Source of the DNA: Planctomycetota bacterium | GTDB lineage: Bacteria > Planctomycetota > Phycisphaerae > Sedimentisphaerales > Anaerobacaceae | Direction: 5' to 3' | Assembly (NCBI GenBank): GCA_019456255.1 | Contig: VRUG01000004.1 | Span: forward strand, 62,001-126,000 | DNA length: 64,000 nt | Shown here: one piece after another, positions 1-64,000 of the stretch | How the letters are laid out: every line of letters begins with the position of its first letter | Position numbering within the stretch: the first letter of the stretch is position 1 | Translations under genes and position numbers: made by a program | Notes under the pieces: generated by a model | Databases searched by the model: none | What the model saw: only the letters and a program-made list of their open reading frames with translations | What the model was told of the DNA's origin: nothing

Positions 1-84
1 ACTTGTCTGATTTGGTTTAGACGCCAGCAAATAAAATATCCTGCCTGCCAGCTTAAAAGGATGTTTGCCGATTTTCTCGCTCAT
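1..84 (-). CDS. Partial unknown protein (N-terminus only), leaderless start
   Basis: An open frame begins with ATG at 84-82 and runs off the window edge after 28 codons (MSEKIGKHPFKLAGRIFY...). The N-terminus is basic and turns hydrophobic at its end; nothing identifies its family. It is supported by a promoter only six bases upstream of the ATG and by the ilvE terminator just before that, which marks a new transcription unit on the same strand. There is no Shine-Dalgarno sequence, so translation would be leaderless. It could be spurious, because only 84 bases are visible. Confidence 0.45.
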   Translation of the reverse strand, partial: MSEKIGKHPFKLAGRIFYLLASKPNQTS

Positions 85-90
85 GCTGTC

Positions 91-118
91 ATTGTACTAA
101 AAACCAACTAACTATCAA
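91..118 (-). promoter_or_regulatory. Sigma-70-type promoter for the partial gene at 1-84
   Basis: On the minus strand a TTGATA -35 box is followed by a 16-base spacer and a TACAAT -10 box. Six bases later comes the ATG of the partial gene, so transcription should start at or next to the start codon. Confidence 0.5.
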
Positions 119-142
119 GAAGACAAAATATCCAGCGGCAAT

Positions 143-173
143 TAAAAAAGGCCGGCTCGTTAGAACCGACCTT
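143..173 (-). terminator. Intrinsic terminator after ilvE
   Basis: On the minus strand an 11-bp stem (AAGGTCGGTTC pairing with GAGCCGGCCTT through two G-U pairs) with a 4-base loop is followed by a T run. It lies 25 bases beyond the ilvE stop codon. Confidence 0.8.
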
Positions 174-197
174 GAAAATTTCACATTGTAATGCGCA

Positions 198-1061
198 TTA
201 GCCTTTTCCGCGGGCATACTTGAAAAATTTCTCGCGAAGACTTTTCGTAATAGGCCCGGGCTTGCCGTCACCAATCACCCTGCCGTCAATCTCGATAATT
301 CCAATAACCTCAGCTGCGGTACCGGTAAGGAAAAACTCATCGCAAACATACAAATCATATTTCGTCAGGTTTTTCTCAACGACCTCGATGTTATCAGCTC
401 TTGCTATCTTCATGACAACGCCGCGAGTAATACCTTCCAAGGCGCCAGCTTCGACAGGCGGAGTACAAACTTTACCATCTTTGACGATAAAAATATTGTC
501 GCCGGTGGCTTCAGCGACAAAGCCCTCGTGGTTGTACATAACAGCTTCGGGAACGTTATTGTCCAAAGCCTCTATCTTAGCCAAAATGTTATTTAGATAA
601 TTCAAACTTTTGACCTGAGGCGGAAGCGACAGAGGATGGTTCCGAACAGTCGTAGCGCTGACTATCTTCATACCAGTTTCGTAAAGCGCTTCAGGGTAAA
701 GCTGAATGCAGTCGGCTATAATGATAATACTTGCACTGGCACAAGTAAGGGGACTAATCCCCAGCGTACCCTTGCCGCGTGTAACAACAAGGCGAACATA
801 GCCATCGATAATACCATTAGCTTCGACCGTTTTTTCGACAGCCTGGGTCAAATCACTTTCACTCATCGGAATCTCAAGGCGAATGACCTTCGCTGATTCG
901 TAAAGCCTTTTTATATGTGCAGCCAGTTCGAATATCCCGCCGTTATAAACACGGATGCCCTCGAAAACACCGTCGCCGTAAAGCAGACCATGGTCGAAGA
1001 CAGAAATCTTCGCGTTCTGCTCATCAACAAGCTCACCATCAATCCAAATCTTCAATGACAT
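198..1061 (-). CDS. ilvE: Branched-chain amino acid aminotransferase
   Basis: Class IV PLP aminotransferase (Aminotran_4 fold) of 287 residues, the usual length for the family. It transfers the amino group between glutamate and the keto acids of leucine, isoleucine and valine in the cytoplasm. The N-terminal segment with FDHGLLYGDGVFEG (residues 22-35), the probable PLP lysine Lys151 in VKSLNYLNNILAK, and the GFVAEATGDNIF stretch are all typical. D-amino-acid aminotransferase and aminodeoxychorismate lyase share the fold; the VKSLNYLNN motif and length favour IlvE. It follows lolD by 9 bases and is the last gene before a terminator, so it is probably co-transcribed with the Lol genes. leuA and leuC of the same pathway lie at the other end of the window. 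Confidence 0.9.
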   Translation of the reverse strand: MSLKIWIDGELVDEQNAKISVFDHGLLYGDGVFEGIRVYNGGIFELAAHIKRLYESAKVIRLEIPMSESDLTQAVEKTVEANGIIDGYVRLVVTRGKGTLGISPLTCASASIIIIADCIQLYPEALYETGMKIVSATTVRNHPLSLPPQVKSLNYLNNILAKIEALDNNVPEAVMYNHEGFVAEATGDNIFIVKDGKVCTPPVEAGALEGITRGVVMKIARADNIEVVEKNLTKYDLYVCDEFFLTGTAAEVIGIIEIDGRVIGDGKPGPITKSLREKFFKYARGKG

Positions 1062-1070
1062 AACATCTTC

Positions 1071-1772
1071 CTAACTACTACTGACTTTGCCGTCAGCCAG
1101 CGTTATAATCCTGCCTGCCCGAGCAGCTATATGCTCATCGTGAGTAACCATCACGATTGTCTGACCGGTCCTGTTCAGGTTTTCAAAGACCTCTAAGATA
1201 CCATTTCCTGTCGCAGAGTCAAGGTTTCCTGTCGGCTCATCAGCCAAAAGTAGCTTGGGCTCATTCATTAGTGCCCTGGCAATCGCGACCCTCTGCCTCT
1301 CTCCGCCTGACAACTGATAGGGTTTATGCCCTATTCTCTCATCGAGCCCAAGCTGGCAAAGCAGCTTTTTGGCCCGGTTTTTAGCCACCATACTGCCGCT
1401 AAACCAGCCTAACACACTTTTTGAGACCATTGCAGGCAGATATACATTTTCCTGAACATTTAATTCGTCCAACAAGTGGTAAAACTGAAAAACAAATCCC
1501 ACCATTTTATTGCGGAATCTGTTCAATTCTTTCCCATTTGCCCAGTTTATTTCTTTTCCCTCGAATTTAACAACGCCCTCATCAGGCTTATCCAATGCCC
1601 CCAGCAAATGCAAAAGTGTACTCTTACCGCTACCCGATGCCCCGATGATAGCGACAAATTCACCCTTTTCGATGGCAAAATCCACACCTTTTAGAACCTT
1701 AAGTTCGGCGGCACCCATCCGATAAGATTTCAAAATTCCTTCTGCCTGCAATATGTATTTGTCGTTACTCAT
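1071..1772 (-). CDS. lolD: LolD-type ABC transporter ATPase
   Basis: ATP-binding subunit of a MacB/LolD-family transporter, 233 residues. Walker A is GASGSGKST (44-52), the signature is LSGGERQ (154-160), Walker B is LLLADEP (174-180) and the switch histidine is His211. In diderm bacteria LolCDE extracts lipoproteins from the inner membrane and passes them to the LolA carrier. The reading frame overlaps the upstream FtsX-like permease by 4 bases, and a second permease lies before that, the usual LolC-E-D arrangement. FtsE or MacB-type exporters are alternatives, but two permeases of this size next to it favour Lol. The window encodes several lipobox proteins that could be its cargo. Confidence 0.88.
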   Translation of the reverse strand: MSNDKYILQAEGILKSYRMGAAELKVLKGVDFAIEKGEFVAIIGASGSGKSTLLHLLGALDKPDEGVVKFEGKEINWANGKELNRFRNKMVGFVFQFYHLLDELNVQENVYLPAMVSKSVLGWFSGSMVAKNRAKKLLCQLGLDERIGHKPYQLSGGERQRVAIARALMNEPKLLLADEPTGNLDSATGNGILEVFENLNRTGQTIVMVTHDEHIAARAGRIITLADGKVSSS

Positions 1773-3118
1773 AGCTGGTTAACCTGCAAACTTTCTACCG
1801 GCCTTAACTTCGCACCCTGCCACGCTGGAACTATCGCGCCGACAAGACACGCCGCAAATGCCGAAATTATAATCACTAATACTGTACGCAATTCTATCTG
1901 ATTTGGAATGTCTCCGATAGCATAAATTGACCGGTCCCACATCTGAAATCCGAAACGTGCAAAAAGCCAATCCTCTATCGAATTAATTTTACGCAGAAAA
2001 AGCCATCCGCCAAACACTCCCATACACGAACCCAAACTCGCCAAAAATACCGCAAAGCTCGAAAACAAACCGATAATGCCTGAGTTTGAAACGCCTATGC
2101 TTTTTAAGATACCGATGTCCTTGCTCTTATGGCAGATAATCATATAGAAAACTACAAAGATAATAAAAACCGTTGTGATCCCGACAAGAGAAAACATCAC
2201 GGTCAAAACCGTCTGTTCTTTTTCCATCGCTGCCACAAACGAACGTCTGTGCTCTTTCCATGTCTGAACTGTCACCGTCTCGAACAAATTAGCCTTGGCC
2301 TTGTCTTTGTTTTTTCTCATATAGTCACGCCAAAGGGCTCCAACTTTATTTGTCCCGGTTCCAAGTCTTACATCAGACTTGAATTTTATATGTATCCTGC
2401 TTGCCCTCTTGTCAACTCCGCCCATACCACACAATAATTGCGCCTGTTCAAAGGGAATATAAATCAACGAACTGTCAATTCTCGCCAAACCGCTTTGCGA
2501 TACGTCACTATAGGAAAATGTTTTGGTATTAATTTCGCCTGCTCCGGCCTTTGCAAGTGCGCCTTTAGCTGTCAGTGGAAAACAACTGATTGAAAACTTC
2601 GTATTAAAAGGCATCTGACCAAATTGATACTTACCTCTCAAATCGCGAATCATCGCCATATCAATTCCAAGCACACAGCCTGGAAGATTCGTGTCATAGG
2701 CAGGGACAAAAACTTTGGAAATATCATCTTTGTGATAATGCACCGTCCGGCCAAAACCTGTGGCCAAGCTGTGACTTTTCGGATCAATGCCAAATATCTG
2801 CACGCCGCGGCTAACATCTGTGCCGCTGCGATTTATTAAACCATACGTATTGATTACCGTAGAGGTCGATTCAACAAAATCCAGCTTAGCAACTTCATCC
2901 GCAAAATCCGCATAGTACGCAAAGCCAACCAGAGAATCCGTACCGACCACGCAGTCACCGGCAAACGAATGGTTCTTTTCTTTAAAATCACTCACGAGCC
3001 CGATCATTACCGTCATTACAACAATGACAATAAAAACGCAAAGCGCAACTGCCAAAAACGCAAGGTAGCTTATACGCCTTTTAATCAAATAACGAGATGC
3101 CAACAAAATCTTATACAC
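1769..3118 (-). CDS. LolC/LolE-family permease (second copy)
   Basis: FtsX/MacB-like membrane subunit of 449 residues. A transmembrane helix near residues 15-45 is followed by a large periplasmic domain (about 50-310). Three more helices at the C-terminus (about 315-345, 365-395 and 410-435) frame the conserved KSKDIGILKSIGVS loop and the final GAIVPAWQGAKLRPVESLQ segment. This is the topology of LolC and LolE. It overlaps lolD by 4 bases and abuts the other permease with a 1-base overlap, so translation is probably coupled. Which of the two copies corresponds to LolC and which to LolE cannot be decided from this sequence. Confidence 0.85.
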   Translation of the reverse strand: MYKILLASRYLIKRRISYLAFLAVALCVFIVIVVMTVMIGLVSDFKEKNHSFAGDCVVGTDSLVGFAYYADFADEVAKLDFVESTSTVINTYGLINRSGTDVSRGVQIFGIDPKSHSLATGFGRTVHYHKDDISKVFVPAYDTNLPGCVLGIDMAMIRDLRGKYQFGQMPFNTKFSISCFPLTAKGALAKAGAGEINTKTFSYSDVSQSGLARIDSSLIYIPFEQAQLLCGMGGVDKRASRIHIKFKSDVRLGTGTNKVGALWRDYMRKNKDKAKANLFETVTVQTWKEHRRSFVAAMEKEQTVLTVMFSLVGITTVFIIFVVFYMIICHKSKDIGILKSIGVSNSGIIGLFSSFAVFLASLGSCMGVFGGWLFLRKINSIEDWLFARFGFQMWDRSIYAIGDIPNQIELRTVLVIIISAFAACLVGAIVPAWQGAKLRPVESLQVNQL

Positions 3119-4770
3119 TATTCATATCTCAAAATATTTACCGGTTTAATTTGAACCGCGACAATCGCTGGTATCAACGCTCCCATGGCAGCGGCGACTA
3201 TCGCAAACAAAACAATAATCAACGTCGAACCCCAGTCAATCTCATTCGGTATCGAGCTGAACATATAAACGCTGCTCTTCCAAAGCTTTAACCCAAAGAC
3301 CAAGCGTATCCATTCTTCAATTGCGTTGATGTTTTTCGTAATAATATAAGCAAATAAAACTCCAAAAGCAGAACCTATCACTCCGACAAAGCCGCCAAAA
3401 CCCAGAAACAGCAACGCCACTGAACTGCTTGGAGTCCCACAGCTTTTTATTATTGCGATATCTTTTTGGCGCGTCTCGACAATCATATAGAATATGCACA
3501 AAATCAGCAACACCACGCTAAGACTTACAACGCCGAATATTAACAGTAAAACTCCCATTTGTTTTCGAAGCTCAGAGACGTAGCGGCTTTGCATTTCCTT
3601 TGATGTGATGATTACGGTTTCTGAGATAAAATATTTGCTCCACCCAAGCTCCTGCGATGCGAACTCCGACCAGACACGCCTGACCGCTTCCAGTCCATCA
3701 GCCGAACTCGCATCATCAGCAAGTTTTATTTGAATCTGGTCCGCTATCGGGTCGGTCCTATCGGGGTATATCTTCTTTTGCAGCATATCTATCGAAAGGT
3801 AGATGAAATTTTTGTCCAGGTCGTAAACTCCGGTAAACACAATATCGACAACCGCAAATTTTATCGGCTTCCTTTTAAACCGCTTAGCGTTATTTTCAGT
3901 CGGCGACTTCGTCTCTGTCACTGCACCTGTGGTAAGAACCACATACTTACCTATCATATCGAGGGCCTTATCGAAATCATATTCGTCGCTCTTTTCATCC
4001 GGTTCTGTCACCACCCCGATACCAATAAAACCCCCGGGAATATCCTCGGCATTTTCAACATTAAACGACGGATCAAATCGCAGATGTTTCTGTCTCAAAA
4101 GGGACCGCCTCAAACCGGTAACCTTTGCTCTTTTGCCTGCCTGGATACCCCAGATTTTTACCGCACGAACATTACCCTGACCAAGATGTAAGAGCCCATT
4201 ACTCAAAAGCGTCGCGGTAGCGGCTTTTATCACCTCTTCACGCTCAAGACGTTCGATAAATTCAGGATAACGGGCAAGCTTAACAGGAGGCTCGATAATA
4301 ATGTCACCCATCGCATCGACTGCGCTTTGTTCAAAGGCGCCGATAAAACCGAGAAAAAGACTTGCGACAACGATAAGTAATGCGCTTGACAGGGCAACAG
4401 CTGCGACACTTAAAAGCACAATCTTTTTCTTGTGCAAATATCGCAGCCACAAAAAGAAATTTATATAATAACAGCATGAATATAATTCTGAAATAAAATT
4501 ACTTAATAGCACTTTTATACTATTCGGTGTTTGGTATATATAACAAGAAATTAAATACACTATAAATAGTGACACATGTGTCCCGCTCTTGGACCCCAGA
4601 AGAATAAATATAACAATATTCACTACCCAAAAAAAAGTTGCAAGCAAAATGCTGATTTTTCTGGAAAGCGGCCTACGAAGCAAAACATATCGTATTAATA
4701 TAACCGAAGAAAGACCAATAACCCAAGTTACAAGGATTGAAAAAAGCAGCCACAAAAACAATTTCAGCAT
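3118..4770 (-). CDS. LolC/LolE-family permease with an unusual N-terminal hydrophobic extension
   Basis: Residues from about 105 onward form a complete LolC/E permease: FFLWLRYLHKKKIV at the start, a periplasmic domain, ETRQKDIAIIKSCG, and a C-terminal GALIPAIVAVQIKPV segment. The first ~80 residues are a separate hydrophobic module (MLKLFLWLLFSILVTW..., two or three membrane helices, an RRP pair) joined by about 25 AT-rich codons that read like intergenic DNA. An ATG at 4477-4475 in another frame would give MLLLYKF, which would continue into FLWLRYL if one base were removed. So either two genes are fused in frame here, or a base error hides the natural LolC start. The core call is firm; the start is not. 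Confidence 0.75.
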   Translation of the reverse strand: MLKLFLWLLFSILVTWVIGLSSVILIRYVLLRRPLSRKISILLATFFWVVNIVIFILLGSKSGTHVSLFIVYLISCYIYQTPNSIKVLLSNFISELYSCCYYINFFLWLRYLHKKKIVLLSVAAVALSSALLIVVASLFLGFIGAFEQSAVDAMGDIIIEPPVKLARYPEFIERLEREEVIKAATATLLSNGLLHLGQGNVRAVKIWGIQAGKRAKVTGLRRSLLRQKHLRFDPSFNVENAEDIPGGFIGIGVVTEPDEKSDEYDFDKALDMIGKYVVLTTGAVTETKSPTENNAKRFKRKPIKFAVVDIVFTGVYDLDKNFIYLSIDMLQKKIYPDRTDPIADQIQIKLADDASSADGLEAVRRVWSEFASQELGWSKYFISETVIITSKEMQSRYVSELRKQMGVLLLIFGVVSLSVVLLILCIFYMIVETRQKDIAIIKSCGTPSSSVALLFLGFGGFVGVIGSAFGVLFAYIITKNINAIEEWIRLVFGLKLWKSSVYMFSSIPNEIDWGSTLIIVLFAIVAAAMGALIPAIVAVQIKPVNILRYE

Positions 4771-4786
4771 CTCTATCCTAACCTAT

Positions 4787-6238
4787 TTATTCCGAGGCAG
4801 GTTTCAGTAATGGAAACAAGACAACGTCACGAATACTCGTTGCTCCTGTTAAAACCATTACCAGTCTGTCGATTCCAATCCCAAGCCCGCCGGCCGGAGG
4901 CATACCATATTTCAAGGCATTGATAAAATCTTCATCCATCGTTGCCATCGTCTCGTCCTGACCGCGAAGCTGAACCCGAAAATTCTCTTCCTGAACAGCT
5001 GGGTCATTCAACTCCGTATAAGCGTTAGCAAGTTCCATCTTTGCGATAAACATCTCGAAACGCTCAGCGTAATCGGGGTTTTCCTTACTGCGTTTGGTCA
5101 GCGGACACAACGGAGCAGGATAATCAATCACAAAAGTCGGATTAACCAAACTATCTTCGACGGTAGCTTCAAAAACTTCATTGATAACGACCATGTCATC
5201 CATTTCAGATTCATTGAGTCCCAGCTTTTTCGCCTTTGCCCGGATTGCCTTAATATCGTCTATCGCACAGCCGCTATGTTCTTTCAGCAAATCAGCATAT
5301 TTCGCACGCCGCCAGGGCCTGGAAAAATCTATCTCCATACCGTCAAACTCAATTACCGGGCCAGCACAATATTTTTCCACCAGCAAACTTATAAGCTCCT
5401 CAGTCAAATCCATCATCACATTGTAATCGCCGTAAGCCTGATACAGTTCCATCATCGTAAATTCCGGATTGTGAAATCTACTCAAGCCCTCATTACGAAA
5501 GTTGCGGTTTATCTCAAAGACCTTTTCCATCCCGCCAATAAGCAGCCTCTTTAGGAAAAGTTCCGGCGCGATTCGCAAATACAAATCCATGTCAAGACTG
5601 TTATGGTGCGTTATAAAAGGCTTGGCAGCTGCCCCGCCGGCTATCGTCTGCATCATCGGAGTCTCAACTTCCAAAAAACCCTTGTCCTCAAGGCTCTGGC
5701 GAATCGTCGATACAATCGCACTGCGTTTTTTAAAAAGCTCTGTAACCTCAGGGTTCGCCCACAAATCAACATAACGCTGACGATAACGCAAATCAATATC
5801 TGCCAGACCATGAAATTTTTCCGGGGGCTGGCGAAGGCTTTTACTCAATAGCGTGACATTATCTGCCCATATCGTTATTTCACCTGTCCTGGTCTTTCCC
5901 AACTGACCGGATGCGCCGATTATGTCACCGAGCTCCAGAAGTTTTATAAATTTCCAACTCTCAGCTAATAGCTTTTTGCTAAGACCGATTTGAATCGTCC
6001 CGCTCGAATCGCGAAGCGTGATAAATATCAGCTTACCGATATCCCTAAGCAATACGATCCTGCCTGCACTATTAGCCTGCTGAGAGTCGTCATCGTCCTT
6101 AAACCTGCCCTTAACATCAGTCGCCGACTCTACGCCTTCGTATCTGCCGCCATAAGGGTCTATACCCATCTCCACTATCTGTTCAAGTCGCCGCTGCCGC
6201 TGTTGCTCGAATTTATTTTTCTCTTCTCGCTTTGCCAA
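4787..6238 (-). CDS. lysS: Lysyl-tRNA synthetase, class II
   Basis: Charges tRNA-Lys with lysine in the cytoplasm. The 483 residues match the family length. An N-terminal OB-fold anticodon-binding domain (about 55-150, including GRIVLLRDIGKLIFITLRD) precedes the class II catalytic core, with motif 2 around FRNEGLSRFHNPEFTMMELY and motif 3 as GLGIGIDRLVMVLTG near the C-terminus. The start codon is TTG (MAKREEKNKF), preceded by a weak AAAGAGA. It lies 21 bases after the S41 protease gene and 16 bases before the Lol permease, so it is probably part of one long minus-strand operon. Confidence 0.95.
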   Translation of the reverse strand: MAKREEKNKFEQQRQRRLEQIVEMGIDPYGGRYEGVESATDVKGRFKDDDDSQQANSAGRIVLLRDIGKLIFITLRDSSGTIQIGLSKKLLAESWKFIKLLELGDIIGASGQLGKTRTGEITIWADNVTLLSKSLRQPPEKFHGLADIDLRYRQRYVDLWANPEVTELFKKRSAIVSTIRQSLEDKGFLEVETPMMQTIAGGAAAKPFITHHNSLDMDLYLRIAPELFLKRLLIGGMEKVFEINRNFRNEGLSRFHNPEFTMMELYQAYGDYNVMMDLTEELISLLVEKYCAGPVIEFDGMEIDFSRPWRRAKYADLLKEHSGCAIDDIKAIRAKAKKLGLNESEMDDMVVINEVFEATVEDSLVNPTFVIDYPAPLCPLTKRSKENPDYAERFEMFIAKMELANAYTELNDPAVQEENFRVQLRGQDETMATMDEDFINALKYGMPPAGGLGIGIDRLVMVLTGATSIRDVVLFPLLKPASE

Positions 6239-6259
6239 TGTAAAATCTCTTTAAGAAAG

Positions 6260-8539
6260 TTAGTTTAAATTCATCTTAGATGCCTGGGCCTGTATCAGCT
6301 TACTCCTGATTACCAAAACACCTACTGCCATTTGATGGTCGACTGCCAATGTATCAGCAATCGCGTGTTTTTTCAAGGAGTCACTTCCGTTATCATGGTC
6401 AGCTTTGACCAGAACATCATTGTCCTTTTGAATATTATTTATCTTCACAAGCTCATCACGCCGCAATTCAACCTTAACATCCGGCGCAACGCCCCAGTCA
6501 TCTCGGCCTTCTTTTTCCATTGCAACTCTGCTCTTGACCCGCTGGCCCGAAGGCAGATGGTAATACGCCATCGTATATTTAAGCTGCGAACCCTCACCGG
6601 GATAGTTCGTTATGGTCTGAACGGAGCCCTTACCGTGAGTTCTTTCGCCAACCAGAATCGCACGTCTATGTTTCGGGTCCGCCAACGCACCTGCCATAAT
6701 TTCCGAGGCACTTGCAGAATATTTGTTTATAAGAATTACCAGCGGATAGTCCGGATGAGTGCCCGCGGCGTGTGCAGTCGCATAACTCGGCAGCCCAAAC
6801 CTGGGGCGAGTTATGACTATTGCTCCACGTTTAACGAACTTATCTGTCATCTCGATAGCGCTGGTCAGCAGGCCGCCGGAATTGTAACGCAAATCCAGAA
6901 TCAAACCACGCATACCGTCCTGCTCAAGAGAGCTAAGCACTTCTTCAAAGTCACTTGCGGTTTTATCTGAAAAACTTGTAATGCGTATGTATCCGATTTT
7001 ATTTTCTTCATCAACCATATGCCGCCACTGGCCCGTATCGGTTCTTTTCCTGCCTCTAATCGTCGGAACAACTATCCTTGCACGCGTAATTATTATCTCA
7101 CGGCTCTGCTCCTGTCCAGGCGTCCTGACTGTCAATGTCACGTCCGTACCTTCCGAACCCGTGATATACTTGACCGCGCAAATCAGTGACATGCCCTTGG
7201 TTTCGCTGCCGTCAACTTTTTCTATTACATCTTCGGCATCAAGACCGGAGTTATAAGCAGGTGTATCTGGAAGCAAACTAATCACCGTCAAAAGACCCTT
7301 ACGCTTGGAAATCTCTATGCCGATACCGGTAAATTCATTAGTCAGCATCTTCTCAAAGTCTGCCCTTTGCCTGGGCCAGACCATGGTGGTATAAGGGTCG
7401 AGTGACGCGAAGGCAGCTTCGGTAAACTGTGCTATCAAAACTTCCGATGGAAGATTGACCGTCTGCTCGTTTAACTCAAGCACCCTTTCAAAAATATCGA
7501 TAAACTTGTCCCTGCTGACACCGAGCGGTGACTCTTTAGCTTCCGTCTTGAGCCTGCCCAACGCGCCAAGCCAGGCACTAATCTGCTCATCGTCAATCTC
7601 ATACTTAGTATCAATTTCAGCATAAGGATTGCCAAGCACCTCGGCCAGCAACGCGCATCGCTCGATGGCTTTGGCTGCCACCTCCTGATAATTGATGATA
7701 TTGACATAGCTGAAATTCAACGCGCGGACAGCACGAATAAAAAGCTTCTTCTCGATATTTTCATATCGCTCCTGTCGCGTCTCGCATGGACTGTCCTGAA
7801 AAGACGCCAGAATACCCGCCTTGGTCGCGAGCTTTTCGGAATAATCCGTATAGGCCTTGTTACCCTTGTAAATCAGTTGAAGCCATTCATAACATCTAAT
7901 ATAAGCCTCAAGCCATTTGCCCTTAGCTTCAAGTTCGTCAGCATTGTCCTTGGCGCGCCCAATCACATCCTGAACAAAACTATCAGATAGAATCTGCTCA
8001 AACTGCTCTTCCGAGGCATATTCACGCACCATTGCGATAGCGGCAAGAATCCTTGGGATGCTGTTGACATCGTTAATGTCGTTGACGTCATTTGCTTCGC
8101 CGGTCTTATAGCTATTGAACTTGGCAAACTGTTTGTCATATTCGACCCGGTTAGCCAGCTGCCTGCCGACACTTATATCATTATATTCAGCGACAATTTC
8201 CGCCAGCTGCACTAAAGGTTCCGGCAGGGATTCAACTTGCGGCCCTAACTGGCCAATAAACTCTGAAGCCTCATCAAATTTGCCTTGATAAATCAATTTG
8301 CAGACCAGATTTACGGCCTCGGGATCAACGACGACAGGTTCGGCTTGGGGCTTAACTTCAACAGCCTCCGACTCGTCACGCTCGACAACTTCTATTTGCT
8401 GAGCCGGCTTTGCAGACAACTGCGGCTCAGGCTCGACAGAGACACACCCTGACATCACGCACAGCACCGACATCGAAATCAGCCAAAACAATTGCAATTT
8501 AATAGACCTAAACGGTTTTTCTGATTTTCGCAACAACAC
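6260..8539 (-). CDS. S41-family C-terminal processing protease, lipoprotein
   Basis: Tail-specific serine protease of the CtpA/Prc family acting in the periplasm. A hydrophobic signal ends in a lipobox (VMSGC). A long alpha-helical N-terminal region with acidic and proline-rich stretches follows, then a PDZ domain (NEFTGIGIEI...LLPDTPAYNSGL) and the S41 core. The catalytic serine is in NKYSASASEIMAGALAD and the lysine in ERTHGKGSVQT. I chose GTG at 8539 because AAGGAG lies four bases upstream; TTG at 8536 has better spacing, and an ATG at 8569 has no ribosome site. About 760 residues is long for CtpA and closer to Prc. Natural substrates cannot be read from the sequence. Confidence 0.88.
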   Translation of the reverse strand: MLLRKSEKPFRSIKLQLFWLISMSVLCVMSGCVSVEPEPQLSAKPAQQIEVVERDESEAVEVKPQAEPVVVDPEAVNLVCKLIYQGKFDEASEFIGQLGPQVESLPEPLVQLAEIVAEYNDISVGRQLANRVEYDKQFAKFNSYKTGEANDVNDINDVNSIPRILAAIAMVREYASEEQFEQILSDSFVQDVIGRAKDNADELEAKGKWLEAYIRCYEWLQLIYKGNKAYTDYSEKLATKAGILASFQDSPCETRQERYENIEKKLFIRAVRALNFSYVNIINYQEVAAKAIERCALLAEVLGNPYAEIDTKYEIDDEQISAWLGALGRLKTEAKESPLGVSRDKFIDIFERVLELNEQTVNLPSEVLIAQFTEAAFASLDPYTTMVWPRQRADFEKMLTNEFTGIGIEISKRKGLLTVISLLPDTPAYNSGLDAEDVIEKVDGSETKGMSLICAVKYITGSEGTDVTLTVRTPGQEQSREIIITRARIVVPTIRGRKRTDTGQWRHMVDEENKIGYIRITSFSDKTASDFEEVLSSLEQDGMRGLILDLRYNSGGLLTSAIEMTDKFVKRGAIVITRPRFGLPSYATAHAAGTHPDYPLVILINKYSASASEIMAGALADPKHRRAILVGERTHGKGSVQTITNYPGEGSQLKYTMAYYHLPSGQRVKSRVAMEKEGRDDWGVAPDVKVELRRDELVKINNIQKDNDVLVKADHDNGSDSLKKHAIADTLAVDHQMAVGVLVIRSKLIQAQASKMNLN

Positions 8540-8606
8540 AATACTCCTTACATAAAAACGCAACACCAACGTCTGTCTCTGCTATCGGCCATTTAACGCC
8601 GAAAGA

Positions 8607-9557
8607 TTATGCACACTCTCCAGCTTTGCCGACACAACCAAGAAGCTCCAATTTACGCTTGACCATCTCCTTGATAGCTTCTCTGCCAGGACCTAAATAT
8701 TTACGAGGGTCAAACTCGCGTGGTTTCTCAGAAAATACCTGGCGAATCTTAGCTGTCAATGCCATCCGAAGGTCGGTATCGATATTGATCTTGCAAACCG
8801 CCATCTTAGCGGCCTTACTTATCGCTTCCTCTGGAACGCCCATCGCGTCGGGCATGTCCCCGCCGTACTTGTTGATAAGGTCCTTGAACTCTTTCAATAC
8901 GCTGCTCGAACCGTGCATCACCAAAGGATAATCTTTCAGCTTCGCAGATATATCCTCTATCACATGAAACGCCAATGTAGGCTCGACCTTAAATTTGTAC
9001 GCACCGTGACTTGTCCCGCACGCAACCGCCAGCGAATCACATCCGCTACGCTCGATGAACTCAATCGCCTCATCCGGGTCGGTCAGATGCTTGTGAATAT
9101 CGTCGGCACTAATCCCGACAACGTCTTCCTCGATACCGCCCAATTGCCCAAGCTCAGCCTCGACAACAACACCGTGGTCGTGAGCATAGTCAACAACCTC
9201 TTTGGTCAACGCGATATTTTCCTCGAGAGACTTACTCGACGCATCGATCATCACAGAGGTAAACCCGTCATCAACGCACTGCTTGCACGTCTCGAACGTA
9301 TCGCCGTGGTCAAGGTGCATCGCGATCGGAATCTCCGGGTTCTCTGCGACAGCTGTGTCGATTATCGCCTTAAGATAAGGCATGCTCGCATACGACCGAG
9401 CGCCGCGAGATATCTGCAATATCAAAGGTGCCTTCGCCTCTGCTATCGCACTGACTATACCCTGCGTAATCTCCATATTGTTAACGTTAAACGCACCTAC
9501 GGCATAGCCGTTCTTATATGCCATCTCAAACATCTTTTTCGTTCCTACCAATGCCAT
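8607..9557 (-). CDS. fba: Class II fructose-bisphosphate aldolase
   Basis: Zinc-dependent aldolase that cleaves fructose-1,6-bisphosphate in glycolysis and runs in reverse in gluconeogenesis. Recognisable segments are GAFNVNNMEITQ at the N-terminus, the metal-ligand region AMHLDHGDTFE, DGFTSVMIDAS, the later ligand LVMHGSSSV and KINIDTDLRMA. At 316 residues, with no long insertions, it belongs with the FbaA/GatY/KbaY group; tagatose-bisphosphate aldolase activity is the main alternative. A strong AAAGGAGA site precedes the ATG. It sits between lptD and the S41 gene, 67 bases from the latter, and may have its own promoter in the AT-rich gap at 9558-9653. Confidence 0.93.
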   Translation of the reverse strand: MALVGTKKMFEMAYKNGYAVGAFNVNNMEITQGIVSAIAEAKAPLILQISRGARSYASMPYLKAIIDTAVAENPEIPIAMHLDHGDTFETCKQCVDDGFTSVMIDASSKSLEENIALTKEVVDYAHDHGVVVEAELGQLGGIEEDVVGISADDIHKHLTDPDEAIEFIERSGCDSLAVACGTSHGAYKFKVEPTLAFHVIEDISAKLKDYPLVMHGSSSVLKEFKDLINKYGGDMPDAMGVPEEAISKAAKMAVCKINIDTDLRMALTAKIRQVFSEKPREFDPRKYLGPGREAIKEMVKRKLELLGCVGKAGECA

Positions 9558-9653
9558 CTTGTCTCCTTTGATTTTAAATGTTTAAAAAATAATCTTTATT
9601 TCGTATTTTCAAAACCAATAAACTTTTATTTCAAGACTAACTATACCGCAGGG

Positions 9654-12600
9654 TTAAAATCCCGGAGCTCCGCCAAGCTGAGAGCGGCCTCCAGAACCAA
9701 AGCCAAGTTCTTCGAGCCCTTCGGGCCAGACGCTTATCGATATCATCTGCTTACGCAGCGAGTGGTCGGCACTATAAGAAAAACCTACCATCATGCGATG
9801 ATAACGCCTGATCAAGGTTACATTATTCTGCAATACTCCGCCATAATCAAAATCATACTGCTGCGAAAAAATCACCGTATAACGCGGGTCGAGGATATAT
9901 GTCGCCGCGAAAGTAACAACGTTCGAGCCTTCCTCCTTTAAAATCTTAATACGGCGCAGATACCTACTGCCTATATAAAGACTCAGGTCAGGCCAAACCA
10001 TTCGCGATATCCCGATACTATGCTGCTGAAAGACACAGCTTTGCATATCATAGTTCATATCGCTCAATAGCACCGTCGAATCACTTATACGCCAGATATA
10101 GTCTGCCGCGAAGTAGTTACGCATCGGACCATACATCTCGAAACGCCGAAAAGTCGCCGCCAAATCACCGCTGAAAATCTTCGGCGCCGAAAGAATTCGA
10201 AGCGGAACTATAGGCTTCGACCAGATAAACTGACTCGGGCCGGGACTCGAATCCGACGCGTTAGCCGAATCCTTCACCCACACAAAGTCCGTATCAAGAC
10301 GCATCCAGTCGACTGTCCGGCGGTCACCAGCTGGGCCACGCTTGGTCTGCAATCGCTGAGCCAGAGACAAACTAAGGGTCTCATGCTGCATCACAGACGA
10401 ATCGCTTTCAGCGTAAAGAACGCCCGCCAGCGATGGCGATATTATGTGACGAAGCTTCTCGATATCAAAAAGACGGGATTTGGCTTTCGGGTATATCTTC
10501 CAGAAAGGCCTATGTGCTACGCGAACTCCCGTCTCGCCGATGAAAACATGGTCGTCGCCGGCCGTGCCGCTGTTACTGCCGTCTATAAGAGAACGCGAAA
10601 ATCCGCTGCGGTCATCATAACCAAAAGTACCGGCAATATAAGGAACAACCTTGTAAGGGTCCATCCGAACCGGCATATCAATCTCCGTGCGGTGCATTAC
10701 AAAGGAGTAATGACTATCGGGAACCGAAAACGTATGACCCTCGCCTATCGTCTGCCGCAACCGGCTAACCTGGGTATCGCTATACAATGTAAAACGGTCA
10801 TTGAAAATCGATTCACCTACCGCGTGATACTCAAGCGTCGGCATCTCTTCCAAAGTATCGTCAAACTTATTTATACGCCCCTTACCCAATATACTCAGAC
10901 CGCGGTTATCCTCGATGCGCTTGAGATGAAGATATGTCTCCTGCCTGCCGATATTATATTCACCGCGGTAAAAACCTTCCAAAAAATACTCGTCGCTGAC
11001 ATAACCCAAACCCGCGGTTAGCTGCCAACGGTCAGGCAAAAAATGACGATGGATCCAGCTGAACCGACCACGAACCTTCCTGCGAGGATTCACATCCTCA
11101 CGAGTCGGGTGCCTGCCAAGAGTGTCCTTGCCTTTGTCCTTAATTATATAACTTTTAATTGTGCCTGAATAATTTTCTTTAGTATAAAGAACCTCTGCTC
11201 CAACGCCGGTGCCGCGCTTGCCGAAATGGTCCAAAGCCAAAGTGCTCTCAACACCCTCAGGCTCACGAAGACCAAGCAGCTTGGAAAGATACCATCTGGT
11301 CTCAACCGACATCCCGAAGTCGCTATCATAGCCGACACGAGCACTTTTGAGGGGGATATCAGCAAACTCCATATTGCTGCGAAGGAAAGGCCAATACATT
11401 ATCGTCGTCTCACCGACCTTGACTTTTGTATCGTACATCCGAGCGTCATAGCTGCTGTCGGTCTCAGCTAACTCTCCCTCTAACAGCGAGTAATCGGTTA
11501 TCACTATCCTGCCAACACGCATCGAAATCTGGGGCTTGTGAAATTCGCTGCTCGTCACTACCACATCTTCTGCCGCAAAACGGTGCGCCGCAACACGACG
11601 CATCTTAGCGGCACGAATATAAATCGGAATATTTCTCCGGGAATCATAGCTGCGCATCTCGGAATTAATTATCAAACCGGTTTGGCTCTGAAAATCGTAA
11701 TACATCTCATCGGCACGGATCGTGCGACGGCCCTCGGTCATGATGACATCGCCGGAAACATAAATCGTCCGGATAGCACTGCTGGCTACGGCACCCTGCG
11801 GGTCCTCTTTGGTCTCAGGGCTTGTACCGCTGTAAAATATCACAGCACTGTCTGCTTCAATCTCCAGCAAATCTCCGCCCGCATTTTGCTGCTGCCATAT
11901 ATAGAACCTTTGCATTATCGTAGCGACACTGCTGCCGTCGGCAATTTCCGCTGATTCAATTTTCAACTTCGCCTCACCTGCAGGAGAAATGTTTACAGGG
12001 TAACTATATTTAGGCCCTTTACCTTTAACCTCAACAACGGGTTCTGGTTTGACCTCTTCGGCAGGAGCCTTTTTCCTGAACCATCCGAATATATTAAACT
12101 TCGGTTTTTCCGACTCAACAGCTTCGACCTCGGATGATTCGGATTCGACCGATTCTTTTTTTATTTCTTTTTTCGCGACCAGCTTAGGTACTGCAACTTC
12201 TTCTACCGCTGGTTCTTCTATCACAGGTTCTTCTGCAACCGATTTTGCCGCAACATCTTTTTTATCTTCCACCGCTTCAACAACTGGTTTTTTCGCAACC
12301 GGTTTTGCTGCAACAACTTTTTTCTCTTCCACCACTTCAACAACTGGTTTTACCGTGACCGGTTTTACCGCAACAACTTTTTTCTCTTCCACCGGTTCAA
12401 CAACTGGTTTTTTCGCAACCGGTTTTGCTGCAACAACTTTTTTCTCTTCCGCCGCTTCAACAATTGGTTTTTTCGCAGCTGGTTCTGCTTTTGACAAGTC
12501 AGGCAGCTTTGCCTGCGCCTCGACAACAGATTCACGTTCAACCGGCAAAAATGCTGACTGAGCTTCCTTGTAGAACTGCGTCCCGCGAGGGTCACTCACT

Positions 12601-13055
12601 ACGCGATTATCTACCGTCACAAAAACCTCGCCGCTGACATTGAACTGAATTATTATCGCACCGCTGACACCGACTGACATCTGACTAATATCTGTGGTCA
12701 TGGCACCTTTTGTCTTTTTGACCTCAACATTGCCGGACAAATAAATCTTCGCGTTATAATCGACACGCCTTTTGCCGCGGTTATCAGTAATTACACTTTC
12801 AAGCCATACCACACCTTCGTCGCTGTTAAAAGAATTGCCGCCTATCGAAAGTGACAAACCATTCCTGAATACAAGCGCATGTTCGCCGGTACTTATCTGA
12901 AAACTTGCCACCTCTTCGCCTGCCAAATGAAGGTCCTGGCCCACGAATAAACGCGCCTGTTCAGCCTCAATGGCAAACGAAACAGTTGCGAAAAGCAAGA
13001 CCGCTGACAAAACACCATATACAAATTTTATATTGTTACGACCGAATTTAATCAT
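9654..13055 (-). CDS. lptD: LptD/OstA-like outer-membrane protein with a repetitive Lys/Pro/Val linker
   Basis: Large exported protein of 1133 residues. Signal peptide at 1-29; an N-terminal OstA-like beta domain (about 35-165); a low-complexity linker (about 180-330) built from 20-residue repeats rich in AKPVAKKPVVE; a second OstA-like region (about 360-520: EADSAVIFYSG, YVSGDVIMTEG, IRADEMYYDFQ); then about 600 residues of alternating amphipathic strands with aromatic girdles, ending in F as outer-membrane barrels often do. In LptD the periplasmic domain receives LPS from LptA/C and the barrel inserts it into the outer leaflet. Family members are usually 750-950 residues, and the linker explains much of the excess. 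Whether the organism makes LPS is not shown here. Confidence 0.78.
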   Translation of the reverse strand: MIKFGRNNIKFVYGVLSAVLLFATVSFAIEAEQARLFVGQDLHLAGEEVASFQISTGEHALVFRNGLSLSIGGNSFNSDEGVVWLESVITDNRGKRRVDYNAKIYLSGNVEVKKTKGAMTTDISQMSVGVSGAIIIQFNVSGEVFVTVDNRVVSDPRGTQFYKEAQSAFLPVERESVVEAQAKLPDLSKAEPAAKKPIVEAAEEKKVVAAKPVAKKPVVEPVEEKKVVAVKPVTVKPVVEVVEEKKVVAAKPVAKKPVVEAVEDKKDVAAKSVAEEPVIEEPAVEEVAVPKLVAKKEIKKESVESESSEVEAVESEKPKFNIFGWFRKKAPAEEVKPEPVVEVKGKGPKYSYPVNISPAGEAKLKIESAEIADGSSVATIMQRFYIWQQQNAGGDLLEIEADSAVIFYSGTSPETKEDPQGAVASSAIRTIYVSGDVIMTEGRRTIRADEMYYDFQSQTGLIINSEMRSYDSRRNIPIYIRAAKMRRVAAHRFAAEDVVVTSSEFHKPQISMRVGRIVITDYSLLEGELAETDSSYDARMYDTKVKVGETTIMYWPFLRSNMEFADIPLKSARVGYDSDFGMSVETRWYLSKLLGLREPEGVESTLALDHFGKRGTGVGAEVLYTKENYSGTIKSYIIKDKGKDTLGRHPTREDVNPRRKVRGRFSWIHRHFLPDRWQLTAGLGYVSDEYFLEGFYRGEYNIGRQETYLHLKRIEDNRGLSILGKGRINKFDDTLEEMPTLEYHAVGESIFNDRFTLYSDTQVSRLRQTIGEGHTFSVPDSHYSFVMHRTEIDMPVRMDPYKVVPYIAGTFGYDDRSGFSRSLIDGSNSGTAGDDHVFIGETGVRVAHRPFWKIYPKAKSRLFDIEKLRHIISPSLAGVLYAESDSSVMQHETLSLSLAQRLQTKRGPAGDRRTVDWMRLDTDFVWVKDSANASDSSPGPSQFIWSKPIVPLRILSAPKIFSGDLAATFRRFEMYGPMRNYFAADYIWRISDSTVLLSDMNYDMQSCVFQQHSIGISRMVWPDLSLYIGSRYLRRIKILKEEGSNVVTFAATYILDPRYTVIFSQQYDFDYGGVLQNNVTLIRRYHRMMVGFSYSADHSLRKQMISISVWPEGLEELGFGSGGRSQLGGAPGF
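12241..12480. repeat. Four tandem 60-bp repeats inside lptD
   Basis: Four 60-base units in exact register (12241-12300, 12301-12360, 12361-12420, 12421-12480), each coding a 20-residue block close to AKPVAKKPVVEAVEEKKVVA. Decayed partial units flank them on both sides. The unit length is a multiple of three, so copy-number changes would keep the frame. Confidence 0.95.
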
Positions 13056-13188
13056 TACCTAAAACTTAGCCTTCCTGGCTTTTAACAGACTTGCAGTTGT
13101 ACGACCCCGCCGCGAACAGGCGGTTTTGCAAATTATAGCCCCTGAGCCACATAAAGCCAGCAAAAACACCGTTAATAATACTGATAAC

Positions 13189-13217
13189 TTGATTTATCAC
13201 CCGATTTGCCGTAAAAT
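13189..13217 (+). promoter_or_regulatory. Promoter of the small gene at 13259
   Basis: TTGATT, a 17-base spacer and TAAAAT, ending 41 bases before the start codon. On the other strand the same gap must carry the lptD promoter; a TATAAT there (complement of 13132-13137) is the only good -10 candidate. Confidence 0.5.
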
Positions 13218-13258
13218 GAGTATAACCATTACAAAATCTAAGTCGGAGCACCCAGCAG

Positions 13259-13534
13259 ATGGCGAAAAAAGAATATTCAAAATATCAAAGTAATGCAATT
13301 TCAGGCTATTACGGCAATCTCGATACCATTATGCTCCAGAAATTAGGCGAGATTGTGACCGAGCTTTACCTGACAGAATCCGAAAAAAAGAAAGCTCAAC
13401 TCTGGCAAAGAGCACAAAAAGCCATGACAAAACTCAAAATTAAACCCGCTATCATGAATCACATCATGGAAAAGAAAAATCCCGTAATTCTCGCCAAAAA
13501 TCTAAACGACTGGCTAAAGCAAAAAAAGAAATGA
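13259..13534 (+). CDS. Small basic protein of unknown function
   Basis: 91 residues, strongly charged, lysine-rich and mostly predicted alpha-helical (LTESEKKKAQLWQRAQKAMTKLK). There is no signal peptide or membrane segment, so it is likely cytoplasmic, and the basic tail (WLKQKKK) could suit nucleic-acid contact; that is only an inference. It is a single-gene unit with its own promoter candidate and a clear terminator 73 bases beyond the stop codon, divergent from lptD and convergent with the GH30 gene. The independent transcription signals are the main reason to believe it. No family recognised. Confidence 0.75.
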   Translation: MAKKEYSKYQSNAISGYYGNLDTIMLQKLGEIVTELYLTESEKKKAQLWQRAQKAMTKLKIKPAIMNHIMEKKNPVILAKNLNDWLKQKKK

Positions 13535-13607
13535 TTATAGGGTAGCTCTGATAATTGCTTTTGAGCGACAAGTAGAAGATTTTTGTGTTCTGGCAAGGAA
13601 AGAAACA

Positions 13608-13635
13608 GCTTTAGCAAACGCTAAAGCGGCTTTTT
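13608..13635 (+). terminator. Intrinsic terminator
   Basis: Perfect 8-bp stem GCTTTAGC / GCTAAAGC with an AAAC loop, followed by GGC and five T residues. It ends the small plus-strand gene. Confidence 0.75.
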
Positions 13636-13698
13636 CCTGATGTAGCCCAAAATCAAAAAGATTCGCTTGTTCGCCAAAATGGATTTTTAGAGGTTCCC

Positions 13699-15153
13699 TT
13701 AATTAAAACTCACGCTTGGCTGGCGCTTTAACAACATCTTTTTGTCGCCGGTAGTTATCCAGACTTCAACATCGCCTAAACCACTGGCGCCCCACCTGAA
13801 CGTCGCTACACTTTGCGCTGGCAGAACATAAACAAAAGATAGGCCCCTGAATTTAATCTCAATACTCTGGTCAAATTTATTTGAATTTGTAAACAGGCAA
13901 ACTATCGAACCATCTTTATTTTCAAACGCCACGTTCCTCACATCAAGGCCCATAGTAGCATTAGAAAAAATCCGCTTAGCGCCGAGCTTGACAAATTTAC
14001 TCGCGTGACCTATGCCGTAATACTGCGGCCGATACGTTATCTCCTTGGTTTCCTTATCAATCATCACAACCGCGTAACATGTCCAGCAACCCTTAAAACC
14101 CGGAACAATAGGACCGTCATGTGGAGGCCAATGCAATGCCATGTTCCATGTCACCACGCACTTCGCCCAGTTGCGAGTCGTCCTGATAATTAAATTCGCA
14201 GTGTACAATAAACTTTCAGCGTCATCGAATTTTTGCCACGTACCAAGCGAACCTTCCGTAAAATAAACATTTTTATCCGGGAACATGTCATGAACCTTCG
14301 TCTGCGATGTGGGCCTGCCGCCATAATGATGCCACGCCACCCCGTCGATATAACCCATCTCCTCGTCGCTGGCCTGTGTCAAAACAGCTATCGGAAACTC
14401 ATCGTAATCCCAGTTGTGGTCGTAGATAACTATCTTCGTATCGATATTATTTTTCGCGAACGCCCTGCCCAGATACCTCGTAAAACGTACCTGGTCCTCC
14501 GGACTCATCTTAAGCGATGGATACCCGATCGCCAATGCCGGCTCATTCTGCAATGTCACCGCATCTATCTTAATACCATAACCGGCATACGCCTGAATAA
14601 ATTTCACAAAATACTCCGCGTAAGCCCGGTAAAATTTGTCGTCCTCGCCATGTTTAAGCCAGCCGCCCTTAAAATCCCCGTTGTCCTTCAACCACGCAGG
14701 AGGCGACCACGGACTCGCCATTATTTTTATATCAGGATTCAAAGCGATCGCCTGCTGCAATACCGGAACAATATAAGCTTCATCCTTTGCAGTCGAAAAA
14801 TGCTTCAGCTCAAAATCCGTCTCACCTTTAGGCACATCATCATAGGAATAATCCTCAACACGCCTCATATCCGACGTCCCCATAGGCTGGCGAATATAAC
14901 TAAGACCTATCCCCTCCTCAGGGTCAAATAGATCAACCATCATCTGCTCACGCACCTGCTCATCGGTAATAAATTCCTGCATAAGCCACGCCGAAGAATC
15001 CGTAAGCGATGCACCGAACCCGTCAATCTCCTGATATTTTTGCGACGGGTCAACCGTAATCGTAACATGCCCCACCAATCCCGAATGTCCAGGCTGACCG
15101 CAACCGCTCACAAAAATCATTCCAACCAATAAAAATCCAAGTACCTTCGACAT
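13699..15153 (-). CDS. Glycoside hydrolase family 30 lipoprotein
   Basis: Exported glycosidase of 484 residues. The signal peptide ends in a lipobox (IFVSGC), so it is anchored to a membrane facing the periplasm or the outside. The family opening YQEIDGFGASLTDSSAW is followed by a TIM barrel. The acid/base glutamate is in VTLQNEPALAIGYPS and the nucleophile glutamate in NVYFTEGSLGTW. A beta-sandwich C-terminus follows (residues from about 400). GH30 members cleave beta-glucosidic, beta-1,6-glucan or xylan linkages; the organisation resembles glucosylceramidase/beta-1,6-glucanase members, but the substrate cannot be set from sequence alone. It stands alone on the minus strand between a terminator and a 157-bp palindrome. 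Confidence 0.88.
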   Translation of the reverse strand: MSKVLGFLLVGMIFVSGCGQPGHSGLVGHVTITVDPSQKYQEIDGFGASLTDSSAWLMQEFITDEQVREQMMVDLFDPEEGIGLSYIRQPMGTSDMRRVEDYSYDDVPKGETDFELKHFSTAKDEAYIVPVLQQAIALNPDIKIMASPWSPPAWLKDNGDFKGGWLKHGEDDKFYRAYAEYFVKFIQAYAGYGIKIDAVTLQNEPALAIGYPSLKMSPEDQVRFTRYLGRAFAKNNIDTKIVIYDHNWDYDEFPIAVLTQASDEEMGYIDGVAWHHYGGRPTSQTKVHDMFPDKNVYFTEGSLGTWQKFDDAESLLYTANLIIRTTRNWAKCVVTWNMALHWPPHDGPIVPGFKGCWTCYAVVMIDKETKEITYRPQYYGIGHASKFVKLGAKRIFSNATMGLDVRNVAFENKDGSIVCLFTNSNKFDQSIEIKFRGLSFVYVLPAQSVATFRWGASGLGDVEVWITTGDKKMLLKRQPSVSFN

Positions 15154-15179
15154 ATTATTTTCCTTTACAATCTTTAGCT

Positions 15180-15336
15180 AGAGCAATTTAATTTTTCGTG
15201 TTCGCTTTATGTCTATTGCGGCTTCGGCTGGCGGCATCAGATTTACTCGCAATATTTCAATATTGCTGTGCAATCTTCTTTGCCAACCTCGTCCTCATGG
15301 CGGCCTAAATGCGAACAGAAAATATTAAAGTGCTCT
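15180..15336. repeat. 157-bp quasi-palindromic element
   Basis: The sequence reads nearly the same on both strands about a centre at 15257/15258. The outer arms (15180-15205 and 15311-15336) match at 22 of 26 positions. The core has a perfect GCAATATT / AATATTGC hairpin with a 2-base loop, and the middle arms match more loosely. The right end covers two bases of the maf stop codon. It has the size and shape of a fold-back MITE or an overgrown REP-type element, and no ORF. Confidence 0.7.
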
Positions 15337-15916
15337 AAACAAACTTAGCCAGCATCTTCTCTACAAGCTCCATCGGAAAACCCATCACATTGGTCAGGCT
15401 TCCTTCGATTTTCTCAACAAACTCGTCACCGGTTTCCTGTATCGCATAAGCGCCCGCTTTACCTCGCCACGAACCGCCTGCTATGTGCTCAGCGATTTGC
15501 TCGTCACTCATCTTCTTCGGATACACAACCGTCGTATCACTTTCCACAACCTCAGTATTGTCACTAACTCTTACAATCGCAACACCGGTTATAACTTTAT
15601 GAGGCTTACTAAATAATTTCCTGACAATCTCGCCGGCATGAGCGTCATCTTCGGGCTTACCGATAATCTCACCATCAAAATCCACTATCGTATCAGCTCC
15701 TATCACTAAGGCATTGGGAAATTTACCCGCGACATCGGCGGCCTTAGCAAAAGCCAAACGCTCAGCGTATTCTGAGCAACTAATTCCTTCACAGGAAAAA
15801 CGCGACTCATCAACATCGGCAACTACTATATCAAACTCGTAGCCAGCTTTGGACAATAACTCATGACGCCGAGGCGACGATGACGCTAATATGATGGTTC
15901 TTTGTTCGTTCGACAA
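15335..15916 (-). CDS. maf: Maf-family nucleoside triphosphate pyrophosphatase
   Basis: House-cleaning enzyme that hydrolyses non-canonical nucleoside triphosphates (dTTP/UTP or 7-methyl-GTP type). 193 residues, family length. The nucleotide-binding loop ILASSSPRRHELL (about 9-21) is followed by VIGADTIVDFDGEIIGKP (catalytic Asp region) and the GKAGAYAIQETG motif. The GKAGAYAIQ form suggests the YhdE-like dTTP/UTP branch, which is an inference. The stop codon lies inside the end of the 157-bp palindrome, so that element may act in the 3' untranslated region of this transcript. Confidence 0.93.
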   Translation of the reverse strand: MSNEQRTIILASSSPRRHELLSKAGYEFDIVVADVDESRFSCEGISCSEYAERLAFAKAADVAGKFPNALVIGADTIVDFDGEIIGKPEDDAHAGEIVRKLFSKPHKVITGVAIVRVSDNTEVVESDTTVVYPKKMSDEQIAEHIAGGSWRGKAGAYAIQETGDEFVEKIEGSLTNVMGFPMELVEKMLAKFV

Positions 15917-15945
15917 TTCAATTACAAATAATCAATAGTTAATAA

Positions 15946-17004
15946 TCAGTTGGCTATGCGCACGTTAAAAACAATCTTCTTGCAAAAAGTCACGTAGTCT
16001 TTTTCTATCTTCTCTAAATTCTCTCCAATATAATCCTCGAAAAGCATGGTGCCGACCGCACGGTTCCACCCAATCGTTAGAGGGATATTCCTATTAGCCG
16101 CTATCTCTTTAAGCCGAGCAGGCAGGGACCAATTGCCCATCAAACCGTCATAAAGAAGTCTGTGATAATCTTCTCGCCTCCTGCCGTAATCGTCTTCACG
16201 CAAAAAACGAATCAATGCATACGACTGTGAATAAAACGCTGCAGCTGAATCTTCCTGACTTGAACCGAGAACCTCACCGGGGTTAAGCGATATCAATTGA
16301 CTAAGCGGTATCATATTGCCGGCCATTAAAGTCCTTTTCAACGCACCCAAACGCTGCATATTATTAGCAGGTTCAAAAACAAATAATCCTCTATCGTACC
16401 GGTTCGCCTCAAAAAGCATCGCAATACCTTCATTGAGCCAACTGGGAAGACGATATTGGAAATGCCTGCTGTTAAACTGATGCCAACCTTCATGACCAAT
16501 GACAGAAAAAGTACGCTCCCTGCCTATATTATAAGCAACACAGGAACCGTTTAAATAATAAGCTCCCATATTAATCTTAAGATAAAGATTGGCGTATTGA
16601 CCCGCAAATTCCCTCGTAAATATCTCCCACTCCATACGCTCGGCAAAAAGATATATATCAAGCTTAACAACCGTATCGATAGGAGACGGCAACTGGCTCT
16701 GATAGCTGCGGTATGCCGATTCCACAAAACCGGGAATCTGAGACAGCATCAATGGCTCCAACAGCGTTGTGTAAATATTATAGTGCTCGGTGGTAAGTTT
16801 AACTCCGGGACCATATTCATTTTCCCACTGCTCGACCGACTTTAACGGTGGCAGCCGTAACGACTCCAGATACCATACCATCCCCTCAGGAGTATCAAGC
16901 CTTTTGTTTGAACGCGCAGATTCATTAACTGACGGGTCTACATCAAGACAACCCGCTGCGCAAAAAAATAAAAAAAACGAACTTATAAAAATATTTTTGA
17001 CCAT
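15946..17004 (-). CDS. Lipoprotein with an HEGWH zinc-peptidase-like motif (DUF1570-like)
   Basis: 352 residues with a signal peptide and lipobox (FCAAGC, Cys19). The central region has His171-Glu172-Gly-Trp-His175, an HExxH zinc motif, followed by Glu192 in PSWLNEGIAMLFEA. The H-E-x-x-H plus downstream E spacing matches gluzincin peptidases, and the LNEG arrangement resembles the DUF1570/peptidase-MA-like proteins common in planctomycetes. The rest is mostly helical, with no other domain I recognise. If active, it would work in the periplasm or at the surface, anchored by lipid. It lies 29 bases before maf, so the two are probably co-transcribed. Confidence 0.75.
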   Translation of the reverse strand: MVKNIFISSFFLFFCAAGCLDVDPSVNESARSNKRLDTPEGMVWYLESLRLPPLKSVEQWENEYGPGVKLTTEHYNIYTTLLEPLMLSQIPGFVESAYRSYQSQLPSPIDTVVKLDIYLFAERMEWEIFTREFAGQYANLYLKINMGAYYLNGSCVAYNIGRERTFSVIGHEGWHQFNSRHFQYRLPSWLNEGIAMLFEANRYDRGLFVFEPANNMQRLGALKRTLMAGNMIPLSQLISLNPGEVLGSSQEDSAAAFYSQSYALIRFLREDDYGRRREDYHRLLYDGLMGNWSLPARLKEIAANRNIPLTIGWNRAVGTMLFEDYIGENLEKIEKDYVTFCKKIVFNVRIAN

Positions 17005-17105
17005 CTTCAGGCAAACCTAAAAAAACCACCCCCATTAGAGCCTAAAAAGATGTTGCTGTCAATAATCTCGATGAAGTACAGCCCCCAGGCCAAGCAAAAT
17101 AATGG

Positions 17106-17894
17106 CTAATTACTTTTTTGAAGTTCAAGATATGCTGTTTTCGCTGGCTTAATCGCTTCGATACCCTCATACTTTGTCACAAGCTCAGCGTAGATATTGT
17201 AAGCCTTTTTGGGATCCGACTTTCGAACACTCTCAGCATGACCTATCTTTTCCGCAATCCTCGTGTTGATAGTTTCAACTATCCGCTTAGCCGCCTGACA
17301 GTTTTCAGGTTTCCTGCAGTCATTAACGACAGATTCAATTGTATGGAAAGACTTTGAAAAATCACTGCCGCCCCAAAGATTTTTGCGATGAATTTTGAAA
17401 GACCCCAAATCAACACCTGCCAAAAGAGGAGGCGGACCTGCCTGGATTGCTGCGATAATTGCACTCTCAAAATCCGGCGCCATCGGATGACCGGTCCAAA
17501 CTATCTGCCCTTTATCGTTCACTATCAATGCTGTCGGATAACCCCGTATGCCATAACGATTAGCTGTCCCGTAGTCCATCGCAACGTGATAATTCACCTT
17601 CATATCACGTATAAATTTACGAACCCTATCACTTGAACGGTCAACAGAAAGTGAAACTATTTCAAAACCATAATCTTTGTACTTGTCATAGATTGCGACA
17701 AGCTTAGGAGTACTCGTCTTGCAAGGCCCGCACCATGTCGCCCAAAACTCAAGGACGTAAACCTTATTCGCCAGCGATTCAGGAGGCTCTGGTGTCACCC
17801 ATTCGCTAATCGTGATTTGGATGGCCGCCGCCTCGGAACCGCCAAGCATCAAAATAACAAACAACAAAAATATATATGTAAATTTCGTCTTCAT
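17106..17894 (-). CDS. Exported TlpA/ResA-like thioredoxin with a C-terminal helical domain
   Basis: 262 residues. Signal peptide 1-24, then a thioredoxin fold with the redox motif WCGPC (Cys55, Cys58) in LEFWATWCGPCKTSTPKL and the cis-proline region GIRGYPTALIVNDKGQIVW. The arrangement is that of TlpA/ResA proteins, which reduce disulfides of cytochrome c or other exported substrates. The last ~100 residues form a helical, TPR-like tail (ESVRKSDPKKAYNIYAELVTKYEG) not found in the minimal family. Transcribed alone on the minus strand. A partner could be a c-type cytochrome such as the tetraheme protein encoded at 36,231, but no link is visible. Confidence 0.85.
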   Translation of the reverse strand: MKTKFTYIFLLFVILMLGGSEAAAIQITISEWVTPEPPESLANKVYVLEFWATWCGPCKTSTPKLVAIYDKYKDYGFEIVSLSVDRSSDRVRKFIRDMKVNYHVAMDYGTANRYGIRGYPTALIVNDKGQIVWTGHPMAPDFESAIIAAIQAGPPPLLAGVDLGSFKIHRKNLWGGSDFSKSFHTIESVVNDCRKPENCQAAKRIVETINTRIAEKIGHAESVRKSDPKKAYNIYAELVTKYEGIEAIKPAKTAYLELQKSN

Positions 17895-18020
17895 ACCCGG
17901 CCTGTTCGTCCTAAAAAATTCATCTAAGGATATATCATTCTACCAAAATCAATACACAAAATGCAAGTAACTGCCCCACCGAACATATACGATTTATCTT
18001 TAAAGGCCTATTAAACCTGA

Positions 18021-18590
18021 TTAAACAGATGATATTTCTTTAAACGATGCGCCAAAAACATCCGCTGTAAACAAATATACTTCCGTTTCTTCATCCTCCC
18101 ACGCCCGCGCACCCAAACCCGCCTTATGAGCGCAACACTGTGACAAAAATTCTTCACTGCTCCAACCAGTTTCGGTCGCTACCTGAGGCAAAAAACAACC
18201 AGAAGCAAATCCTTTCTTTATATAGATACCGTCAACACCAAGACGCAGGCTCAACGGGTCATCAGTATATTTTAGCGGCGACAATACCGATATCTCAATA
18301 TCAAGCTGCTCGGTCTCAGCAACCGTTATAGCATCGTTAAAAAAACGAGGGTCCTTAGTAGAAGACGAAACCGCCATATCACTAACCAACTCTATCAAGG
18401 GCACCTCCGAGACAAACTGACCTATGCAGCCACGCAATCTATCGCCATTCTTCAATGTGACAAAACATCCGCAATGCTCATTGAGTGCAGGGTCGTCACT
18501 TTTAGGTATGCCTATCGCTTCACCGCAAAGACAACTCTTGATAGTCTCACGCACCACCTTTAAAAGCGCTTGTTTTTGGACGTCATTCAT
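18021..18590 (-). CDS. AMMECR1-domain protein
   Basis: 189 residues covering one AMMECR1 domain with its hallmark LRGCIGQF near residues 53-60, plus EHCGCFVTLKNG and the GWSSEEFLSQCCAHKAGL segment near the C-terminus. The family is widely conserved but its biochemical role is not settled; radical-chemistry or RNA-related roles have been suggested. No signal peptide, so it is cytoplasmic. It starts 5 bases after the stop codon of the VTT membrane protein, so the two are probably translated from one message. Confidence 0.85.
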   Translation of the reverse strand: MNDVQKQALLKVVRETIKSCLCGEAIGIPKSDDPALNEHCGCFVTLKNGDRLRGCIGQFVSEVPLIELVSDMAVSSSTKDPRFFNDAITVAETEQLDIEISVLSPLKYTDDPLSLRLGVDGIYIKKGFASGCFLPQVATETGWSSEEFLSQCCAHKAGLGARAWEDEETEVYLFTADVFGASFKEISSV

Positions 18591-18595
18591 TTTCG

Positions 18596-19279
18596 CTATC
18601 CCGTAAACGCGTGCCCCAACTTCTTAATCAAAAATGCCACCACCACAAGCAAAATAATAACAACTATCGTCGCGGTATTGAAATATTTTTCTATCAAACG
18701 ACGCGCGCGTTCACCGAGAAGATAAAACAACAGCGACTCACCCCCGAAACGTATCGTCCGAAAAATCAGGCTTACCCAGATAAATTTGAACAGCGAGACA
18801 TCGGCAAAACCACCTAACCAGCTAAACAGCATATAAGGGACCGGCGTCAACGCTGATATCGCTATCGCCCAGAAATTATGTTTCTCATAAAGTTCCAGCG
18901 CTTTTTGAGCCTTGTCCGCCAAATGGATCGGCCCGATTGATATCTGCTCGAAAAATCCGACAACATTTTCTCCCCCTATCCACAGACCTAAAGAAAACGC
19001 TATCGTCCCGCCAAGAACCGAAAACAGAGAACACGTCAGACCATATCGCAATGACTGCTTGGGTTTTCCAAGGCAAAGGCCGATCACAAGAACATCAGCA
19101 GGTATCGGCACACATATAGGCTCAGTTATCGCAAGCAATATCAGCGCAAGCATGCCAAAACGAGTATCCGCCCAGTGAACAACCCAGTTGTATAAATGCC
19201 TATGCCAATGCCACCATGCTGCCTTCTTCTCGCCGCTCGTCGCTGCTGATTCGGCGGTTTTTTCTTCGGATTCGACCAT
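18596..19279 (-). CDS. VTT/DedA-superfamily (YqaA-like) membrane protein
   Basis: 227 residues with about five hydrophobic segments after a charged, tryptophan-rich N-terminus (KKAAWWHWHRHLYNW). The motif region TEPICVPIPADVLVIGLCLGKP and the later ALTPVPYMLFSWLGGFADV match the re-entrant loops of the SNARE-associated/VTT family, in the short YqaA branch. Family members are linked to membrane lipid homeostasis and some scramble or flip polyprenyl or phospholipid carriers; no specific substrate can be given. It precedes the AMMECR1 gene by 5 bases and lies divergent from ispE. Confidence 0.8.
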   Translation of the reverse strand: MVESEEKTAESAATSGEKKAAWWHWHRHLYNWVVHWADTRFGMLALILLAITEPICVPIPADVLVIGLCLGKPKQSLRYGLTCSLFSVLGGTIAFSLGLWIGGENVVGFFEQISIGPIHLADKAQKALELYEKHNFWAIAISALTPVPYMLFSWLGGFADVSLFKFIWVSLIFRTIRFGGESLLFYLLGERARRLIEKYFNTATIVVIILLVVVAFLIKKLGHAFTG

Positions 19280-19385
19280 TTATACCTTCCTTTTGAATTT
19301 CACCATATATAATTTTGTACTCACAATAATCACAATCAGCTATAATGTCAACGAATCTTAATGTGCCTTAAAATACGGTCCATCA

Positions 19386-20294
19386 ATGAATATTACTCAA
19401 AAAGAACTATTTGAAACGCTAACAGACGCACTATTAGTCAGGGCTCCCGCCAAAATAAACCTGTCTCTGCTAATCGCTGGAAAAAGACCAGACGGCTTCC
19501 ATGAAATAGAAACCATTATGGCGAAGATAAACTTCTACGACGAATTACTTGTTCAGCGTAGGGAAAACTCGGGTATAGAAGTTGTAAGCACCGGACCATA
19601 CTGGGCACCTCAGGGAAAAGAAAACCTCATATACAAAGCATGCGAGCTTATACTTCAGCAATGCGGGAAAAATGCCGGTATTAAAATCACTTTGACAAAA
19701 AACATACCCGCTGGCTCAGGACTTGGCTCGGCAAGCAGTGATGCCGCTGCCACACTTTTAGCTCTAAACAAAATTTTAAAATTAAAACTAAACAAAAAAA
19801 CACTAAACAATTTAGCATCTCAGCTCGGAAGCGATGTACCTTTCTTTTTGGGCGGACCACTCGCTTTGTGCTGCGGAAAAGGTGAAAAAATAAGAAATTT
19901 ACAAAAAAATTACAACTTTTCGGCAATTTTGATATTACCTGAGATAAATGCCTCTACCGAAAAGGTTTATGAAAATTATAAACATGACTCAACCCTCTAT
20001 AACAAGCTAAAAACGCAGATTGACGACGCAATCAAAAAAAATAGGATTGATTTAGTCTCGAAAATGTGCGCAAATATGTTGTTGCAAGCTAGTTGTAATG
20101 TTTATAACGACTTAGCTGAAATAAAAAGCAAAGTCGAAGCACTGGGCATTGGACCTTTGTGTTTAAGCGGCAGTGGGTCGGCTATGTTTTGCATTGTCGA
20201 GAATCAAAACATCGACAAGGCCCTTGAATATATAGCGAGAATGGAGAATAAAGTCGGTTGCAAAAGCATCATGGTGAGCAACAATCGATGGTAA
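19386..20294 (+). CDS. ispE: 4-diphosphocytidyl-2-C-methyl-D-erythritol kinase
   Basis: GHMP-superfamily kinase that phosphorylates CDP-methylerythritol at the 2-hydroxyl in the MEP isoprenoid pathway. 302 residues. The substrate motif VRAPAKINLSLLIAGKRPDGFHEIET (residues about 18-43) and the phosphate-binding loop IPAGSGLGSASSDAAATLLALN are diagnostic; the C-terminal motif GSGSAMFCIVEN is also present. Codon use is more AT-rich than in the neighbours on the minus strand. A TATAAT at 19341-19346 may be its -10 box, without a clear -35. spoVG follows by 21 bases, a neighbour pair also known from Firmicutes. dxr of the same pathway is at 49,571. Confidence 0.95.
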   Translation: MNITQKELFETLTDALLVRAPAKINLSLLIAGKRPDGFHEIETIMAKINFYDELLVQRRENSGIEVVSTGPYWAPQGKENLIYKACELILQQCGKNAGIKITLTKNIPAGSGLGSASSDAAATLLALNKILKLKLNKKTLNNLASQLGSDVPFFLGGPLALCCGKGEKIRNLQKNYNFSAILILPEINASTEKVYENYKHDSTLYNKLKTQIDDAIKKNRIDLVSKMCANMLLQASCNVYNDLAEIKSKVEALGIGPLCLSGSGSAMFCIVENQNIDKALEYIARMENKVGCKSIMVSNNRW

Positions 20295-20315
20295 ACTTTT
20301 GAGAGAGGCAAAAAA

Positions 20316-20756
20316 ATGGAAATCAGCGAAGTTAGAGTAAAATTAATCGACAACAAAGATGACAGGTTGAAAGCATTTTGTTCCATCACTATGGATAACG
20401 AGTTTGTTGTCCGTGACATCAAAATCATCGAAGGCACAAACGGATACTTTGTAGCTATGCCTTCAAGAAAGATGAGCGACCACTGCGAAAAATGCGGTGG
20501 AAAAAATCATCTCAGAGCAAAATTCTGCAACAATTGCGGCGGATCATTACCAGAAGAAAGAGCAAAGAAGGATGTTAAAGGAAGAATGAAGCTGCATGCT
20601 GACATCGCACATCCGATTAATGCTGCTTGTCGACAGAGAATTCAGGATCAAGTCACCGTCGCTTTCAAGAGTGAATTTGAAAAATCACAAGAGCCCGGAT
20701 ATAAGCCGGTCGAATTCGATGAACCGGAAGATGAAGAAGTTCCTGAGATTGTCTGA
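20316..20756 (+). CDS. spoVG: SpoVG-family regulator with an inserted zinc ribbon
   Basis: 146 residues; typical SpoVG proteins are about 85-100. Residues 1-52 (EISEVRVKLIDNKDDRLKAF...YFVAMPSRK) and 93-125 (HADIAHPINAACRQRIQDQV) are the two halves of the conserved SpoVG core, a small nucleic-acid-binding protein affecting gene expression and septation. Between them lies an insert of about 40 residues with two Cys-x-x-Cys pairs (Cys57/Cys60 and Cys71/Cys74), a zinc-ribbon pattern. The C-terminal tail is acidic. A GAGAGG site precedes the ATG. The position after ispE suggests shared transcription. The zinc-ribbon role is inferred; it could add DNA or RNA specificity. Confidence 0.88.
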   Translation: MEISEVRVKLIDNKDDRLKAFCSITMDNEFVVRDIKIIEGTNGYFVAMPSRKMSDHCEKCGGKNHLRAKFCNNCGGSLPEERAKKDVKGRMKLHADIAHPINAACRQRIQDQVTVAFKSEFEKSQEPGYKPVEFDEPEDEEVPEIV

Positions 20757-20839
20757 TACTTAATTAAAAAGACAAAAGACACTAACCGCTATTGCTGTCA
20801 AAAAGATTCTCCAAAGACTCCGCAGTCTTAGACAGATGG

Positions 20840-21115
20840 TTATGCTGTTAAATCCTCTAATACTTTATCAAGCGCAACGTCCAGGCGGCCACCAAGATTA
20901 TAACTGCCGGCAGTTAACTTTCGGCGGACATCAAGAACTTTTTCCTGACGAACTTCGGGAAGAGAGCATATCTTTTTTAATACCTGACCAATCGGAGTCG
21001 TATTAATATTGCAAAGAATCTGCTCCATAACTAAATCCTCGTTACCAGACAAATCTACAATATCAGCTACTTGGTTCTCTCTTTCGAATAATTCATTGAA
21101 ACTAAAATTTGACAT
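20840..21115 (-). CDS. FlgM-like anti-sigma factor (putative)
   Basis: About 91 residues from ATG 21115; the longer reading from a TTG at 21166 adds an unlikely N-terminus. The C-terminal third, LPEVRQEKVLDVRRKLTAGSY followed by NLGGRLDVALDKVLEDL, resembles the sigma-28-binding helices of FlgM (R-x-E-K-V ... G-x-Y ... I-A-x-K-L). FlgM holds FliA inactive until flagellar hook completion. The N-terminal part (FNELFERENQVADIVDLSGNEDLV) is acidic and probably disordered, as in FlgM. No flagellar genes lie nearby, so the role rests on sequence resemblance only. Another short regulatory protein is possible. Confidence 0.5.
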   Translation of the reverse strand: MSNFSFNELFERENQVADIVDLSGNEDLVMEQILCNINTTPIGQVLKKICSLPEVRQEKVLDVRRKLTAGSYNLGGRLDVALDKVLEDLTA

Positions 21116-21525
21116 TGATAAATACCCTAACAAAATTGGCTCAAAATGAAATAATCCGTATTTCAATCAAAAGCTTTATACCATATATCGTATGCCCCTA
21201 ATCCATTTCGAGGCCCGAAATACCCTTACTGTGTTGATATCGACATAGGCAAATAAAAAACTTTAGGATTTTTACTCATTATCTAAACACTTTAAAAATA
21301 TACTTACGACAAATGTTGCAAAAAAAGTCTCTTTTTAGCACAAAAACCCCTATTTTAACAAACCCCATCTTGACAACTCACTACTCAAGGAAGTGCGTTT
21401 AGGGAAAATAGGCAATACACAACATATAGTGGTAAGGGTATCGCCTGGGAGAGATAGGCAATACACAGTATATAGAGACAGCGAAAATACCTACAATGCT
21501 TGAAAATAGGAAACAAAAATGCTTA
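21116..21525. other. Non-coding gap between the FlgM-like gene and gspM
   Basis: 410 bases, AT-rich, without a plausible gene on either strand. It must contain the end of the gsp transcript and the promoter of the FlgM-like gene, both read on the minus strand. No convincing intrinsic terminator or consensus promoter was found. The notable content is a pair of 22-bp direct repeats. Confidence 0.7.
21408..21475. repeat. Pair of 22-bp direct repeats
   Basis: Copies at 21408-21429 and 21454-21475 share ATAGGCAATACACA and end in TATAG, differing at two positions; their starts are 46 bases apart. They sit in the gap downstream of gspM and could be operator sites or remnants of an insertion. Confidence 0.6.
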
Positions 21526-22029
21526 TTAATGGTAATATTTGAATTCCAGGTCAGCCTTCCATAAATCCGGAAAGCCCTTCTGCCTGGTAAGCGTCACGCT
21601 ATCACACTGAAGATTTGCCCAGCGAAGCTGGATAGTTGAGAGAAACTTGGCAAACTTTGTGATATCAACTTTTTTTAACATTACCATCGCACTTTGGGTT
21701 TTTTGACCGCCGGTGGCACGCCGGATGGGCTTGGCACTGATATTGTAATTTGTTGACGAAATGCCGCAAGAGCTGGCTATATCTTCTACCGCCCTGGCAT
21801 AATCAAATTTAGCAGCTCCTGCTTTGGCACTGGCCGAATTAAGCCTGTCACGGTCGAGCGTTAAAATCTCACCCATTATTTTTTCAGCTTTTTTATACTC
21901 GATCCATTCCTTACTCATATTTTCTTCAACATTAGGCAAATATACCGCCAGAATAAGCAAAGGCCACAACGCTATAAGCGATGGAATAGCTATATAATAA
22001 AAAACCGGATTCTTATATATCTCTTTCAT
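21526..22029 (-). CDS. gspM: Type II secretion protein M-like
   Basis: 167 residues: short cytoplasmic N-terminus, one membrane helix (about 11-31, FYYIAIPSLIALWPLLILAV), a coiled-coil segment (EYKKAEKIMGEILTLDRDRL) and a small alpha/beta domain, the layout of GspM/PilO. In type II secretion GspM pairs with GspL in the inner-membrane platform. Sequence similarity alone is weak; the identification rests on topology and on position as the last gene of the run, directly after the GspL-like gene (14-base gap). Confidence 0.65.
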   Translation of the reverse strand: MKEIYKNPVFYYIAIPSLIALWPLLILAVYLPNVEENMSKEWIEYKKAEKIMGEILTLDRDRLNSASAKAGAAKFDYARAVEDIASSCGISSTNYNISAKPIRRATGGQKTQSAMVMLKKVDITKFAKFLSTIQLRWANLQCDSVTLTRQKGFPDLWKADLEFKYYH

Positions 22030-22043
22030 CTCGTTCCCTTAAC

Positions 22044-23498
22044 TTACTTTTTAGGAGACACCGTCAACGTAAAGCCGTCACGAGTGCCCTTAGTATCATA
22101 ACGATATTGCAAAACTTCCATCTTCTCGCGAAACGCGTCAAAAACCTTTAACGTACTCTTGCGGTTAGAAGTGTCACCAACTATACGAACATTCTTCGCG
22201 GTAATCGAAATCTTCTCAACATTCAGATTCGTCTGCAATGCGCACTTATTAAACGCCTCGAATATCAGTGTCAGCTTGGCGCCTATCGACTGCTCGCCGG
22301 TAACACTAAGCTGGCCGCTTTTAATGTTTTTGATGCGCCTATGCTCACCGGAAAGTTTCTTGACAGGACTGCGGCGGGCAGGAAATTTCTCGCCCATCAT
22401 GACAGCGGAATATTCTTTTGAAAAACGCTCGCGAAGCTGATTGCGAGGTTTATTTGCCTGAGTTAGTTTAATTTGATAATACGCTCCAAGGATTAAAAGT
22501 ACAACTACTGCTGATATGCTCACAACCTTAAGGTTCTTGAGCATCTGAATCTTTTTGCCCATAAAAGGCATAAAGTCACTGCGAAAATTAACGCTTACCG
22601 ATTTCGACAAGCCTGACAACGCCGACCCTGACGCAATTGAAAATTCAACTGCCCCAACACCATCTGCCAATGCCTGAGACTGTGAACCGGCAAATTCCTT
22701 CAGGTCAATATCACTTACACCCATCCCAAGCTGCTCGCCCAACTGCTCGCTATTTAAACTGCCGAATGAATCAAATACCTTAAGGCAATTTAACGCTTCT
22801 GCGCCAGAACGCAACGCATTGATAACGGGAACCTCGCGACCAAGAAGTTTACCCCTGTCCTGACTTGAGCTAACCACAAACGTACGCATGAGTGACTCAC
22901 CTGCTTCGCCCCCGGAAATAACAAAATAGCCGTTATGGTCTGAAAACAAACCAAACAAAGGCCTTTCGTCTTCCGCAAAAGAACTCTTCTCGTCAATATA
23001 CCGCAGCAAAGCGTTGACATCAGGCTCAATAAATTCAGGGTCAATATTATTCTTACCAAAAGCGACCAGTATTTCACGCATCACTTCTTTATTAACCGTA
23101 AACACTGTCAAATCCGAACCCTTATCGCCGCTTGAATTTATCCGAAAAGCTATCGCAACATCCGTGACATCTGTAGCAAGTGCCTCTTCGGTATCGAAAC
23201 GAATCGTCGAAGCTATCTGCTTGACGTCATTAAATTCGCTATGAACATTATGCTGCATGAAGAATGAACAATCCAAAGCCACACTGACTCGCGAGAAACT
23301 CAGCTTCCTCTCTCCGCAACTCCGCACAATAAGAGATGCCAATGCCTCCATGCTTGAACCCTCATCGGATTCAACCGAAACCTCAAAACAGCCAACAACA
23401 TCCTGACCCTTACCGCTCAAACTCGCGCAGACCACTGTCGCCGACTTCCTGCCAAGGTATATCCCAAGATTGTTTTGAATTTGCGGTTTCGTTTTCAT
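22044..23498 (-). CDS. gspL: Type II secretion protein L-like (actin-fold/PilM-GspL type)
   Basis: 484 residues. The N-terminal ~310 form an actin-like domain (NNLGIYLGRKSATVV; SRVSVALDCSFFMQ; IRFDTEEAL; EPDVNALLRYID), as in PilM and the cytoplasmic part of GspL. A single membrane helix (about 328-345, VVSISAVVVLLILGAYYQI) is followed by a periplasmic ferredoxin-like region (about 385-484) resembling PilN/GspL. This protein would dock the GspE ATPase to the inner-membrane platform. It lies between the K- and M-type genes, the usual L-M order. Confidence 0.75.
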   Translation of the reverse strand: MKTKPQIQNNLGIYLGRKSATVVCASLSGKGQDVVGCFEVSVESDEGSSMEALASLIVRSCGERKLSFSRVSVALDCSFFMQHNVHSEFNDVKQIASTIRFDTEEALATDVTDVAIAFRINSSGDKGSDLTVFTVNKEVMREILVAFGKNNIDPEFIEPDVNALLRYIDEKSSFAEDERPLFGLFSDHNGYFVISGGEAGESLMRTFVVSSSQDRGKLLGREVPVINALRSGAEALNCLKVFDSFGSLNSEQLGEQLGMGVSDIDLKEFAGSQSQALADGVGAVEFSIASGSALSGLSKSVSVNFRSDFMPFMGKKIQMLKNLKVVSISAVVVLLILGAYYQIKLTQANKPRNQLRERFSKEYSAVMMGEKFPARRSPVKKLSGEHRRIKNIKSGQLSVTGEQSIGAKLTLIFEAFNKCALQTNLNVEKISITAKNVRIVGDTSNRKSTLKVFDAFREKMEVLQYRYDTKGTRDGFTLTVSPKK

Positions 23499-23516
23499 AA
23501 ACGCTTAAAACCTTTT

Positions 23517-24788
23517 CTAATCTGACCTCACTGCGACTTTTACAAACTTCTTATCTTTTTTCATTACCGCTACAACCGCCGTCGCTTTGGCAACGCCGCT
23601 TCTCGATGTCACTCTTATCGTCAAAAAATCGCTTTCTGTCGTAATATATTTCGTACATTTTCCTATCGAATCAGAATATCTATACAGAGATTCCTTCAAC
23701 TGCCCTAAGTCCTTAAAGGGCTTTATGCGCCTTTGCTGGATGATCTCTTCAGCTATCTCTTCGGCATCGCCGCCAAAAACAAACGCCGCCTCAAGAACAT
23801 GACGAGGTGCACTATTTATATTTACTCGCTGGTTCGCCCAAAGTCCAACATATTTCAACGCAGATTCACTTCTTATGTCACTGTCAATTAGGGGTCTGGC
23901 TAGATGCTCGGTACTAAGCAGGGAACTGTGAAAAAGTTTTGCAAAGTCCGCTGTATGTATCGTCGAAGGAATCTTTCTCGTCTTTTTAGTGCCCCGTCTT
24001 CGAGTTTTCCTGCGGCCCCGACGCCTTCTCGACACCTTCGACGCATTTTTATCAGTTACTGTCACCTCTTTCAGGTCAAACTTAAAAGGCTTGATAGATT
24101 CAATTTCTTTCAACTGTTTTTTTAACGACTCAATCTCACCGCTATCGAGCTTCATCCACTCACAGAAAGTCTCAAACCCGGCCTTGGCCTCACGCTGAAC
24201 TTCCCTGTCATCAAGAATCGCCCAGACGAGAGGATATTTGGCGTTTTCATCTTCTATTTCAATACGAACCGTCGCACTTCCGATTGTTACCTCCATCGGC
24301 TCAGTAACCAAGGGCCACTCAGAACCATATGGGCCCGGAACCTCTACCTTATCACCCGCGCTGCCATCGGCCTTTGTAAAAGAAAAAGGCACCGCATTAG
24401 AGTCAACACTGTTAGCTGACTGGATTGGCGACGACATTGGAACCCCTTTAACTTCTACCGCTGTTTGCCAGGGCGCTATAAATTCCTTGTATGCCTGGTC
24501 GTCCAGCGAAAACAAATCCGAAAAGTCAGGCTCATTAGGACGCTCTATCAACTCCATTTCCAAATCGCCCAGAGACGCTATCGCATACTTGACCGCAGAA
24601 TCACAACCATAACGAGCCTTGCTGTAATCGATGATATACTGATTGCGATGACGCTGGCCCATAATGCGAACCGTCAAGCTATAGCTTATCATCGAGAGCA
24701 CTACCAAAAGCACCAGCGTTACCATCAAAATGACACCGGAACGGCTCTGCTTCTTATCGACATGGCTATTGTAACCTACGCGATGCAT
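23517..24788 (-). CDS. gspK: Type II secretion minor pseudopilin K-like
   Basis: 423 residues. The hydrophobic N-terminal helix SGVILMVTLVLLVVLSMISY lacks the usual Glu5, as is typical of GspK. The globular part ends with a helix-hairpin-helix-like region (VNINSAPRHVLEAAFVFGGDAEE ... KPFKDLGQLK), the recognisable signature of GspK. With GspI and GspJ it forms the pseudopilus tip. An unusual arginine/lysine-rich run (RRRRGRRKTRRRGTKK, near residues 255-271) interrupts the domain. It starts four bases after the gspJ stop codon and overlaps nothing. Confidence 0.8.
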   Translation of the reverse strand: MHRVGYNSHVDKKQSRSGVILMVTLVLLVVLSMISYSLTVRIMGQRHRNQYIIDYSKARYGCDSAVKYAIASLGDLEMELIERPNEPDFSDLFSLDDQAYKEFIAPWQTAVEVKGVPMSSPIQSANSVDSNAVPFSFTKADGSAGDKVEVPGPYGSEWPLVTEPMEVTIGSATVRIEIEDENAKYPLVWAILDDREVQREAKAGFETFCEWMKLDSGEIESLKKQLKEIESIKPFKFDLKEVTVTDKNASKVSRRRRGRRKTRRRGTKKTRKIPSTIHTADFAKLFHSSLLSTEHLARPLIDSDIRSESALKYVGLWANQRVNINSAPRHVLEAAFVFGGDAEEIAEEIIQQRRIKPFKDLGQLKESLYRYSDSIGKCTKYITTESDFLTIRVTSRSGVAKATAVVAVMKKDKKFVKVAVRSD

Positions 24789-24792
24789 CAGC

Positions 24793-25515
24793 TTATCTTC
24801 CTAATTTATCTTTCATGGTAGGTAATATAAATTTAATCTTACGGGTTCTGTCTATCGCGATTGTACGCACCATCTTGTCCTCTTCGGCAACCTCCCAGTC
24901 ACCCGACACCGACTTAACCGGTTCTGCGAAAGATATCGTCACTATAACCGCTCGCGGCAGCTTATTACCTGCCCACTTATCAACAACTTCTTCTTCTTCG
25001 CCCCCAGGCACCTGAATACGAAAATAAGTCACTCCGTTGCAAATAGGAACATACAACTCCCGCTGCCAATCTTCCTTCGTTTTATCAAGCAGCTTGTCTT
25101 CAAAGGCGAGCCCGCTATGGCCTCGATACAAAATAAGACCCTCTTTGGCACTATCGAAATCATAGCTGCCAACCCATACTATCTCCTCAAAATTTTGCCG
25201 CTTGTTTTTCTCATTAAAATAACTTTTTGAAATTACAAGTTTACCAGTCGAATAACCATGCTGTTCTGTTTTGCTCTCAATGGTTATCTTAACATCAGAA
25301 CCAATAGCAATAATCCTGTCAAGATCCTCGGCAATACGCTGAAGAACTTCTGAACCAAGACGTGACTTTTCAAGCTGATAAGTCACCGCTGATACACTTT
25401 TCCCAACTCGCTGGTAAAGAGATATACCAGCAACCAATATCATCGAACCTATCGTCAAGGACGCGACAACCTCAGCAAGCGAAAAACCACTGTTTTTTCC
25501 TGAACATTTTGACAT
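24793..25515 (-). CDS. gspJ: Type II secretion minor pseudopilin J-like
   Basis: About 240 residues. The prepilin leader MSKCSGKNSG ends at the GspO cleavage site, followed by FSLAEVVASLTIGSMILVAG with Glu5. I prefer the ATG at 25515; an in-frame TTG at 25536 directly after the gspI stop codon would add seven residues. The globular domain has beta strands such as LILYRGHSGLAFEDK and a late TVTISFAEPV. By order (after I, before K) this is the J pseudopilin of the tip complex. PulJ-like domain similarity is loose. Confidence 0.75.
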   Translation of the reverse strand: MSKCSGKNSGFSLAEVVASLTIGSMILVAGISLYQRVGKSVSAVTYQLEKSRLGSEVLQRIAEDLDRIIAIGSDVKITIESKTEQHGYSTGKLVISKSYFNEKNKRQNFEEIVWVGSYDFDSAKEGLILYRGHSGLAFEDKLLDKTKEDWQRELYVPICNGVTYFRIQVPGGEEEEVVDKWAGNKLPRAVIVTISFAEPVKSVSGDWEVAEEDKMVRTIAIDRTRKIKFILPTMKDKLGR

Positions 25516-25536
25516 ACTATTCAAATCTCTTTTCAA

Positions 25537-26283
25537 TCAAAACATATTAAAGTAATCTACCAGCCACGCAAGCTGCTGACCGCCTGACATTGAATCCCAA
25601 TTCTCAGGCAGCCAATCCGGACGCCCGCCACCACCGCCGCCGCCATCTGTACCGCCACCGCCATCTGTACCGCCACCGCCATCTGTACCACCACCATCGT
25701 CTATACCACCACCGTCGTCTGCACCACCACCATCGTCGGTACCACCACCATCGTCGGTACCACCACCGTCGTCTGCACCACCACCGTCGTCTGTACCGCC
25801 GCCATCATCTGTGCCGCCGCCACCATCTGTATCGGCACTCGCTGCCAGCATTGCCTGCTGCTTGATCTCTATCATCTTAAGCAAATCTTCTTTCGTTAGA
25901 TTCGTCAGCCAATGCGTCAACTCCACACTTTCCTCTTGCCCATCAGAATCAACATACTCAGCTGTGCAAACCGCCTGAACCCACATCTGAGAAGTTATCG
26001 GTTCGTAAAAAGATTCTACCGATGTCTGCCATTTAACTTCGTGATATTTTTCGCTCTGGCCGTATTCAGTCATCTCCTCAACAGAATCAAGCGCCAAAAG
26101 TTTTTCCATATTTTCCCGCGCCACTTCAAACGCCCGCATCTGCAATATCGAATCTGCCGCCGACGCCATACTTCGATTTATAACCGTCAAGACGCTCAGA
26201 CTTATAATCGACAGAATAATCAACGCCGCCGACGTCTCTACTAAGCTAAAACCTTTTCCTGTTATATTAAAACGGTACTTCAT
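25537..26283 (-). CDS. gspI: Type II secretion pseudopilin I-like with a Gly/Asp repeat tail
   Basis: About 248 residues from ATG 26283; an upstream frame to 26382 lies entirely within gspH and is unlikely. The leader MKYRFNITGKG precedes FSLVETSAALIILSIISLSV with Glu5. A short globular part (about 40-145) fits the small GspI. The remainder is a striking low-complexity tail of (D/G)DGGGT-type hexapeptides, about eleven in a row, ending in RPDWLPENWDSMSGG. Known GspI proteins are about 120-130 residues and lack this. The acidic glycine repeats could be a flexible linker or bind calcium, but that is an inference. It overlaps gspH by 17 bases. Confidence 0.72.
   Translation of the reverse strand: MKYRFNITGKGFSLVETSAALIILSIISLSVLTVINRSMASAADSILQMRAFEVARENMEKLLALDSVEEMTEYGQSEKYHEVKWQTSVESFYEPITSQMWVQAVCTAEYVDSDGQEESVELTHWLTNLTKEDLLKMIEIKQQAMLAASADTDGGGGTDDGGGTDDGGGADDGGGTDDGGGTDDGGGADDGGGIDDGGGTDGGGGTDGGGGTDGGGGGGGRPDWLPENWDSMSGGQQLAWLVDYFNMF
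25621..25832. repeat. Tandem 18-bp repeats coding Gly/Asp hexapeptides in gspI
   Basis: About eleven imperfect 18-base units, each coding GGGTDD, GGGADD, GGGIDD or GGGTDG. The unit keeps the reading frame, so copy-number change would alter tail length only. The units closest to the 3' end of the gene have drifted to pure glycine codons. Confidence 0.92.
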
Positions 26284-26818
26284 CTTTACTCTTAGGCTCC
26301 AATAGTTCAACTTCACCTTCACGCAATATAACTGTCCGGTTGATACGATTAACCACAACAGAGTACATCCGTTCCTCTTCATCTATCAGCACTATCCGCC
26401 CGCCGTACTGCCAGCCGGCACGACCCGCACGAAATCGCGCTCTGCCCTCGTTCGTATAAGCCTTATCATCAAACAAAACATAAGAAACGCGGCAATTCTC
26501 ACTAAAATCTTTGTCCGCGATTATTTCATCTTCCAATACCTCGGATAACTCCGATGTACTTATCTCACGAAGAAAATAATTCTGCTCGGTCAAATCTATT
26601 ACAACTTCATATCTTTTATCGCTCTGCGCTGCCGCCGTCGCCGCCATCTGCATTATAGATATAAATTCCTGGGCCTGTGTCTTAAACCGCTCTTTCCTGA
26701 ACAACCTGCTGACATTCACCGTCGCCATCATGATAAAAAGTGAAAATATCACCATCACAACCATCATCTCGGTCAGCGTAAACGCAAAACAATTACCACC
26801 ACGTGACAACCGTGACAT
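26267..26818 (-). CDS. gspH: Type II secretion pseudopilin H-like
   Basis: About 183 residues from ATG 26818, which has TTAGG four bases upstream and lies 22 bases after the gspG stop codon; upstream starts would run through gspG. The leader MSRLSRGGNCFA is followed by FTLTEMMVVMVIFSLFIMMA with Glu5. The globular part contains typical H-type strands (VVIDLTEQNYFLRE; GWQYGGRIVLIDEEERMYSVV). GspH is a minor pseudopilin joining the GspG fibre to the tip. The leader carries Cys-Phe-Ala before the Phe, a slightly unusual cleavage context. Confidence 0.75.
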   Translation of the reverse strand: MSRLSRGGNCFAFTLTEMMVVMVIFSLFIMMATVNVSRLFRKERFKTQAQEFISIMQMAATAAAQSDKRYEVVIDLTEQNYFLREISTSELSEVLEDEIIADKDFSENCRVSYVLFDDKAYTNEGRARFRAGRAGWQYGGRIVLIDEEERMYSVVVNRINRTVILREGEVELLEPKSKDEVPF

Positions 26819-26840
26819 AAAACCTAACCTGTCGCCGCCT

Positions 26841-27287
26841 TTACTCTGCGTCGGTGCTGAACAGGTCCGTATCATAACCTTCGCCCCCTTCTTCGCCGTC
26901 GGCACCAAAACTTATTATCACAAATGGCTTGCCGCTTTCGGGGTAGAGCTCATAAACAAATTCATTTTTCCAGCCGTCCTTAGGAACACTCGTCGTCTCA
27001 AGATAACCCGAAATGTCCCATCCCGATACGTCACTGGGCTGCTCAATAAGACTAAACAAACCCTCTTCTTCTGTCGGGAACCTGCCCGTATCGAGCTTAA
27101 ACTGAATAATCGAATTGTGAAGAAGCTTTAGACTCGCACGACTCGCTGTCGAACGCGCCTTGTCAATATTACCTATCACACTCACCGCTACTACTCCGGC
27201 AAGCAAACTGATTATTACCAAAACCGCCATAAGCTCAACCATTGTAAAACCACTTCTGTTGCTACTTAATCTTTTACTGTTTCTCAT
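26841..27287 (-). CDS. gspG: Type II secretion major pseudopilin G
   Basis: About 148 residues from ATG 27287, which has GGAGAT at good distance; an ATG 12 bases upstream is less well placed. The leader ends RSG before FTMVELMAVLVIISLLAGVV with Glu5. The conserved GspG body follows: DTGRFPTEEEGLFSLIEQPS, GYLETTSVPKDGWKNEFVYE and an acidic C-terminus with DGEEGGEGYDTD, the calcium-site region of GspG. This subunit polymerises into the pseudopilus that pushes substrates through GspD. It is the best conserved gene of the run and anchors the identification of the locus. Confidence 0.92.
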   Translation of the reverse strand: MRNSKRLSSNRSGFTMVELMAVLVIISLLAGVVAVSVIGNIDKARSTASRASLKLLHNSIIQFKLDTGRFPTEEEGLFSLIEQPSDVSGWDISGYLETTSVPKDGWKNEFVYELYPESGKPFVIISFGADGEEGGEGYDTDLFSTDAE

Positions 27288-27308
27288 TTTAATCTCCATT
27301 TTTAAGAG

Positions 27309-28526
27309 TTAGAAACCACCTGACGAAATCTTCAGTATAGGCAGCAGTGTCGCATAAGCGATCACGCCGATTATCACCGCCATTATCACTATGATAAGCG
27401 GCTCGACCGCCGCACTTAATCGCTCGATTACCACATCCGTTGACGCCTCCAGGTCATCGCTTATATTTTTCAGCATCGTTTCAAGTTCACCACTCTTCTC
27501 GCCAACCATTACCATGTGTGCTATCGCCGGGTCTATCACTCCGCTGTCACGCAATGGCGTCGATATATCGGCCCCGGCAAGAATACGCTCACGAGACTGA
27601 ATGATTGCTTTTTTCATCAGGCTGTTACCGGTCACGTCGGCTACTATGCGAAGTGACTCTGCCATTGGAAGACCCGAACCAAGAAGAGTCGATAGCGTCG
27701 ATGAAAAACGGGCAACTACCCGCTGCTTGATCAGAGGACCAAACAATGGAACCGATAACAAAAACTTGTCACGCAAATAAGAACCCCGGTCAGTCTTCAA
27801 AAATTTCCTCAAACAAAAAATTATAAACACAATTATTGCCAATACCAATAACAGCCACCAACTCGTCAGAATATAACCTAAACTCATCAACTGATTCGTT
27901 ATCCATGGAAGCTCCTGGCCCGAACTTATTATCTGCTCGCCTATCTTAGGTATCGCAAAGGCCGTCAGAACCAATACCGCTATCAAACAGAAAAAAATCA
28001 AAAACAAAGGATAAACCATCGCTGTCACTACCTTCGATTCAACCTTCTGACGCTTCGCCATAAAACCAGCTACCGTCGCGAAACTCGTACCTAAAGCTCC
28101 CGTCGCCTCGCCCACATGCATCATACTTATATAGATAATATCAAAATAATCGCCGTAATCACGCAACGCGTCGGTAAACGATTCGCCCGTGACAACACGG
28201 TCGCGAATGTCACTAATAGCGCTTTTGAATCGCAAGTCCGATGTCTGCTGAGTCATAACCATCAAAGCCTCTGTCAATTTTATACCAGAATTCAAAAGAG
28301 TTGACATCTGCTTGGTAAAATCTATCAGCTGATTCTTGTTGCGCATCTTGAGAAACGCAAACACCGACACCCCTGCTCCCGCGCGGGCATTTATCTCAGA
28401 TATCGAAGTAGCGTGTATCCCACGAACACGAAGCTGCTTACGAGCAGAATATGAAGTCTCTGCTGTAATCGCACCCTTCGATTTCTTACCATCCGTGGCA
28501 ATCGCTGTATAGTGATAACGTGGCAT
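27309..28526 (-). CDS. gspF: Type II secretion inner-membrane protein F
   Basis: 405 residues, family length. Two T2SSF cytoplasmic domains (about 70-190 and 275-395) each precede membrane helices (about 170-192, 220-245, 375-398). Typical segments are YHYTAIATDGKKSKGAI at the N-terminus, DFTKQMSTLLNSGIKLTEAL, and MVMVGEKSGELETMLKNI. GspF is the platform protein on which pseudopilins are assembled by GspE. It lies 9 bases upstream of gspG. A gene for an unrelated S23-like protein separates it from gspE. Confidence 0.93.
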   Translation of the reverse strand: MPRYHYTAIATDGKKSKGAITAETSYSARKQLRVRGIHATSISEINARAGAGVSVFAFLKMRNKNQLIDFTKQMSTLLNSGIKLTEALMVMTQQTSDLRFKSAISDIRDRVVTGESFTDALRDYGDYFDIIYISMMHVGEATGALGTSFATVAGFMAKRQKVESKVVTAMVYPLFLIFFCLIAVLVLTAFAIPKIGEQIISSGQELPWITNQLMSLGYILTSWWLLLVLAIIVFIIFCLRKFLKTDRGSYLRDKFLLSVPLFGPLIKQRVVARFSSTLSTLLGSGLPMAESLRIVADVTGNSLMKKAIIQSRERILAGADISTPLRDSGVIDPAIAHMVMVGEKSGELETMLKNISDDLEASTDVVIERLSAAVEPLIIVIMAVIIGVIAYATLLPILKISSGGF

Positions 28527-28550
28527 CTTTTAATTAATAGTTCCCGTTTA

Positions 28551-28907
28551 CTATTTACTATTTTGCCTCGCTGTCTTTCGAGAAGCTATAAAAATTGCTG
28601 TCAACTCCTTCGATTCTTCAAGTAAGGCGGTTACTTTTGATTGACTTATCATCTTCTCGTCAATAATAAATTCCATCCAAAATGATGACTCATCCGATTC
28701 CTCTATTACAATTCCAGGTTTCGATATAAAACTCGCTTTTGATTGTGCAATGCACGCTGCTCTATAGTTTGCAGCAACAGAAGTAGAACAACGAATCAAT
28801 TGCTTTTTTATATGGCCACCAAAAACATCCTGACCCAGGGCCATACTAAGTTTTACGCAACGATGCGCAAAATCTTTTGTTCTTTGCTGTAGCTGCTCTT
28901 TGTCCAT
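28551..28907 (-). CDS. S23/IVP-like four-helix-bundle protein
   Basis: 118 residues resembling the TIGR02436 four-helix-bundle family, known from proteins encoded in 23S rRNA intervening sequences and in many free-standing loci. The hallmark is around IKKQLIRCSTSVAANYRAACIAQSKASFISK near residues 33-63, with a helical LLEESKELTAIFIASRKTAR end. The function of the family is not established. It is out of place between gspE (21-base gap) and gspF (24-base gap). A 10-bp inverted repeat (ATTTACTATT / AATAGTAAAT) borders it on both sides, suggesting a small mobile cassette inserted into the secretion operon without breaking it. Confidence 0.82.
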   Translation of the reverse strand: MDKEQLQQRTKDFAHRCVKLSMALGQDVFGGHIKKQLIRCSTSVAANYRAACIAQSKASFISKPGIVIEESDESSFWMEFIIDEKMISQSKVTALLEESKELTAIFIASRKTARQNSK

Positions 28908-28928
28908 TTTTCAATTGTCAATAGTAAA

Positions 28929-30629
28929 TTATAAAACATCTGCCTGGGTTACTCGCAGGATTTCAGCTATTGTTGTATCACCTGCCAACACCTTGCGTGC
29001 GCCGTCCATCCTCAAAGTATTTAGCCCTGCTTCAAGAGCTACCTTTTTTATTACGCCGGCACTTTCACGGTTATATATCAAATCCTGAATCTCACTGTCA
29101 ATTATCATCAACTCATAAAGACCCGTCCTGCCCCGATAACCGGTTTGAAAACATCGGTCACAACCGGCACCGATATAAAACTTATGCTCTCGCAACGCTT
29201 CTGCACTAAATCCAAGCTCCTGCAATTCGTGAATCGTCGGCTCATAGTCCTGCCTGCAGTCCGGACATATCCGCCTGACCAACCGCTGAGCAAGAACCGC
29301 AAGCAAGGACGAACTAACCAGATAAGGCTCAAGACCCAAATCCAAAAGCCTGCTTATCGTGCCCGCAGAATCATTCGTATGAAGCGTACTAAATACAAGG
29401 TGACCGGTAAGCGATGACTGTATCGCCATCCGAGCAGTCTCAACGTCACGAACCTCACCAACCATTATAACATCAGGGTCCTGACGAAGAACATGACGAA
29501 GCGAATTCGCAAAATTCATCCCCTTCTTCGCCGCAACCTGCATCTGACTAATCCCCTCAAGCTGATACTCAATCGGGTCCTCAATCGTCATTATATTTTT
29601 TTCCGCTGAATTGATCCTGTTAAGACACGCGTAAAGTGTCGTACTCTTACCACTACCAGTCGGACCAGTCACAAAAATAATGCCGTGAGCGCGAGTCAAA
29701 AGTGAATCGAATACCTTCAAATCCTCTTTCCAAAGACCCAAGTCATTAAGACCGTACATCGCCGTACTTTTATCTAAAAGCCTGAGAACGCTGCGCTCGC
29801 CATAGCTCGTCGGAACAGTACTCACACGCAAATCAACCTCGCGCTGACCAAGACGAACACTGCACCGCCCGTCCTGAGGCATACGACGCTCCGCGATATC
29901 CATACCCGCCATAACCTTAATACGTGACACTATCAAAGACAAAACATTACGGTTCAAACTCAACGTATCATACAAAATACCGTCGATGCGATAGCGAATC
30001 TGAATCTTCGATTCATAAGGATGAACATGAATGTCACTTGCCCTAAGCTGCAGCGCCCGAAACAATATATCATTCACCAGCCTAATCACAGGAGGACGGT
30101 TCACCACATCCAAAAGGTCATTCGATGATGCCACCTCATCGGCCAGCTGGTCAAGATTCTGAGCGTCAACCTCTTCGGCAACCTCTTCAATAACTGTCGA
30201 ACGCTGCTCGTAAGCCAAATCTATCGCCGCCGTAATTGCTGTCCGAGTCGATAACGCCGGCTTAACAGGCATACCCGTCATCTTAGAAACATTATCAAGA
30301 ATATTCATATCCAACGGACGTGACAACACCACCGTAAGCTCCTCGTCTGTTTCGCTCTTAAGGCCTACAAGATAATGGTGCTGAGCATAAGTCGCCGGGA
30401 TTGATTCGACAAACTCAATTGGTACCTGCTGCGAGGAAATTTCAGAAAGATAATCCTGACCAAGAACTGTCGCAAAAAGTTTCAGTACCGATTCCTCGGT
30501 GAAATAAGGACAGCGAAGTAATATCTCATCGATCCGCTCACTGCCCTGATTTTTTTCAAGAAACTCAGCTAACTGCTCACTGTCGACCAGGCCGGTACGC
30601 TTAGCTGTTTGTAGTAATAATTCTCTCAT
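28929..30629 (-). CDS. gspE: Type II secretion ATPase E
   Basis: 566 residues. An N-terminal T2SSE_N-like domain (about 35-145), then the ATPase core: Walker A GPTGSGKST (322-330), Asp box IMTIEDPIEYQLEG, Walker B DPDVIMVGEVRD, His box SSLTGHLVFSTLHTNDS. Two Cys-x-x-Cys pairs (ICPDC and CDRC) form the zinc-binding CM domain that separates GspE and PilB from retraction ATPases. It powers pseudopilus assembly at the inner face of the membrane, bound to GspL and GspF. PilB of type IV pili is the alternative; the neighbouring pseudopilin set favours GspE. Confidence 0.93.
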   Translation of the reverse strand: MRELLLQTAKRTGLVDSEQLAEFLEKNQGSERIDEILLRCPYFTEESVLKLFATVLGQDYLSEISSQQVPIEFVESIPATYAQHHYLVGLKSETDEELTVVLSRPLDMNILDNVSKMTGMPVKPALSTRTAITAAIDLAYEQRSTVIEEVAEEVDAQNLDQLADEVASSNDLLDVVNRPPVIRLVNDILFRALQLRASDIHVHPYESKIQIRYRIDGILYDTLSLNRNVLSLIVSRIKVMAGMDIAERRMPQDGRCSVRLGQREVDLRVSTVPTSYGERSVLRLLDKSTAMYGLNDLGLWKEDLKVFDSLLTRAHGIIFVTGPTGSGKSTTLYACLNRINSAEKNIMTIEDPIEYQLEGISQMQVAAKKGMNFANSLRHVLRQDPDVIMVGEVRDVETARMAIQSSLTGHLVFSTLHTNDSAGTISRLLDLGLEPYLVSSSLLAVLAQRLVRRICPDCRQDYEPTIHELQELGFSAEALREHKFYIGAGCDRCFQTGYRGRTGLYELMIIDSEIQDLIYNRESAGVIKKVALEAGLNTLRMDGARKVLAGDTTIAEILRVTQADVL

Positions 30630-30681
30630 TCATCGTATTTTAAACTAATAGCGGGTATAAAACCAAAATTTTAATTTTTAA

Positions 30682-33600
30682 CTAATCGTCTGATTCCAGA
30701 ATATTAAGAGGGTCCATCGGGTCTGCCTCAATACCGGGCCAATCCTGATACTCCTGGAATCGCCGTTCACCACGCTCAAAGGCAGCTTTCTTACGCATCG
30801 AGATATCTACCAGTTCAGGAAGACCCCCGCCTGTTGCGGTCGGACGCAATATATTAGCACGAACAAATATATAAAGCTTGGCCTGCCTGTCTGACTTATC
30901 AATAGTTCTAAACAAACCACCTATAATAGGAATGTCGCCGAGAATAGGAATCTTCGTACCACCCTTGTATTGGTCAAGCTGCAATATGCCGCCCAAAATT
31001 ATCGTACTCTTATCGGGAACTGTTACTATCGTTTTTATATTGTCTTCCTTTTTATCTGGTGGAGGATCACCTTCTCCTATACCCCCCTCTTCGGGAACCT
31101 GACTCGAACGTGTCATCTCTACCTCTAAACGAAGCAAATCTCCTTCACTGATATGAGGTGTTATCGTCAACTCTATACCAGATGTATATTCATCAAATGT
31201 AACACTTTTACTAAAAAAGTCGGCACCAATTCCACCTGTATCACCTACTCTACCAGTCTGAGATGTGCGAGCTATATACAATGTGGTCTTTTTATCTATC
31301 GTCCCTGTTTCATTATCGTTAACCAAAATCCGAGGCTGAGCCAACACCCGACCGTAACCCTTCTCCTGCATCAATGTCAATAACGCCTCAATGTGCTGGT
31401 CAGCATAAAAACCTCTGCCTTCTCCTCCTATTGAGCTATAAGTGCTTGACCTTCTGCCCGAGAAAACTGCCCCTTCGATCAGGCCAAGAGGGTCGCCTGC
31501 TATCATCACAGGTGCCCTCGTTATGAAATCAAGGTCATAGTTAAATATATCTGTCTCGGTAATTTCAACCAACATTACATCTATCAAAACCTGAGGGCGA
31601 CGCTTGTCCAATGTCGTTATCAAACGCTTTATCCATTCCTGATTCTTCTTGCTCGCGTAAACAATTATAGAAAATGTATTTTCATCAGGAACTATGACAA
31701 TATCCTCGTCTATCTTCTTGACCGTCCTTTCTATCTTACCATCTTTGTCTTTAACGGTCTCCTGGATCAGCTTCTGCAAAATTTCAGCCAACGCCTCGGG
31801 GTCCTGATTCTCAAGAGGATAAATCTCATACGGTATTGCCCGCTCAAGAGTCTCGCTGTCGACATAGCTGATTATCGTCGCTACCTGAATATGCTGCTCC
31901 GGTGTCGCGTTGACCAATAACGAATTCGTCGCTTCAACTATAACTATCTGAGGCTCTTCAACCAGAGCTTCAAGTGGTGAACCTGTCGCAGCTGCTGTCG
32001 CAGTAGCCTTGCGGCCCTTGGTCGCTGTTGCTTTTCTTGTCGTAGCCCTGCTGCCGCCACGACCAACTACACCAAGTTCGGCAAGCTTAGCTTGAACCTC
32101 TTCGGCTCCAACATGCTGAATCTCATAAAGACGCATCGTACGAAGGTCTCGCTGGACCACGTCAAGACTGTCTATAAGACCGTTAACTATCTCCAACTCC
32201 TCCTCGGTACCTATCATCAAAATTCGATTAGTGCGCTCATCGGCGTCAAGATAAACCGCAGGTTTATTTGAAGAACTCGCCGCTGCGGCAGGAACTCGAC
32301 GCGTGCGGGCCTTGCTTTTAGCTGGAGCTGTCGCCGATATCTGAACCGATACAGTACCAAGTTGCTCAGCAAGAGTCTTAATCTTAGGGGCAAGAGTCTT
32401 GGCCATCGTGTACTTGAGCTGACGGAATAGAAACTGCCTTTGGCTTGGCTTATCCACCATATCAAGAAGCTCTTCAATACGAGGCATACGATATGCATAG
32501 CCGGTAACTATCAACGTAGAAGTCTCAGCCATCGCAGAAACACTTACACCAAGCTTCATACTGGTTAGAAGACTTTGAGCACTACCAGGGTCTACATACC
32601 TCAACTTAAATACACGAGTCACAATTACATCGCCATATTGAACCTCACCGACTTCATCATGAAGCAATACAGGGTCTATATCCAAAACCTCACTGACAGG
32701 AACTATAGTAACTAAGCTGCCCTTGCGAGCCATCACAAAACCCTTGAACTTCAGAACTGATTCAAGAAGTGGATACAGATCCTTAACCTTAATTGGGCCC
32801 CGAAGCTTAAGAGTTATATCGCCTTTTATCTTTGCAGAGTCATACATGTAGTCCAAATTAAGATACTCGCCAACCAGGCCGAGCAAATCAGTAATATTAA
32901 CCCTCTCAGGCAAATCCAAATCAAGCATCTCGTTATCTAGAGCAGCAGGGTTGGGAGAATACTCCCAGTTGTTAACATCTGATTCACGTCTTAAACTTTT
33001 CTTTTGCTCTCGTGTTGAAGATTCAGGTTTAGAATCCTGACGTTTGATTGCTTCATAGTCGTGACCTCCGCTTTTTTCAAGACCCAAAAATCCTTTCTCG
33101 GTATCTTGATACTTCTCGGCCCTTGCTATGGAATCTAATAGCCTATTGAAAATCTCACCAGATTCGTCACGCACTGTTTCATACCTCAATGCTTCATCCC
33201 TCATTACAGGTGTCGCATTCGGTTCACCGCTTGACTCCTGAAGTTTCACTAAAGATTCGATAATGCTGTTGGTCAATCGAGATGGAGAAATTATAATTAC
33301 TGAATCAGCATGCAAATCGATTATTACTTTGTTTCTCGTCTCACCTGTAGGCGGATTGGAAAAAGTACCTATCGAAATATTACCAATTGCCTCAGCCACT
33401 TCCCGATTAGAGGGAAGATTTTCAGCCACCGACGCCGCAAAAAGAGCCTTAACATCATATCGCTCGTCACTGTCGACAAGCTTAAGCAGCGATGTCGCCT
33501 TGATTAACTCCTGAGGCTGAGCAGTTACTAACAACGTATTAGGGACCGGAAGCTGAGATACTGTGCCAAGATTCAAACGGCCGAGATAAACCCGCCCCTG

Positions 33601-33759
33601 ACCGGAAGAAATATTACGCAATGTAAAAACGCGGTAGCGACCAGGAGCACCAGCTCCCTGCTCACCATAAGATGCGTAACTACACGAAAAAACTAGACTT
33701 ACGGCGCACAACAACACCCACACTCGCCTGGCAATACTAAGTTGTCGAACTCCTAACAT
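30682..33759 (-). CDS. gspD: Type II secretion secretin D
   Basis: About 1025 residues from ATG 33759, chosen because GGGGTG lies 5 bases upstream and a signal peptide (WVLLCAVSLVFSCSYAS) follows; an ATG 72 bases upstream is weaker. Periplasmic N domains fill roughly residues 50-690, with three or four repeated secretin-N folds such as LRYVDPGSAQSLLTSMKLG. The secretin barrel comes next, ending in the gate motif VPDKSTIILGGILQLDQ and KIPILGDIPIIGGLFR. It forms the outer-membrane channel of the secretion system. Family members are about 650-700 residues, and Ala/Lys/Thr-rich linkers account for much of the extra length. Confidence 0.92.
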   Translation of the reverse strand: MLGVRQLSIARRVWVLLCAVSLVFSCSYASYGEQGAGAPGRYRVFTLRNISSGQGRVYLGRLNLGTVSQLPVPNTLLVTAQPQELIKATSLLKLVDSDERYDVKALFAASVAENLPSNREVAEAIGNISIGTFSNPPTGETRNKVIIDLHADSVIIISPSRLTNSIIESLVKLQESSGEPNATPVMRDEALRYETVRDESGEIFNRLLDSIARAEKYQDTEKGFLGLEKSGGHDYEAIKRQDSKPESSTREQKKSLRRESDVNNWEYSPNPAALDNEMLDLDLPERVNITDLLGLVGEYLNLDYMYDSAKIKGDITLKLRGPIKVKDLYPLLESVLKFKGFVMARKGSLVTIVPVSEVLDIDPVLLHDEVGEVQYGDVIVTRVFKLRYVDPGSAQSLLTSMKLGVSVSAMAETSTLIVTGYAYRMPRIEELLDMVDKPSQRQFLFRQLKYTMAKTLAPKIKTLAEQLGTVSVQISATAPAKSKARTRRVPAAAASSSNKPAVYLDADERTNRILMIGTEEELEIVNGLIDSLDVVQRDLRTMRLYEIQHVGAEEVQAKLAELGVVGRGGSRATTRKATATKGRKATATAAATGSPLEALVEEPQIVIVEATNSLLVNATPEQHIQVATIISYVDSETLERAIPYEIYPLENQDPEALAEILQKLIQETVKDKDGKIERTVKKIDEDIVIVPDENTFSIIVYASKKNQEWIKRLITTLDKRRPQVLIDVMLVEITETDIFNYDLDFITRAPVMIAGDPLGLIEGAVFSGRRSSTYSSIGGEGRGFYADQHIEALLTLMQEKGYGRVLAQPRILVNDNETGTIDKKTTLYIARTSQTGRVGDTGGIGADFFSKSVTFDEYTSGIELTITPHISEGDLLRLEVEMTRSSQVPEEGGIGEGDPPPDKKEDNIKTIVTVPDKSTIILGGILQLDQYKGGTKIPILGDIPIIGGLFRTIDKSDRQAKLYIFVRANILRPTATGGGLPELVDISMRKKAAFERGERRFQEYQDWPGIEADPMDPLNILESDD

Positions 33760-34118
33760 ACAATCACCCCGAAGATTTACTTCGACATTACGCTTTTTAC
33801 AAACTGTTTTAGTGTCTTTATCGGGCATCAATGCTCAAAACTGTTAAAATAACCCCTTTTTTAAAAGCCCTTATGTACATTTTCGGCTCAAAACTCACGA
33901 ACTTAACAAAAACAATGGTTCCAATACTAATTCAGACAACAAAAAACGCTGAAAGTTCCCGATTTTTAAGCAAAAAACCATAAATCACCATAAAATCACG
34001 AAAAATCTGACTTTTCGCTACACCATCTATGTTGATTTAGGCAATATGTTCAAAAGACATGAAAAATTAACACCCAAGGACTCGATTTACCCCCCAAAAG
34101 CCATCCCCCCTATAGCGA
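33760..34118. other. Non-coding gap upstream of gspD
   Basis: 359 bases, AT-rich with several poly-A/T runs. It separates the TolB-like gene from gspD on the same strand. The promoter of the gsp operon and the end of the preceding transcript should lie here, but I could not identify consensus boxes, a riboswitch fold or a good terminator. No convincing ORF. Confidence 0.6.
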
Positions 34119-35132
34119 TTATTTGCTCAAAAACCCACCTTTTCGCAAATCCAGGATATACAGCCCCTCCCCAGCACCGGGAGGTGAATCTGAACGAGAT
34201 TCCTGAAACGCGATAAAAAAGCCGTCATCACTGACAACAGGATTAGATGAACGAAAACCCGGGACATCACTAAAACGCGTTAGCCTGAGATAATCTTTCC
34301 CCGAACCATCCAGCTTAAGACGATAAATATCAATTTTGCTCGTCCCAAGCGGGTTGTGCTTGTCGCACTCAATCAAAGTGTACTTACCATCCGGAAAAAT
34401 CCCCTCCGGCTCATCGTATTGGTCGGGCGACTTGCTGTAATTAATTATCGCGCCAGTTTCAAGATTATACCCAAAAGTTTCGCTCGTAAAGATACCGGTT
34501 TTCGTGTTGCCGTATTGGGCCCAAATCAATTCCTTCTCTGCTGGCGGACGAAAATTCTGAGGCTCTATCATACCATGATATTTAATTCCATCGACCGTGA
34601 CGTTATTATTATCGATAATAAGTTTTCGATTCGCAAGTTCAGGCTCGCCGTTTTTGTAAACAATGTCAGCTACCCATATTTTTTCCTGCTTCTCCGTAAA
34701 AGATATCTTCAAAGTTTTACGCGATACCGCAGGCCCCTCACGAACAATAACATCAAAAACTTTAGGCGGCTTTGTTAGAGACTTATCCATGATCTGAAGA
34801 TACGCCTCATGACGACGCGGGCCGCCCGTAAGAAGATAATCCCCGTTAGCCAAATACATCGCACGATAATAACCATAATTCGCCGGACGCTTATAGTGCC
34901 CCGTTATCGCACGCTTCTTGCCGCTCTTAACATCAATCTCATATACCTCGCCGCCCGCGCGAGTCAGGTACATAATTTTACTGCCGTCATGCGACCACTC
35001 GGCGCGCTGACCAACCTCAACAATAGGAGTAATATAAGAGGGCAGTTTCTCCTTTGGAAATGTGCCAGCTACGCAAACTGACGATAACAAAAAAAACATG
35101 ACCAACACGCTGAAAGATAATCGAACAGACAT
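34119..35132 (-). CDS. Exported TolB/WD40-like beta-propeller protein
   Basis: About 337 residues from ATG 35132. That start places the signal peptide (MSVRLSFSVLVMFFLLSSVC) at the N-terminus; upstream in-frame ATGs exist but none has a good ribosome site. The mature part has propeller-like blades marked by AEWSHDGSKIMYLTR, GGEVYEIDVKSGKK and SSNPVVSDDGFFIAFQES, which match PD40/TolB-type repeats. The lack of a catalytic triad argues against a prolyl oligopeptidase. It is likely periplasmic and may act as a binding scaffold. It sits between the GspC-like protein and gspD, so a link to secretion is possible but unproven. Confidence 0.65.
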   Translation of the reverse strand: MSVRLSFSVLVMFFLLSSVCVAGTFPKEKLPSYITPIVEVGQRAEWSHDGSKIMYLTRAGGEVYEIDVKSGKKRAITGHYKRPANYGYYRAMYLANGDYLLTGGPRRHEAYLQIMDKSLTKPPKVFDVIVREGPAVSRKTLKISFTEKQEKIWVADIVYKNGEPELANRKLIIDNNNVTVDGIKYHGMIEPQNFRPPAEKELIWAQYGNTKTGIFTSETFGYNLETGAIINYSKSPDQYDEPEGIFPDGKYTLIECDKHNPLGTSKIDIYRLKLDGSGKDYLRLTRFSDVPGFRSSNPVVSDDGFFIAFQESRSDSPPGAGEGLYILDLRKGGFLSK

Positions 35133-35283
35133 GCTGCGTAATGTCCCGCCTGTGATGCGACTTGATAATTGACCAACCGTTTTATGCATAAACAGGACTA
35201 TACAACAAAACCGTGACTTTGGCAATATTACGATAACAGCAAAAAAATTCACGCCATTATCTGCGACTTAGCTTAGGGGTTTT

Positions 35284-36198
35284 TCAACGCTTCCTATTTG
35301 CTCTGCTTGAACGACGCTTACGCGGATCTCTCGCACGTTTAGAAAGCTCCTTTTTACGCTTGCTAGCCTCCGTCACTCCGCTTCCGAAATCTTTCAACTT
35401 TTTACCAAGCTCATCAAGATCATTAGCTTCGCTCTCACTGACACGGTCATCGCCAAGTTTAGAAAAAAGGCTTCCAACTTCTGCCGATTGCTCATTGCTG
35501 TCACCGCCGCCTTTCATACTCATCAACTGTTTGAACAACTCCATATCTTTAGCGCTCATAGCCTTGCGAGGTTCTTTAGACTTACCGGACTTCTCCGATT
35601 TACCCGCCATCAGCATTGCCAAAAGCATATCAGACTTACCATCTTTCTTACCTGAAGATTCACCACGCAAAAGACTCTTTTTAGGGGACCTTTTTGCTTT
35701 CAGCTCAACGGTTTTGCTCCCATCGTTAACCAGTATAACACCGTCCCGTACCTCCTCTATAACCATACGCCCAACCTTACCTGACTGCCTCACCCAACGC
35801 AGACCATTGCCGGGGATATCTATCAACGCCATAGACAAACTCGGGTTAGACGCGTAAAAACTCGTACCGATAAGATTAAATTTAACCGATGCTGCTTTGG
35901 GTTTGGCCAGCTTGGGAGTGCCTTTCTTGCGAGGCTTGGTAGACCGCTTAGGCGCCTTGGGGGCCGGAGGATTAAGATAATTGGCAAAACCTTCCGCCTC
36001 TTTAACTAAAGGAGATTTCGCGTCTTTAGAACTTTTTTTGCCAACGCCTGTCTGCTTGAATTTCTCAATAATCGTCGGAGAATCAAGCAAACTATCAATT
36101 GCTTCTGCTCCAAGAGCGACGTCAACAGCGAAAAATACTAAAAATGCCGCCGAAAACAGCAAACCTACAATACCAGCTATATGCAATGTCTTTATCAT
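35284..36198 (-). CDS. GspC-like inner-membrane clamp protein (putative)
   Basis: About 304 residues from ATG 36198, which has AGGATG six bases upstream. One N-terminal membrane helix (about 6-29) is followed by a Lys/Pro/Ala-rich linker and then a small beta domain (about 105-170) with VKFNLIGTSFYASNPSLSMAL, VRQSGKVGRMVIEEVRDGVI and VNDGSKTVEL. This pattern (LIGT ... alanine-Leu-Ile-Asp ... V.. DGVIL.N.G...L) resembles the homology region of GspC/PulC, which connects the inner platform to the secretin. The C-terminus is a charged helical tail, not a PDZ domain. It lies two genes upstream of gspD. Identification is by resemblance and position only. Confidence 0.55.
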   Translation of the reverse strand: MIKTLHIAGIVGLLFSAAFLVFFAVDVALGAEAIDSLLDSPTIIEKFKQTGVGKKSSKDAKSPLVKEAEGFANYLNPPAPKAPKRSTKPRKKGTPKLAKPKAASVKFNLIGTSFYASNPSLSMALIDIPGNGLRWVRQSGKVGRMVIEEVRDGVILVNDGSKTVELKAKRSPKKSLLRGESSGKKDGKSDMLLAMLMAGKSEKSGKSKEPRKAMSAKDMELFKQLMSMKGGGDSNEQSAEVGSLFSKLGDDRVSESEANDLDELGKKLKDFGSGVTEASKRKKELSKRARDPRKRRSSRANRKR

Positions 36199-36230
36199 AC
36201 TAATCATCCTAATCTATACTTTGGACATCG

Positions 36231-37523
36231 CTACTCGTCGTTTGTTCCCTGCCAATGAATTATTTTCTTAAAATAACTATCTTCATTGCCAGAGTATTTC
36301 GCACTATGTTCAGGCGTATGACAAGCCGTACAATCTAATTTCGGCCCATTCGTCAATGCTTCTCCAAAAGTTTCGACATGTTTTGACCCAGGACCGTGAC
36401 AAACTTCACAACCAACACCCTTAAGGGTCTCCGTGCGCTCAATCGAGACAAATCCGCTTACGTAATCATAACCAACTACATGACAGCTCACACACTCCGG
36501 GTCATAATCTGAACCAACATCCACCAGCGTCTCAAATGCACCTGCATGACGAAGCTCACTCCATTTTGCATTTTCGTATTTATGGCACTTCTGGCACTTG
36601 TCCGAACCAACATATTCCAAATCATCATCCAACGTAAATCGCGAACGCATCGACATAATATCAGCTTCTTTAACTAACAACTGATAGCTCTTGTAAAGCC
36701 CCGCCAAATCCTCATCTTCATGAAGATGCTCCGCAACTGGAACCGACGAAAATGAAAGCTCATACTTTTTCGTAGCCAGATTACTTTTGACCTCAACCTT
36801 AGCAACATACTTACCACGCCGGCCAACGGTTATAAACAAAGGCTTACCTTTGACATCGCTAACTTTCATCGGCTCATCCGATTCCGCCGGACATATCACA
36901 CAGGAAATATTATCCATCTTGGAAATCAAATCAACAACAACGTCATTACACTCATCCAGAATCAAAATGTTAATACTTCCCGATTCTTTCGCTAAACTGT
37001 CTTTGAGATTACTAACAGATGCTGCTTCGGATGAAATGATATTCACAACAACATCTTTACCGCTCAATGAAAACTTTTTATGACCACTCGAAGATATCTT
37101 TTCATCTGAGCCCCAGGCACTTATAAAATTCAATACCCCACTGCTTGAAATCCCAAGATTCTTCGCCATTTGCAGGTCATCTTTCGTCAAGTTCACAACG
37201 TCGTAACCAAGAAGATTATAAGCCTCGGTCACTATCCCGAATTTAATCATTTCCTGCTCATCGTCACCGTCTATAAGCATGCCGGTATCAACTATCATGC
37301 GGCGTGTTTTGGCTACGCTTTCAAAAATCGCACGACGACGCTCCAAACCGCCAAGCTGACCACCGCTGCACCCGCAAGGCTTTAACGTACCCATCTCGTT
37401 ACCGGTGAAAAATATCGTAAAAACAGCATCAGACGTAGATAATTCCGCCGATGACTTCGATGACATGCCAAACGACAAGCATATAAATACCGCTATGGCA
37501 AAAAACATGACCAATATTCGCAT
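36231..37523 (-). CDS. Exported tetraheme cytochrome c-like protein
   Basis: 430 residues with a signal peptide. The N-terminal half contains FTGNEMGTLKPCGCSGGQLG, a module seen at the start of c554-type multiheme proteins in planctomycetes and related to the metallophosphatase/UshA fold. The C-terminal part (about 310-425) has four CxxCH haem-attachment sites: CQKCH, CVSCH, CEVCH and CTACH, spaced as in the cytochrome c554 family. It would transfer electrons in the periplasm. It follows the DUF1573 gene by 15 bases, the two forming a likely transcription unit. The electron donor or acceptor cannot be told from sequence. Confidence 0.83.
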   Translation of the reverse strand: MRILVMFFAIAVFICLSFGMSSKSSAELSTSDAVFTIFFTGNEMGTLKPCGCSGGQLGGLERRRAIFESVAKTRRMIVDTGMLIDGDDEQEMIKFGIVTEAYNLLGYDVVNLTKDDLQMAKNLGISSSGVLNFISAWGSDEKISSSGHKKFSLSGKDVVVNIISSEAASVSNLKDSLAKESGSINILILDECNDVVVDLISKMDNISCVICPAESDEPMKVSDVKGKPLFITVGRRGKYVAKVEVKSNLATKKYELSFSSVPVAEHLHEDEDLAGLYKSYQLLVKEADIMSMRSRFTLDDDLEYVGSDKCQKCHKYENAKWSELRHAGAFETLVDVGSDYDPECVSCHVVGYDYVSGFVSIERTETLKGVGCEVCHGPGSKHVETFGEALTNGPKLDCTACHTPEHSAKYSGNEDSYFKKIIHWQGTNDE

Positions 37524-37538
37524 TATGGCCCGCCCCTT

Positions 37539-38675
37539 TTATTTATCTTTCTTTTTACCAAGGCCCCTCTTGTAAAAGCCTCTGCACATAACTTTTACTT
37601 CATCGCCGCCCTTGAACTTAATAATAAGCGTATCGGTAAATACCTGCTGTTTCTTCTTACGCTTAGAGTTAACATCTGAACCAAGCTCAGGAGCAACAAC
37701 ATCTACTTTAAGTTTGTAACGATTATCAAGCTTTTCCTGACTCACAACACTTACGTAATTCTTCTCTGACGATATTGATTCTATCTCAAAATCTTCATCA
37801 TAATTACTAAGGACCCAAAGTTCCTTACTTATCGTTTTGCCAGGCTCAGCGTTAAAGATAATTATCGACCCAGGCTGGACCTTGAATGCCGTCGTTGCCG
37901 CAAACGGTATTGTTATCGCCTTCGTCTCTGGATGCGTCAACAAAACATCTAAGCGACCATTCAAACGCTTCCTGAGTTTTTCCATATCAACCTTCGGATG
38001 AATTACAAATTCTGTCGCTACTACATTCGGGTCAAATTCCACACTTATAGCATTACCTGTAGACTTGATACCGCGTATCGAAAACGCCTCGCCATCCTTA
38101 CTGCTAAGCGTCACCTCAGGGCAACCGGCATTGTCTTCTCTAAGAGATAAAGTAAGCTTCTTCGGCTCAATCGCTATCTTGATTATTACCTCAGCCCGTA
38201 TAGTAAGGGCAACCAATGGCGTCTCTTTATCTTTAAGGTGAACCTTGATCTGTTTGGCAGTCTTACCAGGACTCTTGCTCGCTTTATACGTAACTTGTAT
38301 CTCACCTTCTTCGCCAGGTGCGTAAACCTTCTTAGATAACTTCGGAACCGTACACCCGCAAGTCGATTGAACACGCTTAATACGAAGTACGCCCTCTCCG
38401 GTATTCTTAAATTTGAACGTGTATTTACTCTTGCTCTCAGGACCGACCTTGCCAAAATCATGCTCGCTTGATTCAAAGGTAATCTCACCGCGAGGACCCT
38501 GCTCTTCAACTTCTTCCTTAGCTGCTTCCTTAACCACCGCCTTGGCCTCTGCTTTTGAAGCCGTAACTTTAGACTCACTCTCAGAGGACGCCTTGGCCTG
38601 CTCCTGACAGCCGGATAAAACCAGTAAAACACTGAAAATACTAAAAATCGATAAAGCGAAAATCACACGTCTCAT
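37539..38675 (-). CDS. DUF1573 lipoprotein
   Basis: 378 residues. Signal peptide with lipobox (VLSGC), an Ala/Glu/Lys-rich spacer (about 27-60), then a DUF1573 domain: FESSEHDFGKVGPESKSKYTFKF with STCGCTVPKLSKKVYAPGEEG (about 65-130). Two further immunoglobulin-like stretches follow. DUF1573 proteins are exported Ig-fold proteins of unknown role, abundant in Bacteroidetes and planctomycetes. The STCGCT motif could bind metal or form a disulfide. It heads the minus-strand run that leads into the cytochrome and GspC-like genes. Confidence 0.85.
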   Translation of the reverse strand: MRRVIFALSIFSIFSVLLVLSGCQEQAKASSESESKVTASKAEAKAVVKEAAKEEVEEQGPRGEITFESSEHDFGKVGPESKSKYTFKFKNTGEGVLRIKRVQSTCGCTVPKLSKKVYAPGEEGEIQVTYKASKSPGKTAKQIKVHLKDKETPLVALTIRAEVIIKIAIEPKKLTLSLREDNAGCPEVTLSSKDGEAFSIRGIKSTGNAISVEFDPNVVATEFVIHPKVDMEKLRKRLNGRLDVLLTHPETKAITIPFAATTAFKVQPGSIIIFNAEPGKTISKELWVLSNYDEDFEIESISSEKNYVSVVSQEKLDNRYKLKVDVVAPELGSDVNSKRKKKQQVFTDTLIIKFKGGDEVKVMCRGFYKRGLGKKKDK

Positions 38676-38818
38676 AAATATTTCTCCAGACTAAACTTAT
38701 TGTGTTTGTTGATAACAAAACCTCGAAACTAGCATTGTACCCAATTCAAGCCTCCAATGCAAGGATTTTTATATAGGCCGCAGACCACTCAACTTTCTAT
38801 TTTCCTCCCAGATAGGAC

Positions 38819-38847
38819 TTTACACAACTTTCCTTAATTATTACTAT
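38819..38847 (+). promoter_or_regulatory. Promoter of the glycan gene cluster
   Basis: TTTACA, a 17-base spacer and TACTAT, ending 30 bases before the GT2 start codon. It lies between two divergent gene runs, so a plus-strand promoter is expected here. Confidence 0.55.
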
Positions 38848-38877
38848 ATTATGGTACAAATTAACAAGGAGCCTGAT

Positions 38878-39834
38878 ATGGACACTAATAGCCCTGACAT
38901 AACCATCGTTGTCCCCCTGCTAAACGAGCAGGACAACATCAAACCCCTATATGAGCAGATAACCAAGGCTCTCGACAGCAAACACGACTACGAAGTCATA
39001 TTTATAGACGACGGAAGCACCGACGACAGTTTCGACATACTAACACAATTACATAATAGTGATACTAAGGTAAAGGTCGTAAAGTTCAGAAGAAATTTCG
39101 GACAAACCGCTGCACTCTCTGCTGGATTCGATTTGGCAAAGGGAAAAATCATCGTCGCACTCGATGCAGACCTCCAAAACGACCCTGCCGACATACCGAA
39201 AATTATCGATAAACTAAACGAAGGATACGACGTCGTTAGCGGGTGGAGAAAAGTAAGACACGACCATGCACTAACAAGACTGCTCCCATCCCTGATTGCA
39301 AACTGGCTCATCGCAAGAATCACCGGAGTAAAACTCCACGACTTCGGATGCACACTAAAAGCATACAGATCTGATATCTTAAGTGAGATTAATCTATACG
39401 GTGAAATGCACCGATTCATACCTGCACTGGCAAGTTGGAGCGGAGCAAAAATAACCGAAATCGTCGTCAACCACAGACCAAGAACCGCCGGCGTCGCAAA
39501 GTATGGACTCATGAGAACTTTCAAAGTCCTGCTCGACCTGATTACCGTAAAGTTCCTCGGCTCATACTCAACAAAGCCAATCTATATCTTCGGCGGACTC
39601 GGAATCTTAAGCGGTATCGGCGCTACGCTATCAGGCGCTGTCGTACTATATCAAAAATATATCTCCGCCCAACATCTTGCTATGAACAGAAACCCGCTGC
39701 TCGTACTTGCCGCCATGCTTGTCACCGCCACAATACAATTAATACTGATGGGACTGCTCGCAGAAATGCTCGTCCGAACATATCACGAATCGCAGAGTAG
39801 ACCCACTTATGTCATTAAAGAACTCTTACAGTAA
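38878..39834 (+). CDS. GT2 glycosyltransferase of the DPM1/ArnC type
   Basis: 318 residues from ATG 38878, selected because AAGGAG lies seven bases upstream; an ATG 27 bases earlier lacks one. The GT-A domain has ITIVVPLLNEQDNIKPLYEQ, FIDDGSTDDSFDIL, LDADLQNDPADIP and GWRKVRHD. Two C-terminal membrane helices (about 235-260 and 275-300) follow. Such proteins move a sugar from a nucleotide donor to an isoprenyl phosphate lipid at the inner membrane. It is the first of five co-directional genes with gaps of 2-25 bases, a likely operon for a surface glycan. Confidence 0.88.
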   Translation: MDTNSPDITIVVPLLNEQDNIKPLYEQITKALDSKHDYEVIFIDDGSTDDSFDILTQLHNSDTKVKVVKFRRNFGQTAALSAGFDLAKGKIIVALDADLQNDPADIPKIIDKLNEGYDVVSGWRKVRHDHALTRLLPSLIANWLIARITGVKLHDFGCTLKAYRSDILSEINLYGEMHRFIPALASWSGAKITEIVVNHRPRTAGVAKYGLMRTFKVLLDLITVKFLGSYSTKPIYIFGGLGILSGIGATLSGAVVLYQKYISAQHLAMNRNPLLVLAAMLVTATIQLILMGLLAEMLVRTYHESQSRPTYVIKELLQ

Positions 39835-39857
39835 AATAACCGCCGCGGAGAAAAAAC

Positions 39858-41726
39858 ATGACTAAGCCCCCAAAAATGAAAAAGAAAGAGGGGAATTTTA
39901 AAAAGTCACAAACTGCTCTCGAAAATAATAAAAATAATAAAACAAGATTAGTTCTTTTCATCATCATAACCGCTGCACTCGCCGCAATACCTTTTTCAAT
40001 GGGAAAGTATATTGAGTTTAACACATCAGGGGCCTTTGACAGCGGAGCTTATGTATATTCGGCTAAACATATACTCGACGGTGCAGTCATCGGGGTTGAC
40101 GAAACACCAAGTGCCCAGCCCGGAACTTTAATGGTAAATGTACTCGGGGTCTGGATGTTCGGATTCAACGACACCGGGCCGGAAATCATCCAGGCAATAC
40201 TCCAAATCGCCGCACTAATTCTAATGTTCGTCGCTATAAGAAAAGCTTTCGGAAATCTGCCAGCCGCCATCGCTGTCATTATCGCTGCAACATATCTCTG
40301 CGCGCCGCTTATCGCAAAATTCGGAAATGTAAAAGAACAATACATGATTGCTTTTATGACACTCGGAATAAGCGCACTTGTCATAAGACAGTTAGACGGA
40401 CATTGGTTTTGGGCCATCTTAGCAGGAGCCTGCTTAGCATGGGGACCTTTGTTCAAACCGACAGGCACTACCGCAATCGGGGCAACCGTAATATTCATTA
40501 TACTTCAGCCTGTTCTCAAAAACACTACTTGGAAAAAAACGCTAATCGATATCATGCTTTTGTTCGCAGGAGCCGCCATAGGACTTGCCCCGGCATACCT
40601 CTGGTTCATAATGAAAGATGCTCCCGTTAATTATTGGCCATACTCGTTCGTCTGGAAAACCCTCTTGCCCGCAAAAGGGGCTGCCGCAACTGCAAAAACC
40701 GGGGGCTATGTCAAAAAAGCAAGGGAACTCATCCCATTCGCAAAACAATATCCAAGAGTACTTAGATACTATTGGGCATTGAACCTGCCAATAGCTCTGG
40801 CAACGCTCGCTATCGGAGCCAGATTCATTAAAATGCTGCGAGCTAAGTTCGCGAAAATAAATAACAAAACTAAATACGACAAACTTGTCCTGCTCCTCGC
40901 TGTATGGTGGATTCTCGATATGGCCTTCGTATGGATTAGCCCACGCTCATACGAACAATACTACCTGCCCCTAAACGCCTCTGCCGCTATGCTCGGGGCA
41001 TACCTTATCGCATTATACACCGACAAATTCGCAAAAACAATTTACAAACCAAGATGGACAGCACTCGGACTAATCGCTCTGGCATGCATGGTCTTTATGT
41101 CATGGAACATCTTCGCAGGAATCACAAAAAGCCCCCACTCAGGAGCCGACTACGGAAAAAGAAAAAGAGGGTACATCCCAAAGGTAAAAGAAGTCCGCAA
41201 TATAAAAAAGAATAACTATTCCTTCCCCTGGCAGGTCGCCGGTGACTATATCAGACTAAATTCTACGCCAAACGATAAAATCTATGTCTGGGGATGGTAC
41301 CCCGGAATATATGTACAGGCACAAAGATTAAGCGCTGCAAAAAAAGCCTGTATGATGCCAAGACCAGCACCGGCAAGATTCGAAAAAACTATAAATAGCC
41401 TGATAGAACAATTCCAAAAACAAAAACCATTGTTCATCGTTGACTCAAGAAAAAGACACATACCAATGGACAGACCGCCATACGAACTTTGGCCTAAAGT
41501 ACCAAAAGGATTCATGGGCGCCAAAAAAGCTGCCTTCCTGCCCCCAGACAACAAAAAAATGATCGACTACTATGATGCCGAATGGGCAAAAATGCTAAGA
41601 AACAGATTCGACGAAGAAGAAGCGCAAAGATATGAAATGCTGAAACCGTTTAGAGAATATGTTAGAAATAATTACAGTATCGTGCAGGTATTCGGCGAAC
41701 ATGTTGTGTTCAAGCTAAATAAATAA
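39858..41726 (+). CDS. Multi-spanning GT39/ArnT-like glycosyltransferase
   Basis: 622 residues. A basic N-terminus precedes about ten membrane helices. The first periplasmic loop carries acidic residues near FDSGAYVYSAKHILDG, in the position of the catalytic acid of GT-C enzymes such as PMT/ArnT. A soluble C-terminal part begins near residue 440 (YIRLNSTPNDKIYVWGWYPG). GT-C enzymes use sugar-phospho-isoprenoid donors, such as the product of the preceding GT2 enzyme, to glycosylate lipid or protein acceptors. Substrate is unknown. Twenty-three bases separate it from the GT2 gene. Confidence 0.72.
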   Translation: MTKPPKMKKKEGNFKKSQTALENNKNNKTRLVLFIIITAALAAIPFSMGKYIEFNTSGAFDSGAYVYSAKHILDGAVIGVDETPSAQPGTLMVNVLGVWMFGFNDTGPEIIQAILQIAALILMFVAIRKAFGNLPAAIAVIIAATYLCAPLIAKFGNVKEQYMIAFMTLGISALVIRQLDGHWFWAILAGACLAWGPLFKPTGTTAIGATVIFIILQPVLKNTTWKKTLIDIMLLFAGAAIGLAPAYLWFIMKDAPVNYWPYSFVWKTLLPAKGAAATAKTGGYVKKARELIPFAKQYPRVLRYYWALNLPIALATLAIGARFIKMLRAKFAKINNKTKYDKLVLLLAVWWILDMAFVWISPRSYEQYYLPLNASAAMLGAYLIALYTDKFAKTIYKPRWTALGLIALACMVFMSWNIFAGITKSPHSGADYGKRKRGYIPKVKEVRNIKKNNYSFPWQVAGDYIRLNSTPNDKIYVWGWYPGIYVQAQRLSAAKKACMMPRPAPARFEKTINSLIEQFQKQKPLFIVDSRKRHIPMDRPPYELWPKVPKGFMGAKKAAFLPPDNKKMIDYYDAEWAKMLRNRFDEEEAQRYEMLKPFREYVRNNYSIVQVFGEHVVFKLNK

Positions 41727-41747
41727 AAACAAATAGGTGCTCTGCTT

Positions 41748-42896
41748 GTGGCAAAATTAAATCTGCTTATGTTAAATTATGAATTCCCGCCAATAGGAGG
41801 CGGAGGTGCAAATGCCAACCTGCAACTGCTGAAACAGTTCGCAAATAACGACCAGCTTAAAGTGGACCTCCTCACATCTGCCCCAAAACCAGGTCTCAAT
41901 ATCGAAAACTTCGCGGAGAATGTCACCATCTATAAGGTCGGTATTAATAAAAAAGATTTGCACCACTGGAAAAAATCCGAAGTAATCCTGTGGCTCATGA
42001 AAGCCAGACTCCAATACAAGAAAATGACAACTCAAAATAATTATGATTTAGTACATGCCTTTTTCGGATTCCCAACAGGATTCCTTTGCCTCAAAACCGC
42101 AAAAAAACTACCCTACATAATCTCACTTAGGGGCTCAGACGTACCAGGCAAAAACGCGAGACTAAAACTCGACTACAAAATACTGGGCCCGCTCTTCAAA
42201 AAAATCTGGAAAAACGCAACCGCCATTGTCGCTTGCAGCCAGGGACTGAAAAACAGAGCACTGAAATTTCTGCCAACAGTCGCTATCGATGTTATTGCTA
42301 ATGGCATAAACCTCGAAAAATTCCACCCGCAACACGAAAAAAAACCTTCCAAAACACTAAAACTTATTACCGTCGGAAGATTATCACCCACTAAAAGAGT
42401 CGACATGCTGATAGATGCTACCGAGATACTTCATGACCAGGAACTAAATATACACCTCGCCATCGCCGGAGGAGGACCACTTGAAAAATCACTCAAACAA
42501 ATCGTCAAACAAAAAAATCTCACCAGCGTAATTGAAATCACCGGACGACTCGACCCGGAAGTAATGCCCCATCTCTACCGGCAAAGTGACATCTTTGTCA
42601 GCGCAACTCTGCAGGAAGGTATGAGCAATGCCATGCTCGAAGCCGCTGCCTCTGCACTGCCCATTGTAACAACACCATGCGAAGGACTCGACGAACTGAT
42701 AAAAAACAACGGCATCATTGTGCAAAATTCTAACGCCCAGGCAATAGCCGATGCTATCAAAAAACTTGCCGACGACAACGACCTTTACAACCAAATGTCA
42801 GCGGACTCAAGAAAATTAGCAGAAAATTTCAGCTGGCAAAACGCCGCAAATCAATACCTGAACCTCTACAACAAACTAATCGCCGGGGGCATATAA
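41748..42896 (+). CDS. GT4 glycosyltransferase (GTG start)
   Basis: 382 residues, GT-B fold. The start is GTG (MAKLNLLMLNYEF), with a weak TAGGTG upstream. N-terminal motif NYEFPPIGGGGANANLQLL; the C-terminal donor domain has LKLITVGRLSPTKRVDMLI, IAGGGPLEKSLKQIV and the glutamate motif SATLQEGMSNAMLEAAASALP. These are typical of retaining GT4 enzymes using nucleotide sugars. It lies 21 bases after the GT-C gene and 2 bases before the next GT4, so translation is probably coupled. Confidence 0.87.
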   Translation: MAKLNLLMLNYEFPPIGGGGANANLQLLKQFANNDQLKVDLLTSAPKPGLNIENFAENVTIYKVGINKKDLHHWKKSEVILWLMKARLQYKKMTTQNNYDLVHAFFGFPTGFLCLKTAKKLPYIISLRGSDVPGKNARLKLDYKILGPLFKKIWKNATAIVACSQGLKNRALKFLPTVAIDVIANGINLEKFHPQHEKKPSKTLKLITVGRLSPTKRVDMLIDATEILHDQELNIHLAIAGGGPLEKSLKQIVKQKNLTSVIEITGRLDPEVMPHLYRQSDIFVSATLQEGMSNAMLEAAASALPIVTTPCEGLDELIKNNGIIVQNSNAQAIADAIKKLADDNDLYNQMSADSRKLAENFSWQNAANQYLNLYNKLIAGGI

Positions 42897-42898
42897 CT

Positions 42899-43996
42899 AT
42901 GAATATCGCTTTCTCCGCACGAGGTTTGAGCATCCCTTCCGGAGGGGTACACCAATTCATTAAATCCCTGATACCAGCTTTAGACTCGCAAAAAGGCGAT
43001 GACAAGCTATTTGTCTTCTATAATAACAAAAAATTTCTCGGACTGGCGCCAGACGCAAATGAAATCGTGATCGAAGGAAATAATAAAATTATCTGGGACT
43101 TCATACTGCTGCCGAAAAAATTGCGAAAACTTAAAATCGACGCCGCTATCTTCCCAAAAAATATCGTCCCCTTCTTCACAGCTGCCAAACGCTACGCCGT
43201 AATGCACGACATGGCTTACTTCGACTATAAATTGAACGCTTACCCCATGCTCGACACTATTTACATGAAAATAATGATCCCTCTCTCTGCCAAAAGAGCC
43301 GATGGAATCTTCGCCGTAAGTGAGCACACAAAAAAAGACATCCTTCACTACACCAATTGTGACGACAAAAAAATAACTGTCACTCACGAAGCTGCTGACA
43401 AAATCTATAAACCCATAAAAAACGATACTGTATTAAACCACGTTAAGAAAAAATATGATCTGCCCGATAAGTTTATCATGTATGTCGGCTCACTATCGCC
43501 AAGAAAAAATGTTGTCGGACTTCTAAAAGCTTTTTCACGCATAAGAACCAGAATACCGCACAATCTCGTACTCACAGGTTCTAAATCGTGGAAAGATACG
43601 AAAGTTTACGAAACAATTAAAGAACTCAACCTGACCAACAGGATAAATCAATTGGGATATGTCGAACACGAAGATATGCCGGCAATGTATAACCTGGCCA
43701 ATTGCTACCTCTATCCCTCACTTTACGAAGGCTTCGGACTGCCGGTACTCGAAGCTATGCAATCGGGATGTCCAGTCATCGCCTCAAACACTACCAGCAT
43801 CCCTGAGGTCGCCGGAAATGCCGCACTCTTAGTTAACCCACTGGACGTAAACCAAATCGCTGAAGCTATCTGCACCGTAGTAAATGACCCTGAAAAACAA
43901 AATCAGCTTATAAAAGCGGGACTCGAACAGGCAAAAAAATTCTCGTGGGAAAAATGTGCTGAAATTATCCTGCAAACCATTAGACTTAAAACATAA
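42899..43996 (+). CDS. GT4 glycosyltransferase
   Basis: 365 residues, GT-B fold. Residues 1-30 ([20 protein letters not shown]) start the acceptor half. The donor half has [30 protein letters not shown] and [20 protein letters not shown], the E(x7)E region of GT4. The acceptor part and length differ from the preceding GT4, so it likely adds a different sugar. It begins three bases after the previous stop codon. The lysine- and asparagine-rich surface mirrors its AT-rich codon use, shared by the whole operon. Confidence 0.87.
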
Positions 43997-44021
43997 CTTT
44001 AATACGAAAGACTATAGCAAA

Positions 44022-44987
44022 ATGGATACCGTAAAAATAATGGACCAGCAGTGGGACTACCTCATCGTCCTCGATGCCTGTCGTTACGATTACTTCGAAC
44101 AGGTTTGGCAAAAATATCTAACAGGCGACCTGACCAAAAAATTGTCCGTAGGCACAGGTACTTCCGACTGGAGAGATAAATCATTCTTCAAATATTACGA
44201 CGATATTGTCTATGTCTCTGCAAACCCTTATATTAACTCGCTGAAATCAGTGAAAGGTTTTTCAGCAAACGAATACTTCCACAAGGTATATGACCTCTGG
44301 CTAAACAATTGGGACGACGAAAAAGGTACCGTCATGCCCGACGTAGTTACAAAACAAGCCATCGATATCGTCAATAATCATCCCGAAAAACGCGCCATCA
44401 TTCACTATTTACAACCACACGAACCATATCTCGGCTCTTCTGTAAGCCAGGCTGGTTTTGAAAAACCTACCGCAGGAGGATACCTCCTCGGAGTACGAGA
44501 CGAACAAATCAAATCAAAAATTGGAAAAATGATTATGAAACTTTGCTCTGCCGCTTTCTACTGGACCGGAATCAGAGGAAAGTTTCTACTCTGGAAAATA
44601 AGAGAACTTCTAAAGCTCCCGCCAGCAGGACCAATGGACGCCGTCAGAAGAAAATACGGTGACGACATACTCAGGCAGGCCTATAAAGAAAATCTTGAGA
44701 TCGCACTGCCCCACGTAGCGAAACTCGTCGAAAATATATCCGGTAAAATTATCATTACCGCCGACCACGGCGAAATGCTCGGAGAAGATAAATGCTACTG
44801 CCACTGGTCAAGAGCAAAAAAGAAATTCCTGAGAGAAATACCCTGGCTTGTTATTGACAAAGGCGAAAAAGTCACCACCCCTAAAAAAGTCACGCATGAA
44901 GAAAAAGATACATCCTCGAACCTGAACGAAAAAGAAACTAAAGAGCAAATCCAGCAAAGATTAAAAGCCCTCGGTTACATGGATTAA
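44022..44987 (+). CDS. AlkP-superfamily sulfatase/phosphotransferase-like protein
   Basis: About 321 residues from ATG 44022; a frame to 43956 overlaps the previous gene and lacks support. WDYLIVLDACRYDYFEQVW at the N-terminus and IIITADHGEMLGED near residue 245 are the metal-binding motifs of the alkaline phosphatase superfamily. A cytoplasmic form of this family with DACRYD is found in bacteria and archaea near glycan genes. It may add or remove a phosphate-type substituent, but no assay-level claim is possible. The nucleophile cannot be assigned with certainty. It closes the operon. Confidence 0.75.
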   Translation: MDTVKIMDQQWDYLIVLDACRYDYFEQVWQKYLTGDLTKKLSVGTGTSDWRDKSFFKYYDDIVYVSANPYINSLKSVKGFSANEYFHKVYDLWLNNWDDEKGTVMPDVVTKQAIDIVNNHPEKRAIIHYLQPHEPYLGSSVSQAGFEKPTAGGYLLGVRDEQIKSKIGKMIMKLCSAAFYWTGIRGKFLLWKIRELLKLPPAGPMDAVRRKYGDDILRQAYKENLEIALPHVAKLVENISGKIIITADHGEMLGEDKCYCHWSRAKKKFLREIPWLVIDKGEKVTTPKKVTHEEKDTSSNLNEKETKEQIQQRLKALGYMD

Positions 44988-45055
44988 CATCAAAATAAGT
45001 CCTAAGCTCCGCATGTCACTAATGCTACAACAGCCAAAACATATTTGATTCTCTC

Positions 45056-45078
45056 AGCGGGAAAATCACCGCTATTTT
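45056..45078 (+). terminator. Weak intrinsic terminator after the glycan operon
   Basis: AGCGG and CCGCT pair across an 8-base loop and are followed by ATTTTTC. The short stem makes this a modest candidate. Confidence 0.4.
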
Positions 45079-45080
45079 TC

Positions 45081-45109
45081 TTGACGTTTAGCCTCTTTTG
45101 TAATAGAAT
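45081..45109 (+). promoter_or_regulatory. Promoter of the LamG protein gene
   Basis: TTGACG, a 17-base spacer and TAGAAT, followed 36 bases later by the start codon with a GGAGGCGGG ribosome site. Confidence 0.6.
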
Positions 45110-45145
45110 GTATCTTTAATATTAACTCAATCTGGAGGCGGGAAA

Positions 45146-46336
45146 ATGCTTAAAAATTCCTTAATTACTGCACTGTCTATTCTAATTGTAACATCCATTA
45201 TTTCCGGCAATGTATTTGCCGCTGACTGCCCGCCGGGCCAAGCACTGAACTTTGACGGCACCAACGATTATGTCGCCCTGCCGGACAACGACCCCATCTG
45301 GCTGCCGCAAAACAATTTTACTGCTTCTGCGTGGGTATACTTCGATAGGGACCCAGGAGTTGCATGGGATCAGATATTGGACCTTAACGGTTCACCAAGC
45401 CAACATAGCACTAATAGAGTCGGCTATGGTTTACAAAGAATAATGGCGGGCAACATAAGATTCCACATGGCGATAAATAATTCAGATGAACTTCTTTTAT
45501 CAAATCTTATTCCTGCTAAGGGCACATGGTATCATATCGTTGCTGTTAGAAATGGAACTACGCAAGAGCTTTACATAGACGGCACTCTCGATAACAGCAG
45601 AACTTGTTTAGCAGGACCCATAGATTTTGTCGGCGGTTATGACGACAACAAGGTCAATATCGGCAGGTGGACTCGAGCAGGAGGAGTTGCGGGCGGAAAC
45701 TACTTTTTAGACGGCACAATCGATGATGTCAGAATCTACAACAGGACTTTAACTGCCAGCGAAATTTCTACTATCATGTACACGCCCGCTAATGGCACCG
45801 AACCAGGCCTCGTCGGATACTGGAACTTCGATGAAGGTGCAGGCCAAATCGCGCATGACTTAACCGCCAATGCAAATCATGGACAGTTAGGTTCAACCCC
45901 AACAAGCGATAGCCACGACCCGGCATGGGCCATCTCAGGCGCACCGTTAGAGTGCGATGAACCCTTAGAAGTAAACATTAGCATTGAACCAAGGACACTC
46001 AATATCCAAAGCAACGGAACATGGATTACATGTCAAATCAAACTGCCGGATGACTACGATGTCACTGATGTAGACAATGACTCCATCTTACTTGCAGACT
46101 TAGTACCTGCCCACGACACACAGATCAATCCGGGACAGCAACAGATAACTGCTAAGTTCGACCGCCAGGATGTTATCGATGCACTCATACTCATGGAAAA
46201 CCTCGACCCTAATGGCGGGTTCTCCGTCTTTGTAGATGTAGAAGTTACAGGCCAACTAAACGATGGAACTAAATTCAAAGGAACTGACAACATCAGATTT
46301 ATGCATAACGTAAAACCGAAAAAGCATGGAAACTAA
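45146..46336 (+). CDS. Secreted LamG-domain protein
   Basis: 396 residues. Signal peptide at 1-26 (SIISGNVFAADCPPG), then a concanavalin/LamG-type jelly roll (about 30-270): ALNFDGTNDYVALPDND, NFTASAWVYF, TWYHIVAVRNGTTQELYIDG, IDDVRIYNRTLTASEI, and LVGYWNFDEGAGQIAHDLT. The C-terminal 110 residues form a beta-rich domain (VNISIEPRTLNIQSNGTWIT) resembling carbohydrate-associated repeats. LamG domains bind glycans or proteins. There is no catalytic motif. It is a plausible type II secretion substrate because it is exported without a membrane anchor; that is an inference. Stands as its own unit with promoter and terminator. Confidence 0.82.
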   Translation: MLKNSLITALSILIVTSIISGNVFAADCPPGQALNFDGTNDYVALPDNDPIWLPQNNFTASAWVYFDRDPGVAWDQILDLNGSPSQHSTNRVGYGLQRIMAGNIRFHMAINNSDELLLSNLIPAKGTWYHIVAVRNGTTQELYIDGTLDNSRTCLAGPIDFVGGYDDNKVNIGRWTRAGGVAGGNYFLDGTIDDVRIYNRTLTASEISTIMYTPANGTEPGLVGYWNFDEGAGQIAHDLTANANHGQLGSTPTSDSHDPAWAISGAPLECDEPLEVNISIEPRTLNIQSNGTWITCQIKLPDDYDVTDVDNDSILLADLVPAHDTQINPGQQQITAKFDRQDVIDALILMENLDPNGGFSVFVDVEVTGQLNDGTKFKGTDNIRFMHNVKPKKHGN

Positions 46337-46357
46337 AAGTTACACTCAGCAATTCAG

Positions 46358-46391
46358 AAAAGCTGTGGACATCTCGTTCACAGCTTTTTTT
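46358..46391. terminator. Bidirectional intrinsic terminator
   Basis: A 13-bp stem with one mismatch (AAAAGCTGTGGAC / GTTCACAGCTTTT) around a 5-base loop, with T runs in both directions. It sits between the LamG gene and the convergent GT2 gene, whose stop codon touches its right edge. Confidence 0.85.
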
Positions 46392-47385
46392 ATGTCTTCT
46401 TACCGTAAACCCAACGACGGTTAACACCCTTTTCCAAACCAAGCTTATATCTTACATACGCAACCCCCTGCAGCACAGATGACGTCAGCTTCGGAAATAC
46501 TGTCAACACATATGCCCCTACCCGAACGTAAAACGGAAAAAATTCACTAAATTCTTTAACTATCGCACGCGCATCTTCTTTGAACCCGTGATAAAAGGTT
46601 ATCAAGAGCCTGTTAAATAAAATCCTTTTCGCGAAAGGCCTGAACTCTTCAAGCTTACCCTTCTCAGCGGCCAGCTTTAAATGTTTCTTTATCAAACTGC
46701 GACCTTCAGCACCGCGCTTATCTTCAAAACGCCGCTTCGCCAATCGTTCATCAGCAACATCAAAATGAACCGTCGCCAATGGCTCTGCTATAAAACCAAC
46801 TTTCGGACATTCATAAACTATGCGCCACCACAAATCAACATCCTGACCACGCTTCCTGCCAACTTCAAAACCCCCAACCTTCTCAAGAACGCTTTTGTGA
46901 ACCACAACCGTCGGCGTACCTATATGACAGCGGTTTTTGCTTGCCTGGAAAAAAAAATCTTCTACATAATCCCGACCACCAAGAACTTCCCGAAGAGATT
47001 CGATTTTTATCCGCGCCGAACTGCGCCCGCCACTCGTCTGAACAAAATTGCTCGCGCACCATTTCAACTCGCTATTACGCTCAAGCAGTGCCATCTGTCT
47101 GGAAAGCTTATCTTCATGCCACTCGTCGTCGGCATCCAAAAACGCTATCCATTCTCCACTCGCAGCCGCGATACCGGTATTCCTCGCCACACTCGCGCCA
47201 GCATTGTCCTGAGAAATGTAAGTAACTTGCCCCCCATACCCCTTTACCTTCTCACCTGTATCATCACTCGAACCGTCATCGACTACTATAATCTCATAAT
47301 CGCTAAAACTCTGCCCAAGCACACTGTCTATCGCACGACAAATGCTACTGCCCCCATTGTAAACTGGTATGACAACACTTACCAT
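46390..47385 (-). CDS. GT2 glycosyltransferase
   Basis: 331 residues, GT-A fold. N-terminal motifs VSVVIPVYNGGSSICRAI, IIVVDDGSSDDTGEKV and FLDADDEWHEDKL (the DxD-type metal site) identify the family. The C-terminal part (about 230-330) is helical and basic, without membrane spans. It could serve the same glycan as the plus-strand cluster but is transcribed separately, 18 bases after the protease gene on the minus strand. Specific donor unknown. Confidence 0.87.
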   Translation of the reverse strand: MVSVVIPVYNGGSSICRAIDSVLGQSFSDYEIIVVDDGSSDDTGEKVKGYGGQVTYISQDNAGASVARNTGIAAASGEWIAFLDADDEWHEDKLSRQMALLERNSELKWCASNFVQTSGGRSSARIKIESLREVLGGRDYVEDFFFQASKNRCHIGTPTVVVHKSVLEKVGGFEVGRKRGQDVDLWWRIVYECPKVGFIAEPLATVHFDVADERLAKRRFEDKRGAEGRSLIKKHLKLAAEKGKLEEFRPFAKRILFNRLLITFYHGFKEDARAIVKEFSEFFPFYVRVGAYVLTVFPKLTSSVLQGVAYVRYKLGLEKGVNRRWVYGKKT

Positions 47386-47403
47386 CCTATACCTTCAACA
47401 AAG

Positions 47404-49557
47404 CTAACCAAGTACAATGCGCAATATATCGTTATATGTCAGATAAAGAAAAACAGACACCAGGAAAATAATCCCGACATAGGCGATTACCTCCTGAATC
47501 TTAATACTGACAGGACTGCCCTTTATCTTTTCTATTATCAAAAGAACAAACACCCCGCCGTCAACTATCGGGATAGGCAAAAAGTTTATCACAGCAAGGT
47601 TCGCACTGATAAATGCAAGCAAATATAAAAACGTCGCTATCGATTGCTCAACCGCCTGATAACTCAGAGTCGCAATACCAACCGGGCCGCTCATCGAATC
47701 CATACTGACATTGCGAGTAAACAACTGCTTGACAGTGACATACGTCTGAACTAAAAACCAAACACTCTTCTTGCTCGCCATCACGACCGCCTGACCAATA
47801 TTATCCGCTTTATAAAATCGCGACATCGGCTCAAAAACTACAACGTCAGCTAACCGACTGCTCACTTTAAGACCTTTTTCAACATCCGACAGATTAACCG
47901 CCGCACTACCGGCAACACGACTATCCAATCGATAATCAATCGTCACTCGCTGACCGGCATTACGCCTCAACTCACGAATAACATCATAAAAACTCGACAC
48001 CGACTCGCCGTCAACCGCTGTTATCGTCGCACCGCGGGGAATATCCAATGCCGAAACTCCTTCAGAAGATAGCGTCTTAGCAACAACCGCATGCTCTGCG
48101 TCAAGAACAACGACAATACCTATCACCACTCGCTCAGAGCCTCGCTGCTTCTTCGGAAAAACGCTGACCGTCACTTCAGACTCCAAACCCCCCTCAACTT
48201 CTCGAAGAACCTTAAGCACCAACTCCTTATCCTCATGCTCGCCGGTTATATCACGAAGCTCTTTATAAGTAGGATTCTCAATGTCACCAACGGCAACAAT
48301 TATGTCACCCGCCAGCAAACCGCCTTTACCCGTCTCGCCCGCAGCAACAATAATGTCACCCGCTTCCAAACCTTTACCGCCCGAATCCTCGGAAGAATAG
48401 GTCACACGCAATCGCGGTACCATCGAGTAAATATGATTAAGGTCAGATTCACTGTTAACATCCTTCGCCGCGTAATTCAATTCAAGATTTATAGTAGAAC
48501 TCACAAGCCCGGTTTCGCCCTCCCTGCCCGATTGCACCACCAACGAAGGAGCAAGCGAATTCTCAACTAACTTGGCAAACTCCCAGTAGCTTCGGACCTC
48601 CATACCATCAACATATCTAATCTCATCGCCGACCTGCAAACCAGCCGAATCCTCCTTGACCGCTCCGACACGCAGAGTCATGGGCCTGTTAAAGCCGAAC
48701 ATTCGAATAGGCATGTCATCGTATAGCTGCCTGGCAACTAACGAATATGATTCCACTACTCCATCTTCGTGCCTGACCGTTAAAGGGACACTTTCACCCT
48801 TATCAGATAGTGCAGCCGCCACCAATATATTCGTAAAGTCAAGGTCCTCGCTCTTGCCGCCTATCTCTATTACCTCATCGCCTGCCCGTACACCCGCCTT
48901 AGCTGCCGGTGAACCAGCCGTCACGCCGCCAACTATCGCCGGAGGACGAGCGATACCAATCATATAAACTACCGTCATCAACAACACCGCCGCTATCACA
49001 TTAAAGATAACACCGGATGCAATCACAACCATACGAACCAGCACGCCCTTGTTACCAAATGAACGAGGGTTATCGCTTTGCTCATCTGCGCCAGTGTCCT
49101 CCTGGCCAAGCATCTTCACATAACCCGCCAACGGTATCAAACCGATGCGATATTCCGTCTCACCTTCACTGCCCTTTCTAATGGGAAGAGTAAAACTAAG
49201 TAAACCGTCACCGCCTTGCTCACCGGCTCGCTGGAAAAATAGCGGCAGTATCCTGAAACGAAGACCATTCGTTGTCCGCCTAACTCCCAAAAGTACAGGC
49301 GGTAAAAATATCGAAAAAGTCTCAACATGAATATCTGAGGCCTTCGCAAATATAAAATGACCGCACTCGTGAATAAATACCACCGCACTGAAACCCATCA
49401 TCGCGATAAAAATGTTCCATGACTTATGAACGTCCTTGCTGATAACGAAAATCAATAAACCAATGCCAACCAGCAATAAAAAAAATCGTACCGTATTACG
49501 GAACTTATCTACTATCGTAGTTGTCTTTGTCTTTGTAACCTCTGCCGCTTTTTCCAT
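47404..49557 (-). CDS. rseP: RseP-type site-2 protease with four PDZ-like domains
   Basis: Intramembrane zinc metalloprotease of 717 residues; RseP of E. coli has 450. The zinc motif is His63-Glu-Cys-Gly-His67 in the first helix, and the second motif is the LPIPIVDGGVF helix near the C-terminus. Between them lie four PDZ-like units (AGSPAAKAGVRAGDEVIEIG; DSAGLQVGDEIRYVDG; GLEAGDIIVAAG; LDIPRGATITAVDG). The family cuts anti-sigma factors after a first protease clips them, releasing a stress sigma factor. The third PDZ carries an internal 17-residue duplication. dxr lies 13 bases upstream on the same strand, an order seen in many bacteria. Confidence 0.9.
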   Translation of the reverse strand: MEKAAEVTKTKTTTIVDKFRNTVRFFLLLVGIGLLIFVISKDVHKSWNIFIAMMGFSAVVFIHECGHFIFAKASDIHVETFSIFLPPVLLGVRRTTNGLRFRILPLFFQRAGEQGGDGLLSFTLPIRKGSEGETEYRIGLIPLAGYVKMLGQEDTGADEQSDNPRSFGNKGVLVRMVVIASGVIFNVIAAVLLMTVVYMIGIARPPAIVGGVTAGSPAAKAGVRAGDEVIEIGGKSEDLDFTNILVAAALSDKGESVPLTVRHEDGVVESYSLVARQLYDDMPIRMFGFNRPMTLRVGAVKEDSAGLQVGDEIRYVDGMEVRSYWEFAKLVENSLAPSLVVQSGREGETGLVSSTINLELNYAAKDVNSESDLNHIYSMVPRLRVTYSSEDSGGKGLEAGDIIVAAGETGKGGLLAGDIIVAVGDIENPTYKELRDITGEHEDKELVLKVLREVEGGLESEVTVSVFPKKQRGSERVVIGIVVVLDAEHAVVAKTLSSEGVSALDIPRGATITAVDGESVSSFYDVIRELRRNAGQRVTIDYRLDSRVAGSAAVNLSDVEKGLKVSSRLADVVVFEPMSRFYKADNIGQAVVMASKKSVWFLVQTYVTVKQLFTRNVSMDSMSGPVGIATLSYQAVEQSIATFLYLLAFISANLAVINFLPIPIVDGGVFVLLIIEKIKGSPVSIKIQEVIAYVGIIFLVSVFLYLTYNDILRIVLG
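48293..48394. repeat. 51-bp tandem duplication in the rseP-like gene
   Basis: Units at 48293-48343 and 48344-48394 code 17-residue blocks ALEAGDIIVAAGE-type and LLAGDIIVAVGD-type within the third PDZ domain. They share AGDIIVA exactly; the frame is kept. Confidence 0.8.
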
Positions 49558-49570
49558 CCGTATGTCCTTT

Positions 49571-50743
49571 TCACTTTTTACTTTTTATTGTTTCCTTCAC
49601 GGTTTCCCTTGCCCAACTATCCGCCTCAAGAAGCTCGGCCAAACAAACTTCCCGTTTAACACTATGTCTACTCAAACAATCCTCTATTAGTTCGACAATA
49701 TCGATAAATTTAATATTACCTTCCAAAAATTCCGCAACTGCCTGCTCATTAGCGGCATTAAACACCGCCGCCGACGTCCCGCCGGTCCTGGCAACCTCAA
49801 AGCCAAGCTCCAAGGACCTGAAAACCTCAACATTAGGCTTAGCAAACGTCAATTTGCCCAACTCGTCAAGCTGCAAACGATGCGAGATACCCTTAACACG
49901 ACGAGGATAACTCAACGCATATTGAATCGGAAGGCACATATCAGGAGTACCTAACTGTGCGATCACCGACCCATCGACAAACTCTACCAATGAATGGACT
50001 ATCGACTCAGGATGCACCAGCACTTCAATTTTAGACACTTCCGTCTCAAATAGCCAGCGAGCCTCAATCACCTCCAACGCCTTATTCATCATCGTCGCTG
50101 AATCTATCGTTATCTTAGGTCCCATTTCCCACGTCGGATGAGCCAATGCCTCTTCCAATGTCACATCGGCCATCTCGTCAAGGCTCTTCTCCCGAAAAGG
50201 CCCACCGGACGTCGTTAATATTATTTTCTCAACCTCAGACAAACTACCAGACGCAAGAGATTGAAATATCGCACTATGCTCACTGTCAACCGGCAAAATT
50301 TCAGCGCCGTTCTCCTTCGCAGCTTTCATCAAAAGTTCACCAGCGATAACCAAAGGCTCCTTGTTCGCTATCGCCAAACGCTTACCCTTCTTAGCCGCCG
50401 CCAATACCGCACCAAGACCAGCCGCGCCAACAACAGCTGTAACTACCGTATCAACAGAATCCAATTGGGCGACCGTCTCCAGACTCCCGCCTCCGCCCAA
50501 TATCTCAACGTCACTATCACCAACCAACTCACTTAGCTTATCAACTAAATCCACGCGAGTTATCGCAGCTACTTTAGGCTTATACTTTAAAACCTGCGAT
50601 GCAAGCAGCTCAACATTACTATGACCGGTCAACGCCAATACCTCGTACCGCTCACCGCCAACGCTGTTAAGTGAATCTATCACGCGTAAGGTGTTTTGAC
50701 CGATAGAGCCCGTTGAGCCCAATATAGCTATGTTTTTACTCAT
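49571..50743 (-). CDS. dxr: 1-deoxy-D-xylulose-5-phosphate reductoisomerase
   Basis: Second enzyme of the MEP pathway; converts DXP to methylerythritol phosphate with NADPH. 390 residues. NADPH loop NIAILGSTGSIGQNTLRVID (4-23); NKEPLVIAGELL; active-site LPVDSEHSAIFQSL; GPFREKSLDEMADV, with ATMMNKALEVIEARWLF. Fully intact. The first 24 coding bases and the -10 box (TATAAT, complement of 50752-50757) belong to a 50-bp sequence repeated at 52,908-52,957, so the present start was rebuilt by the insertion described below. The -35 position now holds a poor GTGGTT. No ribosome site precedes the ATG, consistent with a nearly leaderless message. Confidence 0.96.
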   Translation of the reverse strand: MSKNIAILGSTGSIGQNTLRVIDSLNSVGGERYEVLALTGHSNVELLASQVLKYKPKVAAITRVDLVDKLSELVGDSDVEILGGGGSLETVAQLDSVDTVVTAVVGAAGLGAVLAAAKKGKRLAIANKEPLVIAGELLMKAAKENGAEILPVDSEHSAIFQSLASGSLSEVEKIILTTSGGPFREKSLDEMADVTLEEALAHPTWEMGPKITIDSATMMNKALEVIEARWLFETEVSKIEVLVHPESIVHSLVEFVDGSVIAQLGTPDMCLPIQYALSYPRRVKGISHRLQLDELGKLTFAKPNVEVFRSLELGFEVARTGGTSAAVFNAANEQAVAEFLEGNIKFIDIVELIEDCLSRHSVKREVCLAELLEADSWARETVKETIKSKK

Positions 50744-50768
50744 AGACAGGCATTATAACCACTGACCC
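50719..50768. repeat. 50-bp direct repeat, dxr-proximal copy
   Basis: Identical to 52,908-52,957 at 48 of 50 positions, the last 41 being identical without a gap. It spans the dxr start codon, 24 bases of coding sequence and 25 bases of upstream DNA including the -10 box. Confidence 0.95.
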
Positions 50769-50830
50769 CCAAAAAACCACCACAAACTATGATTTACTGC
50801 CATCAACCCCCGCTCCCCTTGACAATTACC

Positions 50831-50849
50831 CCTTATAATTTTTATAAGG
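50831..50849. promoter_or_regulatory. Perfect palindrome upstream of the C39-like gene
   Basis: CCTTATAA, a TTT spacer and TTATAAGG, 14 bases upstream of the -35 box. It fits a dimeric repressor operator or a small hairpin; no regulator gene is present in the island. Confidence 0.5.
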
Positions 50850-50862
50850 TGGTTTTAAATTA

Positions 50863-50891
50863 TTGACTTTGAATATTTTTATTAGTAGAAT
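50863..50891 (+). promoter_or_regulatory. Promoter of the C39-like gene
   Basis: TTGACT, a 17-base spacer and TAGAAT, 40 bases before the start codon, which has an AAGGAGA ribosome site. A second TTGACA at 50818-50823 lies at the palindrome and may drive an alternative start. Confidence 0.65.
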
Positions 50892-50931
50892 ACATTTTTA
50901 AGGGATATTTATACAAAAGGAGAACTATAAT

Positions 50932-52458
50932 ATGGCCCAAAAAGAAAAGGGGGTAACGTTGCAATTAGTAAAAGTATCATCAAAATCTTCTTTGTTTGAG
51001 CTTACTGGAAAATTTGGACACGATAAACCTTTAAAAAGGATATTTCAAATCATATTGTCTCAAGGCTGTAAAACAATTGTAGTAGAAAATGAATACGAAG
51101 ATTCTGATTACAAGAATGAATATGAAAATTTTTATAAAAAGTTATTTAAAACATATGCTCAAAACACTCAGCGACTACACTTTTTTTCTTCAAATATCAC
51201 TAAAACCTCACTAGGCAAGCTTGGTAGTTTTGAAAACACGTATTTAGGATTTTGCGTTTTACGACCTTTTCAATATCAAAAAGTTGTCAATGCTATCATA
51301 AAACCAACAGAAGATTGCAATCCGAGCAAACGATCTTTTGTTTTATGCCAAGAAGATTTCAATATAGAAATCAAGATCAATAGTCGAAACACTCAAAAAT
51401 TAAAAATTAGAGGTTTCCCATTTAAACAGCAAGATGGACAATTGGGTTGCTGCGCACATGCATCACTGGCAACTATAGACCACTTCTTAGCACATAAAAA
51501 CAGAAAAAAGCCTTGCGATTTAAGTGATATAATTGAAAAAGCTGCTCAAGTTCCAGATACCAGAAGAGCAGTCCCTTCAACCGGTTTAAATGCTGTACAA
51601 ATTTCGCAGGCATTAAAAGGTATGGGATATGTTCCTCTAATTTATCAATATGGAGAAGGCATTCGTAGCCCCTTCCCTGCCGAAAGAGTAATTTATCATT
51701 ATATGGAGTCTGGGATCCCCATAATGCTTGGTATCCCTACTTCGTCAAGTGGTCATGCTTTAACAATTATTGGGCATTCTTTTGAACCTGATATGTGGTG
51801 GGCACTGGCACAGAGCGAGTACTACAGAAGACGACCATCTGGAGGACCATATCATTGTAGCACAACATGGATTCAAAACTTTATTATTCATGACGATAAC
51901 TTTGGGCCATATTTAACTATACCAAAGGAATTTATATGGGAAAAAGCTGCTAAGGAAGGACTACTGATTGTTGTTCCACTACCTGAAGATGTTAACATAC
52001 AAGGAGAAGATGCAGAAATATATGCTTATCGTATGATTTCAGATCAAATAATTACAGAAAAAATGATGGAAATGAGCCTCGAAAACAAAATTACTCAAAA
52101 ATGGTGCGAAGTTTTCTTTGATCACCTCCAGAATGAAGATCTGGTTTTGCGAACATGTTTATTAGATTCTAAAAAATTTAAAAAAGAGTATACTTCTGAA
52201 AATCTTAAAGAATTTTACAAAACTCTAGCCATGCCAAATAAAATTTGGCTAACAGAAGTCAGCATACCTGAGCTCTTTTGCCAGTCTCGTCTTCGCTTAG
52301 GAGAAGTTATTACAGATTCTACATCAAATATGAAATTTGGGCATTCTTTTCTCGCTATTCATTTGCCTGGAATTGTCGTGACAAGAGATGTAAATACTGA
52401 AAAAATAAAATATTTCCCTCTAAAAGAAGATTTGCCTTTCGGTCACATTATCAGATGA
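50932..52458 (+). CDS. C39/papain-like cysteine-peptidase-domain protein
   Basis: 508 residues, no signal peptide. Residues 1-160 are a separate alpha/beta domain of unknown type. Residues 161-330 look like a bacteriocin-processing/C39-type papain fold: Gln167/168 in PFKQQDGQLGCCAHASLAT with Cys173 or Cys174 as nucleophile, His275 in SSSGHALTIIGHSF, and Asp321/322 in IIHDDNFGPY. The order Gln-Cys-His-Asp matches a catalytic set. The C-terminal 170 residues are helical, with no known motif. There is no ABC transporter nearby, so it is not a bacteriocin exporter. It could cut a cytoplasmic host or phage protein, or act as a transpeptidase; unproven. AT-rich codon use sets it apart from dxr and rseP. 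Confidence 0.7.
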   Translation: MAQKEKGVTLQLVKVSSKSSLFELTGKFGHDKPLKRIFQIILSQGCKTIVVENEYEDSDYKNEYENFYKKLFKTYAQNTQRLHFFSSNITKTSLGKLGSFENTYLGFCVLRPFQYQKVVNAIIKPTEDCNPSKRSFVLCQEDFNIEIKINSRNTQKLKIRGFPFKQQDGQLGCCAHASLATIDHFLAHKNRKKPCDLSDIIEKAAQVPDTRRAVPSTGLNAVQISQALKGMGYVPLIYQYGEGIRSPFPAERVIYHYMESGIPIMLGIPTSSSGHALTIIGHSFEPDMWWALAQSEYYRRRPSGGPYHCSTTWIQNFIIHDDNFGPYLTIPKEFIWEKAAKEGLLIVVPLPEDVNIQGEDAEIYAYRMISDQIITEKMMEMSLENKITQKWCEVFFDHLQNEDLVLRTCLLDSKKFKKEYTSENLKEFYKTLAMPNKIWLTEVSIPELFCQSRLRLGEVITDSTSNMKFGHSFLAIHLPGIVVTRDVNTEKIKYFPLKEDLPFGHIIR

Positions 52459-52474
52459 AAAGGGAATTTCTTCT

Positions 52475-52639
52475 TTAGATTCTAATACTTGATGTTAAAG
52501 AGTTTTTGCGCCATGCATCAAGCGCATTCAGTATTTCTCTAATATCTTCAATAGGCTTTTCTGATAACTCCCTTATTTGTTCCTCGGTAAATGGCCTTTC
52601 CTCGGGCAAAACAAACCTTTGAGACTTACTTTTAGCCAA
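52475..52639 (-). CDS. 54-residue acidic small protein, convergent with the C39-like gene
   Basis: The frame starts at TTG 52639 with AGGAGGTG six bases upstream, an almost perfect ribosome site. The product is AKSKSQRFVLPEERPFTEEQ-like: a basic start, then an acidic helical stretch (IRELSEKPIEDIREILNALD) and a basic end. No membrane segment and no family recognised. It ends 16 bases beyond the C39-like stop codon on the other strand. A 21-codon ORF (ATG GGA ATG ...) just upstream ends inside the start region and might couple translation. Because the two genes are the only cargo of the repeat-bounded segment, an inhibitor or partner role is worth testing. Confidence 0.65.
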   Translation of the reverse strand: MAKSKSQRFVLPEERPFTEEQIRELSEKPIEDIREILNALDAWRKNSLTSSIRI

Positions 52640-52907
52640 AACACACCTCCTCACACCTTGAAACCATTAGCAACCTAGACTCCTTCCTCATTCCCATTTC
52701 CTTTCCAATATATATATTACACATCATATCGACCTAATGCAACTACAAAGTCAAGCTAAATTTTACCAAAAAAGCTAAAACTATCGAGGGGTTGGCCTAA
52801 GTTGTTTTCCTGAAAGCACTTAACGCTATTGCCTTAGCTAACAATCACCTTGTTAATTGTCAAAATATCCACATTTTAAGTACTTTCAACACTTTCAAAT
52901 GAAAGTT
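52640..52907. other. AT-rich non-coding end of the island
   Basis: 268 bases between the small gene and the distal direct repeat. It holds the promoter of the small gene and the 21-codon upstream ORF; nothing resembling a tRNA, integrase fragment or terminal inverted repeat was found. Confidence 0.6.
52714..52742 (-). promoter_or_regulatory. Promoter of the 54-residue small gene
   Basis: On the minus strand: TTGCAT, a 17-base spacer and TAATAT, about 75 bases upstream of the TTG start. The 5' leader contains the 21-codon ORF. Confidence 0.5.
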
Positions 52908-52932
52908 CCAATATTACTATGTTTTTACTCAT
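52908..52932 (-). pseudogene. Orphaned 5' stub of dxr in the distal repeat
   Basis: ATG at 52932-52930 begins MSKNIVI, matching the first residues of Dxr (MSKNIAI) except one, after which the sequence diverges into island DNA and soon reaches a stop. It is the piece of dxr left behind, or copied, by the insertion. Confidence 0.8.
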
Positions 52933-52957
52933 AGACAGGCATTATAACCACTGACCC
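52908..52957. repeat. 50-bp direct repeat, distal copy
   Basis: Second copy of the dxr 5' sequence. Differs from 50,719-50,768 by two adjacent bases near its left end. Confidence 0.95.
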
Positions 52958-52969
52958 GCTCACTCTCAA
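52941..52969 (-). promoter_or_regulatory. Probable ancestral dxr promoter, now stranded
   Basis: On the minus strand TTGAGA, a 17-base spacer and TATAAT. The -10 box lies inside the distal repeat and the -35 box just outside it. The copy at dxr keeps the same -10 box but has GTGGTT at the -35 position, so the pre-insertion promoter appears to be this one, about 2.2 kb from the gene. Confidence 0.6.
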
Positions 52970-52995
52970 CAACCAAATCAATGACAAAATTGACC

Positions 52996-53023
52996 TTGCT
53001 TTTAAGATGCTATAAAATATAAT
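52996..53023 (+). promoter_or_regulatory. Promoter of the gene at 53030, leaderless
   Basis: TTGCTT, a 16-base spacer and TATAAT, then six bases to the ATG. An overlapping TTGACC / TAAAAT pair with 17-base spacing starts at 52990. Either places transcription start at or very near the start codon. Confidence 0.55.
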
Positions 53024-53029
53024 TCCATC

Positions 53030-53353
53030 ATGGAAAAAGATGCTGCCCAAAAAGTTTGGTCTGGACAGATGTGCAAAAATGCCCTTACAACTAAAGGGCC
53101 CGGATCAGGCGCAAAACTAACAGTGACAAATGAAAATCTTCAACTAAAAGGACTTCTGGGAGATTTCACTTTCACTACAGATACCGTAGATGTAATAGAA
53201 AAAGCTGGCTTCTTCCCCTGGTTTGGGACAGGATTTAGAATTGTTCACAAAATCAACGATTACCCGTCAAAAATTATGTTCTGGCCCCTATTCGCTCGTT
53301 CAAAAACAATACTAAAACATCTAAAAGACTTAGGATACAATGTAAGATTATAA
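53030..53353 (+). CDS. Small PH/GRAM-like protein of unknown function
   Basis: 107 residues, soluble, without a signal peptide. A run of short strands (GSGAKLTVTNENLQLKGLLG, FTFTTDTVDVIEKAGFFPW, TGFRIVHKINDYPSKIMFWP) followed by one C-terminal helix (ARSKTILKHLKDLGY) is the order of a PH-like barrel. Proteins like this can bind lipids or peptides; no function is assignable. No ribosome site precedes the ATG, which fits a leaderless message. The 3' end overlaps the convergent lipoprotein gene by 6 bases. Confidence 0.65.
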   Translation: MEKDAAQKVWSGQMCKNALTTKGPGSGAKLTVTNENLQLKGLLGDFTFTTDTVDVIEKAGFFPWFGTGFRIVHKINDYPSKIMFWPLFARSKTILKHLKDLGYNVRL

Positions 53354-53809
53354 ACCGCTAACGTCACCGCCAAGAGATTTGAGCTTGTTGTAATAAATAT
53401 CAAAATGCTCCTGCAATGCAGCTATCGATTTATTAAGCATGTCAACATCAACCATTAACTTCTGACCATCTTCACTGAACATCGCAGTAGCGTCCATTTT
53501 TTTCATCTCAGCCGTCAACCCATCAAGCTCAACCTGGTGCTCGCCAATGGCCGCCTTATACTTATTCGCAAGAACCGTCAACTGCTCGACGTCCAACTTA
53601 CCCGCTTCGGACCTTATCGCACTAACAGCCTTATTAATATCAACATCAAGACTTACCTTCACCTGCTCAACAACTTCCACCTGCTCAGCTACATCAGCCG
53701 CTGTCTCTGACGAACCAGCCTTCTCGCTTTCCTTCTTGCCGCAACCACTAAATAAAACCACACAAAAAACCAATACAAAACATAAACATGCCTTAAAAAT
53801 GTCTCTCAT
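53348..53809 (-). CDS. Small coiled-coil lipoprotein
   Basis: 153 residues. Signal peptide with lipobox (VLFSGC, Cys24), a short Ser/Ala/Glu spacer, then heptad-rich helices (INKAVSAIRSEAGKLDVEQL; VDVDMLNKSIAALQEHFDIY). It should be lipid-anchored in the envelope and may oligomerise. There is no enzyme motif. The gene overlaps the convergent plus-strand gene by 6 bases. Confidence 0.7.
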   Translation of the reverse strand: MRDIFKACLCFVLVFCVVLFSGCGKKESEKAGSSETAADVAEQVEVVEQVKVSLDVDINKAVSAIRSEAGKLDVEQLTVLANKYKAAIGEHQVELDGLTAEMKKMDATAMFSEDGQKLMVDVDMLNKSIAALQEHFDIYYNKLKSLGGDVSGL

Positions 53810-53850
53810 TTCGGGTACCTCCTGTTATTATTAATCAATCTTATACAAAA

Positions 53851-54303
53851 TCAACTTTGCTTCAATAGTAAATCATATTCCACTTTAAAACGCAACTTAT
53901 GTTTTACCTCTTCCTCGGCCAAAACCAATAGAGTCTCTTTCGCTGACGGCTCGTGAATATGCTGGATTAAATTAATATAAGCACGAAAAGACGCTTCCTC
54001 TTTCTCCATCGCCAGAAGAAGCATGTCCTTATAGTCCATATCAAGCATCGAACCATCCTCGGAAATCACATGCTCATGACGAGGAACATCACTCGGTGCT
54101 CCGTCAACTACAATGCCCGCTTTCATCATCTCCAACTCAAGTTTTTCCTTATGCTCAAGCTCCTCAGCGGCAAAATCCTCAAAAACTTCTCGCATCTCTG
54201 AACTCTCTACACGTTCTGCCAATGCAAGGAAAAAATGATGAGCCTCCACCTCGCGGGCTATCGCAAATTCCAATATCTCAATGTCACTGCCTCTCTCTGG
54301 CAT
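53851..54303 (-). CDS. Rubrerythrin-like ferritin-family protein
   Basis: 150 residues forming a four-helix bundle with paired Glu/His metal ligands: ILEFAIAREVEAHHFFLALA, DFAAEELEHKEKLELEMM, LLAMEKEEASFRAYINLI and LAEEEVKHKLRFKVEYDLL. The two E-x-x-H motifs and their spacing fit a di-iron site. It lacks the C-terminal rubredoxin domain of full rubrerythrin. Such proteins reduce hydrogen peroxide or store iron; the exact activity is unknown. It follows no close neighbour and lies 41 bases from the lipoprotein gene on the same strand. Confidence 0.85.
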   Translation of the reverse strand: MPERGSDIEILEFAIAREVEAHHFFLALAERVESSEMREVFEDFAAEELEHKEKLELEMMKAGIVVDGAPSDVPRHEHVISEDGSMLDMDYKDMLLLAMEKEEASFRAYINLIQHIHEPSAKETLLVLAEEEVKHKLRFKVEYDLLLKQS

Positions 54304-54615
54304 AATTCAATTCCGCTATCAATCCTAAAATTTCGCTCTCCTGCGATTGATAATATAATTATAACCCAGCCTCAAAATATCACAAGATTGTTTTTAACCA
54401 ATAATAAACTCTTGCGACGATAAAACAAAACCCACCAGGCCTGCCTTAGGATTATCGGAAACACAAAAAATTACGAAAAAATAAAAATCGCCTTGAAAAA
54501 ATTCCTAAACCTAAGTCCCATAAAATCAACAACTTACAACCATAAACGCCTTTAATTTCTTGTAAAATATCGCAAAATCGTTATAATTGATACAATCAAT
54601 CGGGAGGCAATAAGG
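54304..54615. other. Non-coding gap between the ferritin-like gene and the small gene at 54616
   Basis: 312 bases, AT-rich with A/T runs. Apart from the promoter at its right end, I see no gene, repeat or terminator. Confidence 0.6.
54560..54587 (+). promoter_or_regulatory. Promoter of the gene at 54616
   Basis: TTGTAA, a 16-base spacer and TATAAT, ending 28 bases before the ATG. A GGGAGG ribosome site follows. Confidence 0.65.
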
Positions 54616-54801
54616 ATGTTAGCCAAAAGCCAAAAACAAGGATGGGCAAAAAAACATGCCGGCAGATTGGAGACGCGATTCAAGCACTGGCAAAAGCCTT
54701 TAGGTATCGACGGACAGGAATACCTAATCCACCTCACAAAGGACCTTGAAGACTCCTACGACAATCCGCTCAAAAGGGCACTAATTGAGTCAATTTCGTA
54801 A
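54616..54801 (+). CDS. 61-residue basic protein of unknown function
   Basis: Small soluble protein with a strongly basic first half (KSQKQGWAKKHAGRLETRFK) and an acidic second half ending ALIESIS. The promoter, the GGGAGG site and the clean ATG make it credible although no family is recognised. The balanced charge halves and a central HWQKPLGIDGQEYLIHLTK might suit a small nucleic-acid or protein adaptor. It stands alone. Confidence 0.65.
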   Translation: MLAKSQKQGWAKKHAGRLETRFKHWQKPLGIDGQEYLIHLTKDLEDSYDNPLKRALIESIS

Positions 54802-54930
54802 CTTTGACCATGCCCAAAATACGCTAAAGGGCTATAAAAACCAAATCTCGCCCCTGATTTTCTTAACTTAGGTACTATTTAAGCCGATATACCATAGATA
54901 AATTTGCGCACTAAAGAGAGTGAACAACAA

Positions 54931-55054
54931 ATGAAAAAAGAGAAAATTACCTCCATATGCTATCATTGTAATAGCTGCGACTATCGCTGCTTCGTTCTAC
55001 ATAACGAATTACCAGCAAAAACATTTATCTTCCGACACTGATGTTTCGACCTAA
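54931..55054 (+). pseudogene. Frameshifted small membrane-protein gene
   Basis: ATG at 54931 begins MKKEKIT, then the frame runs through a Cys-rich peptide and stops at 55041. If one T near 54952 is removed, the reading continues as PYAIIVIAATIAASFYITN and ends at 55054 after a hydrophilic tail: a single clean membrane helix. That arrangement is far more protein-like, so this is either a recently broken gene or a one-base sequence error. A purine-rich AAAGAGAG lies upstream of the start. Confidence 0.6.
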
Positions 55055-55125
55055 ACTTTGACAAATTATTGGATATCTCTTTTAGTCTTAATTAGTAGAT
55101 GCGGATAAAAAAACAGGAAAGCAAA

Positions 55126-56040
55126 ATGCTAATTAAAAATATCAGACCATTCTATGAAAAAATATTAAGTCACGTCTCAGAAGGTATCTGCTGCCTCGAC
55201 AACGACAGAAAAATCGTATACTTCAACAAAGCAGCGGAAGATATTACTGGATTCAAAGAAAAAGAAATCATCCATTCACATTGCTACGACAATATATTTA
55301 TGCACGTCTACGAAAACGGAAAACAACTTTGCAAAACAAGACATTGCCCGGCAATACAAGCCATCAGCACAGGAAAAGAAAACCTGCAAGACGCTATATT
55401 CCTGCATCACAAAAACGGATACAGAATCGCCGTCAACCTAAAAACTTCTCCGCTTAGAGATGATAATAATAATATCGTCGGTGTTATGAAAATCTTCAAC
55501 CATGCAAACCCTGCCTCACAAACTCAAAAACAACTCGAACACCTCAAAAAAATCTCTATGATTGACACACTAACAGACCTGGGTAACAGAAGATTCGGTG
55601 AGTTAGAACTCGATATAAACATCAACCAATTCAAAAGATACGACTGGCCTTTCGGTATAATCTTCTTTGATATTGACGACTTCAAATTAATCAACGATTC
55701 TTTCGGACACTCAATCGGAGACGACATCTTAAAAATGGTCGCAAAAACAATACAAGAAGCCACAAGACCTTTCGACCGTATCGTAAGATGGGGAGGCGAT
55801 GAGTTCCTTGTCATTATTGTAAACATAAACGAAAATTCGCTGAAAGCTATCGCTGAAAAACTAAGAAGACTCATAGAACAATCTTTTATCGAACTCAACG
55901 GCGAAAAAATCTCACCAACTATCTCTATCGGCGCTACCCTTGCAAAAAAACACGATACCATACCAACAATCATCGACCGCTCAGATTCGCTTATGTACCA
56001 AAGCAAAAATGCAGGACAAAACAAAACCACTTTCGGCTAA
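55126..56040 (+). CDS. PAS-GGDEF diguanylate cyclase
   Basis: 304 residues from ATG 55126 (CAGGAAAG upstream); an ATG 27 bases earlier is less well placed. Residues 1-125 are a PAS domain (ISEGICCLDNDRKIVYFNKA-like; ITGFKEKEII) with several cysteines that could bind a cofactor. Then a GGDEF domain: GNRRFGELELDI, GIIFFDIDDFKLINDSFGH and active site RWGGDEFLVIIV, with canonical GGDEF. It should make cyclic di-GMP from GTP in the cytoplasm. There is no membrane segment. The expected inhibitory RxxD lies at RPFD, five residues before GGDEF in the usual frame. Confidence 0.88.
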   Translation: MLIKNIRPFYEKILSHVSEGICCLDNDRKIVYFNKAAEDITGFKEKEIIHSHCYDNIFMHVYENGKQLCKTRHCPAIQAISTGKENLQDAIFLHHKNGYRIAVNLKTSPLRDDNNNIVGVMKIFNHANPASQTQKQLEHLKKISMIDTLTDLGNRRFGELELDININQFKRYDWPFGIIFFDIDDFKLINDSFGHSIGDDILKMVAKTIQEATRPFDRIVRWGGDEFLVIIVNINENSLKAIAEKLRRLIEQSFIELNGEKISPTISIGATLAKKHDTIPTIIDRSDSLMYQSKNAGQNKTTFG

Positions 56041-56081
56041 AAATGTCGTAACTGTTCACGGGGATAAAACGGTGTTCATGG

Positions 56082-56118
56082 TGTCATTGCGAGGAGTTTT
56101 ACGACGAAGCAATCTCGA
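56082..56118. repeat. ATTGCGAGGAG-type dispersed palindromic repeat
   Basis: The stretch ATTGCGAGGAG...CGACGAAGCAATCTC is an imperfect inverted repeat that I recognise from memory as a short dispersed repeat of many unrelated genomes. Here it lies between the GGDEF and thioesterase genes, touching the end of the latter. Confidence 0.6.
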
Positions 56119-56120
56119 TT

Positions 56121-56594
56121 TCAGCTCATCTTACGCAACAGCTCTTTCCTCGCAGCAACCCTAAGCTTGGCATTGCCATACCTACGCTTCTCATCCTCGG
56201 TCTCAGGCAATATCTCCGCCACACCAACCGGACGCTTATTCTCACCAAGAGCTACAAATGTCAGATGCGCCGTCGTCGCTATACTCTGCTCGGCACTATA
56301 AGGGTCCTCACGGATCACGCGAACCCCAACCTCCATCGAACTGCGGCCTGCGTAATTAACGCACGACTTCAATACCACATGGTCGCCAACACGTATAGGC
56401 TTCTTAAATGAAAGTGAATCGATATTCGCTGTCACTACCTCTTTACCACAATGCCGCTGAGCCGCCATCGATGCTATCATATCTATCCACGCCATGATAA
56501 CTCCGCCAAAAGCCGTCCCTTGCGGATTTGCGTGCCCAGGCATCAAAACATACCTGCTCTCAACTGAACTTTCGCTTGGTTTCTTACCTGCCAT
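56121..56594 (-). CDS. Hotdog-fold acyl-CoA thioesterase (YciA/BFIT type)
   Basis: 157 residues, single hotdog domain. MPGHANPQGTAFGGVIMAWID is the classic segment with the catalytic Asp/Asn-Gly-x-x-x-Gly environment; VTANIDSLSFKKPIRVGDHV and GRSSMEVGVRVIRED follow. It hydrolyses acyl-CoA to free acid and CoA in the cytoplasm. YciA and Acot-type members are the closest in pattern. Chain-length preference unknown. Confidence 0.88.
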   Translation of the reverse strand: MAGKKPSESSVESRYVLMPGHANPQGTAFGGVIMAWIDMIASMAAQRHCGKEVVTANIDSLSFKKPIRVGDHVVLKSCVNYAGRSSMEVGVRVIREDPYSAEQSIATTAHLTFVALGENKRPVGVAEILPETEDEKRRYGNAKLRVAARKELLRKMS

Positions 56595-56646
56595 CTTTAC
56601 CTCGCTGTCTATAAATTAAAAATTCTTAGCTGAACCAAACCAAATC

Positions 56647-56889
56647 TTATCGCCACAACACCACCCACGCAAGGAAATCCCAAAAACCAAAAATGGTTGC
56701 CGAGACGACGTCGGGACCCAAATAACGAGGTAGCCGAAACGACCGGGCAGATAAAATGGGTTCGTTTGGGTTCGTTTTCACTTCAGCCAAATTGTGTAAA
56801 TTGTTGTAATTGTTTATTGGATAGAATGTTATGTTCATTTTAGCATTTCTGAAATTGGGTTCGTTTATTAAAACGTTTATATTTTGCAA
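56647..56889 (-). CDS. Repeat-derived ORF rich in Asn/Pro (doubtful)
   Basis: 80 codons with an Asn/Pro-rich N-terminus (MQNINVLINEPNFRNAKMN) and the KTNPNEPIL stretch. The DNA repeats GGGTTCGTTT three times. From memory, similar short N/P-rich ORFs recur many times in planctomycete genomes and behave as dispersed repeats rather than genes. I list it because of that pattern, not as a likely protein; the call is low confidence. Confidence 0.25.
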   Translation of the reverse strand: MQNINVLINEPNFRNAKMNITFYPINNYNNLHNLAEVKTNPNEPILSARSFRLPRYLGPDVVSATIFGFWDFLAWVVLWR

Positions 56890-57264
56890 CGTCGTAAATT
56901 CCGAATTAGGAAGTCCTCCCTATGGGACACCTTACGGCGGAATGAGGAATCAATGCCAAAGGACGAATTAAGAAAAGCCTCCAGAAATTACACAGATTTG
57001 GTTTGTTCGGCACTTTAAAAACCCCCATTTTGTGTCATTATAAGATATTTTAAAGAAAAAATCAAGGGAAAAGGGCAGTGGACATGGGGGCGAGTCCCCT
57101 ATAGATTTATCTATAAATCTGGACATAGGGATAAATGGGGGTTAAAATGGGATAGTGAGAATTTTACGTGGAGGGAAATCAGCACGGAGATATTTTTGAG
57201 TAAATTAAAGTTGCTTTCTATGCTTATAAAATTATTATAGAACCAATTAAAGGATTAAGAAGAA
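56890..57264. other. Non-coding left flank of the restriction-modification island
   Basis: 375 bases. It holds an 8-bp perfect palindrome (AGATTTAT / ATAAATCT, 57103-57120) and an AT-rich run before the first gene that may include its promoter (TTGAGT, 17 bases, TATGCT). No terminal repeat matching the right end was found. Confidence 0.6.
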
Positions 57265-58539
57265 ATGGCATCTATACACGGAAACTGGTTTCATTCGAGA
57301 AGTAGTTCTCATTTGGGTGAACTTTTGACAGTGAGAAGCTTGGTTTTAGAAAGCCAAAAACCAGAATATATTGGATTTTCTTGGTCAGCTGGTAGACAAA
57401 ATAATCAAAAAATGTATCAATTTGCTGCAGTAGCAAATATACAACCTTCCACAATGCAAACTAAAATTCGCACGATGATACGTTACGGATTTTTAAAGGA
57501 GGGTAGTATTTGTCCTCTTGTTTGGACAAGAATGGGAAGTCTTTGGAATGATCTTTATACGGTTGGAAATATAGCAGCAGCAAAACAGATTTATGAATTG
57601 ATATTAACCACTTCCCTTGCGATGTTTGCATTCAATCAAACTAGTGCGCAGTATAGCCTAAACCCCACAAATGGTGAAATGCCTCTAAAATTTTTACTAA
57701 ATGCCTTAAGCAACGATAATTCGATATCATTAAAAGAATTTGCATCTTTAGTTGACGGAGGTACAACAAGAGTTGGCGGTAATAGTTCTTATTGGAGGAC
57801 AGACCTCGTAAATTCAGGATTATTTCAGGAAGATGGCGGTAGATTGTGTTGCACTGGCAAATACGAACGATTTGTCGAAAATATAAAAAAATTCACTCCA
57901 GATAGCTTGTTTACCGATGAAGATTGGCAAGCTATAAGGGATAATCCACTAATTAATTCTTCTCCTTTTAAGAATTCGGTAAAGGAGATTTTTGAAAACA
58001 TACTACAGCAACAAAACATAGAGGAACAAATCACCGATGGAATTTATACAGCTCCAATTGTAGATGTTATTTCGGAACAGGAGGAATTGTATATACCAGA
58101 GATTGATATTTTAAGCACAAATACAAGATTTGCACAAAGTGTAAGACGTGTTAGGGTTGCGGCTTGGTCAATAAGAATCAAGAAGAAATACAATCATTTA
58201 TGTGTAGTTCCTAACTGTGATGTTAACGGGAAAATTTTTGTTGAAGCCGCACACATCAAGCCAGATAATATCCCAGAAGATATAATGCCACATAGGGCAC
58301 ACATACTCAACGGCCTCTGTTTATGTCGTCATTGTCATGTTGCTTTCGACAAAGGATATTTTTCATTGACCGACGATCACAAAATTATTACATCAGTTAA
58401 ACTTAATGAAATACCTGATCAAAATATTAAAACCGTCATTTTTTCCAGTTGCAACAGGCCAATAAAAAATCGGTTAGATAATCGATTACCGCTTGTTGAA
58501 TTTATACAATTTCATAGAACCAATCGTTTTAAAAGTTAG
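57265..58539 (+). CDS. HNH restriction endonuclease (putative)
   Basis: 424 residues. Two helical, winged-helix-like modules fill residues 1-240 and probably read DNA. The C-terminal HNH nuclease (about 310-370) has zinc cysteines Cys313/Cys318 and Cys354/Cys357, with His330 in EAAHIKP, Asn349 in HILNGLCLC and His358 in HCHVAFDKGYF, matching the HNH_2 pattern. It is followed at once by two DNA methyltransferases, so it is almost surely the nuclease of a restriction-modification system. An AAAGGAT site precedes the ATG. Low GC codon use marks it as transferred. Confidence 0.8.
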   Translation: MASIHGNWFHSRSSSHLGELLTVRSLVLESQKPEYIGFSWSAGRQNNQKMYQFAAVANIQPSTMQTKIRTMIRYGFLKEGSICPLVWTRMGSLWNDLYTVGNIAAAKQIYELILTTSLAMFAFNQTSAQYSLNPTNGEMPLKFLLNALSNDNSISLKEFASLVDGGTTRVGGNSSYWRTDLVNSGLFQEDGGRLCCTGKYERFVENIKKFTPDSLFTDEDWQAIRDNPLINSSPFKNSVKEIFENILQQQNIEEQITDGIYTAPIVDVISEQEELYIPEIDILSTNTRFAQSVRRVRVAAWSIRIKKKYNHLCVVPNCDVNGKIFVEAAHIKPDNIPEDIMPHRAHILNGLCLCRHCHVAFDKGYFSLTDDHKIITSVKLNEIPDQNIKTVIFSSCNRPIKNRLDNRLPLVEFIQFHRTNRFKS

Positions 58540-58546
58540 GGTATCA

Positions 58547-59977
58547 ATGCCTGAAGTTTTACATAACATACATTGTGATGGGTTTGAAGCTATAAGCTTA
58601 ACCGCCAAATCCTCGAAAAATCTTTCTCTATTTAAATCGGAAGATTCAAATCGACAAGCAGAGCAATTAAGGATATTTAGAAAGCTTGAAAAAAAACTTT
58701 TGCTTTTTAATACAAGTTCATTTGAGAATCAAGTTCACTTTCAATTTGCTTACCAAACACCTGTTCAAAGATGGTTTCCATATCGTGAAGGTTATTCGGT
58801 TGAACTTGTTAATTCGTTTATTAAAAGTTTAAAAATAAGCGGTAATATATTTGATCCTTTTTCTGGAAGCGGAACGACATTATTGGCAGCAAGAAACAAT
58901 AACATTAACTCACTAGGTGTTGACGTAAATCCGATATCTGTGCTGGTCGCTAGAGTTGAAAACGAAAAATATTCAACATTTAATATTAATAATATTAGGT
59001 CACAGATCGAAACCATCAAGGCATTAGAAAGGCCCAAACAAGAATACCAAACAACATTTAATTTGGCGAATAAAGTTTTTAATGCGGACATCCTTCAGTC
59101 TCTCTTGCACTTTAAAAACTATATTAAGTCGATAGAGGATAAAAAAATAAGAGACTTGGTGTTCGTGGCTTGGCTTTCAATAATTGAGGAAGTATCAAAT
59201 ATCAAGAAAGAAGGAAATGGAATCAAATATAAAAACAGAAAAAGAACACCTTCAGGCTACATTAACATTGATAAAGAAGTGTGGGAGAATCAAAATTTCC
59301 CAGAGGACAAATTTGTATTTGTAAAGTTTAAACTGTATAATCAACTAGAAGCTATTTTTTATGATGTCGTAAATAGTTATGGTAATTGTGAAAAACGTCC
59401 TAAAATTTATCAGGGGAGTTGCTTGGAGTTTAATAGATTATTTAGTGATGAAATTGAGCTCACTTTCTTTTCGCCTCCATATTGTAATTGCTTTGATTAT
59501 TTTGAAATACACAAAGTGGAGCTATGGTTGGGTGATTTTATAAAAGACAAAGAAGATTTTAGGAAATTGAGAAATACTGGTTTTCGTTCAAATACAAATT
59601 CTCTAAATTATAAGCCAATTGTTTATAAAAATAAAAATCTTGAATCACTAATTTCTCTTATAGACACAGAGAGGCTATGGAGTAAAAAAATCCCCAGTGT
59701 TATAAGGGGATACTTTGATGATACAAATACTTTATTGAATAAACTTTACGATCAAACTGTACATGGTGGACATGTTGGCATAGTGGTTGGTAATTCAGCT
59801 TATTCAGGTGTTATAATTCCTACTGATACATTAATTGTAGAAATAGCCCAGCAAATTGGTTTTAAAGTAAAAAATATTTTTGTTACTCGCCATCTAACAA
59901 CAAGTTCGCAACAGAAAAAAAAACTTTCCTCTTTAAAAAATTATTTACGAGAGAGTGTGATCATTATAGAAAAATGA
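58547..59977 (+). CDS. DNA methyltransferase 1 of the restriction-modification island
   Basis: 476 residues from ATG 58547, eight bases past the endonuclease stop codon and preceded by TTAGGG; a frame from 58493 would overlap the endonuclease. Motif I is DPFSGSGTT (103-111) and motif IV is SPPY (309-312). SPPY favours an N4-cytosine enzyme, though N6-adenine is possible. The roughly 200 residues between the motifs leave room for a target-recognition domain. It protects host DNA from the neighbouring nuclease. AT-rich codons as in the rest of the island. Confidence 0.82.
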   Translation: MPEVLHNIHCDGFEAISLTAKSSKNLSLFKSEDSNRQAEQLRIFRKLEKKLLLFNTSSFENQVHFQFAYQTPVQRWFPYREGYSVELVNSFIKSLKISGNIFDPFSGSGTTLLAARNNNINSLGVDVNPISVLVARVENEKYSTFNINNIRSQIETIKALERPKQEYQTTFNLANKVFNADILQSLLHFKNYIKSIEDKKIRDLVFVAWLSIIEEVSNIKKEGNGIKYKNRKRTPSGYINIDKEVWENQNFPEDKFVFVKFKLYNQLEAIFYDVVNSYGNCEKRPKIYQGSCLEFNRLFSDEIELTFFSPPYCNCFDYFEIHKVELWLGDFIKDKEDFRKLRNTGFRSNTNSLNYKPIVYKNKNLESLISLIDTERLWSKKIPSVIRGYFDDTNTLLNKLYDQTVHGGHVGIVVGNSAYSGVIIPTDTLIVEIAQQIGFKVKNIFVTRHLTTSSQQKKKLSSLKNYLRESVIIIEK

Positions 59978-61299
59978 GTAAAAAGCAAAAAATAATTTAT
60001 ATAAAAGAAATAATACCGGATAGAGTTAAGAATAATTCGGTTTTGAACATTTCTACAAAAGGGGTTACTTCTTTAACACATGGATTTCATAAATACCCAG
60101 GGAAATTTATTCCTCATATTCCTAGATGGGCTATTAATAAATATCTGAATGGTGATAAGGGAACAATTTTAGATCCCTTCTGTGGCTCAGGTACGACATT
60201 AATTGAAGGGGTATTGGCAGGCCATAACGTTGTTGGAATTGATATTGATCCTTTATCTTCTCTTATATCTAAAGTTAAAATTACGCCTGTAAATTTAAAG
60301 AAACTAAAAGAAATTGCGGATTGGCTTGTTCTATCCATTAAGAAAGCAAAAAAAGGGGAATTTAAACCTGAATGTGAGACAATTAATCATTGGTTTACGA
60401 AAGATGCTATTAATAAGTTATCGATTATTAGAACATCAATAAATCAGATCCCGGGGAAATTTGGTAATAGAAAATCCATAAAAGACATTCAAGACCTTTT
60501 GGTGGTTTGCTTTTCATCAATTATCAGACATGTTTCTAATGCAGACAACGAATCACAAAAAACATATGTCTCCCACACTAAAGTAAAAAATCCCAAAGAG
60601 GTTTATTCTGTTTTTTTCCCTAAACTGGAATTATTTATTGATAGGATCACGAAATTTACAAAATTAATTAATTCAGATGTGAGTGCCAAAATAAGCTGCA
60701 CAAGTAGTAATAAGTCGTTGCATCAAAAATTTAAGGTGATTAAATTTGACTTAGTAATTACTTCGCCACCTTATATAAAAGCCCTAGATTACATTTATAA
60801 CCAAATGGTAGAATTATTTTGGATTGGAGACTTGTTTGATCTACAGACTCAATCTAAACAGAATCAGAAAAAGGAAGGATATATTGGAACAAAACATCTA
60901 CGCAAGGCTAAGTTTAAGGATTACACGCCTTATAAAAACATATTTGGTATAAATAGACTCGATGAAAAACTCCAAGAGGTATTTGTCACAGATAAAAAGA
61001 ATGGGCATAAACATTCATTCGTTACATTTAAGTATTTTACTAACATGGAAAAACATTTTATTGAAATTGCTAAATGCATCTGTAAGGGAACACCTTATAT
61101 TATGGTTGTTGGAAATAGTACCGTAAGCAATATTTATTTTGATACGGTAGATTTTTTAATACAGATTGCTGAACAAAGTGGTTTTAAAGCAAGAAATAAA
61201 TGGGGATATGAAATTAAGAATCGTTATATGAGATTTGACAGAAAAGGGCGTGGAGGTATTATTGATATCGACTGGGTTATAGATTTCGTCAGAAAGTAA
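59974..61299 (+). CDS. DNA methyltransferase 2 of the restriction-modification island
   Basis: 441 residues. GFHKYPGKFIPHIPRWAIN (38-56) is a signature of a broad DNA methyltransferase family; motif I is DPFCGSGTT (67-75) and motif IV is SPPY (264-267). It overlaps the first methyltransferase by four bases (ATGA), so the two are translated together. The two enzymes are not close copies: N-termini and spacing differ. Two methyltransferases with one nuclease is the arrangement expected for an asymmetric recognition site, one enzyme per strand. Confidence 0.82.
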   Translation: MSKKQKIIYIKEIIPDRVKNNSVLNISTKGVTSLTHGFHKYPGKFIPHIPRWAINKYLNGDKGTILDPFCGSGTTLIEGVLAGHNVVGIDIDPLSSLISKVKITPVNLKKLKEIADWLVLSIKKAKKGEFKPECETINHWFTKDAINKLSIIRTSINQIPGKFGNRKSIKDIQDLLVVCFSSIIRHVSNADNESQKTYVSHTKVKNPKEVYSVFFPKLELFIDRITKFTKLINSDVSAKISCTSSNKSLHQKFKVIKFDLVITSPPYIKALDYIYNQMVELFWIGDLFDLQTQSKQNQKKEGYIGTKHLRKAKFKDYTPYKNIFGINRLDEKLQEVFVTDKKNGHKHSFVTFKYFTNMEKHFIEIAKCICKGTPYIMVVGNSTVSNIYFDTVDFLIQIAEQSGFKARNKWGYEIKNRYMRFDRKGRGGIIDIDWVIDFVRK

Positions 61300-61349
61300 T
61301 TCTATAGATTACGACAACCAGAGCGATAAAAATAGTTTCAAAAGAACAG

Positions 61350-61378
61350 TTGCAATTTATCTATTTTGGTGATATAAT
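61350..61378 (+). promoter_or_regulatory. Promoter of the leu operon
   Basis: TTGCAA, a 17-base spacer and a perfect TATAAT. The expected transcription start falls at 61384-61386, on the ATG of the leader ORF. This is one of the best promoter matches in the window. Confidence 0.75.
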
Positions 61379-61384
61379 ACTCGT

Positions 61385-61465
61385 ATGGCTAAAAACGAAA
61401 CAATTAAAGCACTCCCCAAAGGCTTAATCATAAGCCTTAGCCTGCTCTTGCGCCCCGGCGCATAA
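61385..61465 (+). CDS. Candidate leu leader peptide, leaderless
   Basis: A 26-codon ORF (MAKNETIKALPKG... ending ISLSLLLRPGA) whose ATG sits six bases beyond the -10 box, so translation would begin at the mRNA's first codon. Six of 26 residues are leucine, five of them among residues 14-22 and coded by TTA, CTT, CTG, CTC and TTG; three isoleucines are also present. Stalling at scarce leucyl-tRNA here would match attenuation in other leu operons. The stop codon is 113 bases before leuA. It could also be a chance ORF. Confidence 0.55.
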   Translation: MAKNETIKALPKGLIISLSLLLRPGA

Positions 61466-61524
61466 ACGAACCCTACATACAAAAAAACCCTATTTTTATT
61501 AAATTCGTAGCATTTTCAATGCTA
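61449..61524 (+). promoter_or_regulatory. Possible attenuator structures before leuA
   Basis: TGCGCC / GGCGCA overlaps the last leader codons and can fold as a hairpin. Downstream a perfect 7-bp hairpin TAGCATT / AATGCTA (61508-61524) precedes only three T residues, so it is a weak terminator. The GCGCA in the first hairpin recurs at 61527, allowing alternative pairing. This is compatible with attenuation but not proof. Confidence 0.35.
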
Positions 61525-61578
61525 TTTGCGCATAATGATACGTTAAATTCAGACAGAAAAACAATTTGGAGCTGAAAA

Positions 61579-63129
61579 ATGGCACAAAAACTAATCATAT
61601 TCGACACGACCCTGCGTGACGGCGAACAGGCCGCTGGCACAAGACTCGGAGCAAGAGAAAAACTCGAAATCGCCCGCCAGCTCGCCAGGCTAAAAGTCGA
61701 CGTCATAGAAGCTGGCTTTCCCGCTTCGTCGCCGGAAGATTTCAACGCCGTTAAGCTCATTTGCGAAAACCTCAAAACAGTAACCGTCTGCGGACTCACA
61801 CGCGCTATAACCAAAGACATCGACATCTGCGGAAAAGCTATCGCAAAAGCGAAACGCGCCAGGATCCATACAGGCGTCGGCGTCTCAGATATCCATATTA
61901 AGGGAAAGTTCGGAAGTGCAAAGTACGGCAAGACTATCGCCCAGAAAAAAGTCAACATCCTGAAGATGGCGGTAAAAGCTGTTAAGAGAGCGCGAAACTA
62001 TACCGACGACGTCGAATTCTACGCCGAAGATTCAGGCAGGGCAAATCGTAAGTTCCTCTACGAGATACTCGAAGCTGTCGTCGACGCAGGAGCTACAACT
62101 CTAAATATTCCGGACACCACCGGCTACGCAATACCCGAGCAGTATGGCCAACTTATCGCTGACATAAAGGCCAACGTGCCGAACATAAAAAAAGCCATCA
62201 TCAGCGTACACTGTCACAACGATCTCGGGATGGCTGTCGCTAATACTTTAGCAGGCGTAAAAAACGGCGCAAGACAAATCGAAGGTACCATAAACGGCAT
62301 CGGCGAACGAGCAGGAAACGCCGCCATCGAAGAGGTCGTAATGGCCATCAAAACAAGAAAGGATTTCTTCGATATCGAAACAAAAATCGTAACGCCCCAG
62401 TTCTATCGTACAAGCAGAATGGTAGCTGACATGCTCGGCGTACCGGTACCAATAAATAAAGCCATCGTCGGAGACAATGCCTTCGCCCACAGTTCAGGGA
62501 TTCACGTTGACGGAGTACTGAAAAAACGAGAAACATACGAAATCATGAAGCCAAGCGATGTCGGCTCGCCGAAAAGCAAGGTCGTCCTGACCGCAAGAAC
62601 AGGCCGGCATGGCCTAAAGCACCGCCTCGAAGAGCTCGGATACAAATTAACTAAAGCTGAACTCGAGAAAACATATAAGAGGTTCATCGAAATTGCCGAC
62701 AAGAAAAACGAAGTCTTCGATGAAGACATTACTGCGATCATCAGCGACGAGATTCACGCCGTTGAGCATACGTATAAATTGCAGTATCTCCATGTCGCCT
62801 GCGGAACTGGAACGCTGCCGACCGCGAGTGTCAGAATCGAGACAAAGGGGAAATTTACACAGGCTGCCGCGTGCGGGGACGGACCGATTGATGCTGCCTA
62901 CCAAGCTATTAGAGACGCAACAGGACTCTCGCCAAAGCTTGAAAGCTATTCCATCAGAGCCGTCACCAGTGGTAAAGAGGCACTCGGAGAAGCTACGGTA
63001 AAAATTACCGCCAATGGAATACTTTTTGTTGGGCGAGGAGTTTCAACTGACATTATTGAAGCTTCCGCAAAAGCGTACGTAGATGCAATTAACAGAATGG
63101 TTGCTGCAAAAAAGAAAAGTAAAAAATAA
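61579..63129 (+). CDS. leuA: 2-isopropylmalate synthase
   Basis: First enzyme of leucine synthesis: joins acetyl-CoA to 2-ketoisovalerate. 516 residues, the usual bacterial length. HMGL-like TIM barrel with IFDTTLRDGEQAAG (6-19), the metal ligands in ISVHCHNDLGMAVANTLAG and the GERAGNAAIEEVVMA stretch; the C-terminal regulatory domain (about 390-510) is the leucine-feedback region. A TTGGAGC site precedes the ATG. leuC starts 11 bases after the stop codon. GC content returns to the level of the left part of the window, unlike the AT-rich island next to it. Confidence 0.96.
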   Translation: MAQKLIIFDTTLRDGEQAAGTRLGAREKLEIARQLARLKVDVIEAGFPASSPEDFNAVKLICENLKTVTVCGLTRAITKDIDICGKAIAKAKRARIHTGVGVSDIHIKGKFGSAKYGKTIAQKKVNILKMAVKAVKRARNYTDDVEFYAEDSGRANRKFLYEILEAVVDAGATTLNIPDTTGYAIPEQYGQLIADIKANVPNIKKAIISVHCHNDLGMAVANTLAGVKNGARQIEGTINGIGERAGNAAIEEVVMAIKTRKDFFDIETKIVTPQFYRTSRMVADMLGVPVPINKAIVGDNAFAHSSGIHVDGVLKKRETYEIMKPSDVGSPKSKVVLTARTGRHGLKHRLEELGYKLTKAELEKTYKRFIEIADKKNEVFDEDITAIISDEIHAVEHTYKLQYLHVACGTGTLPTASVRIETKGKFTQAAACGDGPIDAAYQAIRDATGLSPKLESYSIRAVTSGKEALGEATVKITANGILFVGRGVSTDIIEASAKAYVDAINRMVAAKKKSKK

Positions 63130-63140
63130 GGATTAGTAAA

Positions 63141-64000
63141 ATGGCTATGACAATTACTGAAAAAATACTCGCAAAGGCCGCCGGGCTTGACTCGGTTAAG
63201 CCAGGACAACTTATAGACGCTAATATCGACGTGGTAATGTGTCACGATGTCACTACCCCGCCGGCAATATCTATGCTACAGAAAAAAGGCATCGATAAGG
63301 TCTTCGACCCGGAAAAAATTATCGTAACACCGGACCATTTTCAGCCGGCAAAGGACATTCAAAGCGCTGAACTTCATAAAAGACTCGATAAGTGGGCAGT
63401 AAAACACGAGATCAAACATTATTACAAACTTGGAAAAGCTGGTGTATGTCACGCACTACTGCCTGAACAGGGACACATCAGACCTGGAGAAGTAATTGTT
63501 GGAGGTGACTCGCATACCTGTACATACGGTGCTTTCGGCGCTTTTAGTACTGGCGTCGGCTCCACCGACCTGGCCGCTACCATAGCAACCGGGCAGCTTT
63601 GGTTTAAAGTGCCGCCAACCATAAAAATTATCCTAAACGGAAAACTCGCCAAAGGCGTTTATAGTAAAGATGTAATACTTGACGTCATCGCAAGAATTGG
63701 TACAGACGGTGCGCTATACAAAGCCATGGAATTTACCGGCAGCACGCTCGCAAATCTGAGCATGGAATCTCGAATGACAATTACAAACATGGTGATAGAA
63801 GCTGGGGCAAAAAACGGAATCATCGAACTCGACAAAGTAACAAAGAAATATCTAAAGGAACATTTAGCGGAAAACAAAAAAGATTATACCGTTTTTGAAT
63901 CTGACCCGGATGCCGTATACGAATCTATCGAGGAATTTGACTGCTCAAAGTTAGAGCCTATAGTCGCTCTGCCTCATCTGCCCTCAGGAGGCGTACCCAT
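63141..64000 (+). CDS. leuC: 3-isopropylmalate dehydratase large subunit (cut by window end)
   Basis: The frame from ATG 63141 is open to the window edge (286 codons). It starts MAMTITEKILAKAAG, then NIDVVMCHDVTTPPAISML and EVIVGGDSHTCTYGAFGAFS, the signature of the aconitase superfamily with the first Fe-S cysteine at SHTCTYG. It isomerises 2- to 3-isopropylmalate with LeuD. The compact archaeal-type LeuC/homoaconitase branch is likely, given the short spacing. Not distinguishable here from homoaconitate hydratase, but linkage to leuA supports LeuC. Confidence 0.92.
   Translation, partial: MAMTITEKILAKAAGLDSVKPGQLIDANIDVVMCHDVTTPPAISMLQKKGIDKVFDPEKIIVTPDHFQPAKDIQSAELHKRLDKWAVKHEIKHYYKLGKAGVCHALLPEQGHIRPGEVIVGGDSHTCTYGAFGAFSTGVGSTDLAATIATGQLWFKVPPTIKIILNGKLAKGVYSKDVILDVIARIGTDGALYKAMEFTGSTLANLSMESRMTITNMVIEAGAKNGIIELDKVTKKYLKEHLAENKKDYTVFESDPDAVYESIEEFDCSKLEPIVALPHLPSGGVP

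What the first reader, a model, noticed from the sequence alone, without database searches (positions are those of the whole stretch)
50932..52458. C39/papain-like cysteine peptidase without a transporter, as island cargo
Gln-Cys-His-Asp residues sit in the order and spacing of a papain/C39 fold (Cys173/174, His275, Asp321/322), yet there is no ABC transporter, no signal peptide and no known partner. N- and C-terminal domains are unfamiliar. Being the main cargo of a mobile segment, it may serve defence, stability or host manipulation.
Basis: partly seen in the sequence, partly recalled or inferred. Interest (0 to 1): 0.65.

Follow-up and report, generated by a model that had tools for sequence, protein, structure and literature searches.

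The report
Mobile protease with leader-mimic partner
A papain-like protein-cutting enzyme and a tiny partner protein, whose tail probably plugs the enzyme's active site, sit together in a small mobile gene cassette whose relatives occur across many bacteria and a few archaea, sometimes beside bacterial ubiquitin-like systems.

Summary
The 508-aa ORF at 50932-52458 has a confident papain/C39 fold, and its Gln-Cys-His-Asp residues are kept in a large, unnamed, patchily distributed family.

(1) It has a partner. Relatives typically carry a 50-90 aa gene just upstream. In the window and its two closest relatives the partner gene is convergent and downstream (window 52475-52639, minus strand).

(2) The partner's C-terminus has the spacing of a C39 leader peptide that stops where a C39 peptidase would cut: hydrophobic at -12, acidic at -9/-8, Leu at -7. 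AlphaFold on a relative suggests, indirectly, that the tail lies in the substrate groove.

(3) The cassette is flanked by a 50-nt direct repeat duplicating the 5' end of dxr. Unrelated relatives show similar flanking duplications.

In 15 of 93 loci, on several branches, the pair lies beside a JAB-E1 gene of bacterial ubiquitin-like systems. The window's genome has no multiubiquitin gene.

Best reading: a mobile protease-inhibitor (toxin-antitoxin-like) conflict module in which a leader-mimic protein restrains a cytosolic protease. Fold, partner, mobility and linkage are computed; inhibition, toxicity and defence are inferred. No experiment bears on them.

The parts
50719..50768 (.). Left flanking direct repeat (50 nt); contains the dxr start codon and upstream region
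   Evidence: the repeat finder D1, 96% identity to right copy, spacing 2189; 41 nt exact; only two copies in the genome at up to 3 mismatches
50863..50891 (+). Promoter-like site upstream of the peptidase gene (consensus match only)
   Evidence: 10 of 12 positions; such sites are about as frequent in shuffled sequence (12 found, 8.8 expected)
50932..52458 (+). Papain/C39-like cysteine peptidase gene, 508 aa, predicted three-part: N-terminal alpha/beta domain (about 1-125), papain-like core (about 130-355), C-terminal domain (about 360-508)
   Evidence: domain limits are approximate, from the secondary structure and the VIA ranges
51430..51432 (+). Codon of Gln167 (oxyanion-hole candidate)
   Evidence: 8 of 8 in A1, 74 of 75 in A3
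51451..51453 (+). Codon of Cys174 (predicted nucleophile)
   Evidence: 8 of 8 in A1, 75 of 75 in A3
51754..51756 (+). Codon of His275 (predicted catalytic His)
   Evidence: 8 of 8 in A1, 75 of 75 in A3
51892..51897 (+). Codons of Asp321-Asp322 (one of them the predicted third catalytic residue)
   Evidence: 8 of 8 in A1; 75 of 75 in A3 but that set was found with a pattern holding DD
52475..52639 (-). Small partner gene, 54 aa from TTG 52639 (59 aa if GTG 52654 is the start), convergent with the peptidase gene, stop codons 16 nt apart; C-terminus SLTSSIRI. AGGAGG lies 6 nt before the TTG
   Evidence: similar to partners of L013 (z 6.6) and L014 (z 8.5) in the same place and orientation; meets the tail motif
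52908..52957 (.). Right flanking direct repeat (50 nt)
49571..50743 (-). dxr (1-deoxy-D-xylulose 5-phosphate reductoisomerase), host gene whose 5' end is duplicated by the insertion; not part of the cassette
   Evidence: Pfam PF08436, PF13288, PF02670; repeat overlaps its start

Best explanation
The cassette encodes a cytosolic papain/C39-like peptidase and a small helical partner. The last 12 or so residues of the partner imitate a C39 leader peptide but end at the P1 position. The partner docks its leader-like helix on the peptidase and lays its free C-terminus in the active-site groove, so it acts as a pseudo-substrate or product-type inhibitor. While the partner is present the protease is silent. 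If the partner is lost, removed or modified (loss of the element, phage takeover, or in some loci an adjacent ubiquitin-like conjugation system), the protease is freed and cuts host or phage proteins. The pair would thus work as a toxin-antitoxin-like conflict and stability cassette. Shown by computation: fold, conserved catalytic residues, partner gene, tail motif, flanking duplications, repeated linkage to JAB-E1 genes. Suggested indirectly by one model: tail in the groove. Inferred only: inhibition, release, toxicity, target.
For: Papain/C39 fold with conserved Gln-Cys-His-Asp. Small ORF ending -10 to +130 nt upstream in 84 of 89 testable loci against 146 of 348 control genes. Partner C-termini share a motif: strict pattern in 28 of 85 module loci against 33 of 6313 other small ORFs; leave-one-out matrix 28 of 84 above the 99% level against 0 of 172 control ORFs. 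Window, L013 and L014 partners, not used in making the pattern, all meet it and align with each other. Same layout as the C39 leader consensus L(-12)XXXE(-8)L(-7)XXXXG(-2)G(-1) with a helix at -10 to -4 (PMC6959990, passages). The model of relative L061 places a helix at -10 to -6 and a beta bridge at -3, with a new bridge residue at 294 in the loop after the catalytic helix, which the window-only model lacks at the equivalent L219. Mobile, dispensable context: patchy distribution, flanking repeats, plasmid copies, an IS-broken copy. Link to JAB-E1 genes in 15 of 93 loci, at least 8 changes forced on the tree.
Against: No experiment. No coordinates were available, so docking rests on secondary-structure letters and pLDDT of one read-through model of a relative. 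In most loci the strict tail motif is not met (57 of 85); partners differ much outside the tail, and some run 1-4 residues past the motif (L029, L031, L035, L036, L052). L077 and L103 show no partner. The fixed rule also picks chance ORFs, as in L013. The partner has no recognisable DNA-binding domain. The window genome lacks multiubiquitin and has only a weak ThiF match to the JAB-E1 query, so the ubiquitin link cannot explain the window copy. Many near neighbours are ordinary genes. In the window the partner is convergent, unlike typical toxin-antitoxin operons.
Confidence: 0.5

Rival explanations
1. The small protein is a substrate or modifier, not an inhibitor: its C-terminus is an acyl donor that forms a thioester with Cys174 and is joined to targets (a ligase or transferase working like a leader-type protein tag), or the peptidase trims a short C-terminal extension from it.
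For: Papain-like enzymes can transfer as well as hydrolyse: phytochelatin synthase (6tho, 2bu3) is among the best structural matches. The conserved residues run to the free C-terminus. One clade, mostly the one linked to JAB-E1, has 1-4 residues after the motif (L029, L031, L035, L036, L052). JAB-E1 linkage.
Against: In the loci that meet the motif nothing follows the P1 position, so there is no peptide bond to cut there. No ATP-using activating enzyme accompanies most copies (78 of 93 without JAB-E1).
Confidence: 0.18
2. The peptidase is a deconjugating (DUB-like) enzyme or processing protease of bacterial ubiquitin-like systems.
For: JAB-E1 gene within about 3 kb in 15 of 93 loci, multiubiquitin and DUF6527 in some. 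Ubiquitin-like proteases (ZUFSP/ZUP1, UfSP, Josephin) are among structural matches.
Against: 78 of 93 loci show no JAB-E1, 33 of the 42 with good flanks included. The window genome has no multiubiquitin gene. The JAB domain already fills the deconjugating role in these operons (PMC1779556, passages).
Confidence: 0.15
3. The small ORF is an activator or adaptor (co-factor) of a processing peptidase with a cellular role outside conflict.
For: The two genes are kept together; tail docking alone does not tell inhibition from allosteric activation.
Against: Very patchy presence (5 of 60 relatives; 12 of 392 genomes of the phylum), flanking duplications, plasmid copies, an IS-broken copy and copies with split frames (L027, L018) fit a dispensable conflict module better than a housekeeping role.
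Confidence: 0.12

Closest known systems
C39 peptidase domains of peptidase-containing ABC transporters (ComA, PCAT1, LahT) and their double-glycine leader peptides
   Same: Fold of the core; leader-like spacing of the partner's C-terminus and helix position; weak Peptidase_C39_2 profile match in 10 of 75 members
   Different: No transporter, extra N- and C-terminal domains, partner lacks Gly-Gly and stops at the cut position
Staphopain-staphostatin (papain-like protease with a small cognate inhibitor that lies in the active site)
   Same: Papain-like protease (staphopains Z 13.1-13.4) with an adjacent small-protein gene and an active-site-directed inhibitor
   Different: Staphopains are secreted (recalled); staphostatin is a beta-barrel (recalled) whereas the partner is modelled as helices plus a tail; here the free C-terminus is the inhibitory part
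Type II toxin-antitoxin modules
   Same: Small gene just upstream or overlapping a larger gene, mobile, patchy
   Different: No DNA-binding domain recognised in the two partners scanned; toxicity untested; the window pair is convergent
Bacterial polyUbl/JAB-E1 operons (type 6e of Iyer et al. 2006, PMC1779556)
   Same: In 15 of 93 loci the pair is beside a JAB-E1 gene, in some with multiubiquitin, DUF6527 and an E2-like gene (the E2-like reading is by eye)
   Different: The passages of that paper seen here list no papain-like peptidase or leader-like partner for type 6e; the window has none of these genes

Membership tests
Papain-like cysteine peptidases (clan CA fold) | Papain-like fold | tested here: met
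   pLDDT 92.1 model; Foldseek and VIA matches to C39, staphopain and other papain-like enzymes
Papain-like cysteine peptidases (clan CA fold) | Gln, Cys, His, Asp/Asn in order, conserved | tested here: met
   Q167, C174, H275, D321/D322 each 8 of 8 in A1; C174 and H275 75 of 75, Q167 74 of 75 in A3. Geometry in the model not measured
Papain-like cysteine peptidases (clan CA fold) | Peptide-bond hydrolysis | not testable with these tools
   needs an assay
C39 peptidases of ABC transporters | Match to a C39 profile | tested here: inconclusive
   PF13529 Peptidase_C39_2 in 10 of 75 members, best 5.1e-7; none for the window protein
C39 peptidases of ABC transporters | Fused to an ABC transporter | tested here: not met
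   508-aa soluble ORF without a transporter domain; no transporter among the ten window genes scanned
C39 peptidases of ABC transporters | Substrate with double-glycine leader | tested here: not met
   Partner tail has the -12/-8/-7 layout but [TS][LIV] or other residues, not Gly-Gly, at -2/-1
Type II toxin-antitoxin | Two adjacent genes, small partner plus larger effector | tested here: met
   window pair
Type II toxin-antitoxin | Effector toxic alone, neutralised by partner protein | not testable with these tools
   needs expression tests
Type II toxin-antitoxin | Antitoxin with DNA-binding domain (common, not universal) | tested here: inconclusive
   Only weak hits under the curated cut-offs for two partners, L016 and L061; the window partner was not scanned
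polyUbl/JAB-E1 operon type 6e | JAB-E1 and multiubiquitin genes alongside (window copy) | tested here: not met
   None beside the window genes; no Multi_ubiq in its genome; only a weak ThiF match elsewhere
Known anti-phage defence families (PADLOC 2.0.0) | Match to a PADLOC model | tested here: not met
   None for the window protein; in A3 only two single-member matches at E 0.007-0.008

The most novel reading that the evidence does not exclude
A previously undescribed class of conflict module in which a free-standing leader-peptide mimic holds a cytosolic C39-like protease as a pseudo-product inhibitor. Bacterial ubiquitin-like conjugation systems have repeatedly adopted this protease-inhibitor pair as their downstream executioner, so that tagging or removal of the mimic fires the protease.
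Probability: 0.22. Interest if true: 0.87.

Novelty: new variant of a known kind. Interest (0 to 1): 0.64.

Why it matters
If right, this is a wide family (135 members from one DNA pattern alone) without a name in the databases searched, and with a testable mechanism: leader recognition reused as inhibition. It would give polyUbl/JAB-E1 operons, described in 2006, a candidate downstream protease, and would add a compact protease-based module to toxin-antitoxin or phage-defence systems. The two-gene cassette is small enough to test directly in a laboratory strain.

Tried and rejected
Transporter-linked processing: no ABC transporter among the ten window genes scanned. Phage origin: no tblastn match in 50,697 phage records; one relative in IMG/VR (L011). 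Paralogues in the own genome: none. RNA antitoxin: no Rfam family in 49-62 kb. Known family names: none convincing for the 75 members in NCBIfam, PHROGs or PADLOC and only a weak Peptidase_C39_2 match in Pfam; no convincing PDB sequence. N- and C-terminal domains: the fold searches barely cover them, so I say nothing about their fold. The C-terminal extension of L009/L010-type members was not analysed. The neighbour scan used 106 of the 213 neighbour proteins counted. PADLOC BilD matches in two neighbours were not traced to a gene. Signal peptide absence is by eye only. The tree is the quick tree; the careful search did not finish. That no description was found in print rests on full-text searches in the held library only. 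PMC1779556 and PMC6959990 were seen as passages only; all other papers only in search listings. Rows dropped before counts: duplicate loci of the same record or genome (L001, L012, L002, L021, L095, L096, L098, L104; the last four judged duplicates from length and neighbours) and the IS-broken copy (L005, L006, L101, L105); also 4 loci with under 200 nt upstream. One search used a gap limit of -12 instead of -10, hence 85 rather than 84 loci. L018, L035 and L064 have a small ORF just outside the rule.

Full report
Observation. The ORF at 50932-52458 is intact, 508 aa. The window protein has no match in Pfam, NCBIfam, PADLOC or PDB sequences. AlphaFold2 with a 75-row family alignment gives pLDDT 92.1 and pTM 0.92. 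The core matches C39 peptidase domains and other papain-like enzymes: Foldseek ComA 3k8u E 2.9e-4; VIA Z 13.5, rmsd 2.5, 134 residues. Staphopains, phytochelatin synthase, UfSP and ZUFSP are in the same list. The DD motif was part of the search pattern for that larger set, so its invariance there is biased.

Family. tblastn found 4 plasmid records. A whole-genome search found a match in 5 of 60 close relatives, and a profile found one in 12 of 392 genomes of the phylum. One DNA pattern in 84,980 species genomes gave 135 relatives, 80 kept. The 75 rows put on a tree fall in 19 groups at phylum level, archaea included; the labels need 35 changes on the quick tree where 18 is the least possible, which fits horizontal spread but does not prove it. 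The window's nearest relatives are L013 (Sedimentisphaerales, 51%) and L014 (Planctomycetes).

Partner. Listing ORFs upstream of each family member showed, in most, a 50-90 aa ORF ending just before the peptidase gene or overlapping its start by 4 nt. With a fixed rule, 84 of 89 testable loci have such an ORF, against 146 of 348 other long genes in the same DNA. The rule also picks chance ORFs, so I tested the C-termini. A leave-one-out position matrix puts 28 of 84 above the 99% level of other small ORFs, against 0 of 172 control ORFs (Mann-Whitney p 1.9e-17). Related loci are not independent, so p is only indicative. A strict pattern (hydrophobic -12, Leu -7, hydrophobic, Ala or Pro -3, hydrophobic -1) is met in 28 of 85 loci against 33 of 6313 control ORFs; 57 of 85 do not meet it. 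The pattern was written after looking at these sequences, so the three held-out partners are the fairer test. The window and L013 seemed to lack a partner, and L014 has too little upstream DNA. All three have one downstream on the opposite strand, tail to tail with the peptidase gene. The window's small protein aligns to those of L013 and L014 at z 6.6 and 8.5, with 0 of 2000 shuffles as high, and all three meet the strict pattern.

What the tail looks like. The preferred residues are hydrophobic -12, Asp -11, Glu -9/-8, Leu -7, Phe/Tyr -3, Thr -2, Ile/Leu -1. In the PCAT1-CtA paper the C39 leader consensus is L(-12)XXXE(-8)L(-7)XXXXG(-2)G(-1), with a short helix at -10 to -4, a hydrophobic knot made by Leu -7 and Leu -12, and the double glycine in the active site (PMC6959990, passages seen). 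The partner therefore has the layout of a C39 leader that stops at the cut site, without Gly-Gly. A model of relative L061, in which the natural stop between the two genes was read as Gly, has pLDDT 90.6. Over the partner's helices the block means are mostly 83-90; there is a helix at residues 49-53 (positions -10 to -6), and Phe56 (-3) forms a beta bridge. An isolated bridge residue appears in the peptidase at 294, equivalent to window L219, in the loop before a helix that follows the catalytic helix; the window-only model has none there. In papain this region holds Gly66, which pairs with the P2 residue (recalled). I had no coordinates, so docking in the groove is an inference from secondary-structure letters, and the partner of the bridge at 56 is not shown.

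Mobility. The cassette lies between 50-nt direct repeats at 50719-50768 and 52908-52957 (41 nt exact, spacing 2189). The repeat includes the start of dxr, and a 40-nt core occurs only twice in the genome. Among 53 other loci tested, long exact repeats flank the module in L089 (154 nt), L027 (53 nt) and L074 (34 nt), and a 21-nt one in L087; the best reversed-sequence control was 14 nt. With mismatches allowed they are 206 nt (99%, spacing 2133), 64 nt and 45 nt. In L027 and L074 the repeats enclose more than the two genes. In the window the only ORFs I recognise as genes between the repeats are the two described, and neither is a recombinase. How the cassette moves is open.

Neighbours. The most frequent neighbour cluster is a JAB-ThiF (E1) gene: 15 of 93 loci, and 9 of the 42 with at least 3.5 kb on both sides. 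By HMM search multiubiquitin is in 7 non-redundant loci and DUF6527 in 6; Pfam confirms examples of each, though its Prok-JAB match to the L052 protein is below cut-off. This matches operon type 6e of Iyer et al. (PMC1779556, passages). An HTH gene often precedes the pair there. On the tree the link needs at least 8 changes on starred branches, so it arose or was lost repeatedly. The window's genome has no Multi_ubiq match, and 3 of 119 relatives have one. Among 106 other neighbours a few hit defence-type models, each in 1-3 proteins, and many are ordinary genes.

Interpretation. A small protein, nearly always nearby, with a tail shaped like the product of its neighbour protease, in mobile, patchy cassettes, is best read as an inhibitor holding a conflict protease. 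The alternative that the tail is a donor or substrate cannot be excluded. A pure deubiquitinase role is less likely because most loci show no Ubl genes.

Novelty. The enzyme fold and the idea of a protease-inhibitor or toxin-antitoxin pair are known. The family, the leader-mimic partner and its repeated pairing with JAB-E1 genes were not found in the databases used or in the literature searches listed under Tried and rejected.

Noticed in passing
L005 2956-3510 (genome G047): Nine copies of a repeat spaced 62-65 nt (core AATCTACGACAGTAGAAATTTTATAAGGCCTTTAGAC), which looks like a Cas12a-type (type V-A) CRISPR array (type recalled, not tested), about 1 kb from a peptidase copy broken by a transposase gene.
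   Followed up: partly
L005/L006 (genome G047): The peptidase gene of this relative is interrupted by an IS-type transposase gene and has in-frame stops.
   Followed up: partly
window 57265-61299: An HNH-type endonuclease gene followed by two type II-like DNA methyltransferase genes in a low-GC stretch: a restriction-modification-like island a few kb from the cassette.
   Followed up: no
window 53030-53353: A 107-aa ORF just outside the right repeat with no family match above cut-off; by eye it resembles a small PH-like domain.
   Followed up: no
L049 2130-3698 and 9542-11104: Two family members of the peptidase in one 21-kb locus (Bradyrhizobium), with a caspase-like PADLOC hit between them.
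   Followed up: no
L008 7592-9373: A caspase-domain protein (Peptidase_C14) 475 nt upstream of the peptidase on a Hymenobacter plasmid, opposite strand.
   Followed up: no
L079, L086 downstream of the peptidase: An AAA_13-type ATPase gene on the opposite strand about 400-450 nt downstream, conserved between two Planctomycetota.
   Followed up: no
L035 and L040, upstream of the peptidase: Small Ubl-like ORFs beside the JAB-E1 gene that the multiubiquitin profile did not pick up; the L040 one ends in Gly-Gly as printed (Ubl reading by eye).
   Followed up: no

Follow-up and report, generated by a model that had tools for sequence, protein, structure and literature searches.

Is the 2-isopropylmalate synthase gene leuA of a Planctomycetota bacterium controlled by a leucine-rich leader peptide whose message has no 5' untranslated region? 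The question is raised by a 64,000-nt stretch of its genome (the window), in which a first-pass annotation had picked out a consensus promoter that places the transcription start on the ATG of a 26-codon ORF with five leucines in nine codons, followed after a short inter-ORF region by leuA. leuA occupies 61579-63129, is 84-85% identical to its nearest relatives, and has its closest named database relatives among Phycisphaerae and Planctomycetota metagenome-assembled genomes. It is preceded by a Shine-Dalgarno (SD) sequence GGAG (61568-61571) and an aconitase-like ORF, which we take as a candidate leuC, begins behind it at 63141. The promoter P1 (61350-61378) consists of a -35 box TTGCAA (61350-61355), a 17-nt spacer and a -10 box TATAAT (61373-61378). 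The gap from this -10 box to the leader ATG is 6 nt; with standard -10 to +1 spacing the predicted start is A61385, the first base of that ATG. The ORF (61385-61465, stop TAA at 61463-61465) encodes MAKNETIKALPKGLIISLSLLLRPGA, with five leucines in codons 14-22. The geometry and the leucine count were thus described correctly; the inter-ORF region is in fact not short, at 113 nt in the window and 85-348 nt in relatives. All the leader, promoter, hairpin, tract and leuA features described here are on the plus strand. Just 5' of this locus lie two adjoining ORFs (58493-59977 and 59974-61299) with the motifs FDPFSGSGTTL and LDPFCGSGTTL, which look like DNA methyltransferases, and beside them an HNH-like ORF (57265-58539): these possibly form a restriction-modification or defence cluster.

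Taken alone, the window is weak evidence for the leader ORF. Five leucines in nine codons also occur in 9 of its 466 short ATG ORFs, an exact TATAAT lies 6-10 nt upstream of three of its short ATG ORFs, and the promoter count of the leader region is close to the shuffle mean (3 vs 2.7). In one genome, then, such ORFs arise by chance, and the locus could be unremarkable intergenic DNA in which a short ORF happens to occur. That explanation is refuted by conservation of the leader over 59 genera with constraint on leucine at the amino-acid level, and we give it a negligible probability: the ORF is taken as real because 88 non-redundant relatives share the ORF itself, its leucine codons and the spacing between promoter and ATG.

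For this comparison the leuA upstream regions of relatives were fetched and the short ORFs in them read without any model. Where enough sequence upstream was available, almost all relatives have an ORF ending in LLGLSLLLR plus R, P, Q or L, or similar, directly 3' of a TTGCAA/TATAAT promoter and with a TGCGCC...GGCGCA hairpin at its stop codon. Among the best-matching leuA loci uncut by a contig end only two, from another family of the same order (L017 and L019), are without it. Of 161 genomes from the order, 109 are matched by a covariance model of the leader built from 23 relatives, each exactly once; among 397 genomes of the class, the model matches none outside the order. All 118 parsed leaders lie upstream of leuA; 100 of those parsed 5' of leuA are distinct, and removal of near-duplicates leaves the 88 counted throughout, with peptides of 16-51 aa. 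Leaders numbered L117 onward were found by the model, and the features are most safely judged where it imposes nothing, namely in the -35 box, the choice of codons, the tail and the element close to leuA. The ORF is kept and its leucine codons do not drift freely among the 88, the two respects in which the first-pass annotation had held that a check in related genomes might go against its proposal.

The position of P1 is as regular as the ORF. Its spacer is 16-17 nt in 85 of the 88 relatives, with exact TATAAT in 55 and exact TTGCAA in 37; the end of the -10 box lies 4-11 nt from the leader start codon in all 88 (mode 7), and that codon is ATG in 87. When the 70 upstream nt are scanned without a prior, the best sigma-70 site falls 6-11 nt 5' of the leader ATG in 78 of 87 scored sequences, and five have a better site farther upstream. 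An SD-like word precedes just one of the 88 leaders vs 87 of the 88 leuA genes. By sequence prediction, the leu leader therefore shows the two marks of a leaderless mRNA, a +1 on or near the start codon and no SD, which would leave a 5' UTR of 0-4 nt. One published analysis, using a single genome for the phylum, places the Planctomycetes among those with few SD genes, and with the base bias expected of leaderless mRNA and/or of ribosomal protein S1 use (PMC5397173).

The putative sensor is the run CTG CTC TTG (Leu-Leu-Leu) followed by an invariant CGC (Arg), at 61442-61453. Leucine stands at -1, -2 and -3 from this CGC in 88, 75 and 82 of the 88 relatives, respectively. The -2 position uses all six leucine codons (CTC 25, CTT 18, CTA 14, CTG 14, TTG 3, TTA 1) and the -3 position four of them. 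The residue after the arginine varies (R, P, L or Q), because only the first base of its codon, a C, is in a hairpin stem. The retention of leucine with free codons, together with this variable residue, makes the constraints on the peptide (leucine) separable from those on the RNA (the stem). A leucine-rich ORF before leuA in 88 non-redundant relatives with free codon choice is what is expected of an amino-acid leader peptide. Since the leucine codons are conserved before leuA, we regard it as very probable that the element senses leucine through the ribosome translating this leaderless leader peptide.

Two hairpins accompany the sensor. H1 (61419-61438; AAGGCTTA-ATCA-TAAGCCTT) lies inside the ORF and overlaps the first leucine codons of the run. 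A strong H1-like hairpin is found in 76% of leaders vs 30% of synonymous-codon shuffles (Wilcoxon p 9e-16), and two-sided changes occur in all five modelled pairs (57 cells vs 30.8 in shuffles, 0 of 500 reaching this), with far lower counts in slid registers, so that H1 covaries. The alignment behind the pair counts was fitted to the covariance model and so leans toward it, while the shuffle test is independent of the alignment. That test is strong with the leaders' own codon usage and weak with leuA codon usage (mean z -0.42); the support for H1 hence depends partly on the null chosen, and the pair counts agree with it. H2 (61449-61462; TGCGCCCCGGCGCA) has the stop codon directly 3' in the window; across the relatives the stop codon falls in the H2 loop in 50 of 88 and just past the 3' arm in 36. 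Its stem core (UGCGCC/GGCGCA) is nearly invariant in the 88 sequences while its loop ranges from 2 to 43 nt, and the outermost pair shows modest covariation (Fisher p 0.003, uncorrected for relatedness). Near-invariance of sequence, beyond what pairing needs, suggests a sequence-specific role that the loading of Rho discussed below leaves unexplained. In a consensus fold of 27 relatives from the ATG to leuA, pair probabilities are 0.93-1.0 for H2 and about 0.3 for H1. The two hairpins do not overlap, and of the mutually exclusive structures that the annotation had suggested folding for, this fold contains no competing antiterminator pair, the one other pairing in it being a weak one between the leucine run and the leuA SD. 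The window leader RNA as a whole folds no better than shuffles (z -0.98). Pairing of the H2 arms with the leuA-proximal region was also considered and set aside: TGCGC occurs in 17% of tails vs 5% in shuffles, too rare as a general rule. As a separate observation, five of the 88 leaders (L004, L007, L026, L153 and L173) have an H2 loop lengthened by a 39-nt segment that is in frame and palindromic. A single other related copy was found in six genomes searched, and so it is not an abundant repeat in those genomes.

Classic attenuation requires a U-tract terminator and an antiterminator that competes with it. Neither is found at the leu leader: nothing resembling a terminator lies in 60900-61800, H2 is not followed by a U tract in the 88 relatives, and the consensus fold shows no mutually exclusive antiterminator. 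No Rfam family reaches its gathering score in the window, and a search of 61300-61620 at E up to 5 gives one match at chance level. What follows H2 instead is a 38-nt G-free tract (61469-61506), a candidate Rho-loading (rut-like) region. In the 88 relatives the first 25 nt past H2 contain 1-6% G vs about 20-25% from 50 nt on, C exceeds G past H2 in 99%, and the composition is C- and A-rich for about 25 nt and then T-rich at 25-40 nt. YC dimers are twice as dense in the tract as downstream, the leucine run having the same YC density as the tract, and in 95% of relatives the C/G ratio exceeds 2 in 40-nt windows that begin 15-20 nt from the H2 start. The genome encodes Rho (match of 663.6 bits), so that two sequence features expected of a Rho-dependent attenuator, an unstructured C-rich, G-poor region after the leader stop and rho, are present. 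The first-pass proposal of leaderless leu attenuation therefore stands as to a conserved leucine leader peptide before leuA without a 5' UTR or SD, and lacks support as to the classic terminator/antiterminator form.

Farther along the tail is a promoter-like element that the first-pass annotation had not noted, P2 (61508-61536): TAGCAT, a 17-nt spacer and CATAAT. CATAAT occurs 60-191 nt past H2 in 65 of 88 relatives vs 12% expected, and several of the remaining relatives have GATAAT or similar at this position. The common pattern is TRGMAW, 17 nt, CATAAT, with a T.G.A.TT block at a fixed distance from CATAAT. The first base of the -10-like box is C in all 65, never T. The exact pattern has one occurrence in the source genome, at this locus. 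A role as a general sigma-factor or regulon site was rejected, since the exact pattern has one occurrence in each of 5 out of 13 genomes, at leuA in three of them and elsewhere in two. P2 can be read as a weak conserved promoter, which leaves the missing TATAAT unexplained; it is either such a promoter or a specific binding site. As a promoter, it may start transcription downstream of the leader, giving a basal leuA transcript, and might thereby bypass the leader. The tails of L004, L011 and L034 between H2 and leuA contain insertions with 'AACCACGGAT...' and matching 'ATCCGCG/CGGTTAA' stretches: these lengthen the H2-leuA distance and leave the leader and the P2 element undisturbed.

Attenuators of ordinary construction are predicted elsewhere in the same genomes. 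Their trpE homologues have leaders such as MRCSYCEKMISCWWPEG, MRQINRRNTANWWWPEG and MQNNYGKLFGWWRPVG, that of the source genome being locus L235 on contig C89 (G000); a WW or WWW is present at L235, L234, L236, L237, L243 and L244. By promoter position (TTGACA-N17-TTTAAT/TAGAAT, 9 nt to the ATG) these too are leaderless, and they show a stable hairpin followed by a T run, a U-tract terminator. They thus appear to be classic attenuators without a 5' UTR. Attenuators of the usual design are thus predicted for the order's trp genes, and the leu element has a different construction. No similar leader was seen before ilvB in a simple ORF screen of 14 loci.

We propose the following sequence of events, which is read from anatomy. 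Transcription from P1 would start at the ATG or within about 4 nt of it, and ribosomes would enter directly at the AUG. When leucine is plentiful, the ribosome would clear the leucine run, terminate at the stop codon that H2 holds or adjoins, and depart; its departure would expose a pyrimidine-rich stretch made up of the leucine-codon run, the looped-out H2 and the G-free tract, on which Rho could load and halt transcription ahead of leuA. When leucine runs short, the ribosome would wait at the last leucine codons, covering the run and the H2 5' arm, and would hinder Rho, allowing leuA to be transcribed; P2 would supply a basal leuA message. Rho is favoured because rho is encoded, the tract is rut-like in composition and the spacing up to leuA varies freely (85-348 nt), which Rho allows and a folded switch allows less easily. 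Since a stalled ribosome leaves the G-free tract uncovered, the block to Rho would need the leucine run or H2 to be within the loading site. There are precedents of two kinds: in E. coli tna the stalled ribosome blocks an overlapping rut, and in mgtL the stall favours a stem-loop that masks the Rho site (PMC5021804). Against a Rho mechanism counts the observation that stalling typically raises Rho termination (PMC5021804). We hold the Rho-dependent step to have an even chance of being correct, and likewise judge the whole chain, a leucine-responsive ribosome-mediated attenuator with a leaderless sensor and a Rho step, to be evenly poised. Its generalization is more tentative and somewhat doubtful: an order-wide attenuator class in which a leaderless peptide and a fixed-sequence stop-codon hairpin are combined with a G-free Rho-loading tract that replaces the intrinsic terminator, with the starved ribosome keeping Rho off.

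Three other accounts of the element were weighed against the Rho-dependent one. Control could be translational, as proposed for the actinobacterial LEU element, with the leucine run pairing with the leuA SD and a stalled ribosome freeing it. The gene and the leaderless leucine leader are indeed the same as in Actinobacteria (PMC1262725, PMC8079986), the lowest-energy fold of the window pairs GCUCU of the run with GGAGC at the SD, and the run:SD pairing has a probability of 0.36 in the consensus fold of 27 relatives. Such a fold is, however, expected because leucine codons pair with GGAG anyway, and codon choice does not support sequestration: CTCC is in 43% of runs vs 43% of synonymous shuffles, and the duplex energy is slightly weaker than in shuffles (mean z +0.26). 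With the stop-to-leuA distance varying over 85-348 nt, and with the G-free tract and H2 left unexplained, we consider this account unlikely.

H2 itself gives rise to another account, in which a protein or nuclease recognizes UGCGCC/GGCGCA, or a leader RNA ending at H2 acts in trans. It draws on the invariance of the H2 stem core, in which H2 is unlike H1, on the freedom of loop length (the 39-nt extension in five of 88 included) and on the leaderless trpL transcript of Sinorhizobium, which acts in trans (PMC7298713). Yet it comes without a candidate protein or target, and part of the invariance may reflect the Leu-Arg of the peptide and a stem that is short; we regard it as rather unlikely. 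Classic intrinsic termination, with a 2:3 antiterminator against a 3:4 terminator, would accommodate two hairpins that flank or overlap the sensor codons, and this is also the anatomy of the trp leaders in these genomes. At leuA, however, the 20 nt past H2 are A/C-rich, with the T-rich zone 25-40 nt off, and neither the scan for terminator-like sites nor the consensus fold supplied the conserved parts that this account calls for, making it quite improbable.

Leaderless attenuators are already known in Actinobacteria and Sinorhizobium, and leaderlessness, which the first-pass annotation had put forward as a variant form of leu control, has in that sense been described before (PMC8079986, PMC7298713). 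LeuL1 of Streptomyces lividans (MRFGLLLLSCRGEGL) precedes leuA, is leaderless and has no typical terminator (PMC8079986); in Sinorhizobium meliloti the trpL transcript begins at the ATG of the leader ORF (PMC7298713); and the title of Morbach 2000, as cited in PMC4046766, speaks of a Corynebacterium glutamicum ilvBNC leader peptide formed without a ribosome binding site. Novelty appears to lie in the terminator-less architecture and in the lineage, to which the depth of conservation can be added, and no paper on leader-peptide control in Planctomycetes was found in the literature searched. The order offers a comparative case, its leucine and tryptophan genes both being preceded by predicted leaderless leader peptides, of which the leucine one has no intrinsic terminator. 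Leaderless entry would remove SD-dependent initiation from the ribosome-polymerase timing that is central to attenuation, and the leu system would hence lend itself naturally to tests of coupling and of amino-acid sensing through Rho.

The closest likeness is to LeuL1 and the actinobacterial LEU element: a leaderless leader with a leucine run before leuA and no typical Rho-independent terminator (PMC8079986, PMC1262725). In LEU, the run of leucine codons is proposed to pair with the SD of leuA, about a conserved pseudoknot; the planctomycete leader shows no SD-pairing codon choice, and has its leucine run beside a stop-codon hairpin plus a G-free tract. With the classic leu attenuator (enterobacterial leuL; the Rfam Leu leader) it shares consecutive leucine codons before leuA and hairpins over the sensor region, but unlike leuL it has no SD, 5' UTR, U-tract terminator or Rfam match at gathering scores. 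Like E. coli tnaC and Salmonella mgtL, it combines a leader peptide with a subsequent candidate Rho-loading region and no intrinsic terminator (PMC5021804). In those systems the stalled ribosome keeps Rho off (PMC5021804), whereas at the leu element the action of Rho is a prediction; moreover, tnaC senses free tryptophan by nascent-peptide arrest, whereas the leu leader would respond to codon starvation. Finally, Sinorhizobium trpL and the order's own trp leaders have the same ATG-first design as the leu leader, and it is in their ordinary terminators that the order's trp leaders part from it.
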